A DNA stretch of 64,000 nucleotides from Irineochytrium annulatum. Taxonomy: Eukaryota; Chytridiomycota; Chytridiomycetes; Chytridiales; Chytridiaceae. The DNA is taken from assembly GCA_027600665.1 (NCBI GenBank), contig JADGJL010000002.1, positions 186,001 to 250,000 on the forward strand, in the 5' to 3' direction. How positions within the stretch are numbered: the first letter of the stretch is position 1; every line of letters begins with the position of its first letter. The notes under the pieces were generated by a model that worked only from the letters and a program-made list of their open reading frames with translations, did not search any database and was not told the origin of the DNA. Positions 1 to 64,000 of the stretch are shown piece after piece. The translations under genes and the position numbers were made by a program.

Positions 1-44
1 TTTTAATATTGCTGTTCAACGAGTTGTATCACTCAATTATTTGT

Positions 45-160
45 CGAGGGACAAGAACATGATCCCATTGAAGTCGCTAATTTAGCGGCTTTTTCTTTTT
101 ATCGGTACAAGTTCTTGTCCCGAGCCAAGGACAAGAACTTAGTCCGATTGCCGATTAGGC
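45..160 (+). repeat. Family A repeat, copy 1 (full)
   Basis: Order of parts: a GGACAAGAAC box (49-58); a terminator-like hairpin (AGTCGCT 72-78 with AGCGGCT 84-90, then a T run); a second hairpin of about 18 bp per arm (about 102-120 with 129-146) around a CGAGCCAA loop; then a GATTGCCGATTAG end. Similar units occur near 6899, 8156, 15251, 21972 and 24863. No protein is encoded. It lies upstream of the S51 peptidase with no other gene before it in the window. Confidence 0.8.
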
Positions 161-310
161 GTATATCTAACTATGAGCTCATGCACCAAAACCTCATTAA
201 GTACCATAATACATAAAAGTATTCACATTGTTATGGGACACAATGTAAAGTAAAACACGGGTGGTTAGGTATTAATGAAACGAAATAATGGTACTGGAAC
301 TAGCTGTTGA

Positions 311-410
311 GGACAAGAACTTGAACTGATTACCGATTAGATAAGTATCTAACTATGTTTAAAGCAATATCATTAAGCTAATGGGCAGGATAATTCAATA
401 TTTTTAACAT
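311..410 (+). repeat. Family A repeat, 3' part, joined to a family B tail
   Basis: Begins with the GGACAAGAAC box, then the GATTACCGATTAG end and a small dyad (TTAGATA-AG-TATCTAA). It continues into GCTAATGGGCAG, the downstream border of family B. From about 335 onward it is nearly identical to 24935-25010, so the two sites share a common composite origin. Confidence 0.7.
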
Positions 411-424
411 TTCGGTAGCTTTAG

Positions 425-574
425 CTTGTTACTTTCAGCTCTTATCTATATAAGTCAGTTGGATGGCTCATCTTTTTTGTAAACATTGGTGTCGTATTGT
501 ACGTAGCATTCGCTAAAAAGTTTGATCCAGATAACGCTAAAGATCATAGCCGTAAGATTCATAGGTTAAACTAA
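425..574 (+). pseudogene. C-terminal fragment of a membrane protein
   Basis: An open frame of 49 codons with no start codon or ribosome binding site. It encodes one hydrophobic segment (WLIFFVNIGVVLYVAF) followed by a basic tail and a stop at 572-574. The stop lies inside the first bases of a family B repeat, which is where this repeat family normally sits. Probably the 3' end of a lost membrane-protein gene. The family cannot be named from so little sequence. Confidence 0.45.
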
Positions 575-645
575 CGGGAAACGATAGTCCAATAATACGA
601 AGAAGCAGCTGATCAATATGATCTGCTTTTATTCAGCTAACAGAT
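571..645 (+). repeat. Family B repeat, copy 1
   Basis: CTAACGGGAAACGATAG border, about 20 variable bases, a hairpin (AGCAG.TGATC with GATC.GCT and a T run, about 603-630), then a degenerate GCTAACAG border. It acts like a terminator in form and lies directly behind the membrane-protein fragment. Confidence 0.65.
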
Positions 646-677
646 TTTATTAAGGTCAAATGACTAGGAGTGAGGGT

Positions 678-1346
678 ATGAAATTATTACTGACATCTGC
701 AGGTGTTAATAATCAAAGTATACAGAACGCGTTAGTTGGCATGTTGGACAAGCCGATTGCTGACTCCAATGCCCTGTGCATTCCCACGGCGATGTACGGA
801 CATCCCTGGGTTGGCCCTGGCGTCAAAACTTGGGAGTTTATCAGCGGGAAATCCGAGAATCCCATGGTAGACCTCGGCTGGAAGTCTGTAGGCGTGCTGG
901 AGCTCACCGCACTGCCAAGCATCAGTAAAGACCACTGGGAGCCTCTGGTCCGGGAAACAGACGTCTTGCTGGTATCGGGTGGCGACGCTCTCTTCCTATA
1001 CCATTGGATGCGACAATCCGGACTGGCAGAACTCTTGCCTTCACTGAAGGCCGTTTATGTGGGAATGAGCGCCGGCAGTATGGTGATGGCACCTAAGATC
1101 GGGGAATACTTTGTGGGGTGGACTTCACCTACCGGTGGCGATGAAACATTGGGATTGGTTGATTTTTCAATTTTTCCGCATCTTGATCACGTCATGCTGC
1201 CAGATAACACTATGGCTACAGCTGAGAGCTGGGTCGCAGAGATTCAAGGGCCGGCATATGCAATCGATGATCAGACCGCCATTAAGGTGATCGATGGAGC
1301 GGTAGAAGTGGTTTCCGAAGGGAATTGGAGGCATTTTAAGCTCTAA
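678..1346 (+). CDS. Peptidase E-like S51 family protein
   Basis: A 222-residue cytoplasmic protein of the S51 peptidase / class I glutamine-amidotransferase-like fold. The nucleophile elbow GMSAGS places the serine at about residue 131, and a later FPHLDH segment (about 167-171) supplies the likely histidine. Known S51 members cleave N-terminal Asp-Xaa dipeptides or hydrolyse cyanophycin-derived peptides; which applies here is not shown. The ATG at 678 is preferred over an in-frame ATG at 660 because AGGAGTGAGG lies just before it. The length is normal for the family. It appears monocistronic, with a family B terminator-like repeat right after the stop. Confidence 0.85.
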   Translation: MKLLLTSAGVNNQSIQNALVGMLDKPIADSNALCIPTAMYGHPWVGPGVKTWEFISGKSENPMVDLGWKSVGVLELTALPSISKDHWEPLVRETDVLLVSGGDALFLYHWMRQSGLAELLPSLKAVYVGMSAGSMVMAPKIGEYFVGWTSPTGGDETLGLVDFSIFPHLDHVMLPDNTMATAESWVAEIQGPAYAIDDQTAIKVIDGAVEVVSEGNWRHFKL

Positions 1347-1363
1347 GATTCCTCACTGCTGAG

Positions 1364-1446
1364 GTAACGGGATACAATAATTCAATATTACCAAGAAAAG
1401 CAGCCGATCTACGTGATCAGCTGCTTTTGTTCTGCTAACGGGCATT
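1364..1446 (+). repeat. Family B repeat, copy 2
   Basis: TAACGGGATACAATAA border, hairpin AGCAGCCGATC / GATCAGCTGCT (about 1399-1425) with TTTT, then a GCTAACGGGCA border. It stands 17 bases behind the S51 peptidase stop, so it is the likely terminator of that gene. Confidence 0.75.
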
Positions 1447-1690
1447 TGAATTGCTAACGCAGAAAAAGTGGCTGTTCCTATAGAAAAGGCAATTCCTCTT
1501 CCAGAGACTACAAAGCTCTTCGGTGGAAGGGTCTTTTTACTTACTCTGAATTCGTCCATTAGTTATTGTTCAGAAGGAATGCGGACCGTTGGCCGAAGCT
1601 TTTTCAAAGAGTAGCATCTCACCATAAACTTTATGATTTTATAATCAAATGGTTATATAAAGCCTATTTCATATATATTATAATACGGCA
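1447..1690. other. Intergenic, no supported gene
   Basis: A 60-codon plus-strand open stretch ends at about 1611 without a start or ribosome binding site, and the overlapping minus-strand frame has no supporting signal. It may be worn coding DNA, but no family is recognisable. The A/T-rich end (1620-1690) leads into the sugar transporter promoter region. Confidence 0.3.
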
Positions 1691-1705
1691 TGTTAAGCGC
1701 TTACA
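1691..1705. promoter_or_regulatory. LacI/cre-like operator upstream of sugar ABC operon
   Basis: TGTTAAGCGCTTACA is a near-perfect dyad centred on GCGC, the style of a LacI/GalR operator; it has one base more than a standard CcpA cre site. It lies about 160 bp upstream of the sugar-binding protein gene. No LacI regulator is encoded nearby, so the regulator would act from elsewhere. Confidence 0.5.
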
Positions 1706-1788
1706 GTACGGAGTCTAAGAAATTGTTGCGAAGGGGTCTTTTCTTTGAAAGGTTAGAATTATGTTAAGGATGGTGGTGCCAAGATGGA

Positions 1789-1803
1789 TTGTAACCGCTT
1801 AAA
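1789..1803. promoter_or_regulatory. Possible CcpA cre site
   Basis: TTGTAACCGCTTAAA fits the catabolite-repression consensus WTGNAANCGNWNNCW at all but one fixed position. It lies 65 bp before the substrate-binding protein start, a sensible place for carbon catabolite control of a sugar uptake operon. Confidence 0.4.
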
Positions 1804-1867
1804 TCAACAAAACTAACTAGTCAGCCGACTTTTCAAATGCATAACAAAAAGAGAGGATGACGAACAA

Positions 1868-3205
1868 ATGAAAAAACGCAGTGCTTTAATCTCCATCGTT
1901 ACACTCCTTATTATGTCACTTGTTTTTACTGCATGTGGTAATCCTTCTGGTTCAAAAACGGAAACACGTCAATTAGGCGCTAATGCCGGTGAGAATGCAA
2001 CAGAATTATCATTTTGGACATTCGTAGATTTGCACGGCAAGCATTTGGATAAAATGCTGGGGTTATGGAACCAACAGAACCCAGACAAACAGATTAAGTT
2101 AAATGTGACGGTTATGCCTTACGATGATATGCATAACAAGCTTTTACTGGCAGTTACAAGCGGAAAAGGTGCTCCTGATATCGCGGATATTGAGCTAGGT
2201 AAATTCCCGAAATTCTTGGAAGGTGACAACGTTCCCTTGGAATCTTTGAATGATGTATATGCACCATACAAAGACGCTGTTGTTCCTTCACGTGTCGAGA
2301 TTTACTCCAAAGCCGATCAGGTTTATGGCTTTGATTATCACGTAGGGGCTACGCTTGCTTTTTACAACACTGAAATTCTCGAACAAGCAGGTGTTGACTA
2401 CAAGAAAATCATAACGTGGGAAGATTACAAACAAGCAGGTATCCAGGTTTACGAAAAGACTGGCAAGTACTTAGGTACTGCTGATACGTCAGCTTCGTTC
2501 CAAGCATCGCTGCTACTAGCTCAGCAAAATGCTGATTTTACAGATGAAAATGGTAATCCAAAAGTGAATTCGCCTGAAATGATTAAAGCGTTTGAAATGT
2601 TAGTCGATCTGCAGAAGAACAATGTTATTCATACGATCCCTGGCGGACAACCCGACACAGAAGAAGCAAAAGGCGAATATAACAAAGGCAACTACGCAAG
2701 TGCATTAATGCCTGAGTGGTACATGTCCCGCTTTGTAAACGAAATGAAAGACCTTAAAGGGAAGTATGCAATAGCTCCATTGCCTGTATTCGAAGAAGGT
2801 AACCCTCGTTCCGTTGGCTTAGGCGGTACTGGCACAGTTGTTACCAAAAATGGTAAAGACGTTCAGTTGGCAAAAGAATTTGTAGCCTTTGCTAAGCTTT
2901 CGAAAGAAGCTACGACTGAAATTTGGAATACACTTGGATTTGACCCAATCAACATGGAAGTATGGAAAGATGATGCCGTAACGAAAAACCCTGAAAATGA
3001 ATACGTCCAATATTTTAAAACAAATGCATTTGATACTTTGAATGAAATCAAGGACGAAATTCAAGTGATAAAGTCCGTTAAAGCTTCACCAACCATCGGC
3101 AATATATTCAATACGGTTACTTTAAATGCGATCTTTGAAGATGGCCAAGACGTGAAGGAAGCGTTGGATGAAGCACAAGCAGCCATTGAACAAGAATTGA
3201 AATAA
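1868..3205 (+). CDS. Sugar ABC transporter substrate-binding lipoprotein
   Basis: A 445-residue extracellular binding protein of solute-binding family 1 (MalE/UgpB-like). A signal peptide of basic residues and a hydrophobic stretch ends in a lipobox, LVFTACG, with the lipidated cysteine at residue 23. The mature part shows the family's usual start (ELSFWTFVDLHGKHLDKMLGLW), a hinge region, and a C-terminal helix. The start has a good AGAGGATG site. It is followed by a stem-loop and the two permease genes, with no ATPase gene; a shared MsmK-like ATPase encoded elsewhere is usual for this class. The sugar cannot be told from sequence. Confidence 0.9.
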   Translation: MKKRSALISIVTLLIMSLVFTACGNPSGSKTETRQLGANAGENATELSFWTFVDLHGKHLDKMLGLWNQQNPDKQIKLNVTVMPYDDMHNKLLLAVTSGKGAPDIADIELGKFPKFLEGDNVPLESLNDVYAPYKDAVVPSRVEIYSKADQVYGFDYHVGATLAFYNTEILEQAGVDYKKIITWEDYKQAGIQVYEKTGKYLGTADTSASFQASLLLAQQNADFTDENGNPKVNSPEMIKAFEMLVDLQKNNVIHTIPGGQPDTEEAKGEYNKGNYASALMPEWYMSRFVNEMKDLKGKYAIAPLPVFEEGNPRSVGLGGTGTVVTKNGKDVQLAKEFVAFAKLSKEATTEIWNTLGFDPINMEVWKDDAVTKNPENEYVQYFKTNAFDTLNEIKDEIQVIKSVKASPTIGNIFNTVTLNAIFEDGQDVKEALDEAQAAIEQELK

Positions 3206-3227
3206 ATATAATAAGTAAATGATTCGA

Positions 3228-3265
3228 TTAAACCTGTTGGCAGGTATAGTGGTCGGCAGGTTTAA
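3228..3265 (+). promoter_or_regulatory. Stem-loop between binding protein and permease genes
   Basis: TTAAACCTG (3228-3236) pairs perfectly with CAGGTTTAA (3257-3265), and there is no T run after it. Such hairpins commonly stabilise the upstream mRNA segment so that binding protein is made in excess over membrane subunits. That role is inferred. Confidence 0.65.
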
Positions 3266-3289
3266 CCATAGTCAAGGGAGATTGAGAAT

Positions 3290-4186
3290 ATGATAAAGAA
3301 ATTTGTATACTCTCAAAAAGTTGCACCTTATGTTTTTGTATTGCCATTTATACTCATATTTTTGATGTTCTGGTTTTTCCCGCTTGTAAATTCATTCATA
3401 ATGAGTTTTCAAGATCGGATGTTGGGGCAGGATCCTAAATGGATTGGTGAAGCAAATTATTCGAAATTGCTTACAGATAAAGTGTTTTTGATATCGATTA
3501 AAAATAGCGTTGTGTACATGTTAGGAACCTTAGTGCTGTTAATTCCCTTTCCCATGTTATTCGCCGTTATGATCAACAGTAAGTTAATGATGGGAAGAGA
3601 GTTTTTTAAATCTTCGTTCTTTCTCCCTGCATTGACATCTGTCGCAGTTGCGGGTACCATTTTCCGCCTGACATTCGGTGAAATGGAAGGTTCATTAATG
3701 AACAGTTTCCTGGGTCTATTTGGTGTAGAACCTATTAAATTTTTGAAAGACGGAAATTGGAGTATGGCAGCACTGTTAATCCTCGCATGTTGGAGATGGA
3801 CAGGCGTTAATATGCTTTACTATCTATCGGGTTTGAAAAGCATTGACAATGAATATTATGAGGCTGCTTCAATTGACGGTGCATCTGCTTGGCAGAAGTT
3901 TAGAATGATCACAATGCCATTATTGAAGCCGACCACGGTATATGTTACCACAATTAGTGTTTATGCAGGTTTAGCCATGTTTACCGAGAGTCTGATGATG
4001 TTCAACGGTAACAAATCGCCCCAAAATATTGGCTTAACCATTGTTGGATATCTGTATAGACAAGGGATTGAGCAGAATAAGCTGGGTTACGCAGCTGCAG
4101 TTGGTATCATTCTGTTAGTCATTGCGATGGTTATCAATTTAACACAGTTGAAATTTAGTGGAATGTTCAAAAAGGAGGAGGATTAA
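3290..4186 (+). CDS. Sugar ABC transporter permease (MalF/UgpA-like)
   Basis: A 298-residue integral membrane subunit with six hydrophobic segments. The binding-protein-dependent permease signature is present late in the protein (EAASIDGASAWQKFRMITMP), the loop that contacts the ATPase. The start is supported by AAGGGAGATTGAG. The next permease starts one base after its stop, so the two are translationally coupled. Substrate unknown; partner of the lipoprotein encoded just upstream. Confidence 0.92.
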   Translation: MIKKFVYSQKVAPYVFVLPFILIFLMFWFFPLVNSFIMSFQDRMLGQDPKWIGEANYSKLLTDKVFLISIKNSVVYMLGTLVLLIPFPMLFAVMINSKLMMGREFFKSSFFLPALTSVAVAGTIFRLTFGEMEGSLMNSFLGLFGVEPIKFLKDGNWSMAALLILACWRWTGVNMLYYLSGLKSIDNEYYEAASIDGASAWQKFRMITMPLLKPTTVYVTTISVYAGLAMFTESLMMFNGNKSPQNIGLTIVGYLYRQGIEQNKLGYAAAVGIILLVIAMVINLTQLKFSGMFKKEED

Positions 4187-4187
4187 A

Positions 4188-5036
4188 GTGGGCAGAAGTC
4201 AGACGAGGAGTGATTTCATCTCTAGAATAGTAATTATTGGTTTATTCATTATACTATTCGTTATAATTATGATCCCATTCTACGCAGTGGCCCTATCTTC
4301 CTTTAAGCCAGGTGAATCATTAGTTAGATATGGTCTTAACCTAAGTTTGGATTTTGAAATCATGAGTTTTGATAATTTCATCTTTCTGTTTACTGGAGAA
4401 CATGATTATTTTGTGTGGTTTTGGAATAGTTTGATTCTAACAATTGTTCAAGTGGTTTTAACACTTTTTGTAAGCGCATTTGTTGCTTATGGTTTTGCAG
4501 CATATGATTTTAAAGGCAAGAACTTCCTCTTTATATGTGTTTTGCTCATTATGATGGTGCCTTTTGAAATACTGCTGGTTCCTTTGTATAGCCTAATTAA
4601 TGATTTGGGAATGGTGAATAGCTATTCGGCAATCATTTTGCCAGGTATAGCCAATGCCGCGACAATATTTTTCTTCAGGCAATATCTAAGAAGCATACCC
4701 AAAGAGATTATTCAATCTGGGCGAGTTGATGGGGCAAACGAGTATGCAATTTATTTCAGGCTAATTATGCCGATTATGAAGCCATCCTTTGCGGCAATGG
4801 CCATTCTGAATGGGATGAATAGCTGGAATAATCTGTTGTGGCCATTCATGGTGTTAGGAGATCAGAGTAAGTATACACTTCCAATCGGTTTGAAAACGTT
4901 GTTAACTCCTTATGGCAATAACTATGACCTCTTGATCGTGGGCTCCTTCTTCTCCATCGTTCCAATTTTCATACTATTCATTGCTTTCCAGAAATACTTC
5001 ATAGACGGTATGACTGCAGGCGCTGTTAAAGGGTAG
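4188..5036 (+). CDS. Sugar ABC transporter permease (MalG/UgpE-like)
   Basis: A 282-residue second membrane subunit with six hydrophobic segments. The ATPase-contact loop reads IIQSGRVDGANEYAIYFRLIMP: the DGA core is kept but the leading EAA is replaced by QSG, a common variant. The GTG at 4188 is chosen because AAAGGAGGAGG ends 7 bases before it; a start at 4158 would lie inside the upstream gene with no site. The protein ends in the family-typical DGMTAGAVKG. Confidence 0.92.
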   Translation: MGRSQTRSDFISRIVIIGLFIILFVIIMIPFYAVALSSFKPGESLVRYGLNLSLDFEIMSFDNFIFLFTGEHDYFVWFWNSLILTIVQVVLTLFVSAFVAYGFAAYDFKGKNFLFICVLLIMMVPFEILLVPLYSLINDLGMVNSYSAIILPGIANAATIFFFRQYLRSIPKEIIQSGRVDGANEYAIYFRLIMPIMKPSFAAMAILNGMNSWNNLLWPFMVLGDQSKYTLPIGLKTLLTPYGNNYDLLIVGSFFSIVPIFILFIAFQKYFIDGMTAGAVKG

Positions 5037-5064
5037 TATATATTATGATGAAACAGGTGATAAG

Positions 5065-5178
5065 ATGGAAATCCAACAACGAGCGAAAGTGAACGAAGGC
5101 GCGGCATTTCTTCGCAAGGGTAATATATCTATTAGTAAGGATGTAAGCAATCGGATTGAATTTTGCAGATATTTATAG
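5065..5178 (+). pseudogene. Short ORF after the ABC operon, probably a gene stub
   Basis: A 37-codon frame starting at an ATG behind CAGGTGATAAG, 28 bases after the permease stop. Its product (MEIQQRAKVNEGAAFLRKG...) does not resemble a complete small protein. Its position suggests the 5' end of a further operon gene that has since been lost. No family is recognisable. Confidence 0.3.
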
Positions 5179-5200
5179 AAGGAAAGGGATGAAATATTTG

Positions 5201-5257
5201 TTTACTTAGATACGTATTGTGTCTTATAATTCCCATAAAGATACATTTTGTATCTTT
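5201..5257 (+). promoter_or_regulatory. Promoter and palindromic operator of the lasso precursor
   Basis: A sigma-A-like -10 box TATAAT (5225-5230) stands 18 bases from TTTACT (5201-5206). Just downstream is a perfect dyad: AAAGATACA (5237-5245), three Ts, then its exact complement (5249-5257). Its place just after the start of transcription fits a repressor site, or a hairpin in the leader. The promoter would serve the precursor gene 75 bases further on. Confidence 0.5.
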
Positions 5258-5332
5258 GAAAGTTGTATCACGCAAGTAATGTAAGGGTGCTTGCATCTTG
5301 GTTCCAGTTTTGTAGAAAGGAGGAGACGACCG

Positions 5333-5479
5333 CTGGAAACGAAAAAAGCGCCTTGGCAGGCACCGAAATTAGAGGTTCTGGATGTACGACAGCAAACGAT
5401 GGCTGGCCGTGGATACAAGCAAATTGATTGGATCTCCGAACATGATGCAGACCTATATAATCCAGCGTCCTCAAGTTGA
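5333..5479 (+). CDS. Orphan paeninodin-type lasso peptide precursor
   Basis: Forty-eight codons read from a CTG that stands 7 bases behind a strong AAAGGAGGAG. The leader holds the family pattern W..PKLEVLDV and a threonine two residues before the cut (QTM). The predicted core begins Ala-Gly-Arg-Gly-Tyr and has Asp at core position 9, the same ring geometry (residue 1 to Asp9) as paeninodin; it is 25 residues long and ends in serines. In known systems the B1/B2 proteins cut the leader and an asparagine-synthetase-like C protein closes the ring. None of these genes, nor the usual kinase or ABC exporter, is in this window. The CTG may be a mutated ATG. A TTG at 5291 is in frame but lacks a site. 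The call rests on motif recognition, not a search. Confidence 0.75.
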   Translation: METKKAPWQAPKLEVLDVRQQTMAGRGYKQIDWISEHDADLYNPASSS

Positions 5480-5497
5480 AAATCGTATTCTTGCTCA

Positions 5498-5524
5498 AAA
5501 GGTCGCCTGTGGGCGGCTTTTTCG
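5498..5524 (+). terminator. Terminator after the lasso precursor
   Basis: GTCGCC / GGCGGC stem (5502-5518) with one G-U pair, followed by TTTTT. It closes a single-gene transcript, so no downstream biosynthesis genes are expected on the same message. Confidence 0.75.
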
Positions 5525-5800
5525 ATGCTCAGATGAGGTGTATCAGCCTCCTGTTGATGTAACATTAGTTCGAATACATTGCGAAATTCATTACGCCGCT
5601 CGACAAACATTGTCCAATTGAGGCCTTCACGAAAAAATGATTTCTATACATAAGCGATTTCAACAAAATATAGTGATGCATCATCGTAAACGGCTCTTCT
5701 TTTGTCAGCTTCAAATGGACGGGGGAGAAGGAGTCAAAAAAATACGCTTCTCTAAATACGATTGAATTGTGCATGATCAGATTCCCTTCGCTTCGTAAGT
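5525..5800 (-). other. Possible decayed minus-strand coding DNA, unrecognised
   Basis: Two minus-strand frames, 5774-5565 and then 5610 downward, could be pieces of one protein separated by a frameshift: the first starts MHNSIVFREAYFFDSF, the second continues RNEFRNVFELMLHQQ. There is no ribosome binding site before the first. The amino-acid mix looks more protein-like than chance, but I recognise no family and the stretch may be non-coding. Confidence 0.2.
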
Positions 5801-5876
5801 CATTAAATTGGATTCGTTTGTTATGTTAGAACAGGTTTTACACCATTCATAGCGTTGTGAGAGGGGAGTGATGCTT

Positions 5877-6713
5877 TTGAATACTTCTAAACAAATGATG
5901 CCTCATAATTCCAATGATCGTTTTAGTAAACTAGGAATTTATAGCGTCCAAAGTGTCTTTATTATTCTGTTCTTGCTGTTAACCCCTGTCTACTATTTGA
6001 ACAAATGGGACTTTAAACGTCACAAAAAGCGGAAACCTTTCTACACCAGTAAATTGGTTCGATTGCAAGAGCGTTATCCGATTTTCTACGAATTGTCCAT
6101 GTACGTTCAAAATTTCCCTATTCCTCGTAATGTCTATAAAATTTTACCCCCTTTAAAGGGCGATGTTCTTCAGGTGGGCTGTGGTACAGGTTTATTGAAC
6201 AAGTATCTTCGCAAGCAGAAGGATGTTCGTTTTCTCAACATGGATCCGAATTTAAATGCTCTAAAACTTGGAAAGAAGTGGGGAAGGTTTAATTCTTATA
6301 TCCATGCTTTCATTGATAAGCCAACTTCTTTACCTGATCATAGCTGCGATATGATTTTGTTTGCAAGAAGCTTTCATCACATTCGCTATCACAAAAAAGC
6401 CTTCATAGAGAGCTGCAGACTGTTACGTGACGGTGGATCTATCATTATTGCGGACCCGGTTGTTCTCAAGTCTCTTTCAGGTTCTGTAACAGACCGTGGT
6501 TATATGGCGAACTCTTCGATTGATGGTGTAATTTGGAGATTTACCAAAGAAACATTAATTACTCACATAGAGCGCTGTCTTCCTCCTGAATTAAAGATAG
6601 AATCCGTAACCGAAACGAGACAAGTGCATGTAACGAATTATAATTTATTTGTACCTCAGACAGATATCGTAGTGGTACTGCGAAAAAGGGAGGCTGTATA
6701 CAATGACAACTAA
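5877..6713 (+). CDS. Membrane-anchored class I SAM methyltransferase
   Basis: About 278 residues. One N-terminal hydrophobic segment (about residues 20-40, SVFIILFLLLTPVYYL) is followed by a basic stretch and a Rossmann-type methyltransferase domain with motif I VLQVGCGTG (about 96-104), an acidic post-motif (NMDPN) and LLRDGGSIIIADP. GGGGAG at 5863-5868 gives ideal spacing to the TTG at 5877; the ATG at 5871 is too close but possible. Substrate unknown. Such enzymes modify lipids, quinones or small peptides. Its nearness to the lasso gene is suggestive only, since a terminator separates them. Its 3' end overlaps a truncated next gene. Confidence 0.75.
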   Translation: MNTSKQMMPHNSNDRFSKLGIYSVQSVFIILFLLLTPVYYLNKWDFKRHKKRKPFYTSKLVRLQERYPIFYELSMYVQNFPIPRNVYKILPPLKGDVLQVGCGTGLLNKYLRKQKDVRFLNMDPNLNALKLGKKWGRFNSYIHAFIDKPTSLPDHSCDMILFARSFHHIRYHKKAFIESCRLLRDGGSIIIADPVVLKSLSGSVTDRGYMANSSIDGVIWRFTKETLITHIERCLPPELKIESVTETRQVHVTNYNLFVPQTDIVVVLRKREAVYNDN

Positions 6714-6732
6714 ATTTATTTATGGTGTTTGA
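6703..6732 (+). pseudogene. Nine-codon stub of a lost downstream gene
   Basis: An ATG overlapping the methyltransferase stop has a strong AGGGAGG site 8 bases before it, the classic layout of a coupled operon gene. The frame stops after MTTKFIYGV. The terminator at 6767 follows at once. The simplest reading is that a partner gene of the methyltransferase was deleted. Confidence 0.5.
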
Positions 6733-6766
6733 AATCTGCAGCATGATTTAATGCTTATCCGTTGCT

Positions 6767-6798
6767 AAAGGTACCTCTCCACAGAGGTACCTTTTTTT
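6767..6798 (+). terminator. Rho-independent terminator
   Basis: AAAGGTACCTCT / AGAGGTACCTTT perfect stem with a 4-base loop and a seven-T tail. It ends the methyltransferase transcript. Confidence 0.9.
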
Positions 6799-6898
6799 GT
6801 ATATGATAACGTTCAGCCACTAAATAATGATTCTGAAATATAACGGGGGTATACCTGTATTTATCGCAGAGTTTTCTTATCCTTCAGGTGAAGTGCAG

Positions 6899-7014
6899 GG
6901 CAGACTCCAAAAGTGATCCTATTGAATTCGCTATATTAGCGGCTATTTTTGTTTTATCGGTACAAGTTCTTGTCTCGAGCCAAGGACAAGAACTTGTACC
7001 GATTGCCGATTAGG
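6899..7014 (+). repeat. Family A repeat, copy 2
   Basis: The first box is worn, and the terminator-like hairpin reads TTCGCTATATTAGCGGCTA. The long second hairpin (6956-7003) is nearly perfect, with 18 paired bases around CGAGCCAA, and is followed by GATTGCCGATTAGG. It lies between the methyltransferase and VanZ genes. Confidence 0.8.
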
Positions 7015-7210
7015 CTAATATCTTTGCCTAAATGATAACACAAGCAAAAAGTGTACTATGAACGAGGGAACGTAAGGCGACGCTCCGATGAAGGGACACC
7101 ACAAGGCGGCGTTCTCACCCCTGTTGGCAATTCTAATTAAGCTAAGGAGTGCATGAAATGGGTAAGTAAGTTATAGTAATAGATGGAAAAATAGAGTGGG
7201 GGAGTTAACC

Positions 7211-8149
7211 ATGGCCAATCAACGTAAGATTTTAATAACTATAACCGTATTGTACACATTGCTTGTTCTTTATTTTATGTTTTTCGCTTTCGGCAGAGGA
7301 GAGGCTTCAGAGCATACTTCCGGCTACACCTTTATTTTTATGCCCGATAACTTCATTAGTTTGCCATCTCCATCCGAACTTCTGCATCCCAGCCTAATGA
7401 GCATGGTGGGTTTCGGAAACACTATTGCGTTTATTCCTTTCGGTATATTGATTCCATGGCTGTACCGGGTCAGCTTCGTCCGGTTCATCACCCTATTCTT
7501 CATAGCGATTCTTGTGCTGGAGACGATCCAGGCCCTTACATTCCTGGGTAGTTTCGATATCAACGATGCTCTTCAAAATTCTATTGGAGCAGTCCTCGGT
7601 TTTGGGGCATACAAGCTTGGTTTCCGTTACCGCAGCCTCGGGCGCAATCTGGTCGCAACGGCTATATCGGGTATGGTTCTTTTTATAGCTTTATGGGGAG
7701 TAGGGGCGGCGGTAGACAAAATAACAACAAAAGTAGAGGGCCCTTTTACGGCGATTAACGAATGGACGGATACTTCGGGCCATTCATCCGCCGGAGACAA
7801 GCCGGACAGCATCCTAATCAACGGACAGAAGGTGAAGCCCGATTCAAACATGTATGGCGCTGAAGGTGGAGATTCCAGAACGTTTACGTATAAGTCTGAG
7901 GGGCAGACGATTTTCTCCTTCGATTACGGAATCCCGGAACCAACGAATTATTCCGGAAGCATCAGCATGACCCTGGATGGCCGGGAGATCTTGAGCAGTT
8001 CTGGAGAACTTCAGCGTACTGATCCTGATCTGTTCCCGTCGTTATTCGAAATTCCACTTGAGCCGGGAAACGAGCTGAAGCTTACTATTAAGGGCGACTT
8101 GAAAGTATGGGATGTCGGGTATAAGAAGATGCAGTATTTCTGGAACTGA
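7211..8149 (+). CDS. VanZ family membrane protein with extracytoplasmic C-terminal domain
   Basis: A 312-residue protein. Residues 1-165 carry about five hydrophobic segments of the VanZ type, including the conserved N.(I)AF.PFG and F(D)INDALQNSIGAVLG patterns. The C-terminal part (about 170-312) is polar and beta-rich and should lie outside the cell. VanZ lowers teicoplanin binding in enterococci, but most genomic VanZ homologues have no proven role. ATG 7211 is preferred over the GTG at 7196, because that GTG is itself part of the GTGGGGGAG binding site. Confidence 0.8.
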   Translation: MANQRKILITITVLYTLLVLYFMFFAFGRGEASEHTSGYTFIFMPDNFISLPSPSELLHPSLMSMVGFGNTIAFIPFGILIPWLYRVSFVRFITLFFIAILVLETIQALTFLGSFDINDALQNSIGAVLGFGAYKLGFRYRSLGRNLVATAISGMVLFIALWGVGAAVDKITTKVEGPFTAINEWTDTSGHSSAGDKPDSILINGQKVKPDSNMYGAEGGDSRTFTYKSEGQTIFSFDYGIPEPTNYSGSISMTLDGREILSSSGELQRTDPDLFPSLFEIPLEPGNELKLTIKGDLKVWDVGYKKMQYFWN

Positions 8150-8155
8150 TAAACT

Positions 8156-8274
8156 GTCGGGGGACAAGAACATATGCCCATTGAAAGTCGCTATTTTAGC
8201 GGCTTTTTTAATTTATCGGTACAAGATCTTGTCTCGAGCCAAGGAGAAGATCTTGTACCTGCCAACAGATTAGA
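8156..8274 (+). repeat. Family A repeat, copy 3
   Basis: GGGGACAAGAACAT box at 8160, terminator-like hairpin AGTCGCTATTTTAGCGGCTTTTTT (8186-8209), long hairpin 8217-8259. In this copy both arms of the long hairpin read AAGATCTT where other copies have AAGTTCTT and AAGAACTT, a matched change that keeps the pair. It sits 7 bases behind the VanZ stop and may be its terminator. Confidence 0.85.
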
Positions 8275-8414
8275 AAAGTAATGCAAAGCAAAGGTACCTG
8301 GTTGCGTGCCTTTGCTTTAATTTAGAAAGAATGGTTTGTAAAAATTAACTTGGTATCATTCCCGATGCGTGCTTGTTATCGGACCTCTAATCTATTAAGT
8401 TCTTTTATGTGGAT

Positions 8415-8993
8415 CTATGATTGAAGCGCTGCACAAGCGAGAATCTCGTCGGTAGTGCGGATTCGGCCGATACGTGGAAAGATGACTTTGCTTACGTGCT
8501 CATGTTCTGCCTCGCTGAATCCGGTCATTGCGTCTATTGCAAAAATCACCTGATACCCATGAGCAAATGCTTCTCGCGCAGTTGTATCAACCCCAATCCC
8601 TGAAGCAATTCCGCAGAGTATGATCGTAGTGATGCCTCTCCGGCGTAACTGCTGATCCAGATCCGTCCCGTAAAATGCACCCCACTGACGCTTAGTAATT
8701 AGATGGTCGTTAGTAGTGACTCCAATTTCAGGCACAATTTCATCCCATCCAGGTACCAGATTGATCGCTGGAGTTTCTTGATCCAGCACCGGATGGGGCA
8801 TATCTTTGAAATCTTTCGAAGAAACACGTACGAGTCCAACGAAGGCACCAACCTCACGGAAAGTTTGGACCATGGCAGCGGCACGTTCGACAACTTGTTC
8901 TGCTGAATGAGGGGCATACTGGTTTCCGATCCATTTCTGCAAGTCGATTACGATTAAAGCCGTTTTAGAAAATTGATATAAATGCTCTTTCAT
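8415..8993 (-). CDS. Isochorismatase-family hydrolase lacking the usual cysteine
   Basis: A 192-residue alpha/beta hydrolase of the isochorismatase/nicotinamidase superfamily. The acid (D17 in VIDLQK) and lysine (K101 in TKRQWGAF) are visible. At the position of the nucleophile, normally G...(D)CV..TA, the protein reads [14 protein letters not shown], so glycine replaces cysteine, as in true isochorismatases of the PhzD type. ATG 8993 has GGAG 10 bases before it; a GTG at 9002 is possible. It is divergent from a TetR-type regulator with dyads between, suggesting control by that regulator. Confidence 0.85.
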
Positions 8994-9035
8994 GTTAGTC
9001 ACACTCCAATTTCAATTTGTTCATCCTTAATAGTA

Positions 9036-9061
9036 AGTTCATAAAATTGAACTTTTGTTCA
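9036..9061. promoter_or_regulatory. Overlapping dyads between the hydrolase and TetR genes
   Basis: AGTTCA-TAAAAT-TGAACT (9036-9053) overlaps TGAAC-TTTT-GTTCA (9048-9061). The shared TGAAC half-site and the intergenic place between divergent genes are typical of a TetR operator controlling both. Confidence 0.6.
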
Positions 9062-9123
9062 TTGACTTAGTGTTCACAATTTTGTACTATTGGTTCAAAG
9101 TTGTCAAGAGGGGATGTCTGAGC

Positions 9124-10005
9124 ATGAGCGTAACGAAGCAAGATATCATTTATTCGGCTTCTAAAATGTTTAAAGAAAAAGGTTACCTGGGAACATCCAT
9201 TCAGGAAATCGCCCAGGACTGTTCCATAGCAAAGGGCTCCGTTTACAAATATTTCCCTTCTAAAGAGGATTTGTTGTGTGAGGTTTTCGATCATTGCCAA
9301 ATGGCTTATTTTGATCGGGCTGAACGTTTGAAAGATATCGGAAAGGGAAGCCCCCAGGAGAGACTAGTGGATCAGATTGTATTTCGCTTTCAGTATTTCA
9401 TGGAATATCGTCATATTATGGTGGATTTCATTGATCTACCAATTACGCAGTACGAAACATTCCGCAAATTGAGGAATCACGTTCGCGAGCGAATGATGGA
9501 GTGGCACAGATCATGGCTTTTAGAAGTCTACGGCCCTAGAATTAAGCCGTTTCTCTGGGATTTGATCTTTATTTACCGGTCTTTTATTAAAGATTATCTA
9601 CAGCGCGTCATCTCCGAAGAGAATCTATTGTCCATTGAGGATACAGCTTGGTTTATCGTTGATAAAATGGAAGCTTTAGTCAACCACATGTCCAAGTTAG
9701 GTTCGAATGGGCTGCTCGGGAAAAGCGCATATGATACATTTATTCATTCAGGCTCAAATGACTGGAATGGAGAAAAAAAACGGATCACCGAAGAGTTGCT
9801 CAGCAGAGTGATTGCTATCATTGAGGTCTGGAAAGGGGGGATTGAACGCCGTAAGGAATTGCATGAGATTTTTCAATTGTTGAATAGCGAAATTTCTCAG
9901 ACTAATCCAAAGAGGTCGGTTATTCAAGCGTTGTGTGCTTACCTAGAACAAGAGAAAGAACTAAGAAGTTCAGTTATTCAGTTAAAGCAAACCGTCCTAT
10001 CATAG
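9124..10005 (+). CDS. TetR/AcrR family transcriptional regulator
   Basis: A 293-residue protein with a TetR DNA-binding domain at about residues 5-50 (DIIYSASKMFKEKGYLGTSIQEIAQDCSIAKGSVYKYF reduced to its key pattern: ASxxF..KGY..TS..EIA......GS.Y.YF). The C-terminal part is longer than the usual 200 residues and helical, with a charged, coiled-coil-like end. ATG 9124 follows GAGGGGATG; the frame upstream to 9055 lacks a site. It probably represses itself and the divergent hydrolase. Confidence 0.85.
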   Translation: MSVTKQDIIYSASKMFKEKGYLGTSIQEIAQDCSIAKGSVYKYFPSKEDLLCEVFDHCQMAYFDRAERLKDIGKGSPQERLVDQIVFRFQYFMEYRHIMVDFIDLPITQYETFRKLRNHVRERMMEWHRSWLLEVYGPRIKPFLWDLIFIYRSFIKDYLQRVISEENLLSIEDTAWFIVDKMEALVNHMSKLGSNGLLGKSAYDTFIHSGSNDWNGEKKRITEELLSRVIAIIEVWKGGIERRKELHEIFQLLNSEISQTNPKRSVIQALCAYLEQEKELRSSVIQLKQTVLS

Positions 10006-10132
10006 GTAAGATATATTGGTGTTGGTTAGAGAAATGTGATGTTGCTTTAACAATTGGACTTGAAAAACAATAACGTTGGAACCCTATAAGTTCAATGTTG
10101 CCCATTGGTAGCCATTGTAGACTGAATACTAG

Positions 10133-10206
10133 CTCAATAATGCTATTAAAGCAGCTGATCATCGTGATCGGCTGCTTTTGTTAAGCTAACGGGCAGGTTA
10201 ATTAAA
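10133..10206 (+). repeat. Family B repeat, copy 3
   Basis: Hairpin AGCAGCTGATC / GATCGGCTGCT (10150-10174) with TTTT, then GCTAACGGGCAGGTTAATTAAA. It lies between the convergent TetR and alpha/beta hydrolase genes. Confidence 0.75.
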
Positions 10207-10227
10207 CCAAAAGAAAAGGAAGACGTG

Positions 10228-11118
10228 TCAATCACGACGAGCCGTTCGCTCTATGCCATCGGCGATTACTTTGTACAGTTGGTGTGGCAAATCGTGTCCC
10301 ATGCCGTCAACCAACATTAGCTCGGCGCCCGGGATGGCAGAAGCCGTGTCTCTGCCACATGCTGGGTGAAACAGGGGATCATCCACCCCATGAATGACAA
10401 GTACGGGTACTTTTATGGTCGCAAGCCGCGGACGACGGTCACCGGCGACAGCCATAGCAGCAATTTGTCGTCCGACACTGCCTGGATCGTAATCTCGTTG
10501 GATTTCCTCGAGAATGAGCGCCCGATAAGAATCCTCTTCAAACGGATAGCCGGTGCCGGCGATGAGTTTGGAAAAGGAGAGCTTTTGCGCCAAGAATCCT
10601 GCTTCATCCTCAAATGGGTTCGGCGCCGGTTTAGTCATCATCGCCATAACTTCTGGGGAAGTTTGCGGAAGTGCGGGATTACCAGTACTGGACATAATGG
10701 ATGTGAGTGATAAAACCCGTTCAGGGTAATCACTGGCTATAATCTGGGCGATCATTCCGCCCATTGACCTGCCAACGAAATGAGCTCGATCAATGGATAG
10801 GGCGTCGAGCATTCCGATAGTGTCTTTGGACATGTCATCGAGAGTATAGGGGATATCTGGCCGCTGTCCCGACATGAGAGTAGTCGCAAGTGCGTTGAAA
10901 TCCAGTGTCGGATAATGGCTAAAGTGCGTCGAGCAACCGACGTCGCGATTATCAAAACGGATTACACGAAAGCCCTTCGCTGCTAATAAACGACAAAACG
11001 AATCTGACCATCGGATCATCTGGGTTCCAAGCCCGGCGATTAGGATAATAGCCTCGTCATTTTCGTTACCGAAACTGTCATAGGCCAAATCGATGTAGTT
11101 GACTTTCAGGATGTTCAT
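10228..11118 (-). CDS. Alpha/beta hydrolase
   Basis: A 296-residue hydrolase. The oxyanion region is IILIAGLGTQ (25-34), the nucleophile elbow GRSMGG places Ser at 118, the acid is in HGVDDPLF and the base in GMGHDLP near the C-terminus. It resembles the methyl-esterase/haloalkane-dehalogenase-like group. The substrate is unknown. ATG 11118 is chosen because AAGGAGGAG stands 9 bases before it; 19 upstream codons in the frame belong to the remains of a DUF1330 gene. Confidence 0.85.
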   Translation of the reverse strand: MNILKVNYIDLAYDSFGNENDEAIILIAGLGTQMIRWSDSFCRLLAAKGFRVIRFDNRDVGCSTHFSHYPTLDFNALATTLMSGQRPDIPYTLDDMSKDTIGMLDALSIDRAHFVGRSMGGMIAQIIASDYPERVLSLTSIMSSTGNPALPQTSPEVMAMMTKPAPNPFEDEAGFLAQKLSFSKLIAGTGYPFEEDSYRALILEEIQRDYDPGSVGRQIAAMAVAGDRRPRLATIKVPVLVIHGVDDPLFHPACGRDTASAIPGAELMLVDGMGHDLPHQLYKVIADGIERTARRD

Positions 11119-11154
11119 TATAATGTTCTCCTCCTTAATTTTGATATCAGAAGT

Positions 11155-11337
11155 TCTGTCATAGGTAGTAGGCATGATTCTTCAATTGCTGTAGTGCGAT
11201 GCCCGATACCGGCCATGTACTCTTTCGGGTCTGATAAGAAACTCCCCGCCATCGCCAAGAAACATGATCTCACCTCCGCTTTCACGGAGAAATGGGAGGG
11301 TGTGCTCGATATAGCGAATAGGTTTAAACTCTGTCAT
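11155..11337 (-). pseudogene. DUF1330 family pseudogene with internal deletion
   Basis: A minus-strand ATG at 11337 behind AAAGGAGTTTCACT reads YIEHTLPFLRESGGEIMFLGDGGEFLIRPE, the central DUF1330 pattern (GG..L..G.G.FLIGPE). It then shifts frame: the next frame reads EYMAGIGHRTTAIEESCLLPM, the family's C-terminal pattern. The segment normally between them (about 30 residues with the VRYPS motif) is missing, as is the first half of the gene. The in-frame product would be 51 residues and stop at 11182. Confidence 0.65.
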
Positions 11338-11392
11338 AGTGAAACTCCTTTTTGTTCCAAGTTAAATGTTAAACGTCTACACATACTTTCTT

Positions 11393-12004
11393 TTATAAGT
11401 CCCCTTCAGGGAATACATTAGAAGCTAATTTTTTGATATGGTTTCTGATATCAGGTGCCCAGTCATCGATGAAGTGATAAAAACGATCGAGATCATAAGC
11501 ATACAGTGCGCGCAGAGCTTCTTCATATTGATGAAAGTTCCCAGCCATAGCTGTCATAAAGTTATACGTTGCTTCTTGTGACTCTCGAATCTTACTCTGT
11601 TTACCTCCAGCACGGCGCGCCTCACCAACGAGTCTTCGTAATGTTACCGATGCCCCTCCAGGTTGACTCTTTAGCCATTCCCAATCCCGTGGCAATAACG
11701 TAACCTCACCGGATACAACCCCCAGTTTAGGCCGACCGACTCGCCGTGTAGGTTGGTTATTCAATTCGGTTCTGGACAAGTCGCCAAACTGTTCTCTTAA
11801 TCGTAAAAGTACGTCATTGATCTCCCCACGAAAATCAACATCTATCTGTTTCCCCGTGGTATCGTCAAAAATAAACAGCTGTGTTAGGTCTCTGTCACCC
11901 AGAGCATCCTTCACTGTAGAAACAACGTGCTGTAACGTACCGCTGGCGACGACTTTCACACCCAAAAATGCCGTGCAGTAAACGCTCGTTTGATCATCTC
12001 TCAT
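11393..12004 (-). CDS. DUF2239 family protein
   Basis: A 203-residue soluble protein. The DUF2239 core is clear in the middle (RPKLGVVSGEVTLLPRDWEWL and PGGASVTLRRLVGEARR), followed by a helical C-terminal region. No catalytic residues are known for this family. The start has a good site (AAAGGAGGTTG). Two palindromes overlap its promoter, so the gene is likely tightly repressed; no regulator gene is adjacent. Confidence 0.85.
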   Translation of the reverse strand: MRDDQTSVYCTAFLGVKVVASGTLQHVVSTVKDALGDRDLTQLFIFDDTTGKQIDVDFRGEINDVLLRLREQFGDLSRTELNNQPTRRVGRPKLGVVSGEVTLLPRDWEWLKSQPGGASVTLRRLVGEARRAGGKQSKIRESQEATYNFMTAMAGNFHQYEEALRALYAYDLDRFYHFIDDWAPDIRNHIKKLASNVFPEGDL

Positions 12005-12037
12005 TCTATGTACAACCTCCTTTAAATACTATCGTTA

Positions 12038-12079
12038 TTTTACCCGGGTAAAAATAAGAAGTCAATATTACCCGGGTAA
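12038..12079 (-). promoter_or_regulatory. Promoter of the DUF2239 gene with two TACCCGGGTA operators
   Basis: TTTTACCCGGGTAAAA (12038-12053) and TTACCCGGGTAA (12068-12079) are the same palindrome, 28 bp centre to centre. On the minus strand TTGACT and TAAAAT stand 17 bases apart, with one palindrome overlapping the -10 box and the other just upstream of the -35 box. A bound repressor would block polymerase. Confidence 0.75.
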
Positions 12080-12246
12080 AATATATTTATTATCGTTATA
12101 AAGGGGATAAATGTAAAAGATGCGGCCTAAGTGAAACCGCGCTGTTGAGGGCTAGTGTATGCATTATGTTGTACACACTGTGTTTTGTCGTAAACTGCCC
12201 GTTATTTGAGCAACTAAAAACGGCTGTTTCAGCAATCACTGTTCAA

Positions 12247-12430
12247 CTAATGAAGAAACGTTAGCTGGATAAAGTCAGGATTCACATGAGCGGAACGGAT
12301 AATTCCAGATTCGTCGATCATGAAGGTGGAAGGAATGGGCAAGACCCAGCTGTTCATAGCGTTACATTCGGTTAGATCCATGCCTACTTGTTTCATAATA
12401 TTCTGGAGGTAGCCTGGAACGTCGTAAAGA
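12247..12430 (-). pseudogene. Peroxiredoxin-like (AhpC/TSA) C-terminal fragment
   Basis: The frame ends with NIMKQVGMDLTECNAMNSWVLPIPSTFMIDESGIIRSAHVNPDF, the typical late part of bacterioferritin-comigratory/AhpC-TSA proteins (LPIPATFVID..G.IRFA.V.PDY). It stops soon after, where homologues continue. The N-terminal thioredoxin-fold half with the peroxidatic cysteine is absent. Confidence 0.6.
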
Positions 12431-12433
12431 ATA

Positions 12434-12760
12434 TTATAGAAAGCAGAAACCAATGGTGAGAATGATGAGAAGAGTGGCTTGAGAACCAAGAAGAATTGGT
12501 GAATTCAGTTCAGCGACGATGGGGTTTCCATCTGGAACACGGGTCAGGATTTTGGTAACAGTTCGCAACATCAACAGAAACGCGGTCAGGCTGAGGAAGA
12601 TGGTTAAAAGGTACTTACCGGTTCGCCCAAAGCTTGAAATACGCCCGACACTGTAACCGGCAAGCAAAAGAAAGATCCGTTGCTGTACTAATGATATAGC
12701 TTACCGACTGATGAGCGATGGGGAATACCGTGATATCGCCGACTAACATCAAAATGAAGT
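12434..12760 (-). pseudogene. Fragment of a small membrane protein with a frameshift
   Basis: Two minus-strand frames join: SYFILMLVGDITVFPIAHQSVSYIIS, then a frameshift near 12665 and LLLAGYSVGRISS..GKYLLTIFLSLTAFLLMLRTV. At least three hydrophobic segments. It runs into the peroxiredoxin fragment in another frame. Unrecognised family. Confidence 0.4.
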
Positions 12761-12952
12761 AAGAGGATGCCCGACCTTGATCGAGGGACGATCTCTAGAG
12801 GCGGGCATTGTCTATGACTAACCGGTAATGATAGTGATAGAAAGCTTCGACATTTAAACCTGAACATCTAATGAAGAATGTACCGGCATAATGAGTCCGC
12901 CTTTTCATGGTCATCACAAGGCCATCATTAATGAGCAAATAGTGACCGAAAC

Positions 12953-13111
12953 GTGTTATTGAGAGTTAAAGATGCAAAAGGAGGTATTGTTACTGAGGAA
13001 TTCCAAGTATCTCCTGGGATCAGCAAGCATTTAGATGGCCTGATTAATGATACAGAATACTTATTTGAGATTAGAGCTGAAGAAGGACAATTCATTCTTA
13101 ATGCAACATAA
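12953..13111 (+). pseudogene. Small plus-strand coding fragment, unrecognised
   Basis: A 52-codon frame from GTG (no ribosome binding site) reads LLRVKDAKGGIVTEEFQVSPGISKHLDGLINDTEYLFEIRAEEGQFIL, a beta-rich pattern like the tail of a secreted or lipoprotein domain. Probably the 3' end of a lost gene; a family B repeat follows, as behind other genes. Confidence 0.35.
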
Positions 13112-13197
13112 ATAAGAACGTATTCATATTCGAGCCCCACTTTTAATTATTTCTAGAGGAGAGGGGATTGGAAGTTATATAAGTAAAATATTCATTC

Positions 13198-13278
13198 AAC
13201 TAACGGGAAACGATAGCTCAATACAGACAGAAGTAGCCGGCCTTTGGACCGGCTGCTTCTCGTTACGCTAACGGGCAG
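13198..13278 (+). repeat. Family B repeat, copy 4
   Basis: CTAACGGGAAACGATAGCTCAATA border, hairpin AGTAGCCGG / CCGGCTGCT (13231-13257), then GCTAACGGGCAGATTAA. The inner stem is CCGG-based here while other copies use GATC-based pairs; both arms differ together, which keeps the hairpin. Confidence 0.8.
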
Positions 13279-13371
13279 ATTAACACAATGATAAAATGAA
13301 ACGAAGGCTATTCCTGGGGGGAGAAAATGGGCGATAATGAACATATAGCATCTTACCAGCCATTGCCTGTA

Positions 13372-13962
13372 CTACTGGGCAGGGGCTATCTGATGCTCAT
13401 TGCGTTCCAGAAATTCGAGATTCCGTTCAAGCAATCCCCCCAACCGGCACGCCATTAAGGAAGGATGGAGAGGCTTTCCATTCTTGAACCACCATTCCAC
13501 TACCCCTACGATAGCAGCCCCCAAAAACTGGATGTCAACATTCGCACCGTCAGTTAATCCTTGATTGCTCCTTTCGGGCTTACTGTTGTTCTCTTTCTCT
13601 AATTCTTGGAGGAAAAACTCAAGGAATCGATTGCGGAAAAATGGACTCCCTTTACTCGCTAGCAATGCGGAAAAGAATAATGAATGATTCTCGAAATACT
13701 CGAACCATAGCAACCCCGCATCTCTATAATCGGTATCATCGTCTGTCGTATCGCAGAGTTCCCGTATATTGTCAATGTGTTCCTCGATGAGCTTATCCAG
13801 AAGGTCAAATTTGTCCGTGTAGTGAAGATAGATAGTTCTTCGGCTAACATCCGCTCTGTCGGAGATATCTTGTATCGTAATTTGATCAAATTCTTTTTCA
13901 ATCATCAGTTCAATAACAGCCTTTTTTATTGCTTCTTGGGATTTGCGGATCCTTCGATCCAT
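13372..13962 (-). CDS. TetR/AcrR family transcriptional regulator
   Basis: About 196 residues. N-terminal HTH at residues 5-50 (A..EL..EK.FD.ITIQDISDRADVSRRTIYLHY). The C-terminal part has the TetR_C_33-like pattern FF.ALLASKGS.FFRNRF..FF and GVVEWWFKNGKP. ATG 13962 is preferred over a GTG at 13971, although neither has a strong site. It is divergent from the NmrA-like oxidoreductase at 14177, its likely target. Confidence 0.85.
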   Translation of the reverse strand: MDRRIRKSQEAIKKAVIELMIEKEFDQITIQDISDRADVSRRTIYLHYTDKFDLLDKLIEEHIDNIRELCDTTDDDTDYRDAGLLWFEYFENHSLFFSALLASKGSPFFRNRFLEFFLQELEKENNSKPERSNQGLTDGANVDIQFLGAAIVGVVEWWFKNGKPLHPSLMACRLGGLLERNLEFLERNEHQIAPAQ

Positions 13963-14176
13963 CTTTAACACTTGAGGATCACCAGCTTTCCTAATAATAA
14001 ATTCACAATTCCAAAGGATCTGTGAACTAATGCACGGAACCTGTCTTTTTAAGAATTGTAGACTGTTTATTTCTGTATATAATTATACATAGTCGTTCCT
14101 TAATATACTAATGTGCATTTTATGCATATACGGGGATGGAGTTAATCATGATCACCAATCGAAGGAGAACATTTCC

Positions 14177-14863
14177 ATGAAAATTGCGATTATTGGAGCC
14201 ACAGGGGGAACTGGAAGGAAAGTGACGGAGCGGGCACTTGAGCAGGGACATGAGGTTGTAGCCGTGGCTCGCCGGCCGGAAGTCATCGCTCCCGCAAAAC
14301 GGCTCAGTACCCGGCTGGGGGATGTATTCGACGCGTCGAGTATAGCCAAAGCCATTGCCGGTACTGAGGCCGTAATCAGTTGCATAGGCCCGCCGAGTAA
14401 CCTCTCACCGGATATGAATAATATTATGGCAGCAAAGAATGTCATGGCTGCAAACTTCTCACCGGGTACCGTCATGTCGGAAGGAATCCCGAATATTCTT
14501 GCGGCCTGTCAGCGTGCTGGAGTTAAGCGCCTAGTCATGCAGAGCGGCATTAATTTAAGCGATGGAAAAGAACTTTCCACCGTTAATCGGTGGATGGTAG
14601 GCATGATGCGCCGCATCTTTTGGAAGGCGATTGAGGATAAGGGGATTGCCGAGCATGCGGTAATACGGAGTGACCTGGACTGGGTCATTGTACGAGCGTC
14701 AGTGCTTAAATACGCGGAGGGCACTCTAAAATATACAGCAGGTCCATTAGCTCGTATCGCTCCACTCCAGGCGCTGCCCTTTGCAGACTGTGCCGACTGC
14801 CTTGTGCGGGCGGCGACGAGTGAGCCTACATGGATCAGGAAGATCGTTAATGTTGGACGATGA
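14177..14863 (+). CDS. NAD(P)-binding NmrA/SDR-like oxidoreductase
   Basis: A 228-residue atypical short-chain dehydrogenase with the Rossmann start MKIAIIGATGGTGRKV and R-R after beta-2 (VARRPE), which favours NADP. There is no YxxxK catalytic pair in the usual place, so it fits the NAD(P)H-binding/NmrA-like group that senses redox state or reduces quinones. GAAGGAG precedes ATG 14177. It is probably repressed by the divergent TetR gene. Confidence 0.85.
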   Translation: MKIAIIGATGGTGRKVTERALEQGHEVVAVARRPEVIAPAKRLSTRLGDVFDASSIAKAIAGTEAVISCIGPPSNLSPDMNNIMAAKNVMAANFSPGTVMSEGIPNILAACQRAGVKRLVMQSGINLSDGKELSTVNRWMVGMMRRIFWKAIEDKGIAEHAVIRSDLDWVIVRASVLKYAEGTLKYTAGPLARIAPLQALPFADCADCLVRAATSEPTWIRKIVNVGR

Positions 14864-15250
14864 CATGATATATGCTGGGTTTGATCATTTTTTAACGGGA
14901 AATTTGTCAATCAGGTTCCAAAACTTCAAGATGTGGAAAGGTCTCGTTAGATTGTTGCGTTAACGCATATAATAATTTCACCCCATCGCGGGCTTGGGAG
15001 TTGTTCACTAAGCACGGTTGGTTGCAAGAATTCAGTCATGTGTAATACTATAATGCTTGTTAAGCAACTGCAAATGACACACCCGACCAAGCTGAAGTTG
15101 GGGAAAAGGAACACGGGTCCGGCCGCCTTTTACTATAAAGGGATTTGGATAAACGTGAACTGTAACATGATTAATATTCTTATTGTGAAGATGAGAAGAA
15201 CATATCCGAGCTGATCAAAATCAATTGGGATAGTTATATTAGACATATTT
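14864..15250. other. Intergenic, no clear gene
   Basis: No frame here has a start with a ribosome binding site. A plus-strand stretch near 15075-15170 could be worn coding DNA, but nothing is recognisable. Confidence 0.3.
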
Positions 15251-15395
15251 CGAGGGACAAGAACATTGTTCCATTCAAAGTCGCTATTTTAGCGGCTTTT
15301 TTGATTTAAGGAACCAAGTTAATGTCCCAAGCGGAGGACAAGAACTTGGTTCCTTTGCCGAAAAGGACAAGAACATGTTCCCATTTCCGATTAGA
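15251..15395 (+). repeat. Family A repeat, copy 4, extended
   Basis: GAGGGACAAGAACATTG box, terminator-like hairpin AGTCGCTATTTTAGCGGCT with a long T run (15279-15303), long hairpin 15308-15355, then a second GGACAAGAACATGTTCCC unit ending in GATTAG. The outer arms read AAGGAACC and GGTTCCTT instead of ATCGGTAC and GTACCGAT, again a change on both sides that preserves pairing. Confidence 0.85.
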
Positions 15396-15590
15396 AAACA
15401 TCTAAGTAGAAGTGGTGGTCTCTATTGAGTAAATAAACGGCACGAATGGCTGGAGTTTTTCATGTTGTTTTCAACTCATCAATTTGTTGCATAAATTAAT
15501 ATGTATTAATACCATATCGACATGTATTGTAGATCCGAATGAAATTCGTATAACGTTTCCGAGATATCATATTAAATAAACATCAAATCA

Positions 15591-16295
15591 TTACACGTCC
15601 TTCATCTCAAGACGAAGCATTGATAGTAAGGCAATCAACAATCCGGCGGCTCCAAGCGACAAATGGATCGCAATGAAGGAGTTAATGGATACCAGCGGTC
15701 CATTAACTCCGGAGCATACGATGATCGTTAGCAGGATGGAGGTAACCATAGTGGCCGTAACCGAATTTTTGTGCATCCCGAATAACAAAGGAATAAGGGA
15801 CATTGCGGCAGCAGACAGCGAGCTAAAGATGTACTCAAGCAATAGCACCCCAACTTGTTCCATCGTCAGCGAATCCGAAATGAAGGGATAGAAGCCATCC
15901 AGGGCAAACATAACGGAACCCATAAGCACGTCGGTGAGCAGGATCATTCCGGATGTAAAGACGAAGATGATGACCAATTTGGCAGCGATAAACTTGCGGC
16001 GTTTGATCGGATATGTGAAGAGCACGCCGAGCGTTTTGTTTCTGTATTCCCCAACAATCATAGTTGAGAGCAGCGCCCCAGCAAATATCATGAAGGTTGC
16101 CCTGACAAAAGTATCGATTAGCATGAACGACTCCGAGTAAGTGGCAAAAGCGTAATCCTGTGCCCCATAATCGGTAATACCTATCATCGTAAGGAACAGA
16201 AGGATCGCCAGGTTAGCCATGGCGGCATAGCCGATATAACGGGCGAACCGGTACTTCTTTAGTTCCATCGAGATCAGTTTAAGCAACGACTCCAT
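15591..16295 (-). CDS. ABC-2 type transporter permease without a partner ATPase
   Basis: A 234-residue membrane protein with six hydrophobic segments, of the lantibiotic/antibiotic-export permease group (MELKKYRFARYIG start; GEYRNKTLGVLFTYPIKRRKFIAAKL cytoplasmic motif). The start at ATG 16295 sits directly behind GGAAGGGGG. It overlaps a 22-codon ORF that has the better binding site, so translation may be coupled. The ATP-binding gene that normally precedes such permeases is absent. Confidence 0.8.
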   Translation of the reverse strand: MESLLKLISMELKKYRFARYIGYAAMANLAILLFLTMIGITDYGAQDYAFATYSESFMLIDTFVRATFMIFAGALLSTMIVGEYRNKTLGVLFTYPIKRRKFIAAKLVIIFVFTSGMILLTDVLMGSVMFALDGFYPFISDSLTMEQVGVLLLEYIFSSLSAAAMSLIPLLFGMHKNSVTATMVTSILLTIIVCSGVNGPLVSINSFIAIHLSLGAAGLLIALLSMLRLEMKDV

Positions 16296-16347
16296 CCCCC
16301 TTCCGCAGTTCTCTGGTGACGTTAATTCTACGTACAATAAATGTCAT
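16279..16347 (-). CDS. Short leader ORF overlapping the permease start
   Basis: A 22-residue basic peptide (begins MTFIVRRIN, rich in Arg/Lys). ATG at 16347 stands 8 bases behind GAGGAGAGC, a better site than that of the permease, and its stop lies 17 bases inside the permease gene in another frame. It may serve to deliver ribosomes to the permease start, or be the worn start of the missing ATPase gene. Confidence 0.35.
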   Translation of the reverse strand: MTFIVRRINVTRELRKGDGVVA

Positions 16348-16430
16348 TACTTTTGCTCTCCTCTATGTACAGTCCCTTGCAGTCATTTTATCTATATTAT
16401 AAAGGGGAAAGCCTTCATTTTTATTACTCG

Positions 16431-16483
16431 ATTCTTACAAAACCCTTAAGCTTCGTGCAAGAGTGTAAGCTTTTTGTAAGAAT
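16431..16483. promoter_or_regulatory. Inverted repeat between permease and amidohydrolase
   Basis: ATTCTTACAAAA (16431-16442) is exactly complementary to TTTTGTAAGAAT (16472-16483), and an AAGCTT/TAAGCTT pair lies inside. Located between two divergent genes, it could be a regulator site of the response-regulator type or a leader hairpin. Confidence 0.5.
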
Positions 16484-16563
16484 GAATTAATAAAAAAGCA
16501 GGATCCGAACTCTATAATCAAATTATATCGGTTGATATGATTTATTTTACGAGGAGGATAAGG

Positions 16564-18033
16564 ATGAGTTTAAAGAAAGAAATACGCAGCTTCAGAAAGT
16601 CCCTGTTAGGGATCTTGGCATTATTGATTGCATTAACGGGAGGTACAGATACTGGATATGCAAGCATTGAGCCTGTGACTAAGCAGACGCTGGTGCTTGA
16701 GCATGCAACGATCGTGGATGTAAGATCTGGAAAGTTAAGCAATGATCAAACCATTATCATAAAGGATAACAAGATCAGTTATATTGGAAACAGCAAGCAA
16801 ACGGCTACTCCAGATTATGCGCAAGTACGGGATGCTACAGGCCAATATGTCATTCCTGGTTTGTGGGATATGCATGTCCATGTGGAAGATAACTATAAAA
16901 CCGCTTTCCAGTTGTTTCTTGCAAACGGAGTGACCGGGATAAGAGAGATGGGAGCATCTTTGAAGAACGTCGATATATGGAAAACAAGTATACGTGCCGG
17001 TATGCCTGCCCCACGTCTTGTCTACGCGGGGTCTACTTTAAATGGAGGTCCGGCTGATGAGGCTCCTCACATGTTTTATTTAAACACAGAGGAACAGGCA
17101 CGGGAAGCCGTACGTCTTAACGTTGCACATGGAGCGGATCATATCAAGGTATACTCCTGGTTGCCTCGCCCTCTGTTTCTGGCGGTCATAGATGAAGCCC
17201 AAAAGTACGGTTTGCCGGTAGTGGGCCATTTGCCGGTTGAGGTACGGGCCACTGAAGCCATTCAACTCGGATTCAAGAGCATAGAACATCTGCACGGTTT
17301 GTTTATTGCCACTTCAAGCATTGAAGACGATATTTTCAAGAATGCCGACATGAGCGATTTACTCGGTTATTCGTTGGCGGAGATCGAGGCGTCTGAATCC
17401 TATGATTCTGTTAAGGCCAACAAGCTTTTTCGCAAATTTAAAGAAAAGGGAGTCTGGCCTGTACCGACCGTTGTTACCTATTTGAATATGGCCAAAACCG
17501 AAATCGATCAGCGGTCCAAATACGTACCGACGGCCGTGCAGAAGCAATGGGCTGAAGTGATTCGTGCCACTCCTCCCGAACAAACGGAATTAATGGAGGC
17601 CATCAATTCCCTAACGCCAGGCATGGTCAAAAAATTGAATGATGCCGGCGTGCCTATGCTTGCAGGTAGTGATTCCAGTTTCGAAATGACTAACTTCATA
17701 TACGGTATTTCTCTGCATGATGAGCTGGAGTTGCTAGTTAAGAGCGGCCTCACCCCGCTACAGGCTTTACAGGCGGCAACGCTGAATCCGGCGCGATATT
17801 TGGAGAGAGAGCAGGAACTGGGCACTGTAGAAAAAGGAAAGCTCGCCGATCTCGTGCTGCTCGACAAGAACCCGCTGGAGGACATTCGAAACACGACAAG
17901 CGTATCCGCAGTTGTTTTGGATGGAAAACTGATGGAGAAGCAGACTTTGGACCGTGCGGTACAAACATACCCGGTGATAAAGGTTGCCGATCTAAAAGAT
18001 GAACCGGAAGAATCCAAGCCTTCTGTCCAGTAA
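16564..18033 (+). CDS. Exported amidohydrolase family protein
   Basis: A 489-residue metal-dependent hydrolase. An N-terminal signal peptide (SLLGILALLIALTGG) is followed by the composite beta domain (LVLEHATIVDVRSG) and a TIM-barrel with metal ligands HxH in WDMHVHVED, then GHLP, IEHLHG and the aspartate in AGSDSSF. The C-terminal part (TLNPARYLERE..LGTVEKGKLADLVLLDKNPLEDI) is the imidazolonepropionase/prolidase-like ending. It may be a dipeptidase or a hydrolase of cyclic amides. ATG 16564 follows GAGGAGGATAAGG; the frame upstream has no site. Confidence 0.88.
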   Translation: MSLKKEIRSFRKSLLGILALLIALTGGTDTGYASIEPVTKQTLVLEHATIVDVRSGKLSNDQTIIIKDNKISYIGNSKQTATPDYAQVRDATGQYVIPGLWDMHVHVEDNYKTAFQLFLANGVTGIREMGASLKNVDIWKTSIRAGMPAPRLVYAGSTLNGGPADEAPHMFYLNTEEQAREAVRLNVAHGADHIKVYSWLPRPLFLAVIDEAQKYGLPVVGHLPVEVRATEAIQLGFKSIEHLHGLFIATSSIEDDIFKNADMSDLLGYSLAEIEASESYDSVKANKLFRKFKEKGVWPVPTVVTYLNMAKTEIDQRSKYVPTAVQKQWAEVIRATPPEQTELMEAINSLTPGMVKKLNDAGVPMLAGSDSSFEMTNFIYGISLHDELELLVKSGLTPLQALQAATLNPARYLEREQELGTVEKGKLADLVLLDKNPLEDIRNTTSVSAVVLDGKLMEKQTLDRAVQTYPVIKVADLKDEPEESKPSVQ

Positions 18034-18417
18034 ACCCTTTTTAAGTGTAGATCCTTTTATGAAGATAAACCTGGATAAAATAAATTATAAGCTTGGCTCT
18101 ATATAATGTTCTGGAATCTCAAACTGAACGAACTAGTATTAAAATTTAGGATTAACATAAGAATTAGCGGTAGATATCTTTATCACAAAGTTCTGGTGGT
18201 AACCAATTTATGATGGTTAAATTTAACTTCATATTTGAGTTCGCTTTCCAGAGACGCCCCCCAAAGGGGCGTTTTTCGTTTTTTTTATCATTTTTTAGGG
18301 AAGTTACATGTTGAAGCTGAGTAAATAGTAAACAGGTGTAGGAATCGAAATGAAGGGGTGTGATTGATGGGATGTTTTGAGAATGTCTATAATACGCAAA
18401 TATTATACACTAGTGGA
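18034..18417. other. Intergenic after the amidohydrolase
   Basis: A/T-rich DNA with no supported gene. It contains the terminator at 18253 and otherwise nothing recognised. Confidence 0.5.
18253..18280 (+). terminator. Rho-independent terminator
   Basis: ACGCCCC (18253-18259) pairs with GGGGCGT (18265-18271), followed by a T-rich tail. It lies 220 bases behind the amidohydrolase; no other plus-strand gene intervenes. Confidence 0.85.
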
Positions 18418-19302
18418 TCAACTCTCAGATAAATACAACTCTCTAGCGGTCCGAAGGAAGAGCTTCACCCCGTGCGATGACTCCTTCAACGAAGGAACAG
18501 CTAGGTGAATCTCTCTAACGGGTTGCGGATTAATTGTCCGGATGCGCACATTGGGCGGTATTGACGATAGTGACAAAGAAGTTCTTGAAACAATTGAGAC
18601 GCCAAGCCCTTCTTGAATCATACTCAATGCCGTGTTTATGTTGTGGCCATTATATTTGGCGTACAAAGTGGTTCCGAATTCTTTGAATATCTCAATAATC
18701 GGCGTTACAAAACCACCTTGACACACAATCATAGGCTCATTATCTAAATCTGTGATATGAATGGTTTCACGACTTTGCAATGGATGGTCATCCCGATGAA
18801 CCAGACATAATTCATCACGAAAGAAAGGAATCGTTTCGAGTTCATTACATGGCGGAATAATCCATCCGACATCGATTATTCTGGATTCTAGCCCATGTTT
18901 AATCTCTTCGATGGTTCCTTCAAACAGTTCGAATGCCATCCCCGGATGTTTCTCCCCAATAATTCGCATTATTTTTGGCAAGAAGTGCGCGGACACCATT
19001 GGGAATACACCAACACGAATGGTGCCAACTTCAAACCCTTTTTCAGCAGTAACCTCCTGCTCAACCCTATTAACTCCATTTAAAATCTCTCTGAACATGA
19101 CAAGCAGACGCGTACCAATATCGGTAAGGTGAATAACCCCATTTCTTCGTTCCCGTATCAGGAGAGTAACTCCTAACTCTGATTCGAGTGTAGAGATGGC
19201 ACGGCTTACAGCAGGCTGCGACATATGCAGTAGTTCTCCAGCTTTGGTAAAGCTACCGGTCTCAATGATCTTCACAAACAAGTTAAATTGAGAAATATTC
19301 AT
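18418..19302 (-). CDS. LysR family transcriptional regulator
   Basis: A 294-residue LysR protein. HTH in the first 60 residues (FVKIIETGSFTKAGELLHMSQPAVSRAISTLE pattern), then a periplasmic-binding-like effector domain (GTIRVGVFPMVSAHFLPKIM...). AAGGAG precedes the ATG. It is divergent from the DMT transporter at 19404 with about 100 bases between, so it probably controls that gene. Confidence 0.92.
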   Translation of the reverse strand: MNISQFNLFVKIIETGSFTKAGELLHMSQPAVSRAISTLESELGVTLLIRERRNGVIHLTDIGTRLLVMFREILNGVNRVEQEVTAEKGFEVGTIRVGVFPMVSAHFLPKIMRIIGEKHPGMAFELFEGTIEEIKHGLESRIIDVGWIIPPCNELETIPFFRDELCLVHRDDHPLQSRETIHITDLDNEPMIVCQGGFVTPIIEIFKEFGTTLYAKYNGHNINTALSMIQEGLGVSIVSRTSLSLSSIPPNVRIRTINPQPVREIHLAVPSLKESSHGVKLFLRTARELYLSES

Positions 19303-19403
19303 AACAAATTTGATATCTCCTTAATAATAATAATGCATTTTATTTATTTTTCAGAGCATTGTACCATAAGTAAACATCATTATACAAAGGAGCCTGATCA
19401 TTC

Positions 19404-20303
19404 ATGCAGCTTTCAAAGACACATACTTTTTTGCTTTTAACGTTTTTAGTAGCGATGTGGGGGGTGAATTGGCCGCTATCTAAATATGCGCTCGAATTTG
19501 CAACACCATTGCTCTTCGCCGGTTTGAGGATCACGATTGGTGGTTTTATTTTGCTTCTGTTCGCTTTACCACGTTATAAATACATTAATTTGAAAGATAC
19601 TTGGCATATTTACCTGATCTCCGCATTGTTAAATATTATTCTCTTTTTTGGTTTCCAAACGTTTGGACTAAATTTGATGCCTGCTGGTTTATTTTCGACG
19701 ATCGTATTTATGCAACCCGTTTTACTTGGAATCGGAGCATGGTTGTGGTTAGGTGAATCCATGAACAGTTTCAAAATCGTTGGTCTTATTCTAGGCTTCA
19801 TAGGGGTTGCTGTGATTAGCATAAATGATGGCTCTAGCCAAATTTCCATCCTGGGTATCATACTTGGTTTAGCCAGCACCATTACTTGGACATTCGGTAC
19901 GATTTATATGAAGAAAACATCTACTAAAGTCGATGCAATCTGGTTGACTACTCTTCAGATGATCTTTGGTGGAATTGTTTTGTTAAGTGCAGGGACAACC
20001 GTTGAAACCTGGACTGATATCATATGGAATCAGCAATTCATCACGACGTTATCGATTATTGCGATCTTCTGTACGGCCCTAACCTGGCTCGTTTTCTTTT
20101 TGCTTGTCAGATCGGGTGAAGCTGGGAAAATCGGATCATACAATTTTCTGGTTCCACTCATTGCAATAGTGATCAGTGTTATCTTTTTGGGAGAAACGAT
20201 TACTACGAAGATGGTGGTGGGACTTGTTCTGATTATCATTGGTATTGGACTAGTAAATCTTAAAATAAAATCCCTGAGATATCACAAAGGAAGCGCAGGT
20301 TAA
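19404..20303 (+). CDS. DMT superfamily (EamA) transporter
   Basis: A 299-residue membrane protein with ten hydrophobic segments in two EamA repeats (first about 5-135, second about 150-290), including the GW/NWPLSKYAL start and the end GLVLIIIGIGLVN. Family members export amino acids or metabolites. Its ATG follows AAAGGAGCC. Likely target of the divergent LysR regulator. Confidence 0.9.
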   Translation: MQLSKTHTFLLLTFLVAMWGVNWPLSKYALEFATPLLFAGLRITIGGFILLLFALPRYKYINLKDTWHIYLISALLNIILFFGFQTFGLNLMPAGLFSTIVFMQPVLLGIGAWLWLGESMNSFKIVGLILGFIGVAVISINDGSSQISILGIILGLASTITWTFGTIYMKKTSTKVDAIWLTTLQMIFGGIVLLSAGTTVETWTDIIWNQQFITTLSIIAIFCTALTWLVFFLLVRSGEAGKIGSYNFLVPLIAIVISVIFLGETITTKMVVGLVLIIIGIGLVNLKIKSLRYHKGSAG

Positions 20304-20390
20304 AGATGTAGATAGGGGCTTTTTGTTGTATAAAAAAAGTGAATGCAATTGGAGCAGGAGTAGTATGGGCGAAGTTATTGATACAGCTAA

Positions 20391-20927
20391 CTACTCCACC
20401 AGTTTTTCAGACCTCTGCGCCATATCCTGTAAAACGCGAGCCACCCGACTTTTTCTGCCTTTTGCTTTTCTCTGTATTCTTGCGAGAGATTTTTTATATG
20501 CTTCCACATCTGTTTGCAGCATGAAGTGTTTGGCGGCAATCCGTAATGTTTTTTTTAACAATCGTGCGGAAGAACATGTTGTTCTGGACCGGAAGCCTCT
20601 GCGCAAGATTCGCAGCGTTTTTTTGTAGGTTTCGAGGTCAGCTGATGGTGGTACAACGTAGAATAAATTGAGTGCGGAATCATTGAATCCATAGGTTTCG
20701 AGCATGATTTTTAGATTCTCTGTATTGAGCACTTCCCCTCGGAAATGAGTGGGATGTTCCTGATGATAACCTACGACCTCTTTCATACAGTAGAAGGGCA
20801 CTTTCAAACGATGCAGCCTGTAACCCAGATCCCAGTCTTCAAGCCCATAGAGTACAAACCGTTCATTGAAACCACCGACCCGATTCAATAGGTTACGCCG
20901 GATGGATACACACCGAGTAACAAGCAA
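20391..20927 (-). pseudogene. Glycosyltransferase family 2, C-terminal half only
   Basis: The first residues (SIRRNLLNRVGGFNERFVLYGLEDWDLGYRLHRL) are the late GT-A motif of galactosyltransferase-like enzymes, with the ED.DLGYR acceptor-side pattern; the nucleotide-sugar-binding half is missing. The 5' end meets a MarR fragment on the other strand at about 20938, so a rearrangement cut the gene. A short basic helical tail follows the motif. Confidence 0.7.
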
Positions 20928-20938
20928 TTCTGTAGTAA

Positions 20939-21115
20939 CTATATCTAACCGAAAAAGGAAAAGAACTAGAAATACCAGTTGATGAAAAATGGAGGGAACA
21001 GCAAAACCAATTGCTTCAGTCTATTTCTGAGGAAGACCGTTTGATTCTAAGAACGTTAATGCAACAAATGGAAAGGAACTTAACAAAACTCTCTTTGAGA
21101 CAGCTTCATTGTTGA
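20939..21115 (+). pseudogene. MarR family regulator, C-terminal fragment
   Basis: The frame reads YLTEKGKELEIPVDEKWREQ...LLQSISEEDRLILRTLMQQMERNL and stops at 21113. This is the end of a MarR protein: the beta-wing LTEKG and the last dimerisation helix. No HTH and no start are present. It abuts the glycosyltransferase fragment. Confidence 0.65.
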
Positions 21116-21154
21116 GAAGTATATAGACGAATCTGTACAATTAAACCAAAAGAT

Positions 21155-21188
21155 GAAGAAGCCACCGATACAGTACAGAGGCTTCTTC
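21155..21188 (+). terminator. Hairpin behind the MarR fragment
   Basis: GAAGAAGCC / GGCTTCTTC, nine perfect pairs with a 16-base loop and no T run. A second hairpin, GAACTGCCA / TGGCAGTTC, follows at 21255-21279. Either could be a terminator remnant. Confidence 0.45.
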
Positions 21189-21344
21189 GAAATGAATATC
21201 GAGCAACAAGGCAAAGTTTCGAGGGAGTTTGTTCAAACTAAAATTAGACAAAAGGAACTGCCAGTGAAAATGGCAGTTCAGTATATATTGCATACAATTT
21301 AATTTCAAGAAATAGACTTGTGTGCAGAATAAAGACTCTATGTG

Positions 21345-21559
21345 TCCGGAAATATGTGGTGTCTCACCCGGTTGCCGCCGAGGGCTATCCGCAACCAGCG
21401 TATGATGGGCTTACTGAAATCTGGTTCGACAGTTGGACCGAACATGACGCGTTCTTTACATCGGACAACTACCTGCAAAAAGTTCAACCGGACGAAAAGA
21501 AGTTCATTGACTTCAGCTCTGTCGGCATCATGGTCATAGAAGAAAAAACAGTGATTTAA
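21345..21559 (+). pseudogene. EthD-domain protein, C-terminal fragment
   Basis: Reads VVSHPVAAEGYPQPAYDGLTEIWFDSWTEHDAFFTS, then VQPDEKKFIDFSSVGIMVIEEKTVI, the C-terminal part of EthD-type alpha+beta barrels. The upstream half is missing and no start with a binding site is visible. Confidence 0.6.
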
Positions 21560-21639
21560 CTTTGTGAACCCTTCATAGCATCACCGGTAACGGCATGAAG
21601 AGAATCAACTGTTTGACTCCGGGAGCATAGCAGGGAGTC

Positions 21640-21778
21640 GAGGATGACAGGCCAGAGGTAGAAGTAACAATGCATGAAATTAACAGGTACTAATCGGTCC
21701 TGGGATTATCCAAATTCACCTGGAAGAATAAAGCAGGGGCTAAAATACAGATTTGTTTCGTATCCAGTTTTCAAGGGT
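21640..21778 (+). pseudogene. Decayed 23S rRNA 3' end and spacer
   Basis: GACAGGCCAGAGGTAGAAGT, then GGTACTAATCGGTC and TTATCCAAA (21647-21714) match the last bases of Firmicute 23S rRNA (GA-ACTAATCGGTCGAGGGCTTATCC) with many changes. It continues into TTTCGTATCCAGTTTTCAAGG (about 21755-21776), the usual 23S-5S spacer sequence. Nothing earlier in the 23S gene is recognisable. Comparison is from memory of the conserved sequence, not an alignment. Confidence 0.7.
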
Positions 21779-21845
21779 AGTACTTAAAACGATGAGAAAG
21801 TGCAGCAGTGAATTTCTCGCGGGAAACTTTTTTTGAATAACGTTT

Positions 21846-21949
21846 GCTAGGTGGTGATGTTAGAGCTGTCCCGGGCATACCCATCCCGAACACGACAGCT
21901 AAGCATCTAGCACGATCGTACTTCGACCGAAAAGGACGCAGCCAAGCAA
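21846..21949 (+). pseudogene. Decayed 5S rRNA gene
   Basis: GCTAGGTGGTGATG, CATACCCATCCCGAACACGAC, GCTAAGC, then GTACTTCGACCG and GACGCAGCCAAGC follow the order of a Firmicute 5S gene. The segment with GGGTCCTGGGAGAGTAG is largely lost and several stems no longer pair. It lies at the expected distance from the 23S relic, so the two are one rRNA operon tail. Confidence 0.75.
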
Positions 21950-21971
21950 CGATTCGGCAGTGCTATTTTGT

Positions 21972-22090
21972 AAGACACAAGAACATACACGCTTAATAGC
22001 CGCTTATCATGCGGCTTTTTTTGCTTTAACGAAATCTGTTCTTGTTGAAACCCAACGACAAGAAAGTACATCGTTATCCGAAAAGGCGAT
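21972..22090 (+). repeat. Family A repeat, copy 5 (diverged)
   Basis: GACACAAGAACAT box, terminator hairpin AGCCGC / GCGGCT with seven Ts (21998-22022), then a weaker long hairpin (TAACGA... TTCTTGT with ACAAGAA...TCGTTA). The outer arms TAACGA and TCGTTA again match each other although they differ from the other copies. Confidence 0.65.
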
Positions 22091-22157
22091 TCACAATTAT
22101 TATGCAGCAGGGTGGTTTGAGGGAATTCTCACTAATCTGAAGGTGCAGGCAGAATAG
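22084..22157 (+). pseudogene. Possible regulator C-terminal fragment
   Basis: A short open frame ends AIHNYYAAGWFEGILTNLKVQAE, which resembles the last helix of TetR-type regulators. No start or upstream domain. Weak call. Confidence 0.25.
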
Positions 22158-22222
22158 TCCCGCTGCGGAAAAATGTAATACGGAAAGGAAGGCTGTGTAT
22201 TAACAGAAGATGATTCCTGTGC

Positions 22223-22246
22223 TGGCGTCGCAGGGGGCGCCTTTTT
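22223..22246 (+). terminator. Terminator upstream of the monooxygenase gene
   Basis: GGCGTC / GGCGCC stem (one G-U) followed by TTTTT. It separates the rRNA relic region from the GC-rich gene. Confidence 0.5.
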
Positions 22247-22435
22247 CGTCTTTGGCGGCATGAATCACGGGGCAGGGAATAAACGCTAAACGTATTTAAA
22301 GGGCGTGGCCTGACGGCATTCTATTCCTCCATTGGACGCCTGGGCATAACATGGATAAACTAAACAGGAATGAATAGAAATCAGTGAGCACCGGCGTCGG
22401 AAAGAAGGCGCCTGTTGTCATAGGAGGTATCATAG

Positions 22436-23419
22436 ATGAAGTTGTCGATCCTGGATTATTCGGAAATTGCCGAAGGAGAGACTCCCGAACAGGCTTTAGC
22501 TCATTCCGTCCGGCTGGCCCGGCTTGCGGAGGGGTGGGGGTACCACCGGTATTGGGTATCAGAGCATCACGGCAACAATGTGCTTGCAGGCTCTGCGCCG
22601 GAAATTCTCGCAGGGGCTATTGCTACCGGCACCCACCGGATCCGGACCGGATCCGGTGGCGTCATGCTGCCGATGCACAGCCCGTTCAAGGTGGCCGAAA
22701 GCTTCGCGGTGCTGGCCGCCCTTTACCCGGGGCGGATCGACCTCGGCGTTGGCCGCTCTACCGGAGGCCCGGCGGATGTATCGCGGGTGCTGCTGGACGG
22801 GCGCAGCGGCTCGTTCCGGCACTATCCGGATCAGATTGCCCGGCTGACCGGTTATGTCCGCCGCTCCGGCGAGCAGCCCTTGCCAAGGCCGGTTCCAACG
22901 GAGCCGCCGGACTTATGGCTGCTGGGCTCCAGCTCCGGCAGCGCTGAAATTGCCGCGCGGCACGGGATGGGCCTTGCGTTCGGTCATTTCATCAGCGGGC
23001 AAGGGGGACCGGAGGCCGTGAAGGCATACCGGGAGCAATTTGTTCCCGCAGCTCCAGGCGGGAAACCGCAGGTGCTGGTGTCCGCTTTTGCCGTCTGCGG
23101 GGAGACGGACGAGCAGGCGGAGAAGCTGGCCGGCGTGTTCGACGATTATCTGCTGAACATCCGGGAAGGCGGCGGACTGCTGAGGGTTCCGTCCATCGAG
23201 AATGTCGCTGCCAGAGAGTATACGCCGGAGCAGCGGCAGATCATGGCGGCCGGACGCGGCCGGATGCTTGTCGGCGGCCCGGAACAGATGAAGCGTCAGC
23301 TGATCCGGCTGGCGGACCGGTACAATGCCGATGAGATTATGCTGGCTACGGTATCGCCGGATTTTGGACATAAATGCCGGATGTATGAGCTGCTCGCTGA
23401 GGTAATGAGGCAGGCGTGA
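22436..23419 (+). CDS. LLM-class flavin-dependent oxidoreductase (MsnO8-like)
   Basis: A 327-residue luciferase-like TIM-barrel enzyme. The start MKLSILDYS and the motif YHRYWVSEHHGNN, then AGAIATGTHRIRTGSGGVMLP, are typical of the MsnO8-like group, with LWLLGSSSGSAEIAARHGMGLAFGHF in the middle. Such enzymes use FMNH2 or F420 to oxidise small organics; substrate unknown. It has an AGGAGG site. Its GC content is plainly far higher than its neighbours, with GC-rich third positions, which suggests recent transfer. It stands alone between broken genes. Confidence 0.88.
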   Translation: MKLSILDYSEIAEGETPEQALAHSVRLARLAEGWGYHRYWVSEHHGNNVLAGSAPEILAGAIATGTHRIRTGSGGVMLPMHSPFKVAESFAVLAALYPGRIDLGVGRSTGGPADVSRVLLDGRSGSFRHYPDQIARLTGYVRRSGEQPLPRPVPTEPPDLWLLGSSSGSAEIAARHGMGLAFGHFISGQGGPEAVKAYREQFVPAAPGGKPQVLVSAFAVCGETDEQAEKLAGVFDDYLLNIREGGGLLRVPSIENVAAREYTPEQRQIMAAGRGRMLVGGPEQMKRQLIRLADRYNADEIMLATVSPDFGHKCRMYELLAEVMRQA

Positions 23420-23532
23420 GCCTTTCTTTGCTGGCTGCGTACGTACTTTGGACATAGGACTTTTCTGCCGAAACGGTTTAACCTCCGGCTGGAATCGATA
23501 GCTGCATAACCATTTTTTTGGGGGAAGATGTG

Positions 23533-23688
23533 TTGAAAATAAACGTTCGGTTTGGCAATGAGGCGGACAAGGCCTATGTTCCAGCTGTGGATCGGCAGGT
23601 CTGGTCCGTTCGCAGGGCGTCCTCACCACGAGCTAACGTATCTCCAACTCAAAGGGGATGTCTCAAGCAGCCATTTCATGGCTTTTGA
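23533..23688 (+). pseudogene. GNAT acetyltransferase, N-terminal fragment
   Basis: Starts at TTG (or GTG 23530) behind GGGGGAAG and reads INVRFGNEADKAYVPAVDRQV, the first strand and helix of a GNAT protein. After VWSVRRAS it runs into unrelated sequence and stops within the terminator hairpin. The acetyl-CoA-binding part is lost. Confidence 0.45.
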
Positions 23689-23699
23689 GACACCCCCTT
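23653..23699 (+). terminator. Strong terminator
   Basis: GGGG.TGTCTCAA pairs with TTGAGACA.CCCC, with an inner AGCCAT/ATGGCT stem, so about 20 pairs in all. It contains the stop of the GNAT fragment. Confidence 0.85.
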
Positions 23700-23980
23700 C
23701 TTATTTAACTTCCAATTACATTGATCTGTAAGTAACCATTGAAAGTGAAGGGTTGCATTCAGCGTTGGTAAGGGTACAGGCAGAGGTAACTAGATACCAA
23801 ATAGGATATTTAAAATTACGTATGAGGATTTTCATTTAATGCAAAGCCAAGGGGAATAACTTTCTCCAAGAGATAAAAAGAAATTCTTGTATTCATGCCT
23901 TATTGCAATTCATAAGGTATAATTTTATTGTAATGATTCTTTGATTTAGCAGTGAAACACAACACCTATAGGAGACTCTT

Positions 23981-24424
23981 ATGACCACTGAACAGTATAG
24001 TGATATTTTATTGGACTCGGTTCCAGAGGTGACTCAGGTTAACTACACTTACAGACAAAGTGCGAATGTACTTTTCAATTTCATGCCTAAACTGTACGCA
24101 TCCTTTGTTAAGGAAGAGCCATTTAGAGAGAATATAAAGTATACTTCGATTTTCATTTGATCCTTTTGAGAATATCAACCTACTTGGGGTAGATCTGGAA
24201 CTGTTTGAAGTGATGGGCGTATATGATTTGCGTATTACAGATATAATACCCAGTAAAAAAGAGCAAGGAAAGTGGGAATGTATAGTTGAGAATAGGTCTG
24301 ATCAAAAGAGCTTCAAGTCGATGATTACCTTAAGTCGTATGAAGAGGCTTTGGAGTTTCAAAAGAACATAAAAGCGCTTCATGAGGCTCGAGATTTGTTT
24401 AGCACATTTGAAGAAGATAAATAA
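23981..24424 (+). pseudogene. Hypothetical gene broken by two frameshifts
   Basis: ATG behind TAGGAGACTCTT gives 59 codons (MTTEQYSDILLDSVPEV...) ending at 24158. The next frame continues FSFDPFENINLLGVDLELFEVMGVYDLRITDI, and a third ends YLKSYEEALEFQKNIKALHEARDLFSTFEEDK at 24424. Together they make a protein of about 147 residues. I do not recognise the family. Confidence 0.55.
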
Positions 24425-24862
24425 CTTTAAATTATACTGTGATGTGTAGATCCAATTGGTCGATTCTTTCATTAGGGATAAGATCGGTCCAATCCATATG
24501 GTGATACAAGAGCGGGTCGTCCAAAAGATGGCTCGCTTTTTTGCGCAAAAAACTTGTTTACGGTTAGAGATAAGAGGCGAATCCTCTCGAAACAAAAGGA
24601 GGTTTCGCTCAAGTTTGCACCCCATTTATTACTCGATTTTTCCTAAGCGCATTATAATGGGTGAAATAGCAGTGACACACAGTTTCGTAAAGGCATTCAG
24701 ACTTTTAAAACTAACACACTGAAGGGAGCGTAAGGGAGATACGTGGCTATACTTTAAACGCAGAAAGTCGATCCAGATGACTACCTAAGATACGATAGTA
24801 CTTCTACAAAAACAGTGAATCCTTCAGTAGACATAGTTACTGAACAAATCAGATTTTACAGC
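24425..24862. other. Intergenic with hairpins
   Basis: No supported gene. It contains the terminator at 24511 and a second hairpin (GCGAA.CCTC / GAGG.TTTCGC, about 24568-24610). The opposing open frames here lack starts with binding sites. Confidence 0.4.
24511..24542 (+). terminator. Rho-independent terminator
   Basis: AGCGGGTCGTC / GATGGCTCGCT, eleven pairs including three G-U, five-base loop and six Ts. Likely the old terminator of the broken gene upstream. Confidence 0.7.
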
Positions 24863-25010
24863 CGGTCTTGTCCCAAGCCAAGGACAAGAACTTGTACCGA
24901 TTGCCGGAATGGACAAGAACTTGTACCGATTTCCGATTAGATAAGTATCTAACTATGTTCAAAGCAATATCATTAAGCTAACGGGCAGAATAATTCAATA
25001 TTTTTATGGA
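24863..25010 (+). repeat. Family A repeat, copy 6, with doubled 3' unit and family B tail
   Basis: Begins inside the long hairpin (CGGTCTTGTCCCAAGCCAAGGACAAG...), lacks the terminator-like part, then carries two GGACAAGAACTTGTACCGATT units in tandem. From 24935 it is nearly identical to 335-410 and ends in GCTAACGGGCAGAATAATTCAA, the family B border. Confidence 0.8.
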
Positions 25011-25076
25011 ATATAACAATAAATGGTATTAGGGACGTCGTTTGTGATCTGCGAAAATAAGGCATAATCACTTTTC

Positions 25077-25817
25077 TTAGGCATAGTTTTGGGCATTCAG
25101 CTGTTTGAAAAGCTCGTCCCGCTCCTGGCGGGAAGCATTCGCGGAAATTTTGGAAAAGTCATAAGTTATTTCTTCTTCGCCTCGTGCCAATCCGGCCATA
25201 ACTTCGTCCGCAAAGAGGTCCACAGGAACGCCGGTAGTATTTGCCCCGGGAATGCCCAAATCGGTGTTCGTGAGCGTCGGAGAAATCTCGATGACTCTGA
25301 TTTGACCGTTGAACTGATGTCTCATCGATTGTGTATAGGAATGTAGGGCGGATTTCGTGGCGCTGTACACGGGGGCTGCAGCCAGCGGTACATGAGCCAG
25401 GGCGGAAGTCACATTTAAAATCGCTGCATCCTTTTGCTTAAGCAGATGAGATGTGAACAACCGGGTTAAGTGAATGGGCGCCCCTAAATTGGTTTTTACT
25501 TCCAAATCAATATGCGACCATGGCTCCACGCCATCATAATTCAGATAGTGCATGATCCCGGCATTGTTGAGTACAACGTTCAATTGGGGGAAATTACGGG
25601 TCACTTTTTCAAAAAGTGCAATGCGCTCCTCCTCTTTAGACACATCGCTAACATAAGTAACCAGTTCAGGATGGATGTCTTTTGCCTCCTGCAGCTTATC
25701 GGCTCTTCTGCCGGTGATGATTACTTTGTTGTCGTTTTTCAGGAATCTCGAGGCAAGCGCAAATCCGATACCAGTAGCACCGCCAGTGATCAGGATGGTG
25801 TTATTTTGTATATTCAT
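25077..25817 (-). CDS. Short-chain dehydrogenase (DltE-like)
   Basis: A 246-residue classical SDR: TGGATGIG cofactor motif (about 10-17), GRR after beta-2 suggesting NADP, NNAG at about 87-90, catalytic Ser in NVTSALA and YSATK at about 154-158. The C-terminus is polar (SRQERDELFKQLN), like DltE-type proteins. ATG 25817 follows AAAGGAGCGA. It is divergent from the XRE/MmyB-type regulator, the usual arrangement for SDR genes under such regulators. Confidence 0.9.
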   Translation of the reverse strand: MNIQNNTILITGGATGIGFALASRFLKNDNKVIITGRRADKLQEAKDIHPELVTYVSDVSKEEERIALFEKVTRNFPQLNVVLNNAGIMHYLNYDGVEPWSHIDLEVKTNLGAPIHLTRLFTSHLLKQKDAAILNVTSALAHVPLAAAPVYSATKSALHSYTQSMRHQFNGQIRVIEISPTLTNTDLGIPGANTTGVPVDLFADEVMAGLARGEEEITYDFSKISANASRQERDELFKQLNAQNYA

Positions 25818-25959
25818 TGAGTATCGCTCCTTTATTGTCTTATACTGTATCTGCTCGAAACCCATTGTATAATCAAGTTGAATGGATATGCAGAGGTGCA
25901 TTTATTCTAGTATTGTCACTACCAAGCTACGTTGGATGAACATAAGGAGGGGGATAAAC

Positions 25960-26856
25960 ATGCCGGAATTACAACCGAATCGCTACAGTGAATTGGCTCA
26001 ATTCCTGCGCAACCGCAGGGCACGTATATCACCAAAGCAGCTTGGCTTGCCTGAAGGGCGGCGGCGTACGCCGGGTCTTCGCAGGGCTGAGGTAGCGACG
26101 CTAGCAGGCATCAGCCTTGAATGGTATACCTATCTGGAGCAGGGGCGGGAAATTCATGTATCCATTGAAGTGCTTGAAAGCTTGGCGAGAGTGCTGCAGC
26201 TGGATGAAACGGAACGCAAGCATATGTTTCTGCTGGCTCACCGTCAGCATCCTCCCGAACGCCCCCGTTCTTTGGATGTGCAGGTTAGCCCGGTGATTCA
26301 GCGGCATCTTGATAGCCTGGGAACATCTCCCGCTGCGGCTATGGATGTCAGAATGAACATACTTGCCTGGAATGATGCATTCATTGCGCTTCAGGGCGAT
26401 TTTGTGAACCTGGAGGGCAATTCGGAAAGAGAGCGGAACTTTCTTTGGATTACGTTCACATCGGAATATTTTCGCACATTAAAAGGGGATCAGTGGGAGG
26501 CTCACGCCAGACGTACTACTGCCAGATTTCGGGCAGAATATGCAAAGTATGTGGATGATCCTTGGTGGGCTGAACAGGTTGAATTGTTAAGTGAGGCAAG
26601 CCCCGAATTCAAAGAGTACTGGCAGAGCTATGAAGTATTGGATGCTTACGATGCACATAAAATCATGTATCATCCAGAGGCAGGCATATTGAACTTTGAC
26701 CATCTCACACTGCAACCTTTAGAATCCCCAGAGCTTGAAATATCGGTCCAAGTGCCGCTTCCGGATGGCACAGCCGGAAAGATTCAAGTGCTGATGGAGG
26801 ATCGGAGTAAAAAGAGTTTTGTAAGGGAGAGTGGTTTCGAGGATCTTATTATTTAG
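25960..26856 (+). CDS. XRE family regulator with MmyB-like ligand domain
   Basis: A 298-residue regulator. HTH at about 10-75 (LAQFLRNRRARISPKQLGLP..RRRTPGLRRAEVATLAGISLEWYTYLEQGR), then the MmyB/MLTR-type PAS-like domain (NILAWNDAF..., ending with LTLQPLESPELEISVQVPLP). Known members bind fatty-acyl ligands and control a divergent SDR. AAGGAGGGGGA precedes ATG 25960. Confidence 0.92.
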   Translation: MPELQPNRYSELAQFLRNRRARISPKQLGLPEGRRRTPGLRRAEVATLAGISLEWYTYLEQGREIHVSIEVLESLARVLQLDETERKHMFLLAHRQHPPERPRSLDVQVSPVIQRHLDSLGTSPAAAMDVRMNILAWNDAFIALQGDFVNLEGNSERERNFLWITFTSEYFRTLKGDQWEAHARRTTARFRAEYAKYVDDPWWAEQVELLSEASPEFKEYWQSYEVLDAYDAHKIMYHPEAGILNFDHLTLQPLESPELEISVQVPLPDGTAGKIQVLMEDRSKKSFVRESGFEDLII

Positions 26857-26913
26857 CAGATGAGATGTTGCACATTTTTGATTGGAAGTACAAGATTCGT
26901 TTACGGCTCAAAG

Positions 26914-26959
26914 AAAGAGTCCATGTTTTGTTACCCTGTTCAACAAAACAGGACTCTTT
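26914..26959. terminator. Bidirectional-type terminator hairpin
   Basis: AAAGAGTCC.TGTTTTGTT pairs with AACAAAAC.GGACTCTTT. Runs of A and T on either side let it work in both directions. It follows the XRE regulator. Confidence 0.8.
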
Positions 26960-27032
26960 CAAACAGTGGGTACAAAAGTAATATCAATTACGTATCAAAG
27001 ACGTTAAAAATATATCTTTTTATAACATCTCC

Positions 27033-27209
27033 TTGGGGTTGATTAAGAGGGTAATATTCGGAATATGTATCAATTTGGATCCAAAAGCAGCTCCTGCAGC
27101 CAGGTTCATTTTGTTGTCTATGGGTCATTTTAAGGAAACGGCTATCTTTAATCGACGAAGTCCAGCATACGAGCGTTTTGATTTTCATAGAAAAGAAATA
27201 ATGATTTGA
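27033..27209 (+). pseudogene. Coding fragment, unrecognised
   Basis: A 58-codon frame without a start signal includes DPKAAPAARFILLSMGHFKETAIFNRRSPAYERFDFHRKE. The residue pattern looks like real protein. No family is recognised. Confidence 0.25.
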
Positions 27210-27255
27210 CATTTTCGAAAACCTAGTATTGTAAGATCAATACGGCTCGCGATGC

Positions 27256-27702
27256 TTATAATAATTTTTCCATAGCCATCACGTCCACAAATTTCCCCTC
27301 TAGAATACCTTGATTCTGAAATACACCTACTTCTCGATATCCAGCTTTGTGATATAAGCTCTGACCTAGCGTGTTAAATGGAAAGGTAAAAAGAACAAAC
27401 TTATAAAAGTTATTCTGATTACCGATTTCCTCTAATCTCTGAAGTAACTGTTTTCCGACCCCTTTACCGTGATGATCACGATGAATATAAATGGAGAGGT
27501 CACCGACACCGTCATATGCGCTTCTAGGGTTATATGAATTGATAGAAGCCCATCCAACCACTTGATCATTCTGTTCGGCTATAAGTACCGAGTAACGTCC
27601 CTGGTGCTTGTTAAACCATTCAGACATGTAAGCTTCATCTTTTATATCTGTTTCTAGCGTGGCAATACGGTCTTCAATACCTTGGTTATAAATAGTCAGC
27701 AC
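27256..27702 (-). pseudogene. GNAT acetyltransferase with its start displaced by a tandem duplication
   Basis: About 148 codons of a GNAT enzyme of the phosphinothricin-acetyltransferase group: LTIYNQGIEDRIATLET, the acetyl-CoA loop HHGKGVGKQLL, and the C-terminal LYHKAGYREVGVF. The usual 10-15 residues before LTIYNQG are missing. At this point a 22-bp tandem duplication repeats the codons for that motif and shifts the frame. Translation could still begin at a GTG made by the junction (27702), but there is no good binding site. The rest of the gene is intact. Confidence 0.65.
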
Positions 27703-27722
27703 CTTGGTTATAAATAGTCAGC
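27679..27722. repeat. Perfect 22-bp tandem duplication
   Basis: Positions 27679-27700 and 27701-27722 are identical. The unit encodes part of the LTIYNQG segment of the GNAT gene, and the second copy breaks its upstream frame. Confidence 0.9.
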
Positions 27723-27940
27723 TTATGCTTGATCAATCCAATTTGGGTAAACGATTATTGCAAAAAAGCAGTGACGGTGTCCTTGATACAGGTATATACA
27801 AAAATGCTTTCGATCAAGGTAAGCTGGATGCCAAACTGATGTTTAAAGCTTTTACGGAAAACCGTGGCAGACCTCATTTGCGACTGCGACGATTCGAGGT
27901 TCTGGGAAAGACGCGAAAAAAGCTGTACAATCGCTTGTGA
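27723..27940 (+). other. Open frame of unknown origin
   Basis: A plus-strand frame reads DQSNLGKRLLQKSSDGVLDTGIYKN...RPHLRLRRFEVLGKTRKKLYNRL. No start signal. The basic end recalls a nucleic-acid-binding protein, but no transposase signature is visible. May be a gene fragment. Confidence 0.2.
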
Positions 27941-28011
27941 AAAGAATGTGAGCTATCGAATTTCAGGAGGATGTTATAATTGGTAATTATAACTATTCTC
28001 GAGGTGACTAA

Positions 28012-28205
28012 ATGAAGGTACACTTTTGTATACCGCAGCACAACTTAATGATGCAATCATCAAACAATGGCATGTAGAGGTGTATCAGCATGATGAATTA
28101 TTAGATCAAGGTGGAGTCATTAAGTATCAAACGAACGTTATAGTTAATATGAAAGACGGTCATTATTTTATTAAGTCAAAATGTGAATTTTTAGTTCGAG
28201 AGTAA
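28012..28205 (+). pseudogene. Small gene with a frameshift after its start
   Basis: GAGGTGACTAA leads to ATG 28012, whose own frame soon stops. The coding frame starts one base off (from 28017): GTLLYTAAQLNDAIIKQWHVEVYQHDELLDQGGVIKYQTNVIVNMKDGHYFIKSKCEFLVRE, given here as GTLLYTAAQLND...FLVRE in meaning, about 62 codons. Loss of a single base behind ATGAA explains it. A terminator overlaps the stop. Family unrecognised. Confidence 0.55.
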
Positions 28206-28234
28206 AGTCGGTAATCTTTATTGCCGACTTTTTT
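28205..28234 (+). terminator. Rho-independent terminator
   Basis: AAGTCGG.TAA / TTG.CCGACTT with a T run, directly at the stop of the small frameshifted gene. Confidence 0.85.
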
Positions 28235-28265
28235 GATGCACTAAAATTCCTTATATTCGTATTTG

Positions 28266-28298
28266 CTTATATAAGTGATTAATAATATGCTTATATCA
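28266..28298. promoter_or_regulatory. Candidate ArsR operator
   Basis: CTTATATAAG (28266-28275) and the related CTTATATCATT (28291-28301) lie 40-70 bases before arsR. ArsR repressors bind A/T-rich dyads overlapping their own promoter, so this is the likely site. Confidence 0.5.
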
Positions 28299-28338
28299 TT
28301 AAATGAAGCCGACAAGACTAAGCACAGGGGGTGTACAT

Positions 28339-28668
28339 ATGGAACAAAACATTCAGGAGATGGCTGAGGCGTATAAGTTATTAGCTGATAAAACACGTTT
28401 GACCATCATTGCGCTACTTCAGGAACAGGAACTTTGTGTATGTGATATCACAGACATTATTGGCATGTCACAACCAAACGCCAGTCAGCATCTTCGAAAA
28501 CTAAAGGCAGCTGGTCTCCTTAATGAAAAGAAAAAAGGGCAGTGGGTGTACTACTCTCTTAATTCAGATGCAGAAGCATATGTTCAGTGTGTGTATCCGT
28601 ATCTGCCATCCATGAAAGATAAAATAGCAGGATTGAAAAACTGCTGCGTTCCTCAGGAGGAAGCATGA
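28339..28668 (+). CDS. arsR: ArsR arsenical-resistance repressor
   Basis: A 109-residue winged-helix repressor. The recognition helix region reads [19 protein letters not shown], and ELCVCD (about 33-38) gives the vicinal Cys pair that binds As(III)/Sb(III) in classical ArsR. ATG 28339 follows CACAGGGGG. It overlaps arsB by four bases (ATGA), the start of the ars operon. Confidence 0.93.
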
Positions 28669-30092
28669 CCATTATCGCTATTCTAATCTTTCTACTTACA
28701 CTGACTTTTGTGATTTGGCAACCTAAGGGGCTTAATATTGGATGGTCAGCGTCAGCTGGAGCTGTCCTTGCACTTCTTTTTGGAGTCGTCAGTCTATCCG
28801 ATGTAGGTACGGTCACAGGGATCGTATGGAACGCCACGCTTGCTTTTGTAGCTATTATTTTAATTTCACTGATTTTAGATGAAATCAAATTTTTTGAATG
28901 GGCTGCACTACACATGGCAAGGCTCGCAAGAGGTAACGGTAAGTTGATGTTCATTTATGTTGTGCTGCTTGGGGCAGGGGTGGCAGCGTTCTTTGCAAAT
29001 GACGGTGCCGCACTGATCTTAACGCCTATTGTGCTGGCTATGGTCAGAGCGCTCAAATTTGATCAAAAGATGATTTTACCTTTTATCATCGCAAGTGGTT
29101 TTATTGCAGATACAACTTCACTTCCGCTCGTCGTTAGCAACCTCGTCAATATCGTTTCTGCCGATTACTTTGGCATTGGCTTTGTGGAGTATGCAAGTCG
29201 TATGATTGTTCCCAATTTCTTTTCAATATTAGCGAGTCTTCTGGTCTTATTCTTGTTCTTTAGAAAGAGTATTCCAGGGAACTACGAAGTCAGTCAGCTC
29301 AAAAAGCCAGCCGAAGCGATCAAGGATAAGAAACTGTTCAACATATCTTGGGTGATCTTAGCTGTGCTACTGGTTGCGTACTTGATGAGCGAGTTCATTC
29401 AAGTTCCGGTGTCTGTAGTCGCTGGGGTTATTGCAATCTTGTTTATTTTAGCTGCAAGGCGGAGTCACGCTATTCAAACGTGGAGGCTCATTAAAGGAGC
29501 TCCATGGGCAGTCGTGATTTTCTCCATTGGTATGTACGTCGTGGTTTACGGACTACGAAATGTGGGATTGACAGTTGAACTTGGGAAGGTCATTCAAGTT
29601 ATCGCCGACAAGGGACTTTACATCTCCACACTTGGTATGGGTTTTCTGGCTGCTATATTATCTTCGGTTATGAACAATATGCCGACAGTGATGATTGATG
29701 CGCTTGCTATTGATGGAACCAATACGCAAGGGGTCATTCGGGAATCGCTGATTTATGCCAATATTATCGGCAGTGACTTGGGTCCAAAAATCACACCGAT
29801 CGGATCGCTCGCCACACTTTTGTGGCTACATGTACTGTCCCGTAAGGATGTAAAAATCAAGTGGGGAAGTTATTTCAAAATTGGGATTGTGCTCACTATT
29901 CCAACACTCTTTATTACGTTAACAGGACTATATTTGTGGCTACACTTGATTCATTCAACAAGCATAAACGTTTGGTTAATGATTGGCGTTATTGCAGTAG
30001 CATTGGTTGTTATCGCAATGATCATAAAAACGTTAATTAACTCACTCAAAAATGGGCGAAGCGAAAGTACAAGTAAGCCAAACCAAAGATAA
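28665..30092 (+). CDS. arsB: Arsenite efflux membrane protein ArsB
   Basis: A 475-residue transporter of the ArsB/NhaD group with about twelve hydrophobic segments. Hallmarks include [16 protein letters not shown] (about 105-120), [19 protein letters not shown] and the second-half [11 protein letters not shown]. The C-terminal 30-40 residues extend past the last helix with a basic tail. Extrudes arsenite and antimonite. Translation is coupled to arsR by overlap. Confidence 0.93.
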
Positions 30093-30107
30093 AGGAGATC
30101 AGTAATC

Positions 30108-30347
30108 ATGAACAATAAACCACTTGTTTACTTTTTATGTACAGGAAACTCTTGCAGAAGCCAAATCGCCGATGGATTTTTGAAGGCACTTGGTAGTGAT
30201 AAATATGACAAAGCTGAAAGATGGCACTGGGGATTCGATGATCCAGCCAAGGCGACAGGTACAGAGGAAGAAATCACAGCTACATTCGCTGAGGTTCGCG
30301 ATTCAATTAAAGCTCGTATCGAGCAATTCTTGAAAGAAGGTAAGTAA
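30108..30347 (+). CDS. Arsenate reductase ArsC with in-frame internal deletion
   Basis: Only 79 residues, against about 139 for thioredoxin-coupled ArsC. The N-terminus (VYFLCTGNSCRSQIADGFLKALG) keeps the phosphatase-like loop with the nucleophile Cys, and the C-terminus (HWGFDDPAKATGTEEE...) is normal. The roughly 60 residues between them are missing, including the two cysteines that relay the disulfide. The reading frame is kept and the AAAGGAG site is good, so a product is likely made, but arsenate reduction by the known mechanism should fail. Confidence 0.85.
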   Translation: MNNKPLVYFLCTGNSCRSQIADGFLKALGSDKYDKAERWHWGFDDPAKATGTEEEITATFAEVRDSIKARIEQFLKEGK

Positions 30348-30348
30348 A

Positions 30349-30786
30349 ATGGATCACGCAGAAAAGAAATATCATGCACTTATTGCTGAACAAGTTTTTA
30401 TGGGCGGAGCTGCCGACGTAGAGGCAATGGTTCTTAACGAAGGCATTGAAGTCGTGGTGGATCTTCGAGAAGAAGCAACAGAGTGCGCGTATCCAACAGA
30501 TCATGTGAAGTGGGTAAAGATTCCGCTTGATGACGATACGAAAGAACATGAAGCCGAGCTTTTCAAACAAGCCATTGATGAGGTTGTTGGAGCGTATAAC
30601 GCTGGCAAGAAAGTTGCCTTTCACTGTGGAGGAGGCAAGGGAAGAACGGGTACCGTTGCAGCCGGGATATTATTAAAGCTAGGGTTGGCAAATACGTTTG
30701 AGGATGCTGAAATAAAGGCAAAAAGCATCAGAAGTATCATTAATATTAAGCCGGTGCAAAAGGATTTATTAAATAAAATATTCTGA
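30349..30786 (+). CDS. Dual-specificity/tyrosine phosphatase-like protein in the ars operon
   Basis: A 145-residue protein with the Cys-based phosphatase loop HCGGGKGRTGTVAAG (HCxxGxxRTG, Cys at about residue 93) and an aspartate-rich loop upstream (IPLDDDT) that could hold the general acid. It starts one base behind the arsC stop. Similar phosphatases accompany ars genes in related bacteria; the role is not established. Family B repeat follows. Confidence 0.8.
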   Translation: MDHAEKKYHALIAEQVFMGGAADVEAMVLNEGIEVVVDLREEATECAYPTDHVKWVKIPLDDDTKEHEAELFKQAIDEVVGAYNAGKKVAFHCGGGKGRTGTVAAGILLKLGLANTFEDAEIKAKSIRSIINIKPVQKDLLNKIF

Positions 30787-30801
30787 AACAAGGCTTTTAA
30801 T

Positions 30802-30885
30802 CGTTACGCTAACGAGAAACGATAGTACAATAAAACTAAGAAAGTAGCTGATCGATTTGATCGGCTGCTTTTCTTTAACTAACAT
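30802..30885 (+). repeat. Family B repeat, copy 5
   Basis: GCTAACGAGAAACGATAGTACAATAA border, hairpin AGTAGCTGATC / GATCGGCTGCT with TTTT (30843-30872), degenerate end border. It ends the ars operon and is the last copy of either repeat family in the window. Confidence 0.75.
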
Positions 30886-31105
30886 AGATTCATGTCATGA
30901 GGGAGAGAAGTAATTCAAAGAATCTAAATTACGCATAGCTCCAGTTGGGTGAAATCTATAAGGAACATATTTAGGACATCAAATTAGAGCTAAAGATCTG
31001 CATTAAACATATGTACAAAATACGAGTTTTGTGAAACAGTACCAATGATTTAAAAGCTGCACAGTGATTTTAACCCTGTACAGCCAATTCTTATAAGCAT
31101 TCAGT

Positions 31106-31504
31106 TTAATCCCAGACTACTTCTGTTCCTGCAATAAAATCATGAATCGCACGTCGATCCTCACGTAAACCAACCATAAAAGCACTCACAATAACTCCGA
31201 TACCCAAAGTTATTACATACACAAGTCCAGCCACAACAACTCGCATCAGCATCGTACCAATTTTTGGCGGTTCATGTGTATCGTATTTACGGATTCGAAT
31301 TCCACATATACGTTTTCCAATGGTTCGGCCATACCAGTAAACTGGTAATAAAATTGAATATATCGCACTAAGTAATTTGGCAATCGGTTCATCCGTATCA
31401 AAATTACCCGTAACCACACCTGCAATAATAACTAACGGAATTGAAATAATAAGACTATCCAATACATTTGCTCCTAATCTAATCCAAAAACCTGCTTTAT
31501 ACAA
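31106..31504 (-). CDS. RDD family membrane protein
   Basis: A 132-residue protein with the RDD signature: AGFWIRLGANVLDSLIISIP at the start, then YWYGRTIGKRICGIRIR, and three hydrophobic segments. TTG 31504 is chosen because GGAGGA stands 7 bases before it; the TTG at 31519 lies in front of that site. Some RDD proteins move Na+ or compatible solutes, but the family's function is mostly unknown. Confidence 0.8.
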   Translation of the reverse strand: MYKAGFWIRLGANVLDSLIISIPLVIIAGVVTGNFDTDEPIAKLLSAIYSILLPVYWYGRTIGKRICGIRIRKYDTHEPPKIGTMLMRVVVAGLVYVITLGIGVIVSAFMVGLREDRRAIHDFIAGTEVVWD

Positions 31505-31804
31505 AATGTTTTCCTCCAAACTACAATTTTAAACTAAATTTCTAAATTACTTCCTGAACTCCCTTCATTAAAATATCTAACTTTATGTACACAACTCAAA
31601 TAGTATAACAGAAAATTTTACCTTTTCACGATAAAACTCCTATTTCATTTTAATTGCAACCTTTGTGAATTTTATAACAAACTTCGAATTAACTTAATTG
31701 CTGTTCACACTGCTTACTCTTATCCTTTCTAATATTTAGCTTCTGAGTCTCCAATAAATACACCATAATAATTATGTAAACCAAGAAAATCTACTCAACA
31801 TTTG

Positions 31805-32269
31805 TTAAGTAGCCTTCTGTTCGTTCTGCGTCTGCCCTCTTCGCCAAATCTTATACTCCACAATGGCATAGACTAAACCGGCGATGGCAAATATCCATAT
31901 CGATGTCATTCGGTTCAGATGGTATCCATTCACGAAATATGGATTGTACATGAGATCAAAAACCCACAGCCCGCCCCATCCAAACCCAATCATATAGATG
32001 ATAGTTCTCATCATAGGAAAGCATACATATTTCCGCAGCAGCCATGAGATCGGGATAAGAATAACAACATGAAAAACGACTAAATAGTGACCAAATCCCA
32101 GGATAAGCGACAAAATATATATCAAGCCCCCTAGATTACGTAAGCCGTAATACTCTGTCGTTGTAATATGGTACCCTTCAATCCTCTCAAGAACGATAAG
32201 TGCTGTAAAGAAGATCCCGATAAATATCAGTCCTAATACCATGTAACGTTGAACCGCGTTCACCAACAT
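31805..32269 (-). CDS. Hypothetical four-helix membrane protein
   Basis: A 154-residue protein with about four hydrophobic segments (VLGLIFIGIFFTALIVL; GGLIYILSLILGFGHYLVVFHVVILIPI; a third after the RKYVCFPMMRT stretch; a last near SIWIFAIAGLVYAIVEY) and a charged C-terminus. GGGGTGATCTG precedes the ATG. I do not recognise the family. Confidence 0.6.
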   Translation of the reverse strand: MLVNAVQRYMVLGLIFIGIFFTALIVLERIEGYHITTTEYYGLRNLGGLIYILSLILGFGHYLVVFHVVILIPISWLLRKYVCFPMMRTIIYMIGFGWGGLWVFDLMYNPYFVNGYHLNRMTSIWIFAIAGLVYAIVEYKIWRRGQTQNEQKAT

Positions 32270-32407
32270 CAGATCACCCCAATGTCTAAACGCAGCCAGG
32301 ATCGTTCAAGTTACATGATTTCGAACAAATTACACAATTACACATAGGCGTTATTAGGTTATGTTAATGTTAAAGTTAATCCATCGTAAATTGCTCTCAT
32401 CCAACGA

Positions 32408-33005
32408 CTACTTCTGACCTTCCAGAATCATCGTATCCAGGCGGTCCATAAGCTCATTTTATAGATCTTTTCATTCTTCACTGCATTCATGTTATTCAAC
32501 ACCTTGCTATCTACCATTTTATTCTCGCTATTCTCCATCAATAGCAGACGATCCGGATTAAAGGTAGCCAGAGACTCCAGTGCGATCTGTTTACCGCCCC
32601 AGCCCTCTGGATCAGGGATCCCCCTCTGTGCGCTTCAGGCCCCATTCACCGTATAACATCTCAGCTGCCCCTTTATATGAATAGACGACCGGGTTGTTTG
32701 GATATGTCTCAATTACGGCAAAGGATCCACCATGTACAGCCCCCTCCAGCTTTTGTTTCCACTCTACAGATTTCGCATCATACTTGGCCAGATATTCATC
32801 CTTCTTGCTTTCTTCTCAATTGTAGGTCCCATGATGCCTTCCAACCCAATGGAAGCTGACTTCAATTCATCAAAAGAACGACGCAGCCGTTCAAAACGTT
32901 TGCCCCCCATATTGTGGGTATCTTGATCTCACGAATACCACTCAGATATTCATGCAGCCGACTGTCGGCTTCATTTTTGATTCTATTTACAATTCTCGCC
33001 AACCA
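32408..33005 (-). pseudogene. Iron-siderophore ABC substrate-binding protein pseudogene
   Basis: Pieces in several minus-strand frames: FERLRRSFDELKSASIGLEGIMGP, GAVHGGSFAVIETYPNNPVVYSYKG, AAEMLYGEWGLKRTEG, then PDPEGWGGKQIALESLATFNPDRLLL and a final EGQK stop. This follows the late half of FecB/BtuF-like proteins (a FAVIE segment, YGE, then LSLE.L...PD.ifl). At least three frameshifts. The N-terminal half and lipobox are missing. Confidence 0.6.
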
Positions 33006-33163
33006 AAAGAAGTGTCGTCGGAGAAAATTTTCGTTTTTTTATTGTATAGACAAATGTGACTTTTTCGATCTTTAACTCCCGTAATATTTTCCATTTATTA
33101 TGGTTAAATATGAGAAGTAGTTACTTATATCATTAAACTGTCGCCTATTGAATCCAACTGCTG

Positions 33164-33199
33164 GTATGTTATGATACATTTTAAAATGTTATAACATAC
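33164..33199. promoter_or_regulatory. Long palindrome upstream of the XRE-cupin gene
   Basis: GTATGTTAT (33164-33172) and ATAACATAC (33191-33199) flank CATTTTAAAATG, giving nested dyads just before the ribosome binding site. The likely use is autoregulation by the XRE-cupin protein encoded next. Confidence 0.6.
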
Positions 33200-33214
33200 A
33201 AAAGGAGTGATGCA

Positions 33215-33772
33215 ATGCAATCGCCAGTATTAACTATTGGAGAACGGTTAAAAGAAATACGAGCAACTAGAAATCTTACACTTGAAGATGTTTCTAAACT
33301 GACTGATGTAAGTAAGCCTATGCTTGGACAAATTGAAAGAGGACAGTCTTCACCAACGATTACAACTCTTTGGAAAATCGCAGTCGGCTTAAAAGTTCCT
33401 TTATCTTTATTATTGGAAGAGCTAGAAGATGAGTGCAGTGTGGTTGATACACGGTCCAAAGACGCTATCGTTGAAAATGATGGAAAAATGAGAGCATTTC
33501 CTGTTTTTCCTTTTGACCCTACCCGTAACGTTGAAATATTTTATATCGAATTTGATCCTGGATGTCACCATCCATCTGAAAGACACCTTGATGGTGTGGA
33601 AGAATATATTTTTGTGGTACAAGGTATGTTAGAAATGGTAGTCAACACAAAAAAAATTGTTTTAAAAGAAAATCAAGCACTCCGCTTCCGTGCTAATGTT
33701 TTTCATTCCTATAATAATCTCTATCAGGAACCATGTATCATTTACAACATGATTTTTTACCCAAGAACATAG
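33215..33772 (+). CDS. XRE family regulator with cupin domain
   Basis: A 185-residue regulator with HTH at about 8-62 (GERLKEIRATRNLTLEDVSKLTDVSKPMLGQIERG pattern) and a C-terminal cupin (HHPSERHLDGVEEYIFVVQGMLEM with HxxxxH..G.EEY). Family members sense small molecules and often govern amino-acid or polyamine genes. AAAGGAGTG precedes the ATG. The YbaK-type gene follows 53 bases later and is probably co-transcribed. Confidence 0.9.
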   Translation: MQSPVLTIGERLKEIRATRNLTLEDVSKLTDVSKPMLGQIERGQSSPTITTLWKIAVGLKVPLSLLLEELEDECSVVDTRSKDAIVENDGKMRAFPVFPFDPTRNVEIFYIEFDPGCHHPSERHLDGVEEYIFVVQGMLEMVVNTKKIVLKENQALRFRANVFHSYNNLYQEPCIIYNMIFYPRT

Positions 33773-33825
33773 GCAAGTTTCATCTGTGATCATCTAGAAA
33801 ATATTTAAAATGAGGTGTGGTGATT

Positions 33826-34299
33826 ATGGCAATTGAAAGAGTAAAAGATTTTTTTAAACAATATGGTATGAATTCTCAAATTATCGAATTTGAAGTATCT
33901 AGTGCAACCGTGGATTTGGCTGCATCTGCATTAGGTTGTGAGCCAGAGAGAATCGCAAAAACACTTTCTTTTATGGTGAATGGACAAGCTGTTTTAGTAG
34001 TTGCTGCCGGGGATGCAAAAGTGGATAACAAAAAATTCAAAGAGTATTTCAAAACAAAAGCAAAAATGCTTTCTCCTGATGAAACCATGGATATGGTTGG
34101 TCATGCCATTGGAGGTGTTTGTCCATTTGCTATCAAAAATGATGTTTCTGTTTATCTAGACATATCTCTAAAACGTTTTGAGACAATCTATCCAGCTTGC
34201 GGGAGTAGCAATAGTGCTATTGAACTTACCATAAAACAATTAGAAAAATACTCTAGTTATTCAGAGTGGATTGATGTGTGTAAAGGATGGATTGTTTGA
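33826..34299 (+). CDS. YbaK/EbsC family (aminoacyl-tRNA editing domain) protein
   Basis: A 157-residue stand-alone editing-domain protein. Hallmarks: TVDLAASALGCEPERIAKTLSF (the catalytic Lys near KTL), VLVVAAGDAKVDNKKFK, and GGVCPFAI. Relatives deacylate mischarged tRNA (Ala- or Cys-tRNA-Pro). ATG 33826 has GAGGTG 8 bases before it. Likely in one transcript with the XRE-cupin regulator. Confidence 0.88.
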   Translation: MAIERVKDFFKQYGMNSQIIEFEVSSATVDLAASALGCEPERIAKTLSFMVNGQAVLVVAAGDAKVDNKKFKEYFKTKAKMLSPDETMDMVGHAIGGVCPFAIKNDVSVYLDISLKRFETIYPACGSSNSAIELTIKQLEKYSSYSEWIDVCKGWIV

Positions 34300-34322
34300 T
34301 TTATAGTAGCTCTATATGGGGT

Positions 34323-34442
34323 AGCGCCAACATTTTGACTGTTTTATACGCTAAGTATCAGCAGACATTTGCTTAAAGCAGAAAAAATTCGCTGTCTTTC
34401 GCCTTAACGTCCTTAGTGTATATTTTCGTTAAAATGTTGGCT
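34323..34442. repeat. 120-bp imperfect inverted repeat
   Basis: AGCGCCAACATTTTGAC (34323-34339) pairs with GTTAAAATGTTGGCT (34428-34442). Inside, ATACGCTAAG pairs with CTTAGTGTAT (34346-34355, 34412-34421) and AGACA with TGTCT. It lies between convergent genes and may be a long terminator structure or the remains of a small mobile element. No duplicated target site is obvious. Confidence 0.6.
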
Positions 34443-34452
34443 GTACCCTCAA

Positions 34453-36960
34453 TCAACTATGAAAAGCTTTCCAGAACGAACCTTCTGTATTAATGATATT
34501 TTTGATCTGCACAAACGGAATCGTAAACGTTGGAAACCCTGCTGCATAAGGTGCAATATCATATGGATTGAAATAAAGATGCAACGCATCCGCTGTGACA
34601 AAAAACGGCTGATCCGCACTAATGCCCGTATAAGTGTCTGGAAACACATAAGAGTATTGAGGATCATTTTTGATCTGATCCCCCACAATCTGGCTTAACA
34701 CTTTGACATAGTCACTATTCGGTTTAAATAAATCTTTCAGCTCATACAACTGACCGTTCGTCAGATTAATAATCGCATAGATCATCGTAGGCATACCATG
34801 CGCTGCACCAGCCGGGTAGTTATAACCTGTGAGTTGCAATTGCAATAATTGCTGCTGATAGAACGTGATATCAAAATCCCCTGTATACGTGTAATCTAGC
34901 TGCTGATCGGCAGGGATTGGTTTAACCTGTGAGAGCTCCTTCAACTTGGCATTCAGCGCAAGCTGCTCCACTTGGTTCGTGAACCCTTCCACTTGCGGAA
35001 AATATACGAGATAGTCCCTGTTCGGTTTGTACTTCTCTTCGCGTACACGGTACGGCGGATGAAGTGGAACGATTGTATTTTGCCGCCAAATGATCTGTCC
35101 TGCCCGGTTCACATATGATAAGCGCTGATCTACATAGGCTTTAATCAGATCTGGTGCCACGACCTCCAGCGTACCCGAACCTTCTACATGGGGATATCCA
35201 GCAGCAGGTCTTCCACTCAGATCCAGCAGATAGGTCTGTCTTCCGTCGGATGCAGATGCCAGACCGTTTGTATAATTGCCTACATCGCGATATATGAAAT
35301 CCGTAAGCCTTCTGCCATTAATCTCTGCAATCGCGTATACAGAACCAATATAAGGCTGCTCCGGATTAATGGCTTGCCCTAACGCATAACGATGCTCTCC
35401 TAATTCGCGAATATCATTATACGCGGGTTGAATAATAAATGATCCTTGCGTATTAATGACACCATAGTTCGATTTGTAGTCCTCCGCTGTATTAACAATC
35501 GCTTGCCCGCCACTAAAAGGAAATGCCGATGAAAACTTGGGCTGAATGCGAATATTCCCCCGTTCGTCGATATACCCATATTTGCCAGAAGCCTCTTTTT
35601 GAAAAGCAAGCAGTCCATCCCCCAGTGGTCCCACATAGGCATAGGGATAAGTCGCGAGTCGTTGTCCATTGCGATTAATAAGCGCATATTCATTATCTTT
35701 GATCTGCACAACCGCTTTGCCATCTTGAAAATCATTCCCTGATGTGAACTGTGCCGGTATCACCTCATTGCCCGAAGCATCCAGATAACCATACAGACTC
35801 ACCGTTCCATCTGTCTGACCAGGATTGGAATCGTAAAACAACGCTCGGCCGTCCTTCATATTTGAGATATACGGGTATGCCCGTTTGGTCAGAACTGTGC
35901 CTTGTTCATTAATCATCTTAAATCCTTGAGAATCAATGGTTATCGCCCGTTCTTCAGAAAAGGAATTGATGGAATCGTATACAGGTTGAACGACATACTT
36001 CCCTTGAAGATCAATTACGCCGGCATGACCATCCTTCACAACGACAGCCAATCCATTGGGCTGGAACGCTTGCGCGTCATCCAGAACTGGCTCAAGCCGA
36101 ATGTGACCTTGGGCATCCATATACCCCCAACGCGTCCCATTCGTGGTTCGAACGGAGATGGGGTATAACCATGTTGTTACCCGAGCATGGCTTATGGGGA
36201 CCATCGCCTGCTTAATTTTCTTTTCCAGTTCCTGTAGTACTTCCCTGGAAGGATACGCTTCCGGGAAACTGAGTGCCTTCTGAACGGAAACGAGTGCTGC
36301 CGGATACTGACCTGCATGGTACTGAGCATCCGCAAGGTAATACCAGTAGAAGATATAATCAGGATATTGCTGGGTTAGTTGCTCGTAATATTGCACCACT
36401 TTGGGATAATAGGTTGCATATACGTCCGGTGCAGGAACCCATTTCCCGTTCTGCCATCGGATAATCTCTACACGATAGGCTTCACCTGTGTCATGAATCC
36501 AGAGTGCAATCTCCACCTTACCATCTCGACCATGCGGACCAGGCATATCTATAATCTCTGCATAGCTATAATATAGATCGTCAGGCGCCAGATCTTTGAG
36601 CCCTGATTCAGTCCACTCATATACAGCAAGCTTAGACCAAATAGATCCAATCCGCCAACCAATGATGAGATTGTTCCTTGCCGTTGAAGTTACAGGGGCA
36701 GCAGTCATTAAAGTCACCCCATAACCCAATCCCTTAATTAGTGCCATCTTGATCCAATGCCCTTGAACAAATTTCAGAATGAGCAAATACAGCTCACCAT
36801 TCAAATGATAGACTGCAGCAATCTCCGGCATACCGTCACCGGTAAGATCTGCCGCATAGATTGCTTGATGTTGAACAGGTTTATCAATAGTGACGACCGT
36901 TGCACCAGCCGGAATATGTTGATTCACAATCTGCGTTAACAGCGGTTCGCTCATGGACAT
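34453..36960 (-). CDS. WG-repeat protein with TPR-like and DUF3298 (RsiV-like) domains
   Basis: An 835-residue protein without a signal peptide. Residues 1-170 have an FG-GAP-like start (AADLTGDGMPEIAAVYHLNGELYLL), 175-240 a TPR-like helical pair (YYLADAQYHAGQYPAALVSVQKAL), and about 260-600 six or more WG repeats (RWGYMDAQG, HAGVIDLQG, LYGYLDASG, KYGYIDERG, NYGVINTQG). The C-terminal 200 residues match DUF3298 (NYPAGAAHGMP, LYELKDLFKPNSDY, YFNPYDIAPYAAGFPTFTIPF). GGGAGG precedes the ATG. It follows the sigma/anti-sigma pair and may act with it at the cell surface. Confidence 0.8.
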   Translation of the reverse strand: MSMSEPLLTQIVNQHIPAGATVVTIDKPVQHQAIYAADLTGDGMPEIAAVYHLNGELYLLILKFVQGHWIKMALIKGLGYGVTLMTAAPVTSTARNNLIIGWRIGSIWSKLAVYEWTESGLKDLAPDDLYYSYAEIIDMPGPHGRDGKVEIALWIHDTGEAYRVEIIRWQNGKWVPAPDVYATYYPKVVQYYEQLTQQYPDYIFYWYYLADAQYHAGQYPAALVSVQKALSFPEAYPSREVLQELEKKIKQAMVPISHARVTTWLYPISVRTTNGTRWGYMDAQGHIRLEPVLDDAQAFQPNGLAVVVKDGHAGVIDLQGKYVVQPVYDSINSFSEERAITIDSQGFKMINEQGTVLTKRAYPYISNMKDGRALFYDSNPGQTDGTVSLYGYLDASGNEVIPAQFTSGNDFQDGKAVVQIKDNEYALINRNGQRLATYPYAYVGPLGDGLLAFQKEASGKYGYIDERGNIRIQPKFSSAFPFSGGQAIVNTAEDYKSNYGVINTQGSFIIQPAYNDIRELGEHRYALGQAINPEQPYIGSVYAIAEINGRRLTDFIYRDVGNYTNGLASASDGRQTYLLDLSGRPAAGYPHVEGSGTLEVVAPDLIKAYVDQRLSYVNRAGQIIWRQNTIVPLHPPYRVREEKYKPNRDYLVYFPQVEGFTNQVEQLALNAKLKELSQVKPIPADQQLDYTYTGDFDITFYQQQLLQLQLTGYNYPAGAAHGMPTMIYAIINLTNGQLYELKDLFKPNSDYVKVLSQIVGDQIKNDPQYSYVFPDTYTGISADQPFFVTADALHLYFNPYDIAPYAAGFPTFTIPFVQIKNIINTEGSFWKAFHS

Positions 36961-37121
36961 CTCAGTTTCCTCCCTTATGACCGCATTCGCCTAATGGTAT
37001 GCGTCATAAATCGGGATATGACATGTAATTCATTTTATATAAGTTGGACTTAAAAATATTCACACTTACAACTCCGGTGACAAAACCGCCTTCCGATCAC
37101 TGCTTTCCACTTTTTAATTAT

Positions 37122-38522
37122 TTATCTATCTTGCAAAGTCACTTTCTTTCCATTGAGTAACAGGTAGCTCACATCGTTCACCGGAATGGTCTTAGGGGAT
37201 ATCCACTTAATGAGATCCTGATCAAGCTGGAGGAAACCGGATTTGCCAGTCAACTTGGTACCATCCTTCAGGTGAACTTCAATACTCAGATTCTCCATGT
37301 GAATCTTGCTCAGTGCCTCACCTGTAAGTGTGACGCCAACTGCGGAAAGGGTTACATTTGCCTGTGAGGCTCCATTTGCATCAAGCTGAACGTTTCCTGT
37401 TTTACTCAAACCATTTTGACTCAAGTTAAACGTCGTTTTCCAATTCCCCTTTACAACTTCACTAATACTCGTAAAACTGCCTTGAAGTCTCAACTTATCT
37501 AAATCGTCAACAGCAGACAGATCATACACATACTCCTCATAATCTCCTCCATACCCGACCCCATCTTTCATATAATGTCCATAGCTAACGGAATATTCAG
37601 GTATATCGAGCTTTTGACCTTGCTCATCAGTGAAGTAGAAGTACCCATGATTGTACTCGCCAATTTCATTATCTGGATTAATCTGAATGTGTAACTTGCC
37701 ATCCACAAAACCCATATTGGAAATATGCATCCATGCGATGCCCTCAATAGGGATATTCGTTACATCCTGATGCAATACCGGAATTGGATCGGTTTCCATC
37801 TGAATATCGGTTTTACCTCCCAAGCCACTTATACGATCTTGATTCAGAATATCATAGTCATTAATTTTCTTATCTTGTAACAATCGATCCCAGTCTACTT
37901 GGACATTGTAACCATCTTGACGAGAGGTACCCGACATCAGCGTATTGACCTGAACTGTAATTCGATTTTTGCTGACTTTTCCTTGAATGAGGAATCGGAC
38001 AATAGCCGTTTTATTAGCATCATCATAATGAATAATCTGAGCGTTGTTTGCATTACCTCCGGTTACCCTGTAATCATATACATCCAATGTATCGTCAATG
38101 CGATGACCCGTCAGATCTGATAATGAAACATAGATTTCCGTTGTATCTCCGTCTCTGACAGCACCTATAACCTCCATTCGAATCCCTTGATCTTCACTCA
38201 CCTGATGAACAGGCTGAAGAATGCCAATCCGATCTGCACCTAGAAAATGAAGAATAGAAGGCAGATCAATGATGCCCACAGATGCAGCTGCACCTGTAAC
38301 AAGACATAACGATAACGCAGCGGTTACAGGAATATAGATGGCTTTGCGATACTTTCTTCCCCTATTCATGGACTTCTTAGCCTGTGCAGATGGAGCGGAT
38401 GGATATAATGATGAATCTGATCTCGTAACGGTTGGTGGTTCATTCATCGCCAATTTATCATAGAACAACTTTTTAATATTAAAGAGGTTCTTCTCAGTGA
38501 ATTCTTTCTCGGATTTTCGCAT
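37122..38522 (-). CDS. DUF4179 protein, probable membrane anti-sigma factor
   Basis: A 466-residue protein. A charged N-terminal cytoplasmic segment of about 65 residues is followed by one hydrophobic helix (AIYIPVTAALSLCLVTGAAASVG, about 70-92) and a large extracytoplasmic beta-rich part with the DUF4179 pattern (VHQVSEDQGIRMEVIGAVRDGDTTEIYVSLSDLTG). Proteins of this build, coded 13 bases after an ECF sigma factor, normally hold that factor inactive. Confidence 0.8.
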   Translation of the reverse strand: MRKSEKEFTEKNLFNIKKLFYDKLAMNEPPTVTRSDSSLYPSAPSAQAKKSMNRGRKYRKAIYIPVTAALSLCLVTGAAASVGIIDLPSILHFLGADRIGILQPVHQVSEDQGIRMEVIGAVRDGDTTEIYVSLSDLTGHRIDDTLDVYDYRVTGGNANNAQIIHYDDANKTAIVRFLIQGKVSKNRITVQVNTLMSGTSRQDGYNVQVDWDRLLQDKKINDYDILNQDRISGLGGKTDIQMETDPIPVLHQDVTNIPIEGIAWMHISNMGFVDGKLHIQINPDNEIGEYNHGYFYFTDEQGQKLDIPEYSVSYGHYMKDGVGYGGDYEEYVYDLSAVDDLDKLRLQGSFTSISEVVKGNWKTTFNLSQNGLSKTGNVQLDANGASQANVTLSAVGVTLTGEALSKIHMENLSIEVHLKDGTKLTGKSGFLQLDQDLIKWISPKTIPVNDVSYLLLNGKKVTLQDR

Positions 38523-38535
38523 TTGATCGCCTCCT

Positions 38536-39078
38536 TTATTTCCTGTTCATCCACCATGTCCTCAATCGTTGCCTGGAGCGATAAAGCTTGTTATGGACTT
38601 GCCTAACGTGTAGGGACAATGCTTCCGATATCTCATGGGGTCTCTGTCCTTCGTAAAACCGACGTTTCATAATCTCCCGTTCCGGTTCTGGAAAAGATTC
38701 AATCATTTGATTAAGTTCCGTATATGTCTCTTTACTGATCATCTGAACCAACAAATCATCCGTTTGCACCGAATGAATCTCCTCTACATATGTAAGCTCA
38801 GTTCTTCGATTAAGTTTCCGGTAGCGATCAATCGCTTTATGTTTTGTGATCGTTGCAAGATAATTTTTCAAGCTACTTCGCCCAGATTGGAATGCATCCG
38901 GATTCTGCCAAAAAGCAAAAAATGTATCTGCTACGCATTCTTCAATCTCTTCTGCCGATGCATGATGTAGGATAGAATGAGCAATCTTCCATAACAAACC
39001 TGCGTAGTGGTTCATCACCCATTCCATGGCTTCAGGATCACGATTCACTACTGCCTTCCGTATCTGTTCTTCTTCCAC
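38536..39078 (-). CDS. ECF-type RNA polymerase sigma factor
   Basis: A 180-residue sigma-70 family factor. Region 2 (AMEWVMNHYAGLLWKIAHSIL...EECVADTFFAFWQN.....SLKNYLATITKHKAIDRYRK) and region 4 (PEPEREIMKRRFYEGQRPHEISEALSLHVRQVHNKLYRSRQRLR) are complete. It is first in a transcript with the DUF4179 protein. Target promoters cannot be named from this window. Confidence 0.92.
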   Translation of the reverse strand: MEEEQIRKAVVNRDPEAMEWVMNHYAGLLWKIAHSILHHASAEEIEECVADTFFAFWQNPDAFQSGRSSLKNYLATITKHKAIDRYRKLNRRTELTYVEEIHSVQTDDLLVQMISKETYTELNQMIESFPEPEREIMKRRFYEGQRPHEISEALSLHVRQVHNKLYRSRQRLRTWWMNRK

Positions 39079-39188
39079 GATTATATATCCCTCCCTTCCA
39101 TGCGCATATGAGTCACAAATGCTGGTGTTGATCCGTGCTTCCTACTTATATTCGTTTGAGAAATGACTTTTACTTACTCCACGATAAA

Positions 39189-39230
39189 AAAAGATTTGCA
39201 GTGACCTCTACGGCCTTCTGCAAATCTTCT
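39189..39230 (-). terminator. Terminator of the yeh-like operon
   Basis: AAGATTTGCAG (39191-39201) pairs with CTGCAAATCTT (39218-39228); the minus-strand transcript would end in a T run from the A-run at 39184-39190. It lies between the last operon gene and the sigma factor. Confidence 0.8.
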
Positions 39231-39303
39231 TATTTCTATGCTATATCTTATTTTCTACATCATATCGCTTCATGTGCCTTCGCTTCGCGGTTATTATCCA
39301 GTA

Positions 39304-39600
39304 TCACGTCTCTTCTTGCACACTAAGCTGTACATATTGCGTGAGACGGCAATACTGAAATAACAGCATCTCTTCATTACCTTGTCCCAGAGCCACGCTA
39401 CGCCCTTCCTTGATCATGTGATTCAACAACTCATGCAGGAAACTCATCTGCAACCGCATGGATTCAGCTACGAGCTGCTCAAGAACTTCAATATCTCGGA
39501 TCGCAAACTGGGATAACCCCCGCAGGAGCAGCTCTTCAGACCAGCTGCTGATTCTTTGCATGAACTGATTATATTCTTCCAAGTCTTCCCATCCTTCCAT
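39304..39600 (-). CDS. Small helical protein at the end of the yeh-like operon
   Basis: A 98-residue acidic, helical, soluble protein (MEGWEDLEEYNQFMQRISSWSEELLLRGLSQFA...). Its start lies 32 bases inside the SWIM gene, so it is coupled to it, though the binding site is weak. I know no family for it. Its place suggests a partner of the SWIM or DUF4132 protein. Confidence 0.6.
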   Translation of the reverse strand: MEGWEDLEEYNQFMQRISSWSEELLLRGLSQFAIRDIEVLEQLVAESMRLQMSFLHELLNHMIKEGRSVALGQGNEEMLLFQYCRLTQYVQLSVQEET

Positions 39601-41401
39601 TCCCGATATCCAGTTTAAGACTAAGCACCGTTTGACCCTTCAGGAAACTGATTGGGCTAATCCGTCTTGATTCCACACGCACGAACGCATAGAAGTGTTC
39701 AAGGGATTGGGAACCATATCCTGATTCCAGTCTTTGGATCATGGTCTGCCAATCTGTTGAATACGGGAGAGTGAGTGTCAGTAGTTCTCCATCGGCACTC
39801 TCAACCTTTAGGACAAGATCTTGCGTTTGTTTGACAAAGCTATGGTCCACAATTCGAGCAACTTTGATCACAGCCAGTCGTTCTCTAGGCGCAGTGAATA
39901 AGGCGAATGTTCGCGATTCCTCTTGAAGTACAGACGATGCATCCTGCATGATTTTGCCCATATTCAGCGTTTCCACGCCCGAACGTGGCAAAATGGCAAG
40001 CTTGGCACCTTCCCCGGAGGAAATCCGGCGTTCTTCATTCACTTTCACGGATTGGAATTGAACTTCTTCACCCACGAACTGACGAAAGGTCACATGAGGC
40101 AGCCATGGTGTAAATGCACCATAATGCTCTGTATATGAGAACTGCTGATCATCATAATACACAGCACGTACATCGCTATAGGTGTAGATTTCCCCATCAT
40201 CGAAACAATAGAAGTAATAGGTGATTCCACGGAAACCGGATCGTGTTTCCCACGCATCGGCTCCCAGTCCATACAGGTGAAGTGAAGGAACCGTAAAGTA
40301 TTTACTTCGAAAACTGCCAATGAGCTGACTCTGCTGAATGGTCGATACCTTTTTCTCTTCAAGAACCTGGAGTGCAAGATACAGCTTGCTTACCCGATCC
40401 AGCATGGATTGCATGGAGAAACGGATATGTCTGTTGAAAAACAACTGTAGTTCGCCTTGAATCCCTCGCAGACTGCGTTCGATGTCAGGCAGGTTGCCAC
40501 TATGGGCAGCAATGGCCAGTGTCTCCAATTGTGCCATATAGGACTGCGGAAGACGGGCCAGTCCCGTCTTCAACAATCCTGCCAGCATCATGCGACATTC
40601 CTGCACGGTCTGCAAAGAAAACTTGGCTTCGTACACTCGTCCACTTAATGCATCCGTATCATCCAGCCCTTTTAGTGCACGATACCGTAACAATGCTTCA
40701 AGCTTGGCCAGCTTTCCGGCTGTCTGCTGCACCTTGCAAAGAGCTTTCGCAAGACTGGCTTCCTCAGTAAAAGACACCTCAATGTTCTGGCTTGTCAGCT
40801 GTACCGTAAGCAGTGAATCTTCAATGATCTTCACCTCTTCAGGGTACCTTAAGCGGAATACAACTTCCTCTATCATGGAAGCACTATATGGTTTAATTAA
40901 CACGCTAAGATCAGACTCCGTCATCCAGCGGAAACGAGACTCCATTTCAAGAGATGGCGAATGCGAAACTACGTCTGAATCATCCCTATTTGATCCTACG
41001 TTTGACACAAAGTCTGTTACTGTTAAACCTTTTAATACGTCCAAGGAATTCTTTTCCGATATCCCTGAGTCCTTATCTGGCATTTGCTTCTCGTCAACAC
41101 TGATCGAATCCTCTAACGAATGTTTCCGTTGATCATATAGAATTGCAATCAGCACATGCTTGCAGATATGCTCTGACGGACAGGAACAATTCCAATGATC
41201 CAGCGTATCCTCAAGCGTACATTGTGTCCCATCACTTAACTCGCAGCTCACGGATGATTCATTCCATGTGTATGTTACAGTTACACCATTGTCCAACTCT
41301 TTCAAAGACCTTTTGTACAATCCCTTGTTGGCGTAACGGATCAGATAATCCTCTGTACACAGCTTCGAAAAAATCCGGAATTTCTCCTTGAACGCACTCA
41401 C
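39569..41401 (-). CDS. SWIM zinc finger protein (YehQ-like)
   Basis: A 610-residue protein. The SWIM motif CxCx5CxH is complete at residues 72, 74, 80 and 82 (NCSCPSEHICKH). The rest is a long alpha/beta region with no recognised enzyme motif, including an Ser/Asp-rich linker (about 95-150). SWIM domains bind DNA or protein. It starts 4 bases behind the DUF4132 gene. Confidence 0.82.
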   Translation of the reverse strand: MSAFKEKFRIFSKLCTEDYLIRYANKGLYKRSLKELDNGVTVTYTWNESSVSCELSDGTQCTLEDTLDHWNCSCPSEHICKHVLIAILYDQRKHSLEDSISVDEKQMPDKDSGISEKNSLDVLKGLTVTDFVSNVGSNRDDSDVVSHSPSLEMESRFRWMTESDLSVLIKPYSASMIEEVVFRLRYPEEVKIIEDSLLTVQLTSQNIEVSFTEEASLAKALCKVQQTAGKLAKLEALLRYRALKGLDDTDALSGRVYEAKFSLQTVQECRMMLAGLLKTGLARLPQSYMAQLETLAIAAHSGNLPDIERSLRGIQGELQLFFNRHIRFSMQSMLDRVSKLYLALQVLEEKKVSTIQQSQLIGSFRSKYFTVPSLHLYGLGADAWETRSGFRGITYYFYCFDDGEIYTYSDVRAVYYDDQQFSYTEHYGAFTPWLPHVTFRQFVGEEVQFQSVKVNEERRISSGEGAKLAILPRSGVETLNMGKIMQDASSVLQEESRTFALFTAPRERLAVIKVARIVDHSFVKQTQDLVLKVESADGELLTLTLPYSTDWQTMIQRLESGYGSQSLEHFYAFVRVESRRISPISFLKGQTVLSLKLDIGNGRMGRLGRI

Positions 41402-41405
41402 GTTA

Positions 41406-44400
41406 TCAACGCCCCGTTGCTCTCAAAATATCGTAGATCGTTTCACTGAATACGCGACCTGAAACGTTGCCCAGAGCAATGGGTTTGTTGTCACCGTAGT
41501 AATAATATTGCTTGTTATTCGGTTTGAAGAAATGCAGGGATTCCAGGGTAATGTCATCCAATCCCTCGTAATACGTAATACTCGTACCACTGAATTGCAA
41601 TTCCGCAACAAGATCTCCGTACTCTTTATAAAATTCATGATACCAGCCGCCGTCCTGTGCAGGCCCCTTGATCCAGCCGTATTTCTCCAGTGCTTTGGGG
41701 AAAGACGTTGGTGAGAAATCAGACTCAGGTAGACGATCGTATTCATTCTTGGTCTTGTCCTCATCTTCAGGCTGATGAATTTCACGATTCAGTTGCTCAA
41801 ACGGCTGCTTGATCTCGTAATCCTCCAACTGCGTTATCCAACCTTCAAGCGTCGCCTGATCCAGTTCCAATGGGTGTATAAGTCCCACTTGTGCACCTGA
41901 AGGCAGATCAACCTCATCTTCATCCACGGAATTAAAGGTGCCGTCCTCCATATAACGGAACGTGCTGATCAGAACGCCATCCTCATACGTTCCCCAGATC
42001 AGACCAACAGCAAATTTTTGCATGATGACATTATCAACAAACAGAGATTTCCACTCATCGGCAGACCACAGACGTTGCTTGGACAATGATTCTTCCAGAC
42101 GCTGCGCCTGAATATTAACCATGGATTTGAGATCTTTTTTCAGCTGCGTAAAACGTGCCTTGGACTGTGCTGCGAGTTCAGCATCGTCTTTCTGTGCAGG
42201 AGCAGGCAGACTCTTCACGGATTTGCCCGTTTCTTCATTGAGTACAACCACTTGCAAGTCTCCATTCACCTTAACCAGGAAGGAGCGCTCCCCGTAACTC
42301 AGCTGCATGGTCCCTTTTTCATCAAAACCAAGTGTAGTGACCAGCCGATCTTCCAATTGTTCCGAGGTAAGTCCCATATTATCAGCTGCAAGCTGCAATG
42401 CTTCTTCAGCTGCACCTTTCACTTGGCGGTTCTTCACACCACGTTTGATCTTGTCAATCGCCATAAGAGCGGATGGATCTTTCAGATAAGCGAGCACTTT
42501 TACAGCATCCGCTGCAATCGCACCACGACTGTTTTCAGTCCATTCCTTAATTTGCGGAGCCAGAATATTTACAATCTGAATATCACCAAAGAGTGCTGAA
42601 ACATACATCACCCACTTCTCTTTCGCGGGAGCACCTTCCTGAATCCAGACCTGAAGCAATTCACTTGCAAAACGAGCGAGCGATGCCTCACTTACGTAGT
42701 CCCGTAATTCATTTAACCTTTCATTGGGACCAGATGTATGATCCAAGGATTGCACCAGCACATAAAGCTTAATTCGGTCATCTACCGGCTGATTATCTTC
42801 TGTCCGTATCAGGGATGGGAGATCTTTCAGGGACAACCAGCTTAGTCTGGACAGCTTCTTGCTATCTGCCTGATCAGCAAGCGCAGCATGAGCATACTCC
42901 GGGCTCAGATCTGCGGTATCGAGCAGAATTTGAATCAGGTTCTTCCAATCCGCTGCCTTCTCTTTCTTCAAAAGCTCACCGTACAGCTCCTTGCTGTTTT
43001 CGAGACTGCGGATTGCAGTCAGAGCCATCTCCTTGATTCCCGCTTTTTTCTCCGAGAGGTATACGAGCGTATACAAGTCCTCATCAGGAATCCGGTTAAA
43101 TTCGGCTAAAGCCACACCATTGGCCTTCTTGGACGAATCCTGCAATCCGGCACGAATTGCTTCGGACAGTTGTTTCTTCGAGATCTCATCACGTTGTTCA
43201 AAAGTAATCTCCAGAATTAAAATGCGCGTATCCGTTGGCAGCTTCTTGTACTGTGTCAGTGCATAGTCCAAGTTCTGCTGAATGATTCGGCGGTATTCGT
43301 CATGTGGCATGGCTTTGTATCTGTAGTCGGTCATGCCATTGAGAGAGATCAGGCTGGTCAGCAATTTCTCACGCTGCACTTCAGGATCTTGCCCATAACG
43401 TTGAAGCAGTTTCTCTCCACTAAACGCGTATGAATTATACATGTCTGAGACAATATCCAGCGTCCAATCGGGATGAGTGGTCAGGATTGCGAATCTGCGC
43501 ATTGCTTCCGACTCCAAGGGCAGAAAACTAATACTGATGAGAATATGAACACGCTTCTTGTCCCGATTCAGTTGATTAAACAACGCACGACTATTCGAGT
43601 CTTGCCAATATTCCTCAAGGGTGTTTTCCCCACTTAAGTATCTTGCAATCGCAATTCCCTGGCGCCCCCCATCCAATGGATGCCGCAAAGCGCTGAATAC
43701 CGCTTGCTCCAATGACTCCTCTGCATTGGGCAGCTCCAATCCCTGATCCTCCATGAATTTTTGAATGCAAAGTTTGAGGAATGGCGTTTTGATCAACTCG
43801 TAAGCTCGAATTGCTTGTTCAGGATGATTCGTGACCGCGGATCGTAACATGTTCCAGGATATGGTATACATATTAAGCTCGTCTCTCAGCATTTCAACCA
43901 ACTGATAAGGCTCATCCAGAGGCACAAGTCCAGCAAGCAGATCATTGGGACTCTTTGCTCTCGGGTCCATACTCAGCAAGTAACTTCGAACTTCAAGTGG
44001 ATAAATCTCATGTAACTGATGCAGGGTGTGAAGCAAAACATTCCCAATCTCACTCTTTGCATCAAGAAACCGTTGTTTGCCTCCACTAATATTAATCAGG
44101 TACAACAAGGCACTGCTCACCAGTACCATCGTTTGATGGAATACAGCGTGTGAACATTGCTCTTTAGGAGAGAAAGACGTATTGGGATACAGCTCAGCTA
44201 TGAGCTGACTACGCTTTTGCTTGAGGAATTCATCTTTTAATTCTTGGGAAGAGCCGTTATGCTTCCCTTGAATGTTACTGACCACTATAGGTTCGATCAA
44301 CGTATGTAGCTCATTCCGCAACTGATCAGGATCATTCGCCATCACATGTTGAAACAACGCTGGCAACGATTGCGCAGCAGATTCAACCTCTGCATGAGAA

Positions 44401-44960
44401 GAGGTATCACTTAGCTTCGAATATAGTTGCAGGAGCATTAATGCATTAATGACATCCCGATAATTCCCCTGACTGTCCGCTTTTTTGGAATCAAAAAGCC
44501 ACTGAGCACGTTTTAATTTGCTCTTCAATTCAGCCAGAATTTCGTTTTCGCCCGCAAACTGTTTGATCTTCTCCAACCGGGCCAACAACCCGCCCATGCG
44601 ATCAGAACTTTTGCTCTTCCCGCTTAAGCCGTAGGCTTCTGAATCATTTCCCATACAGATGGTAAAGGCATCCGTTCTCCATGTATTTCTTTTGGAATAA
44701 GTCGATTCCAGATATATCACAATAGCCCCGGCACGGTAAAAGATGTCTCCGTCCTCTTTTTTGGCGAGCTTCATGAGCAGATCAATCGTCTGATACACAT
44801 AATGACTCGAATTTCCCAACATATCCGGGAACTTGTCTGTCGTTCCCAAGACATAATCAATAATCTCGGAGCTTCGATCTGTTTTTAATGAATACTCGTT
44901 TGAACACGTTACTGAGAATTTCTCCACCAAAGTTTCTACTGCACGATCTGTGGTAAGCAT
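41406..44960 (-). CDS. DUF4132 family giant protein (YehI/MolR-like)
   Basis: An 1184-residue, mostly helical protein, probably built of HEAT-like repeats in its first two thirds (EQAIRAYELIKTPFLKLCIQKF; AVKVLAYLKDPSALMAIDKIKRG). The C-terminal DUF4132 region starts at about 850 (MQLSYGERSFLVKVNGDLQVVVL; FAVGLIWGTYEDGVLISTFRYMEDGTFNSVDEDE; LIHPLEL) and ends with the signature seen in MolR/YehI proteins. ATG 44960 follows AAGGAGGAATG; the longer frame to 45011 has no site. It may be a scaffold for the AAA/VWA machine. Confidence 0.82.
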   Translation of the reverse strand: MLTTDRAVETLVEKFSVTCSNEYSLKTDRSSEIIDYVLGTTDKFPDMLGNSSHYVYQTIDLLMKLAKKEDGDIFYRAGAIVIYLESTYSKRNTWRTDAFTICMGNDSEAYGLSGKSKSSDRMGGLLARLEKIKQFAGENEILAELKSKLKRAQWLFDSKKADSQGNYRDVINALMLLQLYSKLSDTSSHAEVESAAQSLPALFQHVMANDPDQLRNELHTLIEPIVVSNIQGKHNGSSQELKDEFLKQKRSQLIAELYPNTSFSPKEQCSHAVFHQTMVLVSSALLYLINISGGKQRFLDAKSEIGNVLLHTLHQLHEIYPLEVRSYLLSMDPRAKSPNDLLAGLVPLDEPYQLVEMLRDELNMYTISWNMLRSAVTNHPEQAIRAYELIKTPFLKLCIQKFMEDQGLELPNAEESLEQAVFSALRHPLDGGRQGIAIARYLSGENTLEEYWQDSNSRALFNQLNRDKKRVHILISISFLPLESEAMRRFAILTTHPDWTLDIVSDMYNSYAFSGEKLLQRYGQDPEVQREKLLTSLISLNGMTDYRYKAMPHDEYRRIIQQNLDYALTQYKKLPTDTRILILEITFEQRDEISKKQLSEAIRAGLQDSSKKANGVALAEFNRIPDEDLYTLVYLSEKKAGIKEMALTAIRSLENSKELYGELLKKEKAADWKNLIQILLDTADLSPEYAHAALADQADSKKLSRLSWLSLKDLPSLIRTEDNQPVDDRIKLYVLVQSLDHTSGPNERLNELRDYVSEASLARFASELLQVWIQEGAPAKEKWVMYVSALFGDIQIVNILAPQIKEWTENSRGAIAADAVKVLAYLKDPSALMAIDKIKRGVKNRQVKGAAEEALQLAADNMGLTSEQLEDRLVTTLGFDEKGTMQLSYGERSFLVKVNGDLQVVVLNEETGKSVKSLPAPAQKDDAELAAQSKARFTQLKKDLKSMVNIQAQRLEESLSKQRLWSADEWKSLFVDNVIMQKFAVGLIWGTYEDGVLISTFRYMEDGTFNSVDEDEVDLPSGAQVGLIHPLELDQATLEGWITQLEDYEIKQPFEQLNREIHQPEDEDKTKNEYDRLPESDFSPTSFPKALEKYGWIKGPAQDGGWYHEFYKEYGDLVAELQFSGTSITYYEGLDDITLESLHFFKPNNKQYYYYGDNKPIALGNVSGRVFSETIYDILRATGR

Positions 44961-44979
44961 TACACATTCCTCCTTGAAT

Positions 44980-46203
44980 TTAAGTGATGATCTCGCCAAT
45001 CCAATCCGCAAGCTCGTTTGGGGTAATTGCTGCTACATGTGCGCCCATATTGGTCAACGTCTGTGCGGCATGTTGGTTATAGACTGAATCTCCGTTAAAA
45101 TCGAGCGCAGTGAGAACCAGCAATTTGCAGCCTGCGTCGATGATATCTTTACAGGCTTTGTACATCTGCGCGATTGGGTAACCTTCCTCCAGGTCACTGA
45201 CCAGAATAAAGATCGTTTTGCCTGGATTATCGATTAACGTCTCGCCGTAACGCAACGCTTTGGTAATATGTGTGCCCCCGCCGAGCTGAACATTCATGAG
45301 CACGTCTACGGGATCCTCCAGCCTGTCGCTCAGGTCAACCACCTGCGTATCAAAAATGAATAATTTCGTGCGCAGCGCATTCAAGCGATAGAAGATGCTG
45401 GCCATCACCGAACTGTAGATAACTGAATCCAGCATACTCCCACTTTCATCCACCCCAATAATGATGTTCCACTTGTTATGAGGCTGTATATTCCCGTCGA
45501 AATAGAGGCGATCAATCACAAATCTGCGCTTATTTTTATCATAATTTTTCAAATTTTTGGTGATGGTTCTTTTGAAATTCAGATTGCGCAAGGATCGTAC
45601 TGAACTCGAAGTATAACGACTGCGCTTACCCATGATACTGGCTCGAGTCTGAGATTCCAGCTTGCTGCGGAGTTCCTCAACCACCGTTCGCACGATCTCT
45701 TTGGCGCTCTTTAACACTTCACCTTTCATCCGTCCTTTGAACTGCATAATGTTCTTGAGCAGATTCATATTGGGTTCAAGGGACTCAAGCAGCTTTTTGT
45801 CTGTTAACAATTCAGTCAGTCCATAGCGGTCGAGTGCCTGCTTCTCCAATATTTCTACCGTTGGTTTGGGAAATAGGTCCCTGACCTTGTGTAACCATTT
45901 CGGTACAGTCAGGTTGGACGCACCGCGTCCTCCTTCTTTTCGGTAACCTTGTTCTTCACCGTATTCACGGTTGTAGAGATAGCCCAGAATCTCATCCATT
46001 TCCGTATATTGAAATTCACTCGAAGTGTATTGGTCTGTATTGCACAGCCCTTCTTCGGCCGATTCACCAAGAATCAGACGCCAGCGATTTAAGGTTTCAG
46101 CAGAAGGATGCTCCCCTCGTTTGCCTCCATCCCGATTGGAACTTTCATGGTTATCTCTCGATTCGCCCGCTCTCCGATTCGCCTCATTCATATTAGCTTC
46201 CAT
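44980..46203 (-). CDS. VWA domain protein (YehP-like)
   Basis: A 407-residue protein. A helical first part (about 1-240) leads to a von Willebrand A domain with a complete metal site: D.S.S in GVDESGSM, the later Thr in GGGTHITKAL, and Asp in VSDLEEG. VWA proteins encoded beside MoxR ATPases act as their partners in assembling or remodelling targets. ATG 46203 follows AAAGGAGTTTGCCGC and overlaps the DUF5682 gene by 16 bases. Confidence 0.85.
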   Translation of the reverse strand: MEANMNEANRRAGESRDNHESSNRDGGKRGEHPSAETLNRWRLILGESAEEGLCNTDQYTSSEFQYTEMDEILGYLYNREYGEEQGYRKEGGRGASNLTVPKWLHKVRDLFPKPTVEILEKQALDRYGLTELLTDKKLLESLEPNMNLLKNIMQFKGRMKGEVLKSAKEIVRTVVEELRSKLESQTRASIMGKRSRYTSSSVRSLRNLNFKRTITKNLKNYDKNKRRFVIDRLYFDGNIQPHNKWNIIIGVDESGSMLDSVIYSSVMASIFYRLNALRTKLFIFDTQVVDLSDRLEDPVDVLMNVQLGGGTHITKALRYGETLIDNPGKTIFILVSDLEEGYPIAQMYKACKDIIDAGCKLLVLTALDFNGDSVYNQHAAQTLTNMGAHVAAITPNELADWIGEIIT

Positions 46204-48656
46204 GCGGCAAACTCCTTTCGAAGCGCTTCGTCCCATGCTTTGGACTGGATCAGCATCTGTTCATCAAGCGCAGGTCTTGACATCTCCACTGGTTCAACCT
46301 GATGCAGACTTGCCACCCGTTCAGCAATCAAACCTGTTTCCATTGGTGTAAAGTAAGTGAATGCCAGCCTTAATTCTGGTACCATGCTGATGAAGTCGTC
46401 GTATGACAGCTTTTCAATCAACACATTCAACTCGGATAAGAGCTGATCTTCATATAAAAAAGCGTCACGTGCGACTGTGAATACGCCCTGTAAAAAAAGT
46501 GCCGTTTGACGGGTCTGATCCGGTGTACCATGGATATACCCGCGAGCACGATCAACAATCTCATCTCGGGGCCTGTCGCCGAGACCTGAGGAAATAGCCA
46601 CACACACACCCTCCAGCTGTGCAGGAAGCTGGTGATCAGACAAAAGCTCATTCAGATGAATCCGGAATGTCTCATCCTGAAAATACGCCTCTGATGACTC
46701 CGCGAGCATGGCTAGCAGCTTCAGTCCCTGAATAATGGCTTCATGTTCATCCGGATTGGCTCTGGAGAGCTGCAACAACTTGTCCACGGCGTTCCTATAA
46801 GCTTCGGATAACAGGTCAGGGAGATGTTGCTCGTCAGATAATCCCAGCAACCTGCGGTGTTGATGAATTCGGTTCAAGACTTGCAAGCTGTTACATAAGG
46901 ATAGGAAATTCCCGTCGGTTCTCAGCGCCGAGCGCACCTGTTCATAGAGCTTCATTGCTGTGTTCTGAAGTCCCATGAGCAGTGCTTGAAGCATGAGCCC
47001 GGCAAGTTCACCGCTATGATGATCCGGGATCTCCTGCATTTGTTCTTCCATTTTGCGTGTGGCTGCTCCAGCAAGCGTTCCGCCATAAAGGGAGTTCTCT
47101 ATCAATCTGGCCTCAATACGGGAAGAGTACATATAAACCCAGGTTTCACGAACCAGATTCATGTCACGCTCTGCGATCCAGTCTGGCCCCGATTGCCGTT
47201 TTGCGAATTCTGGAACCAGATACGTGATGCATTGAATCAATTGACTGATCTGACGATGCTCCGGTTTCGCATACAAATCCAGCACTTTCTTGTGTTGTCC
47301 TGTTGTGCGAATCTGCAATTTGTAGACTGTACAACGCGCCTTGAAATCCTCCACGATGGGGATACTGAATGAATTGGGAGCCACGCTTCCAATGACGTCT
47401 CCTGTCAATAACTGCTGTAGCTCTTGCAACGGTTTATCGGTAGCCAAGGTAAGCTCCCCCTTCACAAAGGAAGAGAGTGCTGCATCCATCAACTCGTAAA
47501 CGCCGCCTTCCCTCTTACCCCGAAGACCGGCAAGTCCCTGAATCATACTGTACGCCTCAATTGCATCACTGGTTGATACATGTTCGTGACCGTCCCGTAA
47601 TTTGCGCATCAGCCGAGATAACAAGTCCAGAGCCGTTAGATTGTATGGTGTACTCTTCTTGCGAAGCAGCTGGTTCCAGATCTGATCGTAATAATTCACA
47701 TAAGGCATGCCGCTTGCATATCCATTAAGCCGATCTGCTTCAGCAAAAGTATAGACCATCGGGTACATCTGTTGGTGAACCGCACTTGGTTCAAACGCAC
47801 CGTGTTGAGACGTACCTGGTTTACCTTGTTCATCTGAACATTGATCCGTTCGCTGTTTATCCACCTTCGTCCGTTCCAGATCGGATTCATGTTTCTCCGA
47901 CGCTAATAATCCATACGTATGAAATCCACCGGTAATGACAAGCACACGCTCATGCTCAAGTACCGCTTGTTGAATACGTTGTTTCATATATGATTCTCTT
48001 ACCAAATCACCTGAAGACTGCAATCGTTCCGTGGAATAACACATTCGGGATAGCGTACAATACGTGAATACATCCTGCACGAATTCCTCAGTAGATTTCT
48101 CCAGTCCACCAATCTCAAACACCTTTTCCCACAATTCATCAAAACTGCGACAGTTTGTTTTTTGGCACAATCGGTTGATAAATTCCGACCCTGCAAGCAA
48201 GGTTTCGTCTTGGATGGAGATCTCCTTTTGCTCTATCTGGCCGGATTTGGATGCATGAGTGGAGAAATGTTGGTAGTCCAGGTCAATAAACTTCGCCGGA
48301 ATGCCCAGTCGTTTTGCTTCTTTCATGGCCACATATTCAGGCGAATAACGAAGCATCGGATAATAGCAGGCTTCTCTCTGCAACTCACTCTCATAGGTGT
48401 AGTACAGACTGACAGGGGGCAAGGTTGCCTCATCACTCAGAACCGAAATGAATGGATTACCGCTCTCTGGTCCTTCGATCAGAATGATATCCGGCTTGTA
48501 CTCTTCGATTAATCGTAACAAGTGATATGAACATACAGGACTGTGGTGTCGTATTGGGTAATAGACCGTATGATTACTCAGGTTATAGACATGGGACTTG
48601 AACAAGGATTGTAACTGATCAACATCAGGGTCCAGAACTGCTGTTAACCGATCCAT
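46188..48656 (-). CDS. DUF5682 family protein (YehM-like)
   Basis: An 822-residue cytoplasmic protein. The first 260 residues show the DUF5682 pattern (YYPIRHHSPVCSYHLLRLIEEYKPDIILIEGPES, later VLVITGGFHTYGLL), which recalls TIKI/TraB or erythromycin-esterase-like folds with paired His and Glu residues. The remainder is helical with TPR-like character. It overlaps the ATPase gene by 13 bases. No activity is proven for the family. Confidence 0.82.
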   Translation of the reverse strand: MDRLTAVLDPDVDQLQSLFKSHVYNLSNHTVYYPIRHHSPVCSYHLLRLIEEYKPDIILIEGPESGNPFISVLSDEATLPPVSLYYTYESELQREACYYPMLRYSPEYVAMKEAKRLGIPAKFIDLDYQHFSTHASKSGQIEQKEISIQDETLLAGSEFINRLCQKTNCRSFDELWEKVFEIGGLEKSTEEFVQDVFTYCTLSRMCYSTERLQSSGDLVRESYMKQRIQQAVLEHERVLVITGGFHTYGLLASEKHESDLERTKVDKQRTDQCSDEQGKPGTSQHGAFEPSAVHQQMYPMVYTFAEADRLNGYASGMPYVNYYDQIWNQLLRKKSTPYNLTALDLLSRLMRKLRDGHEHVSTSDAIEAYSMIQGLAGLRGKREGGVYELMDAALSSFVKGELTLATDKPLQELQQLLTGDVIGSVAPNSFSIPIVEDFKARCTVYKLQIRTTGQHKKVLDLYAKPEHRQISQLIQCITYLVPEFAKRQSGPDWIAERDMNLVRETWVYMYSSRIEARLIENSLYGGTLAGAATRKMEEQMQEIPDHHSGELAGLMLQALLMGLQNTAMKLYEQVRSALRTDGNFLSLCNSLQVLNRIHQHRRLLGLSDEQHLPDLLSEAYRNAVDKLLQLSRANPDEHEAIIQGLKLLAMLAESSEAYFQDETFRIHLNELLSDHQLPAQLEGVCVAISSGLGDRPRDEIVDRARGYIHGTPDQTRQTALFLQGVFTVARDAFLYEDQLLSELNVLIEKLSYDDFISMVPELRLAFTYFTPMETGLIAERVASLHQVEPVEMSRPALDEQMLIQSKAWDEALRKEFAAWKLI

Positions 48657-49744
48657 TTTCTCTCCTCATAATAGTCCTTCCATATTCCCTCTTCCCTGGA
48701 ACGTTCTTTAACAACCTTGGAGAAGTAGGTTTTGAGAATGGACAGATCCTTGTCGTTTTCCTTCGCAATGGTCCCTAGCATGTTCTGCACTAATCGATCC
48801 AGCGCAATAGCCTTATCTTCGTAGTAATAGGAAGTCATCGCACTCTGAACATAGACTGACACCGCTTCTGCTGTACTCATAGAGGCTTGAGGTGTATCAA
48901 GCTTGTAGCCCTCCCGTGTCATGCCTGTGCGCAGTTCCATAAAGGTTGTAGCCAGCAATTCAACCACATCCGGGTTAATTTCGATATCAATTCCACTATG
49001 TAATAACAGGCTTCTTGCCTGGGATTCAATAATTTTGGCTTCCATCTTCACGTTATGAATGGGCTTGATCGTTTCAAAATTGAACCGCCGTTTCAAGGCA
49101 CCGCTCATTTCGTTAACACCTTTATCCCGAATATTGGCTGTAGCAATAACGTTAAATCCCGGCTGGGCAAACAGTACACCGCCATCCAGTTCGGGAATGC
49201 TCATAACCTTGTCACTGAGAATACTGATCAGACTATCCTGCGCTTCAGCGGGACAACGTGTAATCTCTTCAAATCGGGTAAGAATGCCTTTCTTCATTCC
49301 GTTATATAACGGCGATGGTACAAGCGCCGCTTCCGAAGGGCCTTTATCCAGCAACATGGCGTAATTCCATGAATACTTGATCATGTCTTCCGTCGTACCT
49401 GCTGTACCTTGAATCGTGTTCAGGCTGGTGCCGGAGATCGCTGCGGTTAATAGTTCGCTAAGCATGGTCTTGGCTGTTCCGGGTTCTCCCACAAGCATTA
49501 ATCCCCGATTGCCTGCCAGAGTGACTACTGCACGTTCGATCAACACGTCATTGCCATAAAATTTGCGGGTAATCGGGATTTCTTCTCCATTCCATAGCGC
49601 TGGCTTATCCCTGCCAATAATAAAATCACGCACATAGGCGGGAGATAACAGCCAGTTCGGGGGACGTTTTCCCTGATCCTCTTCTCGCAGTGCACGTAAT
49701 TCAACCTCGTATAATGTCTCGGCGGGTGGTTTAAGCATCTCCAT
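48644..49744 (-). CDS. MoxR-type AAA ATPase (YehL-like)
   Basis: A 366-residue AAA+ ATPase. Walker A is GEPGTAKT; the Walker B position reads ILTRFEEI, with Glu where MoxR proteins usually have Asp. Sensor 1 (VIATANIRDKG), the arginine finger area (ALKRRFNFE) and a C-terminal lid follow. It heads an operon of six coupled genes. AGAGGAGACACC is followed by both a TTG (49750) and the ATG (49744); either could be used. Confidence 0.88.
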   Translation of the reverse strand: MEMLKPPAETLYEVELRALREEDQGKRPPNWLLSPAYVRDFIIGRDKPALWNGEEIPITRKFYGNDVLIERAVVTLAGNRGLMLVGEPGTAKTMLSELLTAAISGTSLNTIQGTAGTTEDMIKYSWNYAMLLDKGPSEAALVPSPLYNGMKKGILTRFEEITRCPAEAQDSLISILSDKVMSIPELDGGVLFAQPGFNVIATANIRDKGVNEMSGALKRRFNFETIKPIHNVKMEAKIIESQARSLLLHSGIDIEINPDVVELLATTFMELRTGMTREGYKLDTPQASMSTAEAVSVYVQSAMTSYYYEDKAIALDRLVQNMLGTIAKENDKDLSILKTYFSKVVKERSREEGIWKDYYEERKWIG

Positions 49745-50160
49745 CGTCAAGGTGTCTCCTCTCACATAAACAGATCGTATGTTCTTATTCCTATCATTTT
49801 ATCACAGCACCCTAACATCTACCCGGTAAAACGATAAAAATGGTTGAAACGTCCTTCTTATCAGCACTCTTCCTAAGCCCATGGACATATCCTCTAGCAC
49901 AAATATGAAGTTGAATTATCCTTATAGTCGTTTCGACACACGGGTTTCGAGCAAAAGAGCATGCTTATGACTAGTACATTCGCAGTGTAGGTCATATGAT
50001 CATAGGAATCATTACACTTTCCATATTGTGTTTCAACCAAATGAGGCCAGATATCACAAAGAAAGACACAGCTCAGCAACCGTGTCTTCTTCTACAATCA
50101 TCTTTCACACAATATCTATTAATTTTTCGATCAAAACGAACAATCCTCTGATATCTCTAG

Positions 50161-51138
50161 TTACATCCTACGCCCGCATGAAGCGGAATACAGCTCGTAC
50201 CACTCATAACGGGTAAGCTCCATATTTGCTGCATCACGACAGGCCAGAATACGTTCTGGTCGAATCGAACCAATGACTGGCTGAATCCCTGCTGGATGCT
50301 TCATTAACCAAGCCAGTACAATAGATTCCGGTGTCACCCCACGCTCCTTGGCCATTCGATCAACCAGCCCAGCCGTATGCGCAATCTCCGGGCGTTGCCC
50401 TTCGACGACCCTGCCCGTAAATCGACCTTGAGCAAGGGGACCCCAAGCTTGCAGTTGAATATGTTCTGCCTGACAATATTCCATCGTGCCATAGGGAAAT
50501 ACGTTGTCTCTGGCTTGGGGGCGATTCACCGTCACACCAGCTTCTACGAATCCGATTTTGTCCAGACTCATCTCCAACTGATTCACAATCAGAGGCACTT
50601 TACTATGAAGCTGAAGAAGGCGAATCTGTTCAGACCCCATATTGGACACACCAAAATGGCGTACCTTACCGGAATGATGCAGCTCAGCCAGTGCTTCTCC
50701 AATCTCTTGTGGATGGGCTAGTGGATCAGGACGGTGTAACAGCAAAATGTCCAGATAATCGATGCCAAGCCGTTCCAGGATACCGTCGACACTCGCCAGG
50801 ATATGTGCACCTGAAGTGTCATAACGCTGCGGTCCTTCATCATCACCCACAAGACGTATACCACACTTCGACTGTATAATGATCTGTTCACGTAAGCCAG
50901 GAGTTTCGGATAAGACTCGCCCCAATACATGCTCTGCCTTACCACGTGTGTATATATCCGCCAGATCAAAGTGATTAATCCCTATTTCGATAGCCGCTTC
51001 GACCGCTCGATGACCCTCCACGACAAGATCTGAAGTAATGGGAAGCCCGTCCCATTCGCCCCCAAAACGCATACAGCCAAGAACCATTCGACTTGCCGGA
51101 ATCCGGTGTTGATGCAAAGGAAGTTGTGTGTAAGACAT
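50161..51138 (-). CDS. Aldo/keto reductase
   Basis: A 325-residue NADPH-dependent reductase of the YdhF/YcsN group. The catalytic tetrad is visible: D and Y in HFDLADIYTRGKAE, K in IIIQSKCGI, H in DILLLHRPDP. Cofactor motif PVIGSIRPERI near the end. ATG 51138 follows GAGGTGAACG; upstream ATGs lack a site. Single gene. Confidence 0.9.
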   Translation of the reverse strand: MSYTQLPLHQHRIPASRMVLGCMRFGGEWDGLPITSDLVVEGHRAVEAAIEIGINHFDLADIYTRGKAEHVLGRVLSETPGLREQIIIQSKCGIRLVGDDEGPQRYDTSGAHILASVDGILERLGIDYLDILLLHRPDPLAHPQEIGEALAELHHSGKVRHFGVSNMGSEQIRLLQLHSKVPLIVNQLEMSLDKIGFVEAGVTVNRPQARDNVFPYGTMEYCQAEHIQLQAWGPLAQGRFTGRVVEGQRPEIAHTAGLVDRMAKERGVTPESIVLAWLMKHPAGIQPVIGSIRPERILACRDAANMELTRYEWYELYSASCGRRM

Positions 51139-51326
51139 ATCAGCGTTCACCTCGTTTTCATTTTTACCAAGCATAATAATCATTTCTATCTACCATGTCT
51201 TCTTCCATCTTCCTCTATTTTCCTGCTCAATCATTCACCTGGACCAAAAACAAGGTTTCAAAAGCCTACGTATTGAATACATAGAAGGTGCAGACATATG
51301 AAGGAATATGAGAGGAGATTTTGCAT

Positions 51327-52526
51327 TTGAAACCGAATGAAATAAACGAATCCTCAAAGCCAGCGTTTTTTACCAAAGAATTCACACATAACCCTTACCC
51401 GGTGTATGAAAAGTTAAGAAAAGATGAGCCTGTTTTCAGAGTCATGTTTCCACATGGAGAATTCGGTTGGATTATTACCCGATACGAGGATGCAGTCCAG
51501 ATTTTGAAAGATCCTCGCTTCAGCAAAGACATGGTCCGACGTTATGGCGCTGAAAATCAAAGCATTTTCTCGAATAATATGTTATTCTCCGATCCGCCAG
51601 ATCATAGACGTCTTCGGGGACTTGTGCAGAAAGCATTCACACCCAAAATGGTCGCTAACATGCGAAGCCATATTCAGGACATCGCTGATGAACTGCTGGA
51701 CAACCTCCCGTCACAGGAAAAAATGAATCTGATCGATGATTTTGCTTTCCCGCTGCCCATCATTGTTATCAGTGAAATTTTGGGAGTCCCTGCCCAGGAT
51801 CGTGACCAATTCCGCATATGGTCCAATACGGTAATCGACGCTTCCACAGCGGAGAGCGCTGAGCTGTTTGAGCAGCATTCGAAGGAATTTACGGATTACC
51901 TTACGGCCTGGTTCGCCAAAGTACGTCAAGACCCGGGCACAGATCTGATCAGCCAGCTCGTCATTGCAGAAGAATCCGGGCAGCAGTTAACTGAACAAGA
52001 ATTGCTTGGCGTGGTCTCTTTATTAATCATTGCCGGTCATGAAACAACCGTTAATCTCATCGGAAACGGCATTCTCGCCCTGCTGGAGCATCCGGAGCAA
52101 CGCGAACTGCTGATCAAGCAACCCGAGCTTATTCACAATGCCATTGAAGAGATGCTGCGTTATAACGGACCGGTAGAGTTCAGCACATCCCGTTGGGCTC
52201 TTGAAGATATTGAATTCCGTGGACAGCATATTGCTCAAGGTGAACTTGTCATCGTTGCGCTTGATTCCGCCAACCGGGACGAACAGCAGTTTAAGGATGC
52301 TGATATCTTCGACATTACCCGCGAAAAAAGTTCACACCTGGCTTTTGGCAAAGGCATTCATCTCTGCCTCGGAGCCCCGCTTGCTCGTCTGGAAGGTGAG
52401 ATTGCAGTCAGCACACTTCTGAATCGTTTTCCAAATATGCAGCTTCAGGCAGATGTGAATGAACTGGAATGGAGACCTGGCATGATTGTTCGTGGTGTCA
52501 AGGAAATCCCGGTTCAACTTAAATAA
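51327..52526 (+). CDS. Cytochrome P450 (CYP107-like)
   Basis: A 399-residue soluble P450. I-helix AGHETT (about 238-243), ExxR in EEML, and the heme loop FGKGIHLCLGAPLAR with the cysteine ligand. The N-terminal FTHNPYPVYEKLR is typical of bacterial class I enzymes, which need a ferredoxin partner not coded here. TTG 51327 is chosen since AGAGGAGA lies 8 bases before it; TTG 51321 is too near. Substrate unknown. Confidence 0.92.
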   Translation: MKPNEINESSKPAFFTKEFTHNPYPVYEKLRKDEPVFRVMFPHGEFGWIITRYEDAVQILKDPRFSKDMVRRYGAENQSIFSNNMLFSDPPDHRRLRGLVQKAFTPKMVANMRSHIQDIADELLDNLPSQEKMNLIDDFAFPLPIIVISEILGVPAQDRDQFRIWSNTVIDASTAESAELFEQHSKEFTDYLTAWFAKVRQDPGTDLISQLVIAEESGQQLTEQELLGVVSLLIIAGHETTVNLIGNGILALLEHPEQRELLIKQPELIHNAIEEMLRYNGPVEFSTSRWALEDIEFRGQHIAQGELVIVALDSANRDEQQFKDADIFDITREKSSHLAFGKGIHLCLGAPLARLEGEIAVSTLLNRFPNMQLQADVNELEWRPGMIVRGVKEIPVQLK

Positions 52527-52566
52527 TGGCTAATAAGGAATACATGAAAGCGAGGCACATGACATC

Positions 52567-52914
52567 ATGGAAATGAACACCTTGATATGGATCGTTCTGT
52601 CGCTTCTGATCCTAGTATTATTGGTCCGAGTTACCAGCCTGCAACGCCAATTGAATGAATTGAAAAGAGATGTGGAGCGTCTGGAGAATGGTTCAACCGC
52701 AATCGCCAGCCCACGCTCCGACTACAATTTCACCTTGTCGCCGAAGGAAGCATCTGCTTCACACACAAGCCCACCGGGTCAAACTGATCTGGATTTGGAG
52801 CTGCTTGCACTTATACAACAAGGGAAAAAAATTATGGCGATTAAACGACTGCGCGAGGCCAGAGGTCTTTCGTTGAAGGAAGCCAAAGACTATGTTGATT
52901 CCCTGGAACGGTAA
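52567..52914 (+). CDS. Membrane-anchored protein with ribosomal L7/L12 C-terminal domain
   Basis: A 115-residue protein: one N-terminal hydrophobic helix (IWIVLSLLILVLLVRV), a short coiled coil (LQRQLNELKRDVERLE), a Ser/Pro-rich linker, and a C-terminal 40-residue domain like the end of bL12 (LLALIQQGKKIMAIKRLREARGLSLKEAKDYVDSL). The L12 fold binds translation GTPases; here it is fixed to the membrane, role unknown. It follows the P450 by 40 bases and shares its terminator. Confidence 0.75.
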   Translation: MEMNTLIWIVLSLLILVLLVRVTSLQRQLNELKRDVERLENGSTAIASPRSDYNFTLSPKEASASHTSPPGQTDLDLELLALIQQGKKIMAIKRLREARGLSLKEAKDYVDSLER

Positions 52915-52939
52915 TATACAACTATTTACAACTCACATC

Positions 52940-52977
52940 ACTCTCGGGGGAAGAATCTTCGTCCGAGAGTTTACTTT
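52940..52977 (+). terminator. Rho-independent terminator
   Basis: ACTCTCGG (52940-52947) pairs with CCGAGAGT (52963-52970), with an inner GAAGA/TCTTC stem and a TTTACTTTT tail. Confidence 0.85.
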
Positions 52978-52997
52978 TCAAAGGGCATATGATACTG

Positions 52998-53019
52998 TAT
53001 TTCTATATTACTAGAAATA
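52998..53019. promoter_or_regulatory. ArsR-type operator 1 (regulator promoter)
   Basis: TATTTCTA-N6-TAGAAATA, a perfect dyad 23 bases before the regulator gene. It overlaps the likely -10 region and fits autoregulation. Two further copies lie at 53346 and 53523. Confidence 0.8.
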
Positions 53020-53044
53020 AGAAATAAAGACGAAAGGACGGATG

Positions 53045-53332
53045 ATGATGCAACCAAACCCGAATGAACTTGATCAAGTGGTCAAAATTCATAAAGCACT
53101 GGGTGAGCATACACGCTATAAAATCATTCAGATTCTATCGGGCGAAAGTAACCTGTGTCCTGCCGATCTGGAGAGCCGCCTTGTTACCGTTGCCCTATCA
53201 ACTCTGTCTCATCACCTGAAACAGCTGTCCGATTGCGGCTTGCTCACCTCACAGAAGAAAGGTACATATATCTACTACAGCCTGAACACGGAGACCGCAC
53301 AGAAGTATGTTCCCTATCTTCTAAATAAATAA
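53045..53332 (+). CDS. ArsR-family winged-helix regulator
   Basis: About 95 residues. HTH region with LCPADLESRL..VALSTLSHHLKQLSDCGLL and wing KKGTYIYYSL. It lacks the CVC metal motif of arsenic-type ArsR, so it may sense another ligand. Three near ATGs (53042, 53045, 53048) follow GAAAGGACGG. It lies upstream of an MFS pump with matching operators, a regulator-and-target pair. Confidence 0.88.
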   Translation: MMQPNPNELDQVVKIHKALGEHTRYKIIQILSGESNLCPADLESRLVTVALSTLSHHLKQLSDCGLLTSQKKGTYIYYSLNTETAQKYVPYLLNK

Positions 53333-53345
53333 AAAATTTAAGTTA

Positions 53346-53367
53346 TATTTCTATATAATTAGAAATA
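53346..53367. promoter_or_regulatory. ArsR-type operator 2
   Basis: TATTTCTA-N6-TAGAAATA, perfect dyad, 14 bases behind the regulator stop and 210 before the MFS gene. Confidence 0.8.
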
Positions 53368-53522
53368 TCGAAATATCGAACAATTATCATTGTAGAATGT
53401 GGTCACATAAGTTTACGCTTATGCCAATCATCATGATCTCAATTGTTACATCACCATTCGCAGATGGGTTACATTTCACATATGATTTGCATTCACAGAT
53501 TCATGCCTTGTTCTCTCGTCTT

Positions 53523-53544
53523 TATTTCTATATTTCTAGAATTA
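53523..53544. promoter_or_regulatory. ArsR-type operator 3 (MFS promoter)
   Basis: TATTTCTA-N6-TAGAATTA, one base off a perfect dyad, 34 bases before the MFS start and thus over its promoter. Confidence 0.75.
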
Positions 53545-53577
53545 TAATAATTACGAACAGAAAGAGGTTATGTATCC

Positions 53578-54762
53578 ATGTCTTCTACGCTCAAAATCTA
53601 TGTTCTTGCCTTGGTCAGTTTCCTTGTAGGAACGTCCGAATATGTCATTGCCGGCATTTTGGATCGCATTGCAGATACCATGAATATCTCTTTGATCGCT
53701 GCCGGGCAACTCATTACGATTTTTTCGCTCGTATATGCGCTTGGTACACCTGTCATTATTGCACTGACTTCGCGCTGGGATCGTCGCAGGCTGTTGCTGT
53801 ACTTCCTTGGTCTGTTCGTTCTAGCGAATGTACTTGCTTATCTGTTGCCGGGCTATGGTCTGTTCGTCGCAGCACGTGTCTTGATGGCTCTCGGTGCAGG
53901 CGTCGTTGTTGTCACGGCGTTAACAGTCGCTTCCCAAATAGCTGCCGAGGGCAAACAAGCTAGTGCAATTGCCACAGTAATCACTGGCTTTACCGCTTCA
54001 TTGATTGTGGGCGTTCCGCTAGGAAGGCTTGTAGCTGCATCATGGGATTGGAAGCTTGTTTTCGCAGGTATAGCCGTTCTCGGCATTCTCGCCATGCTGG
54101 TTATTGCGGCCACCATTCCGCCTTCAAAAGCGGAAGCATCTGTTCCACTGAAGAAACAACTATCGTTGCTCAAACAGCCACGAATTGGTTTAGCACTGCT
54201 CGTGACATTTTTCTGGTTAGGTGGTTATTCCATTGCTTACACGTATATTTCACCTTATCTCGTAACCGTTGCAGGAATGAGCGAAGCACTGCTCAGTTCA
54301 GCTTTACTCGCATTCGGCATAGCTAGTCTGATTGGTTCAAAAGTAGGAGGATTCAGTGCTGACAGATGGGGTGTCAAACGGACGTTGATCACAGGCATGA
54401 CACTGCATATCGTGAGTCTGGTCCTGCTGAATATAACGGCAAGCTCTCATCTCACTGTCTTGCTTGTTCTGATTTTGTGGTCTTTTGCCGCATGGTCTTC
54501 GGGTCCAACTCAGCAATATAACCTCGTGACGATGGCTCCCGAATCCTCAGGGATTATGCTTAGTCTGAATAGTTCGGTCATGCAATTAGCCATGGCCGCT
54601 GGGGCAGGTATTGGTGGCATCGCGGTCAGCAGTGTATCATTGTCATCGATTACCTGGATTGGGGCTGTCGGGGTCGTTGTGGCCATCATCATTGTTATTG
54701 GCTCGTATCGTTCATCATCTAATAAAAGTACACAAACTGATGCATCACACAACGTTGCCTAA
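53578..54762 (+). CDS. MFS efflux transporter (AraJ/PbuE-like)
   Basis: A 394-residue transporter with twelve hydrophobic segments. Early motif VSFLVGTSEYVIAGILDRIADTMNIS and motif A-like loop SRWDRRRLL are typical of the DHA1 drug/purine efflux group; the GVPLGRLVA motif C stands in helix 5. Probably exports a small toxic compound sensed by the ArsR-type regulator upstream. AAAGAGG precedes the ATG. Confidence 0.9.
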   Translation: MSSTLKIYVLALVSFLVGTSEYVIAGILDRIADTMNISLIAAGQLITIFSLVYALGTPVIIALTSRWDRRRLLLYFLGLFVLANVLAYLLPGYGLFVAARVLMALGAGVVVVTALTVASQIAAEGKQASAIATVITGFTASLIVGVPLGRLVAASWDWKLVFAGIAVLGILAMLVIAATIPPSKAEASVPLKKQLSLLKQPRIGLALLVTFFWLGGYSIAYTYISPYLVTVAGMSEALLSSALLAFGIASLIGSKVGGFSADRWGVKRTLITGMTLHIVSLVLLNITASSHLTVLLVLILWSFAAWSSGPTQQYNLVTMAPESSGIMLSLNSSVMQLAMAAGAGIGGIAVSSVSLSSITWIGAVGVVVAIIIVIGSYRSSSNKSTQTDASHNVA

Positions 54763-54804
54763 TATGGATCCGCAATACCATTCGTAGTATAAAAGAGGAA
54801 TCAA

Positions 54805-54841
54805 AAAGAGAGGCACTGTACACATACAGTGACCTCTCTTT
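54805..54841 (+). terminator. Terminator after the MFS gene
   Basis: AGAGAGG.ACTGTA / TACAGT.CCTCTCT with T residues at the end; the A run before it may let it also end the minus-strand SDR transcript. Confidence 0.85.
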
Positions 54842-54883
54842 GACCATCTTAAACAACTATTTTATTGCCAATAAGCTTAACGC

Positions 54884-55639
54884 TTATTGGGCTGTAACTG
54901 CACCATCGATCGGATATACTGCACCATTGATATACGGCGCTTCATCTCCCAGAAGAAAGGAAACCAGGTTCGCAATCTCTTCCGGTCTGCCAAGGCGTCC
55001 AGATGGAATGCTGTCCACCGTTGCTTTGAACACTTCAGGATTATCTTTACCAAACTGAACAACCATCGGTGTCTCAATCGTGCCTGGCGCAATCGCGTTC
55101 ACACGAATATTGTCCTTGCCATATTCAATTGCAGCTGTGCGGGTCAAGCCGACCACGCCATGTTTGGTTGCTGCGTAAGGTGCAACCGCGGGTACACCAA
55201 CAATACCGGCTGTAGAGGCTGTATTCAGAATGGAACCCCCACCTGTCTTGAGCATTTCCGTAATCACATACTTCAATCCGTAGAACACACTTCTCAGGTT
55301 AATATCAATAATTTGGTCAAACTGCTCGATCGTATGTTCAATCAGCTTGATCCCAGGACCCGCAATACCTGCATTATTAAAGAACATGTCGATTCGTCCG
55401 AACTCTTCGATTGCTTTTTTTACATAATTCTCAACTTCAGGTGCTTTACTCACATCTGCTTGTACAAAAATAGCTTTACTTCCCAGCTTCTCAATCTGCT
55501 TAACCGTTTCACGACCTGTCTCTTCGACAAGATCCACAACGACAATGGATGCGCCCTTCTCAGCCAGCTTTAGCGCTGCTGCTTGGCCCAATCCACTTCC
55601 TGCTCCAGTGATAATGGCTACTTTTCCTGCGTGACTCAT
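54884..55639 (-). CDS. Short-chain dehydrogenase/reductase
   Basis: A 251-residue classical SDR: TGAGSGLG (11-18), D at the end of beta-2 (VVVDL) favouring NAD, NNAG (about 88-91), Ser in NTASTAG and YAATK (about 154-158), and the C-terminal YINGAVYPIDGA. Close in pattern to 3-oxoacyl-ACP reductase or glucose-dehydrogenase-type enzymes. ATG 55639 follows GGAGGAG by six bases. Confidence 0.9.
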   Translation of the reverse strand: MSHAGKVAIITGAGSGLGQAAALKLAEKGASIVVVDLVEETGRETVKQIEKLGSKAIFVQADVSKAPEVENYVKKAIEEFGRIDMFFNNAGIAGPGIKLIEHTIEQFDQIIDINLRSVFYGLKYVITEMLKTGGGSILNTASTAGIVGVPAVAPYAATKHGVVGLTRTAAIEYGKDNIRVNAIAPGTIETPMVVQFGKDNPEVFKATVDSIPSGRLGRPEEIANLVSFLLGDEAPYINGAVYPIDGAVTAQ

Positions 55640-55961
55640 GTTGATCTCCTCCATGTGTGTGTGTCATCTTGTGATTGGATCGATGAATACGATATGAAAC
55701 GTACGTACATGCAATGATGCAATATGTAGGTCAAAAATGGCATAAAACCTTCCTGACTTTACCTATTCTAATAGACTTTCGACATAAAAACAAATCATAT
55801 AATATGTATCCATACTATATGACATGTCACATTTTCATCATTTCATGGAAGGAGCACGCAACTAGAATGTCTTGTTGCATGCTCTCTTTATTACATAAAT
55901 AACCCTAATAAAGCTAGTGGTTCCACACCTTCAAACGTGCATATCCACTTTAACGTAGCGC
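55640..55961. other. Not a gene-bearing unit
   Basis: The stretch between the two minus-strand genes' outer ends is the SDR promoter side (55640-55961). A/T-rich; GTGTGTGTG near 55655 is a short dinucleotide run. No gene is supported. Confidence 0.3.
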
Positions 55962-57689
55962 CTATCTCAGCAAATTGGTTTTTGCCAATTCAATGATCTC
56001 GTCACCGCGTCCGTTCAGCACGGCTTTCATCATCCATAAGGTGAATCCTTCTGCCTGTTTGAACTCAATTTTCGGAGGTAAGGACAATTCCTGACGATTC
56101 ACCACGACATCAATCAGTACAGGACCATCATGCTGAAGTGCACGCTGCACAGCTCCTTCCAGTTCACCCGGATCTTCAACGCGAATGCCTTCCATGCCCA
56201 TCGCCTGGGCAACCATCGCAAAGTTCGGATTGACAAGCTCTGTTCCCGACTCCAGGAATCCGGCAGCCTTCATCTCTAGCTCAACAAAACCAAGTGCTCC
56301 ATTATTAAACACCACAACCTTGATCGGCAGATTATGCTGTTTCAATGTCAACAGATCACCCATCAGCATCGTAATACCACCATCACCCGACAACGAGATG
56401 ACTTGTCTGCCGGGATCAGCGACCTGGGCACCAATCGCTTGTGGCAAGGCATTCGCCATCGTACCGTGACTGAATGAACCAAGCAGCCTGCGGTTGCGGC
56501 TCATCTCAATATAACGGGCCGCCCATACTGTTGGTGTACCGACATCACATGTGAAGATGGCATTCTCTGCGGCGGCATCACTAATGACCTTGGTCAGGTA
56601 CTGCGGATGGATGGGCTTTTTACCCGGTTTTCCAACAGACAGCTCGTCCAGTTCTTTACGTACTTTCACATAACGATCCACACTTTTACGCAAATGTTTG
56701 TCACTGTGTTCTTCTGTTAGATATGGAAGCAAGGTTTCAATGGTCGATTTTACATCCCCACACACGCCGTAATCCAGCTTCGTACGACGGCCGAGATGGG
56801 AAGATTGTATGTCGACCTGAAGTACTTTTGCATCTTCGGGATAGAATTGACGATATGGGAAATCCGTTCCCAGCATCAATAATACATCACAGTCCATCAT
56901 GGCATGATAACCGGATGAATACCCGATCAGGCCGGTAAGACCGACGGAATAGGGGTTGTCATACTCCAGATATTCCTTGCCTCTTAGCGCAATAACCATG
57001 GGGGATTTCAACCGATCACAGAGCTGCATCAGGGGTTCACGAGCGCCCGCGCAGCCTGCACCGCACAACAATGTAATTTTTTTGCCTTGATTCAGATATT
57101 CCGCCAATTTCATGAGTTCCGGCTCAGAAGGATGGACCACAGGGTTGGTCGCATGATACACATGTTCAGGCACAGGTAGGTCCGCCGCCTCAAGTCCAGC
57201 TACATCCCCCGGCAATACAACGACAGATACACCTGAACGTGCGACTGCTGTCTGGATCGCCATCGTAAGGGAACGAGGCATCTGTTTTGCTGTTGTAATC
57301 ACTTCACAATAATCACTGCATTCCTGAAACAGATACTCCGGATGAGTCGCCTGAAAATATTCGCTACCAATCTCGTCACTTGGGATATGTGCAGCGATGG
57401 CGAGTACAGGCACACGATTGCGATGACAATCGTACAGACCGTTAATCAGATGCATGTTACCCGGACCGCTGCTACCTGCGCAGACAGCGATACTTCCACT
57501 GACCTCAGCGTCTGCCCCGGCAGCAAAAGCAGCCACTTCCTCATGCCGCACATGAATCCACTCGATCTTGCCTGAACGACGGATGGAGTCAAGCACCGCA
57601 TTCAAAGAGTCTCCAACAATGCCATATATTCGTTTGATGCCAGCGTTCAACAAGGATTCAACCAGAACGTCCGCGACTGTTTTTTTCAT
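55962..57689 (-). CDS. Thiamine-diphosphate enzyme, pyruvate oxidase-like (YdaP/PoxB-like)
   Basis: A 575-residue protein of the pyruvate oxidase/acetolactate synthase family. The catalytic Glu is in HVRHEEVAAFAAGADAEVSG (about residue 50), a central FAD/ADP-type domain follows (LLMLGTDFPYRQFYPEDAKVLQVDI), and the ThDP motif is GDGGITMLMGDLLTLKQHNLPIKVVVFNN (about 420-448). It probably makes acetate or acetyl phosphate from pyruvate in stationary or stressed cells. AAAGGAG precedes the ATG. Confidence 0.9.
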   Translation of the reverse strand: MKKTVADVLVESLLNAGIKRIYGIVGDSLNAVLDSIRRSGKIEWIHVRHEEVAAFAAGADAEVSGSIAVCAGSSGPGNMHLINGLYDCHRNRVPVLAIAAHIPSDEIGSEYFQATHPEYLFQECSDYCEVITTAKQMPRSLTMAIQTAVARSGVSVVVLPGDVAGLEAADLPVPEHVYHATNPVVHPSEPELMKLAEYLNQGKKITLLCGAGCAGAREPLMQLCDRLKSPMVIALRGKEYLEYDNPYSVGLTGLIGYSSGYHAMMDCDVLLMLGTDFPYRQFYPEDAKVLQVDIQSSHLGRRTKLDYGVCGDVKSTIETLLPYLTEEHSDKHLRKSVDRYVKVRKELDELSVGKPGKKPIHPQYLTKVISDAAAENAIFTCDVGTPTVWAARYIEMSRNRRLLGSFSHGTMANALPQAIGAQVADPGRQVISLSGDGGITMLMGDLLTLKQHNLPIKVVVFNNGALGFVELEMKAAGFLESGTELVNPNFAMVAQAMGMEGIRVEDPGELEGAVQRALQHDGPVLIDVVVNRQELSLPPKIEFKQAEGFTLWMMKAVLNGRGDEIIELAKTNLLR

Positions 57690-58184
57690 AAGTGATGGGT
57701 CTCCTTTGATAGCTCATTTTGATTATGTTTCCACTCGGGTAATATACCTATTCTTATACCCCAATCTGCTGAAATCCGAACCAAATCATATGTATATCTG
57801 GATATATGAATAATAAAGTGCCTTATACGGTTATTTCGTGATTAGCAAAATCCAAAAAATTAGGCTTTTCAAAAAGAATACCGCCTCTCTACAAGGGCTA
57901 CCGGACGCTAAAGAACCTACCGCACCTTAAAAGGCAGATCATCATCAGTTGCAAAATTTAACGAACCCCAGCAACGCTATATAGTCATAAACGGGCTTCT
58001 ACACCTAAAAAATCAAGTGAATCGACGAAATAACGTCTCTGTGATTCGTTAGATCTCAGATCTCGGCAAATGGGGGCGAATAACGTGTGTCAGGTTCATT
58101 ACAAAAAAACAAAGCAAAGAGGATGCCCCCGCCATATTCATGACTTATGGGACACCCTCATTAAGGTTGAACTCTTATTCGTAT
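57690..58184. other. Intergenic, 495 bases, nothing recognised
   Basis: Contains the upstream region of the pyruvate oxidase-like gene and the end of the next SDR transcript. No frame with a start signal, no family A or B repeat and no strong hairpin was seen. Confidence 0.5.
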
Positions 58185-58946
58185 TTAGATGGCAGGCATC
58201 ACATTTCCACCACTTACCGGGATATAGGCACCTGTGATAAATGAGGACAGATCCGAAGCGAGAAAAGCAACTGCATTGGCAATTTCCTGATCTTCACCCC
58301 TGCGCTTCAGTGGCACGGTACGCGTGTATGCTTCATCGTGTCCAGGCTCACTGGAGCGATCACGTTCACTGATTGTCCATCCAGGTGCAACCTGGTTTAC
58401 GGTAATCTGATACTCGCCAACTTCCTTGGCTAGCACGCGATATACGCCATCCATTCCACGCTTACCAGCGGTGTAGGCCGATTGGTGAGCGAAGTTTTGC
58501 ATCGCACATTCGGTATTAATGCCAATAAAGCGACCTGCTTTGACGTTTTGCATATGTGGAATGAAAGCTTTGGCAAGATACACACTCTGCATAACACAGG
58601 ACTCGAACTGACTCAAATAATCTTCAGGAGACTGTTCCAACACCGTTGTCCATTCATATTGAATAACCGCATTGGCAACGACGATATCCACTCCGCCGAG
58701 GACAGGCTGAATTTCATCACGAATCCGAAATGCCGTATCCTGCTTCGTAATATCTCCCTGTACAATTACAGCCTTACGACCAAGTGCTTCAATCTCACCC
58801 TGGAGCTCCCGAGCTTTGGTATCATTATTAATGTAATGTAAAGCCAGATTGGCGCCACAGTTGGCCAACGTGCGTGCGATGACTCTCCCCAGTTGTCCGG
58901 TTGCGCCTGTAACAAGAGCCGTTTTTCCTGTGAGATCCAATTGCAT
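58185..58946 (-). CDS. Short-chain dehydrogenase with atypical catalytic serine position
   Basis: A 253-residue SDR. Cofactor motif TGATGQLG (13-20), then NAVIQ in place of NNAG. The YxxxK pair is clear (SAYTAGK), but the residue 13 before the Tyr is Thr (INTECA) where Ser is usual. The C-terminus has ITGAYIPVSGG. Probably NADP-dependent; substrate unknown. AAAGGAGG precedes the ATG, with a LacI-type dyad upstream. Confidence 0.85.
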   Translation of the reverse strand: MQLDLTGKTALVTGATGQLGRVIARTLANCGANLALHYINNDTKARELQGEIEALGRKAVIVQGDITKQDTAFRIRDEIQPVLGGVDIVVANAVIQYEWTTVLEQSPEDYLSQFESCVMQSVYLAKAFIPHMQNVKAGRFIGINTECAMQNFAHQSAYTAGKRGMDGVYRVLAKEVGEYQITVNQVAPGWTISERDRSSEPGHDEAYTRTVPLKRRGEDQEIANAVAFLASDLSSFITGAYIPVSGGNVMPAI

Positions 58947-58977
58947 AACAGCGAAAACCTCCTTTAATTCATTTTAA

Positions 58978-58991
58978 CGAAAACGGTTTCG
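58978..58991. promoter_or_regulatory. LacI-type operator candidate
   Basis: CGAAA-ACGG-TTTCG, 32 bases before the SDR start on its promoter side. The CG-centred GAAAxCGxTTTC form suits a LacI-family sugar repressor. Confidence 0.45.
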
Positions 58992-59097
58992 GGAAGTGTT
59001 GTATTATCTCTACAATCACGCATTATGAAGAGAAGAATACAGCATTGTACAATGCTGTATATGGTAAGTCAGCTTGCTTCCCTATATGTAGAGAATA

Positions 59098-59403
59098 TTA
59101 ATGATTATGCTGGATCAGATCAATTTCCTGGAAGCGACTGACTTCCTTTTCCCAACGCTCTTCTACATACTGACGGTGAACCGGGTGATTGTTGTATGCA
59201 TCATACGCAGCCTGATCCGCGAAGACCATCGAGAAGCTGTAGTCAAACTCATTCTTCTCACTTACCTGTCTCAGAACCCGAAATTGCTCTACCCCAGGAA
59301 TGGCTGCCAGTGCATCCGAACTTTCCTTCAAAAAGGCTTCTGCCTCCGGTGTATCTTTACCTGCGTATAGTGTAAACGTTACCATATGTGTGATGCTGCT
59401 CAT
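59098..59403 (-). CDS. Dabb (stress-responsive A/B barrel) protein
   Basis: A 101-residue dimeric alpha+beta barrel protein: HMVTFTLYAGKDTPEAEAFL at the start, FDYSFSMVFADQAAYDAYNNHPVHRQYVEERW in the second half, the Dabb pattern. ATG 59403 follows GAAGGAGG. Members of the family range from polyketide cyclases to stress proteins; role here unknown. Confidence 0.88.
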   Translation of the reverse strand: MSSITHMVTFTLYAGKDTPEAEAFLKESSDALAAIPGVEQFRVLRQVSEKNEFDYSFSMVFADQAAYDAYNNHPVHRQYVEERWEKEVSRFQEIDLIQHNH

Positions 59404-59502
59404 CTCTATTTCCTCCTTCATATGTTCTTGCTCTGTTTTCTAGTGTACATCCGAATGTGTTGTAAGCGCAATAATTGGTTGAATTAATTTTTATTAATAC
59501 AC

Positions 59503-59536
59503 AAAAAAACCTCAGGACGAATCCCGAGGTTTTCTT
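59503..59536 (-). terminator. Terminator of the L31 gene
   Basis: AAAACCTC.GG / CC.GAGGTTTT hairpin; the A run at 59503-59509 gives the minus-strand transcript its T tail. Confidence 0.85.
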
Positions 59537-59553
59537 GTAATGTATGGACAAAC

Positions 59554-59805
59554 TTATTTGTTGATGTTGTATTTACGGTTAAATTTATCAACACGACCAC
59601 CGATATCCACGTTTCTTTGTTTACCAGTGAAGAACGGGTGGGATGCGGAGCTAGTGTCCACACGGATTACCGGGTAAGAGTTACCATCTTCCCATTCCAT
59701 AGTTTCGTTAGAGGACTTCGTGGAAGAACTCAGGAATTTGTAATCAGCACTTGCATCGTAAAAAATTACGATTTGTGTCTTTGGATGGATGTCAACTTTT
59801 GGCAT
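59554..59805 (-). CDS. rpmE2: 50S ribosomal protein L31 type B
   Basis: An 83-residue L31 of the zinc-free type: [34 protein letters not shown] and the end VDKFNRKY are diagnostic, and the CxxC pairs of zinc-binding L31 are absent. In Bacillus the type-B paralogue replaces zinc L31 under zinc shortage via Zur; no Zur box was recognised upstream here. Confidence 0.95.
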
Positions 59806-59949
59806 AATCTATTTACACTCCTTTAATATGGGTACTTCTTTAGAATCAAACTAAATTTTATTATACTCTTTTTTTGGACAAAGTACCAGCAGGATTTGAG
59901 GAATAGCCAAAAAAAATATGATATCTGTGATTTTGCACCTAATCAGGTG

Positions 59950-60225
59950 TTACGCCGTCCCTTTCTCCAGTACATTCAGCATGTACTCCAAAGCCTCCAG
60001 TTCATCCCTGCCCCTTGTCTGTAATCTGACAACACTACCATATCGAATGGGTAGTAACGCCATTCCAAGCAGGCTTTTGACATCTACACGATGCTCATGC
60101 TCAGACTCCATATACGACAAAATAATATCCGAGGAAAAACGTGACGCTTGAGAAGATACCGACATCAGATCATCCCGATGAAAATCAGCGTGAATCATAA
60201 ATTCATGTACTCTCACAACTTTCAT
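59950..60225 (-). CDS. HPr-like protein with altered phosphorylation motif
   Basis: A 91-residue protein with the HPr fold pattern. Compared with HPr (LHARPAT......ASKF) it reads FHRDDLMSVSSQASRF: His16 is kept, but the Arg and Pro after it are replaced by Asp-Asp. The regulatory site VKSLLGMALL keeps Ser51, the match of Ser46. It may be phosphorylated by HPr kinase but not by enzyme I, as for Crh. The ATG is close behind AAAGGA; a GTG at 60216 is an alternative start. Confidence 0.75.
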   Translation of the reverse strand: MKVVRVHEFMIHADFHRDDLMSVSSQASRFSSDIILSYMESEHEHRVDVKSLLGMALLPIRYGSVVRLQTRGRDELEALEYMLNVLEKGTA

Positions 60226-60349
60226 TTCCTTTCGCTAGGTACTTATTCAAGGTACTTATTCACCATGATGGTGTGTATCCTTTTATATATTAAAATCTTC
60301 ATGAATTATACCATGTTATGGGAGCTTGTCTATCCCTTAATTTTGTGAA

Positions 60350-60386
60350 AAAAACAAAAAAAGAGTCCTGAACTGCCGGACTCTCT
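60350..60386 (-). terminator. Terminator of the alcohol dehydrogenase gene
   Basis: AGAGTCC (60362-60368) pairs with GGACTCT (60378-60384), with an A-rich run at 60348-60361 that gives the T tail on the minus strand. Confidence 0.85.
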
Positions 60387-60396
60387 CAAGTTGTGC

Positions 60397-61464
60397 CTAT
60401 CTGCCGTTCGGATATACCATGACCTTCAGACTACCGCTCTTATTGTGTAATGCACGTTCCATCGCCTGCTGTGTCTCTTCGAGTGAATAACGATCTGTAA
60501 TCAGGGACATTACGTCATGCTGGCCGGAGCTCAGGAACTCGATCCCTGCTGGATACGTGTTGGCATAACGGAATATGCCATAGATATCAACTTCATTGTC
60601 CGCAATAAATGGAACATTGATTGCGATCTCATCCTGTGCAGGCAGACCCACAATCGCAAGTTTACCTCCACGTCGAAGGGAATACAGAGCGGATTGTAGC
60701 GCCTTTGGATTGCCCGCTGTTTCCCATGCGGTATCGACACCCACACCACCTGTTAACTCGCGAATCACAGCCAGCGCATCTTCATTCCTCACATTAATGG
60801 CATGAGTGGCACCCATGCGGCGTGCCGCTTCTAGCCTAACTTCTTCCAGATCCGTTACAATGATCTTCTCTACACCGAAAGATTTGGCAGCAGCCACGGC
60901 CATGAGTCCAACTGGACCCATGCCCATAATCGCCAGGGTTGTACCCGGAGCCAATTTGCTCCGGCGTGCAGCGTGAATCCCAACGGAGAATGGCTCGTTC
61001 ATTGCTGCTTCTTCATAAGACAGATGATCTGGAATCGGGAATACCATATCTTCACGCATCACCATGTATTGTACAAATGCGCCATCCACGGGAGGGGTCG
61101 CCAGAAATTGTACATCCGGACACAGGTTATAGCGACCTTCCTTGCATGCCGTGCAACGTCCGCAAGTCACCCCAGGCTCAATAGCAACCCGATCCCCTGT
61201 TTTCAAACGTGATACGTTCGAGCCCACAGCAGCAATGATCCCCGCACACTCATGACCCAGAATGATCGGTTTTTCCACGACAAATCTGCCGATGCGCCCA
61301 TGTTCGAAATAATGCACATCCGACCCACACACCCCGACAGCCATCACCTGGATTAACACCTCATCCGCTTCTGGTTGGGGAACGGGTTGTTCCTCAATAA
61401 TAATATGTCCTGGCTTTGTCATGACTGCGGCCTTCATGTTCTCGGGCAGTTGATGTTGTCCCAT
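60397..61464 (-). CDS. Zinc-dependent alcohol dehydrogenase (polyol dehydrogenase-like)
   Basis: A 355-residue medium-chain dehydrogenase. Catalytic zinc ligands C46 (VGVCGSDVHYFEHG) and H71-E72 (LGHECAG); structural zinc cysteines at 101, 104, 107 and 115 (CGRCTACKEGRYNLC); Rossmann motif GMGPVGLMAV with D at VTDLEE. This is the sorbitol/xylitol dehydrogenase pattern. ATG 61464 follows GAGGAGGAG by six bases. The adjoining GH67 gene suggests work on pentose-derived polyols, an inference. Confidence 0.9.
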   Translation of the reverse strand: MGQHQLPENMKAAVMTKPGHIIIEEQPVPQPEADEVLIQVMAVGVCGSDVHYFEHGRIGRFVVEKPIILGHECAGIIAAVGSNVSRLKTGDRVAIEPGVTCGRCTACKEGRYNLCPDVQFLATPPVDGAFVQYMVMREDMVFPIPDHLSYEEAAMNEPFSVGIHAARRSKLAPGTTLAIMGMGPVGLMAVAAAKSFGVEKIIVTDLEEVRLEAARRMGATHAINVRNEDALAVIRELTGGVGVDTAWETAGNPKALQSALYSLRRGGKLAIVGLPAQDEIAINVPFIADNEVDIYGIFRYANTYPAGIEFLSSGQHDVMSLITDRYSLEETQQAMERALHNKSGSLKVMVYPNGR

Positions 61465-61545
61465 ACGTATCTCCTCCTCAGGTATGTCCATGCTGTCTAT
61501 TCTACATCAAAGAAAACAAGGTATCTTCCCTCTTTACATCACCAA

Positions 61546-63687
61546 TCAATAGATTGTTCGACCTTGTTCATCCGCAATACCGCTCTTGCGATAGAAATAC
61601 GTATTGATCATGTCCCGCCATTCCTTGGCATGTTCGGCCTGGTTATCCTGTAATGAAGCAACTTTGCTGAAAATAACCGGGTCGATATGGCCCTCAAGCT
61701 GTCTCCATGTCTCAGCTAATGCCTCTGCCTGTGCAACACCTTCAAAATGTGTATCATAAATATGCTGAATGACTGTCTTGCCCGAATGCAGAACATGGGT
61801 GTATGGCACGTGATGGAAAAATAAGATCAACTCATCCGGACAGGTGTCCAAGGACTCATAGCGATCCGCATTCTCAGGGTGATACTGTGAGGTGTATCCT
61901 GTACCGCTCTTCATGGTTCGATCTACACCAATGCCATGACAATCGGCAAAGTGATACGTCCCCCATTTGGAATACTCGTATCCATCTACATTCGGTCCAT
62001 AATGATGTTCGGGATTAACCATCCAACCCACACCGAGAGGCGCCGTATAATTCTCATAGATATCTAGTGAAGTCAAAAGCATATCCGTAACCTTCCGCAC
62101 GACTTCGTCTTCATGTCCAAATGTGAGTCTCACCCACTCATCGGCAATCTCTTCTGCCGACAGCTCCGGATTCCACGCAAGTCTCCCGTATCCATACAGA
62201 TTCGCCTGCGCGAGTGGGTGTCCTGTCCAACAGGCATCAGCACCAATGTTGGAGACTGCCGCGAAGCCGCTGTGAGGTCGTTTATACAGAGAACCATCCG
62301 CGATTCTCTTGATCTCTGAACCTTTGCCTTTGGCGTAGGTGTCAAAGTCCAATACTTCTTTCCACTGGGGAACCAGATAACAGAGATGACGCTGTTGTCC
62401 GGTATACTCCTGTGTGATCTGAAATTCAATTACCTGATTCGTATGTTCCATGGCTCCGAACAGCGGGGATACCGCCTCCCTAACCTGAAAGTCCATCGGC
62501 CCGTTCTTGATCTGCAAAATGACATTTTCGGCAAAACGCCCGTCCAACGGCGTAAAGTGGTCATATGCTGCACGTGCACGGTCAGTGGAACGATCCCGCC
62601 AGTCCTGCTTGCAGTTATAGACGAAGCAACGCCAGATCACCAATCCACCGAATGGCCGAAGGGCTTCAGCCAGCATGTTTGCACCATCAGCATGATCACG
62701 GTTATACGTGAACGGTCCCGGCCGATTCTCGGAGTCTGCCTTGATCAGGTAACCGCCAAAATCCGGAATGGCTGCGTACACCTTGGCCGTTTGAATGTTC
62801 CACCATTCCCGTACCTGCGCATCCAGCGGATCTGCCGTACGTAACCCGCCAATCTCGATTGGACTCGCGTAGTTGGCGCTCAGGAACAATCGAATACCAT
62901 ACGCTCTGAATTCAGCAGAAACCTTCGCCACATCGCTAAGGTAACGTTCCGTCAAAAACAAGCTCTCACGGCGGTGTACATTGACATTATTGATCGATAT
63001 GGCATTGATGCCTGTCGAAGCGAGTAAACGTGCGTAGTCCCTGATGCGGTCCAAGTCCAGTGTGAATTCCCCGTTATCATAGAAAATGGAGTCTCCTGCG
63101 TATCCACGTTCAATGCTGCCGTCCACGTTATCCCACTGGTTAATCATCCGTAGCGCATTGGTAGGCTGCTCTGTAATGAAGCTCCATTTACTCACAGCGC
63201 CATCCGCCTCACTTGCACCTCCTTGATCCATTGTCAGTTCCCGAAGCAGATGGAATGCACCATACAATAATCCTTGGGGAGTCTCTGAACCAATGACCAG
63301 CACACCCTCGCTTTCACGAATGATGTACCCTTCTCCTTGAACAGCAGAACGCTCTGTCTCACTGAACGACGCAGCCACCGAATCGCTCCCTGTCCAAGTA
63401 CCGATTCGTATGGCGGGCTCGGAATCGTGATTGTGCCGCTCACTTTGCTGAGCATCAGACAGCTGACTGACTGTCGGTTTCACGCCATACAGCTTCTCCA
63501 GTCCCCGTGAAAGTTCGGTCAGCGCTGTTGTGATTACTCCATGCTTCTCTTCCGCCAGTATCAGCTTGCTCCACGCAGGAGCCTTCTTACGGGCAATTCC
63601 ATTCGCTTTTGGCAATTCGGAGTGATACCCCAGCCATGCATCATACTGTGGACCTGACAAAGCAGATTGAACGATAGATTGGTTCAT
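61546..63687 (-). CDS. aguA: GH67 alpha-glucuronidase
   Basis: A 713-residue cytoplasmic enzyme that removes 4-O-methylglucuronic acid from the ends of xylo-oligosaccharides. The GH67 pattern is strong: [76 protein letters not shown], with the catalytic acidic residues in these blocks. ATG 63687 follows AAGGAGGCGG and overlaps the stop of the gene before it by ATGA, so the two are coupled. Confidence 0.95.
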
Positions 63688-64000
63688 TGTACCGCCTCCT
63701 TGGTAGCATAGATCTGTGCAAGGTGATTCCCTTTTCCTTCGAGTAGCCATAGAATCGACGTTACACCACGCGGATAGTACTTGCTGCCAACCGCTACACC
63801 AGACAGGATCTGATCACTCCAGCACCAGTACGATTCCTCCGGATGCAACAGCCAGTTGACATGAGCCGCGTCTGCTGCCTTGCCTGTCTCATTCCATTCC
63901 ACATCCAGCAGCTCTCTAGCGATGAACTGGGACAGATAGATTTTGCTCAGCCACGAGTTATTGCTTGTTGAGGACAGTTTCCAGCCTCCATCTTCGAACA
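63684..64000 (-). CDS. Glycoside hydrolase, probably GH52 beta-xylosidase (partial, C-terminus)
   Basis: The last 105 codons of a gene that begins beyond the right edge. The end ([26 protein letters not shown], later [29 protein letters not shown]) is the ending I associate with GH52 beta-xylosidases; a related family is possible. It lies first in the coupled pair with aguA, fitting breakdown of glucuronoxylan oligomers inside the cell. Confidence 0.7.

Follow-up and report, generated by a model that had tools for sequence, protein, structure and literature searches.

A stand-alone paeninodin-family lasso peptide precursor with a putative CTG start and an operator pair shared with a distant lasso operon

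The 64-kb stretch of DNA analyzed here, referred to as the window, contains a compact cassette for a lasso peptide precursor of the paeninodin family with no lasso enzyme gene beside it. Judging from its sequence and that of its relatives, it is reasonably probable that this is a second, stand-alone precursor that is co-regulated with the lasso operon located elsewhere in the same assembly, started at a CTG codon, and matured in trans to a second lasso peptide. A single set of enzymes may well yield two products.

Anatomy of the stand-alone cassette

The cassette occupies positions 5182 to 5538 of the window on the plus strand, as delimited by the extent of contiguous similarity to ten copies at other places, and consists of a promoter, two operator-like dyads, the precursor gene, and a terminator. 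An earlier note, made from the sequence alone, had placed here a 48-codon frame with its own promoter, a 9+9 dyad, a ribosome binding site, and a terminator, and all of these were confirmed. The -35 element TTTACT (5201 to 5206), which lies in a conserved region of the copies' alignment, and the -10 element TATAAT (5225 to 5230) have a spacer of 18 nt and match 10 of 12 consensus bases. A promoter scan alone found 5 promoter-like sites compared with 2.8 ± 1.7 in shuffled sequences, which is not clearly above chance. The dyad of the earlier note (dyad 2; 5237 to 5257) is a perfect 9+9 repeat, AAAGATACA-TTT-TGTATCTTT (z = -5.6), with the core GATACATTTTGTATC at 5240 to 5254. Another operator-like dyad, GATACGTATTGTGTC (dyad 1; 5209 to 5223), had been overlooked; it lies within the -35/-10 spacer, 31 nt upstream of dyad 2.

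The Shine-Dalgarno sequence AAAGGAGG (5316 to 5323) is followed after a gap of 9 nt by the putative start codon CTG (5333 to 5335), and the region from -17 to +2 is invariant across the three genomes with this CTG. The frame runs for 48 codons to a TGA (5477 to 5479; frame 5333 to 5479). It encodes a leader of 23 codons (5333 to 5401) with a WxxPxL motif and Thr at -2, and a core of 25 codons (5402 to 5476) with Ala1, Asp9, and a C-terminal Ser, the cleavage site being predicted by homology. A terminator hairpin with a T run follows at 5495 to 5525 (-15.4 kcal/mol, z = -3.2, with none of 200 shuffles as good); it was absent from the output of a simple terminator scan. A hairpin around the Shine-Dalgarno sequence and the CTG was considered and rejected, being no stronger than in shuffles (z = -0.29), and no Rfam element was found in the window at gathering scores.

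The precursor belongs to the paeninodin family

The predicted precursor reads (M)ETKKAPWQAPKLEVLDVRQQTM / AGRGYKQIDWISEHDADLYNPASSS (leader / core). It matched the NCBIfam model NF033524 (paeninodin family lasso peptide) with 53.5 bits against a cut-off of 27. The name proposed in the earlier note, that of a paeninodin-type lasso precursor that is read from a CTG and has no enzymes nearby, holds, and the comparison with a family leader model did not refute it. A search of 5.8 billion proteins returned six relatives, each aligned along leader and core, and the source name "paeninodin family lasso peptide" was visible on three of the six. The best of them, P0001, comes from Paenibacillus sp. RRE4 and shares 96% identity with the window precursor. 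This strain appears to have two stand-alone-type precursors (P0001, P0020, and P0049); P0049, a remnant of 28 residues, lacks most of the leader. Membership in the paeninodin family is in itself ordinary and already present in public annotation.

The residues on which the earlier note relied are all present: W8, P11, L13, and Thr22 (the Thr at -2) in the leader, and Ala1 and Asp9 in the core. Ala1 and Asp9, a first residue and an acidic one of the kind that could form a macrolactam, occur likewise in the precursor of the operon described below, and a ring is predicted. The two precursors are 67% identical and have in common the WxxPxLEVL leader, Thr at -2, the Ala1/Asp9 core, the C-terminal Ser, and an operator pair. 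The window copy differs in being unlinked, in having its own promoter and terminator, in its CTG start, in one extra leader residue before the cleavage site, which places WxxP of its lineage at -16 rather than -15, and in Arg instead of Thr at core position 3; the tails also differ. Since the first motif place of the window leader is Trp, it lacks the YxxP of the precursors of linear polyphosphorylated peptides (LPP), a difference in leader motif described in PMC13381572.

The displaced motif is a caution for maturation in trans. The frame might be translated and yet give no lasso peptide, acting as a decoy or regulatory peptide that binds B1, or as a precursor poorly handled on account of its one-residue-longer leader. 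The position of WxxP speaks for this, as PbaA has its Trp at -15 (PMC13381572). However, the window core keeps Ala1, Gly2, Gly4, and Asp9, as well as the stretches QIDW and HDADLY, none of which would be required of a decoy, and we regard this explanation as improbable.

A complete lasso operon lies elsewhere in the same assembly

The assembly containing the window comprises 26.9 Mb in 1082 contigs. Asparagine synthase in exon-like pieces together with a single DnaA match suggests that it probably holds a eukaryote and one Paenibacillus. As the earlier note had stated, no B1, B2, C, kinase, or exporter gene was found in the 64 kb: the only PF13471 (B2-type) match of the assembly is on contig C1, none of its five PF00733 matches is on the window's contig C214, and the seven operon proteins gave no match above 60 bits in the window. 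B1, B2, and C beside the precursor, the usual operon trait, lie outside the family model.

A search of the whole assembly for lasso B and C proteins, proposed in the earlier note, revealed a complete paeninodin-type operon on contig C1. It lies on the minus strand and contains a sulfotransferase-like gene, C, a paeninodin-family precursor (NF033524; C1 of G000, 48711 to 48848), a kinase-like gene, B1, B2, a nucleotidyltransferase-like gene, and an ABC exporter. B1 matched NF033536 (123.5 bits; cut-off, 80) and B2 matched NF033537 (97.1 bits; cut-off, 33). The cyclase remained below the cut-off of NF033535 (367.8 versus 525), the sulfotransferase-like and exporter proteins matched NCBIfam families below cut-off only, and the nucleotidyltransferase-like protein matched no NCBIfam family; the kinase and nucleotidyltransferase are named from their position and from the operon described in PMC13381572. 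In the closest relative found (G068), the window is 98.8% identical over 5.2 kb and the operon proteins are 99 to 100% identical. Both loci are on one chromosome there, 1.7 Mb apart by coordinates.

Unlinked copies recur across the genus, apparently as a compact cassette

A family precursor was found in 70 of 75 genomes of the genus at E <= 1e-15, in 89 places. At 15 of these places, in 14 of the 75 genomes, the precursor is unlinked (L015 to L023 and L088 to L093), with none of C, K, B1, and B2 in the flanking DNA, which covered about 10 kb in each direction except for L022, where one flank is about 0.5 kb. All 14 genomes with an unlinked copy also have the operon (L030, L035, L038 to L042, and L094 to L100), each matching the seven proteins. 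Short best stretches of C (380/654) and ABC (505/606) in L039, and of K (247/314) in L098, indicate that these genes may be interrupted.

An alignment-based search of genome contigs yielded 43 loci. The window is contiguously similar to ten copies located elsewhere (L015 to L022, L091, and L093) from about -150 to between +193 and +312 of the start codon; with L090 the similarity extends to +138, and with L023 and L089 it is confined to the gene. Sugar-ABC genes lie upstream of the cassette in the window, L088, and L092, and downstream in L015 to L019 and L093. Because similarity ends near the cassette and the gene order around it differs, the unit gives the impression of a compact cassette, one that was copied or moved. 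Two of the 16 unlinked copies, L022 and L093, are broken.

At the corresponding alignment position, none of the 15 other unlinked copies sits inside a larger, unrelated gene; had one done so, the earlier note would have counted it as a refutation. A chance frame or a part of a longer gene was ruled out by the family-model match and the alignment of unlinked copies. An artifact of chance or assembly could be suspected from the mixed 26.9-Mb assembly and the nonstandard start, but it is hardly credible given that 14 genomes have homologues, that two other genomes have this very CTG, that the family model matches, and that the promoter pair is conserved.

A methyltransferase gene (5868 to 6713) was considered as a tailoring gene and set aside: although 10 of the 16 unlinked copies have it nearby, the DNA around L020, L022 (about 0.5 kb on one side), L023, L089, L090, and L091 gave no match to it, and a terminator lies between it and the cassette. 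The gene order of window positions 643 to 6844 is permuted relative to sisters. It reads S51 peptidase-like gene, sugar-ABC genes, cassette, and methyltransferase in the window, compared with cassette and methyltransferase followed by sugar-ABC genes in L015 to L019 and L093. The altered order and the CTG start occur together (window, L088, and L092). Intergenic repeats of about 100 nt with hairpin arms of the GGACAAGAACTTG type occur in the window at 43 to 141, 6898 to 6996, 8157 to 8255, and 15250 to 15348, and similar repeats lie close to cassette copies in L017 (9612 to 9729), L019 (9617 to 9728), L022 (9624 to 9737), and L020 (10191 to 10338); they might have helped the cassette move. Separately, the lasso operons of four genomes (G004, G005, G036, and G077) contain two tandem precursor genes less than 200 nt apart.

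The putative CTG start is old and the frame behind it has changed little

A CTG at 5333 in place of ATG, behind the ribosome binding site, was seen as reported earlier. Comparison with sisters, which the earlier note had proposed, gave the following start codons for the 16 unlinked copies including the window: ATG in 10, CTG in 3 (the window, L088, and L092), ATA in 1 (L019), ATT in 1 (L090), and none in 1 (L022). L022 has its start deleted and a stop at codon 8, and L093 has an ATG start with an in-frame stop at codon 9. Being common to three genomes, the CTG change is real and old. From the upstream TAA to the CTG, the frame of L088 and L092 contains no ATG, GTG, or TTG. In the window, a TTG at 5291 is in frame and had been overlooked in the earlier note; it was rejected as a general start, as both near sisters lack it. 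A deposited protein, P0015, is identical to the translated L090 frame when ATT is read as Met, and therefore an annotator has called an ATT start. For the operon copy, 67 loci were scanned, some genomes entering twice and four operons with tandem precursors being read at one copy each; 63 readings had ATG, 3 had no motif match (L049 to L051), and 1 was a stand-alone copy (L083).

These counts bear on whether the cassette is a silenced relic, that is, a duplicated precursor that lost its start, is perhaps still transcribed, gives little or no peptide, and is decaying like L022 and L093. ATG in 10 of 16 unlinked copies and in all 63 operon-copy readings, three separate non-ATG starts, and two broken copies all fit such a history, and the proposal of the earlier note that the start codon mutated agrees with them. 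However, CTG, ATA, and ATT are reduced but real starts in E. coli, as cited in PMC13068326. The same source gives a measured order of initiation of ATG > ATA > ATT in Listeria.

The window, L088, and L092 form the CTG clade, and differences among them presumably postdate the CTG. Codons 2 to 48 vary at 4 of 141 sites compared with 40 of 458 noncoding sites (-150 to -18 and +206 to +534; Fisher p = 0.016), a test on regions picked by the analyst from which the stretch with the stop and terminator (1/61 variable) was omitted. The neighboring methyltransferase gene varies at 27 of 845 sites. Three of the four frame changes are silent; with 77% nonsilent sites, the chance of at most one nonsilent change is 0.04, calculated on these four changes. 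As the frame changed less than nearby noncoding DNA and mostly silently, the comparison, small as its numbers are, favors a CTG that is used over a dead relic. General purifying selection on the unlinked copies was not seen: pooled pN/pS was 0.93 over 13 copies (all except L022, L023, and L089), and the seven ATG copies that are intact gave 1.05. A ratio near 1 over diverged copies fits decay, and it may reflect core diversification, relaxed constraint, or both. On balance, a silenced relic seems unlikely, although it carries more weight than the other alternatives discussed so far. For the CTG clade, where the frame appears constrained after the change (four changes only), the silenced remnant of the earlier note is not favored; its mutated start codon stands.

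The cassette and the operon have the same operator pair

In the window promoter, dyad 1 and the core of dyad 2 are at 5209 and 5240, 31 nt apart, and a pair with identical 31-nt spacing is found in the promoter of the C1 operon. With one mismatch allowed, the pair was found at 70 places in 58 of the 75 genomes (17 genomes had none at this stringency), and a reversed control pattern was found at 0 places in the 75. Fifty-six of the 70 places lie 3.0 to 4.2 kb from an operon precursor, which is how far away the operon promoter stands in the loci read. Another 12 have an unlinked precursor no more than 400 nt away, and the remaining 2 are elsewhere (G046 and G050). In the 15 other unlinked copies, the spacing is 31 nt in 12 and 30 or 32 nt in L019, L023, and L089. 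Because 68 of the 70 places are at promoters of lasso operons or stand-alone precursors and the reversed control gave none, the pattern reads as co-regulation of the two with maturation in trans. Of the two options in the earlier note, maturation in trans is favored over the silenced remnant, because the full operon is in the same assembly and this rare promoter architecture is found at both loci.

Single sites, in four genomes, also precede genes for a PAS histidine kinase, an HpaB-like hydroxylase, and a sugar-nucleotide epimerase; hence a single site is not confined to lasso genes, though the 31-nt pair nearly is. Such GATACAWNNTGTATC-type sites (L178 to L185, L187 to L193, and L195) also precede a gene for a carboxypeptidase-regulatory-like domain protein, among others; several of them recur at matching positions in at least two genomes, and a wider regulon is possible.

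L186 and L194 each have a single site, flanked on one side by an XRE-type repressor gene (HTH_3) and on the other by genes that carry CpsB/CapC or Wzz domains. The site was beside the XRE gene in all nine loci read. The site itself had led to these two loci; seven more genomes were reached via the XRE gene, and in 7 of 7 the site was upstream of it. The XRE protein is thus a likely candidate regulator of both promoters. Upstream of this gene, beside capsule/exopolysaccharide genes (among L186, L194, and L196 to L202), dyads GATACATTTTGTAAC and GATACAA...GTATC were observed 33 nt apart, a spacing seen in L186, L196 to L200, and L202. The XRE gene or region was not found in the window's assembly with the protein or with 3.3 kb of a sister's DNA, an empty answer that is uninformative.

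Proposed maturation in trans

On the favored reading, derepression would switch on both promoters together, the likely regulator being the XRE repressor encoded beside capsule/exopolysaccharide genes, and the stand-alone precursor would be transcribed as a one-gene unit. Ribosomes would start at the CTG at 5333 behind the strong Shine-Dalgarno sequence, probably at a reduced rate, giving fewer precursors than with ATG. B1 of the operon, which is an RRE protein, would bind the WxxP leader, B2 would cleave after Thr(-2)-Met(-1) and before core Ala1, and C would close the Ala1-Asp9 ring. In paeninodin, Ser is phosphorylated at the C-terminal position. The kinase and exporter would handle the window peptide as the operon's own peptide. 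The expected product is a second lasso peptide with Arg instead of Thr as ring residue 3 and another tail. Its calculated lasso mass is 2761.27 Da, with 79.97 Da more for each phosphate, compared with 2577.14 Da for the operon core. Binding of WxxP by B1 and phosphorylation of Ser by the HprK-like kinases of such operons are described in PMC13381572.

Comparison with known systems

Unlinked precursors are known from other RiPP pathways, an example being the prochlorosin precursors that ProcM serves. That system likewise combines one enzyme set with precursors elsewhere in the genome, but it belongs to another RiPP class, and the private operator pair common to precursor and enzyme operon was seen here. 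The LPP of Bacilli also have an RRE-bound leader with a related motif and often occur in genomes with paeninodin operons; in contrast to the Trp and lasso core features of the window precursor, they have a Tyr motif and a signal-peptidase-type leader protease (PMC13381572). The clade-specific non-ATG starts of Listeria (PMC13068326) resemble the present case in that the start of a conserved gene shifted along lineages to weaker near-cognates; those starts were measured by reporter, whereas the window case is one of sequence evidence and the codon is CTG. In the literature searched, mostly at the title and abstract level, we found no unlinked lasso precursor that is conserved across species and shares an operator pair with the operon, or that is read from a CTG.

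More speculatively, Paenibacillus may have a lasso system of one factory and several templates. A 0.36-kb cassette would be copied to new sites, with the core diversifying, above all at ring position 3, and would stay tied to one enzyme operon via a private operator pair inside an exopolysaccharide regulon. The changes from ATG to CTG, ATA, or ATT would then be a repeated setting of the dose of a second peptide and not decay. We offer this wider scheme tentatively, as one that is more doubtful than not.

Implications

Genome mining usually seeks lasso precursors beside their enzymes, and remote co-regulated copies would therefore be missed or dismissed as orphans. If the stand-alone precursors are matured in trans, one enzyme set would yield a small family of lasso peptides, and the operator pair would be a way to find others. 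The copies form a natural start-codon series (ATG, CTG, ATA, and ATT) within a single conserved gene, and with it one can test directly whether near-cognate starts tune or kill a gene. In addition, an operator beside exopolysaccharide genes provides a lead on the role of paeninodins, a role described as unknown in PMC13381572.
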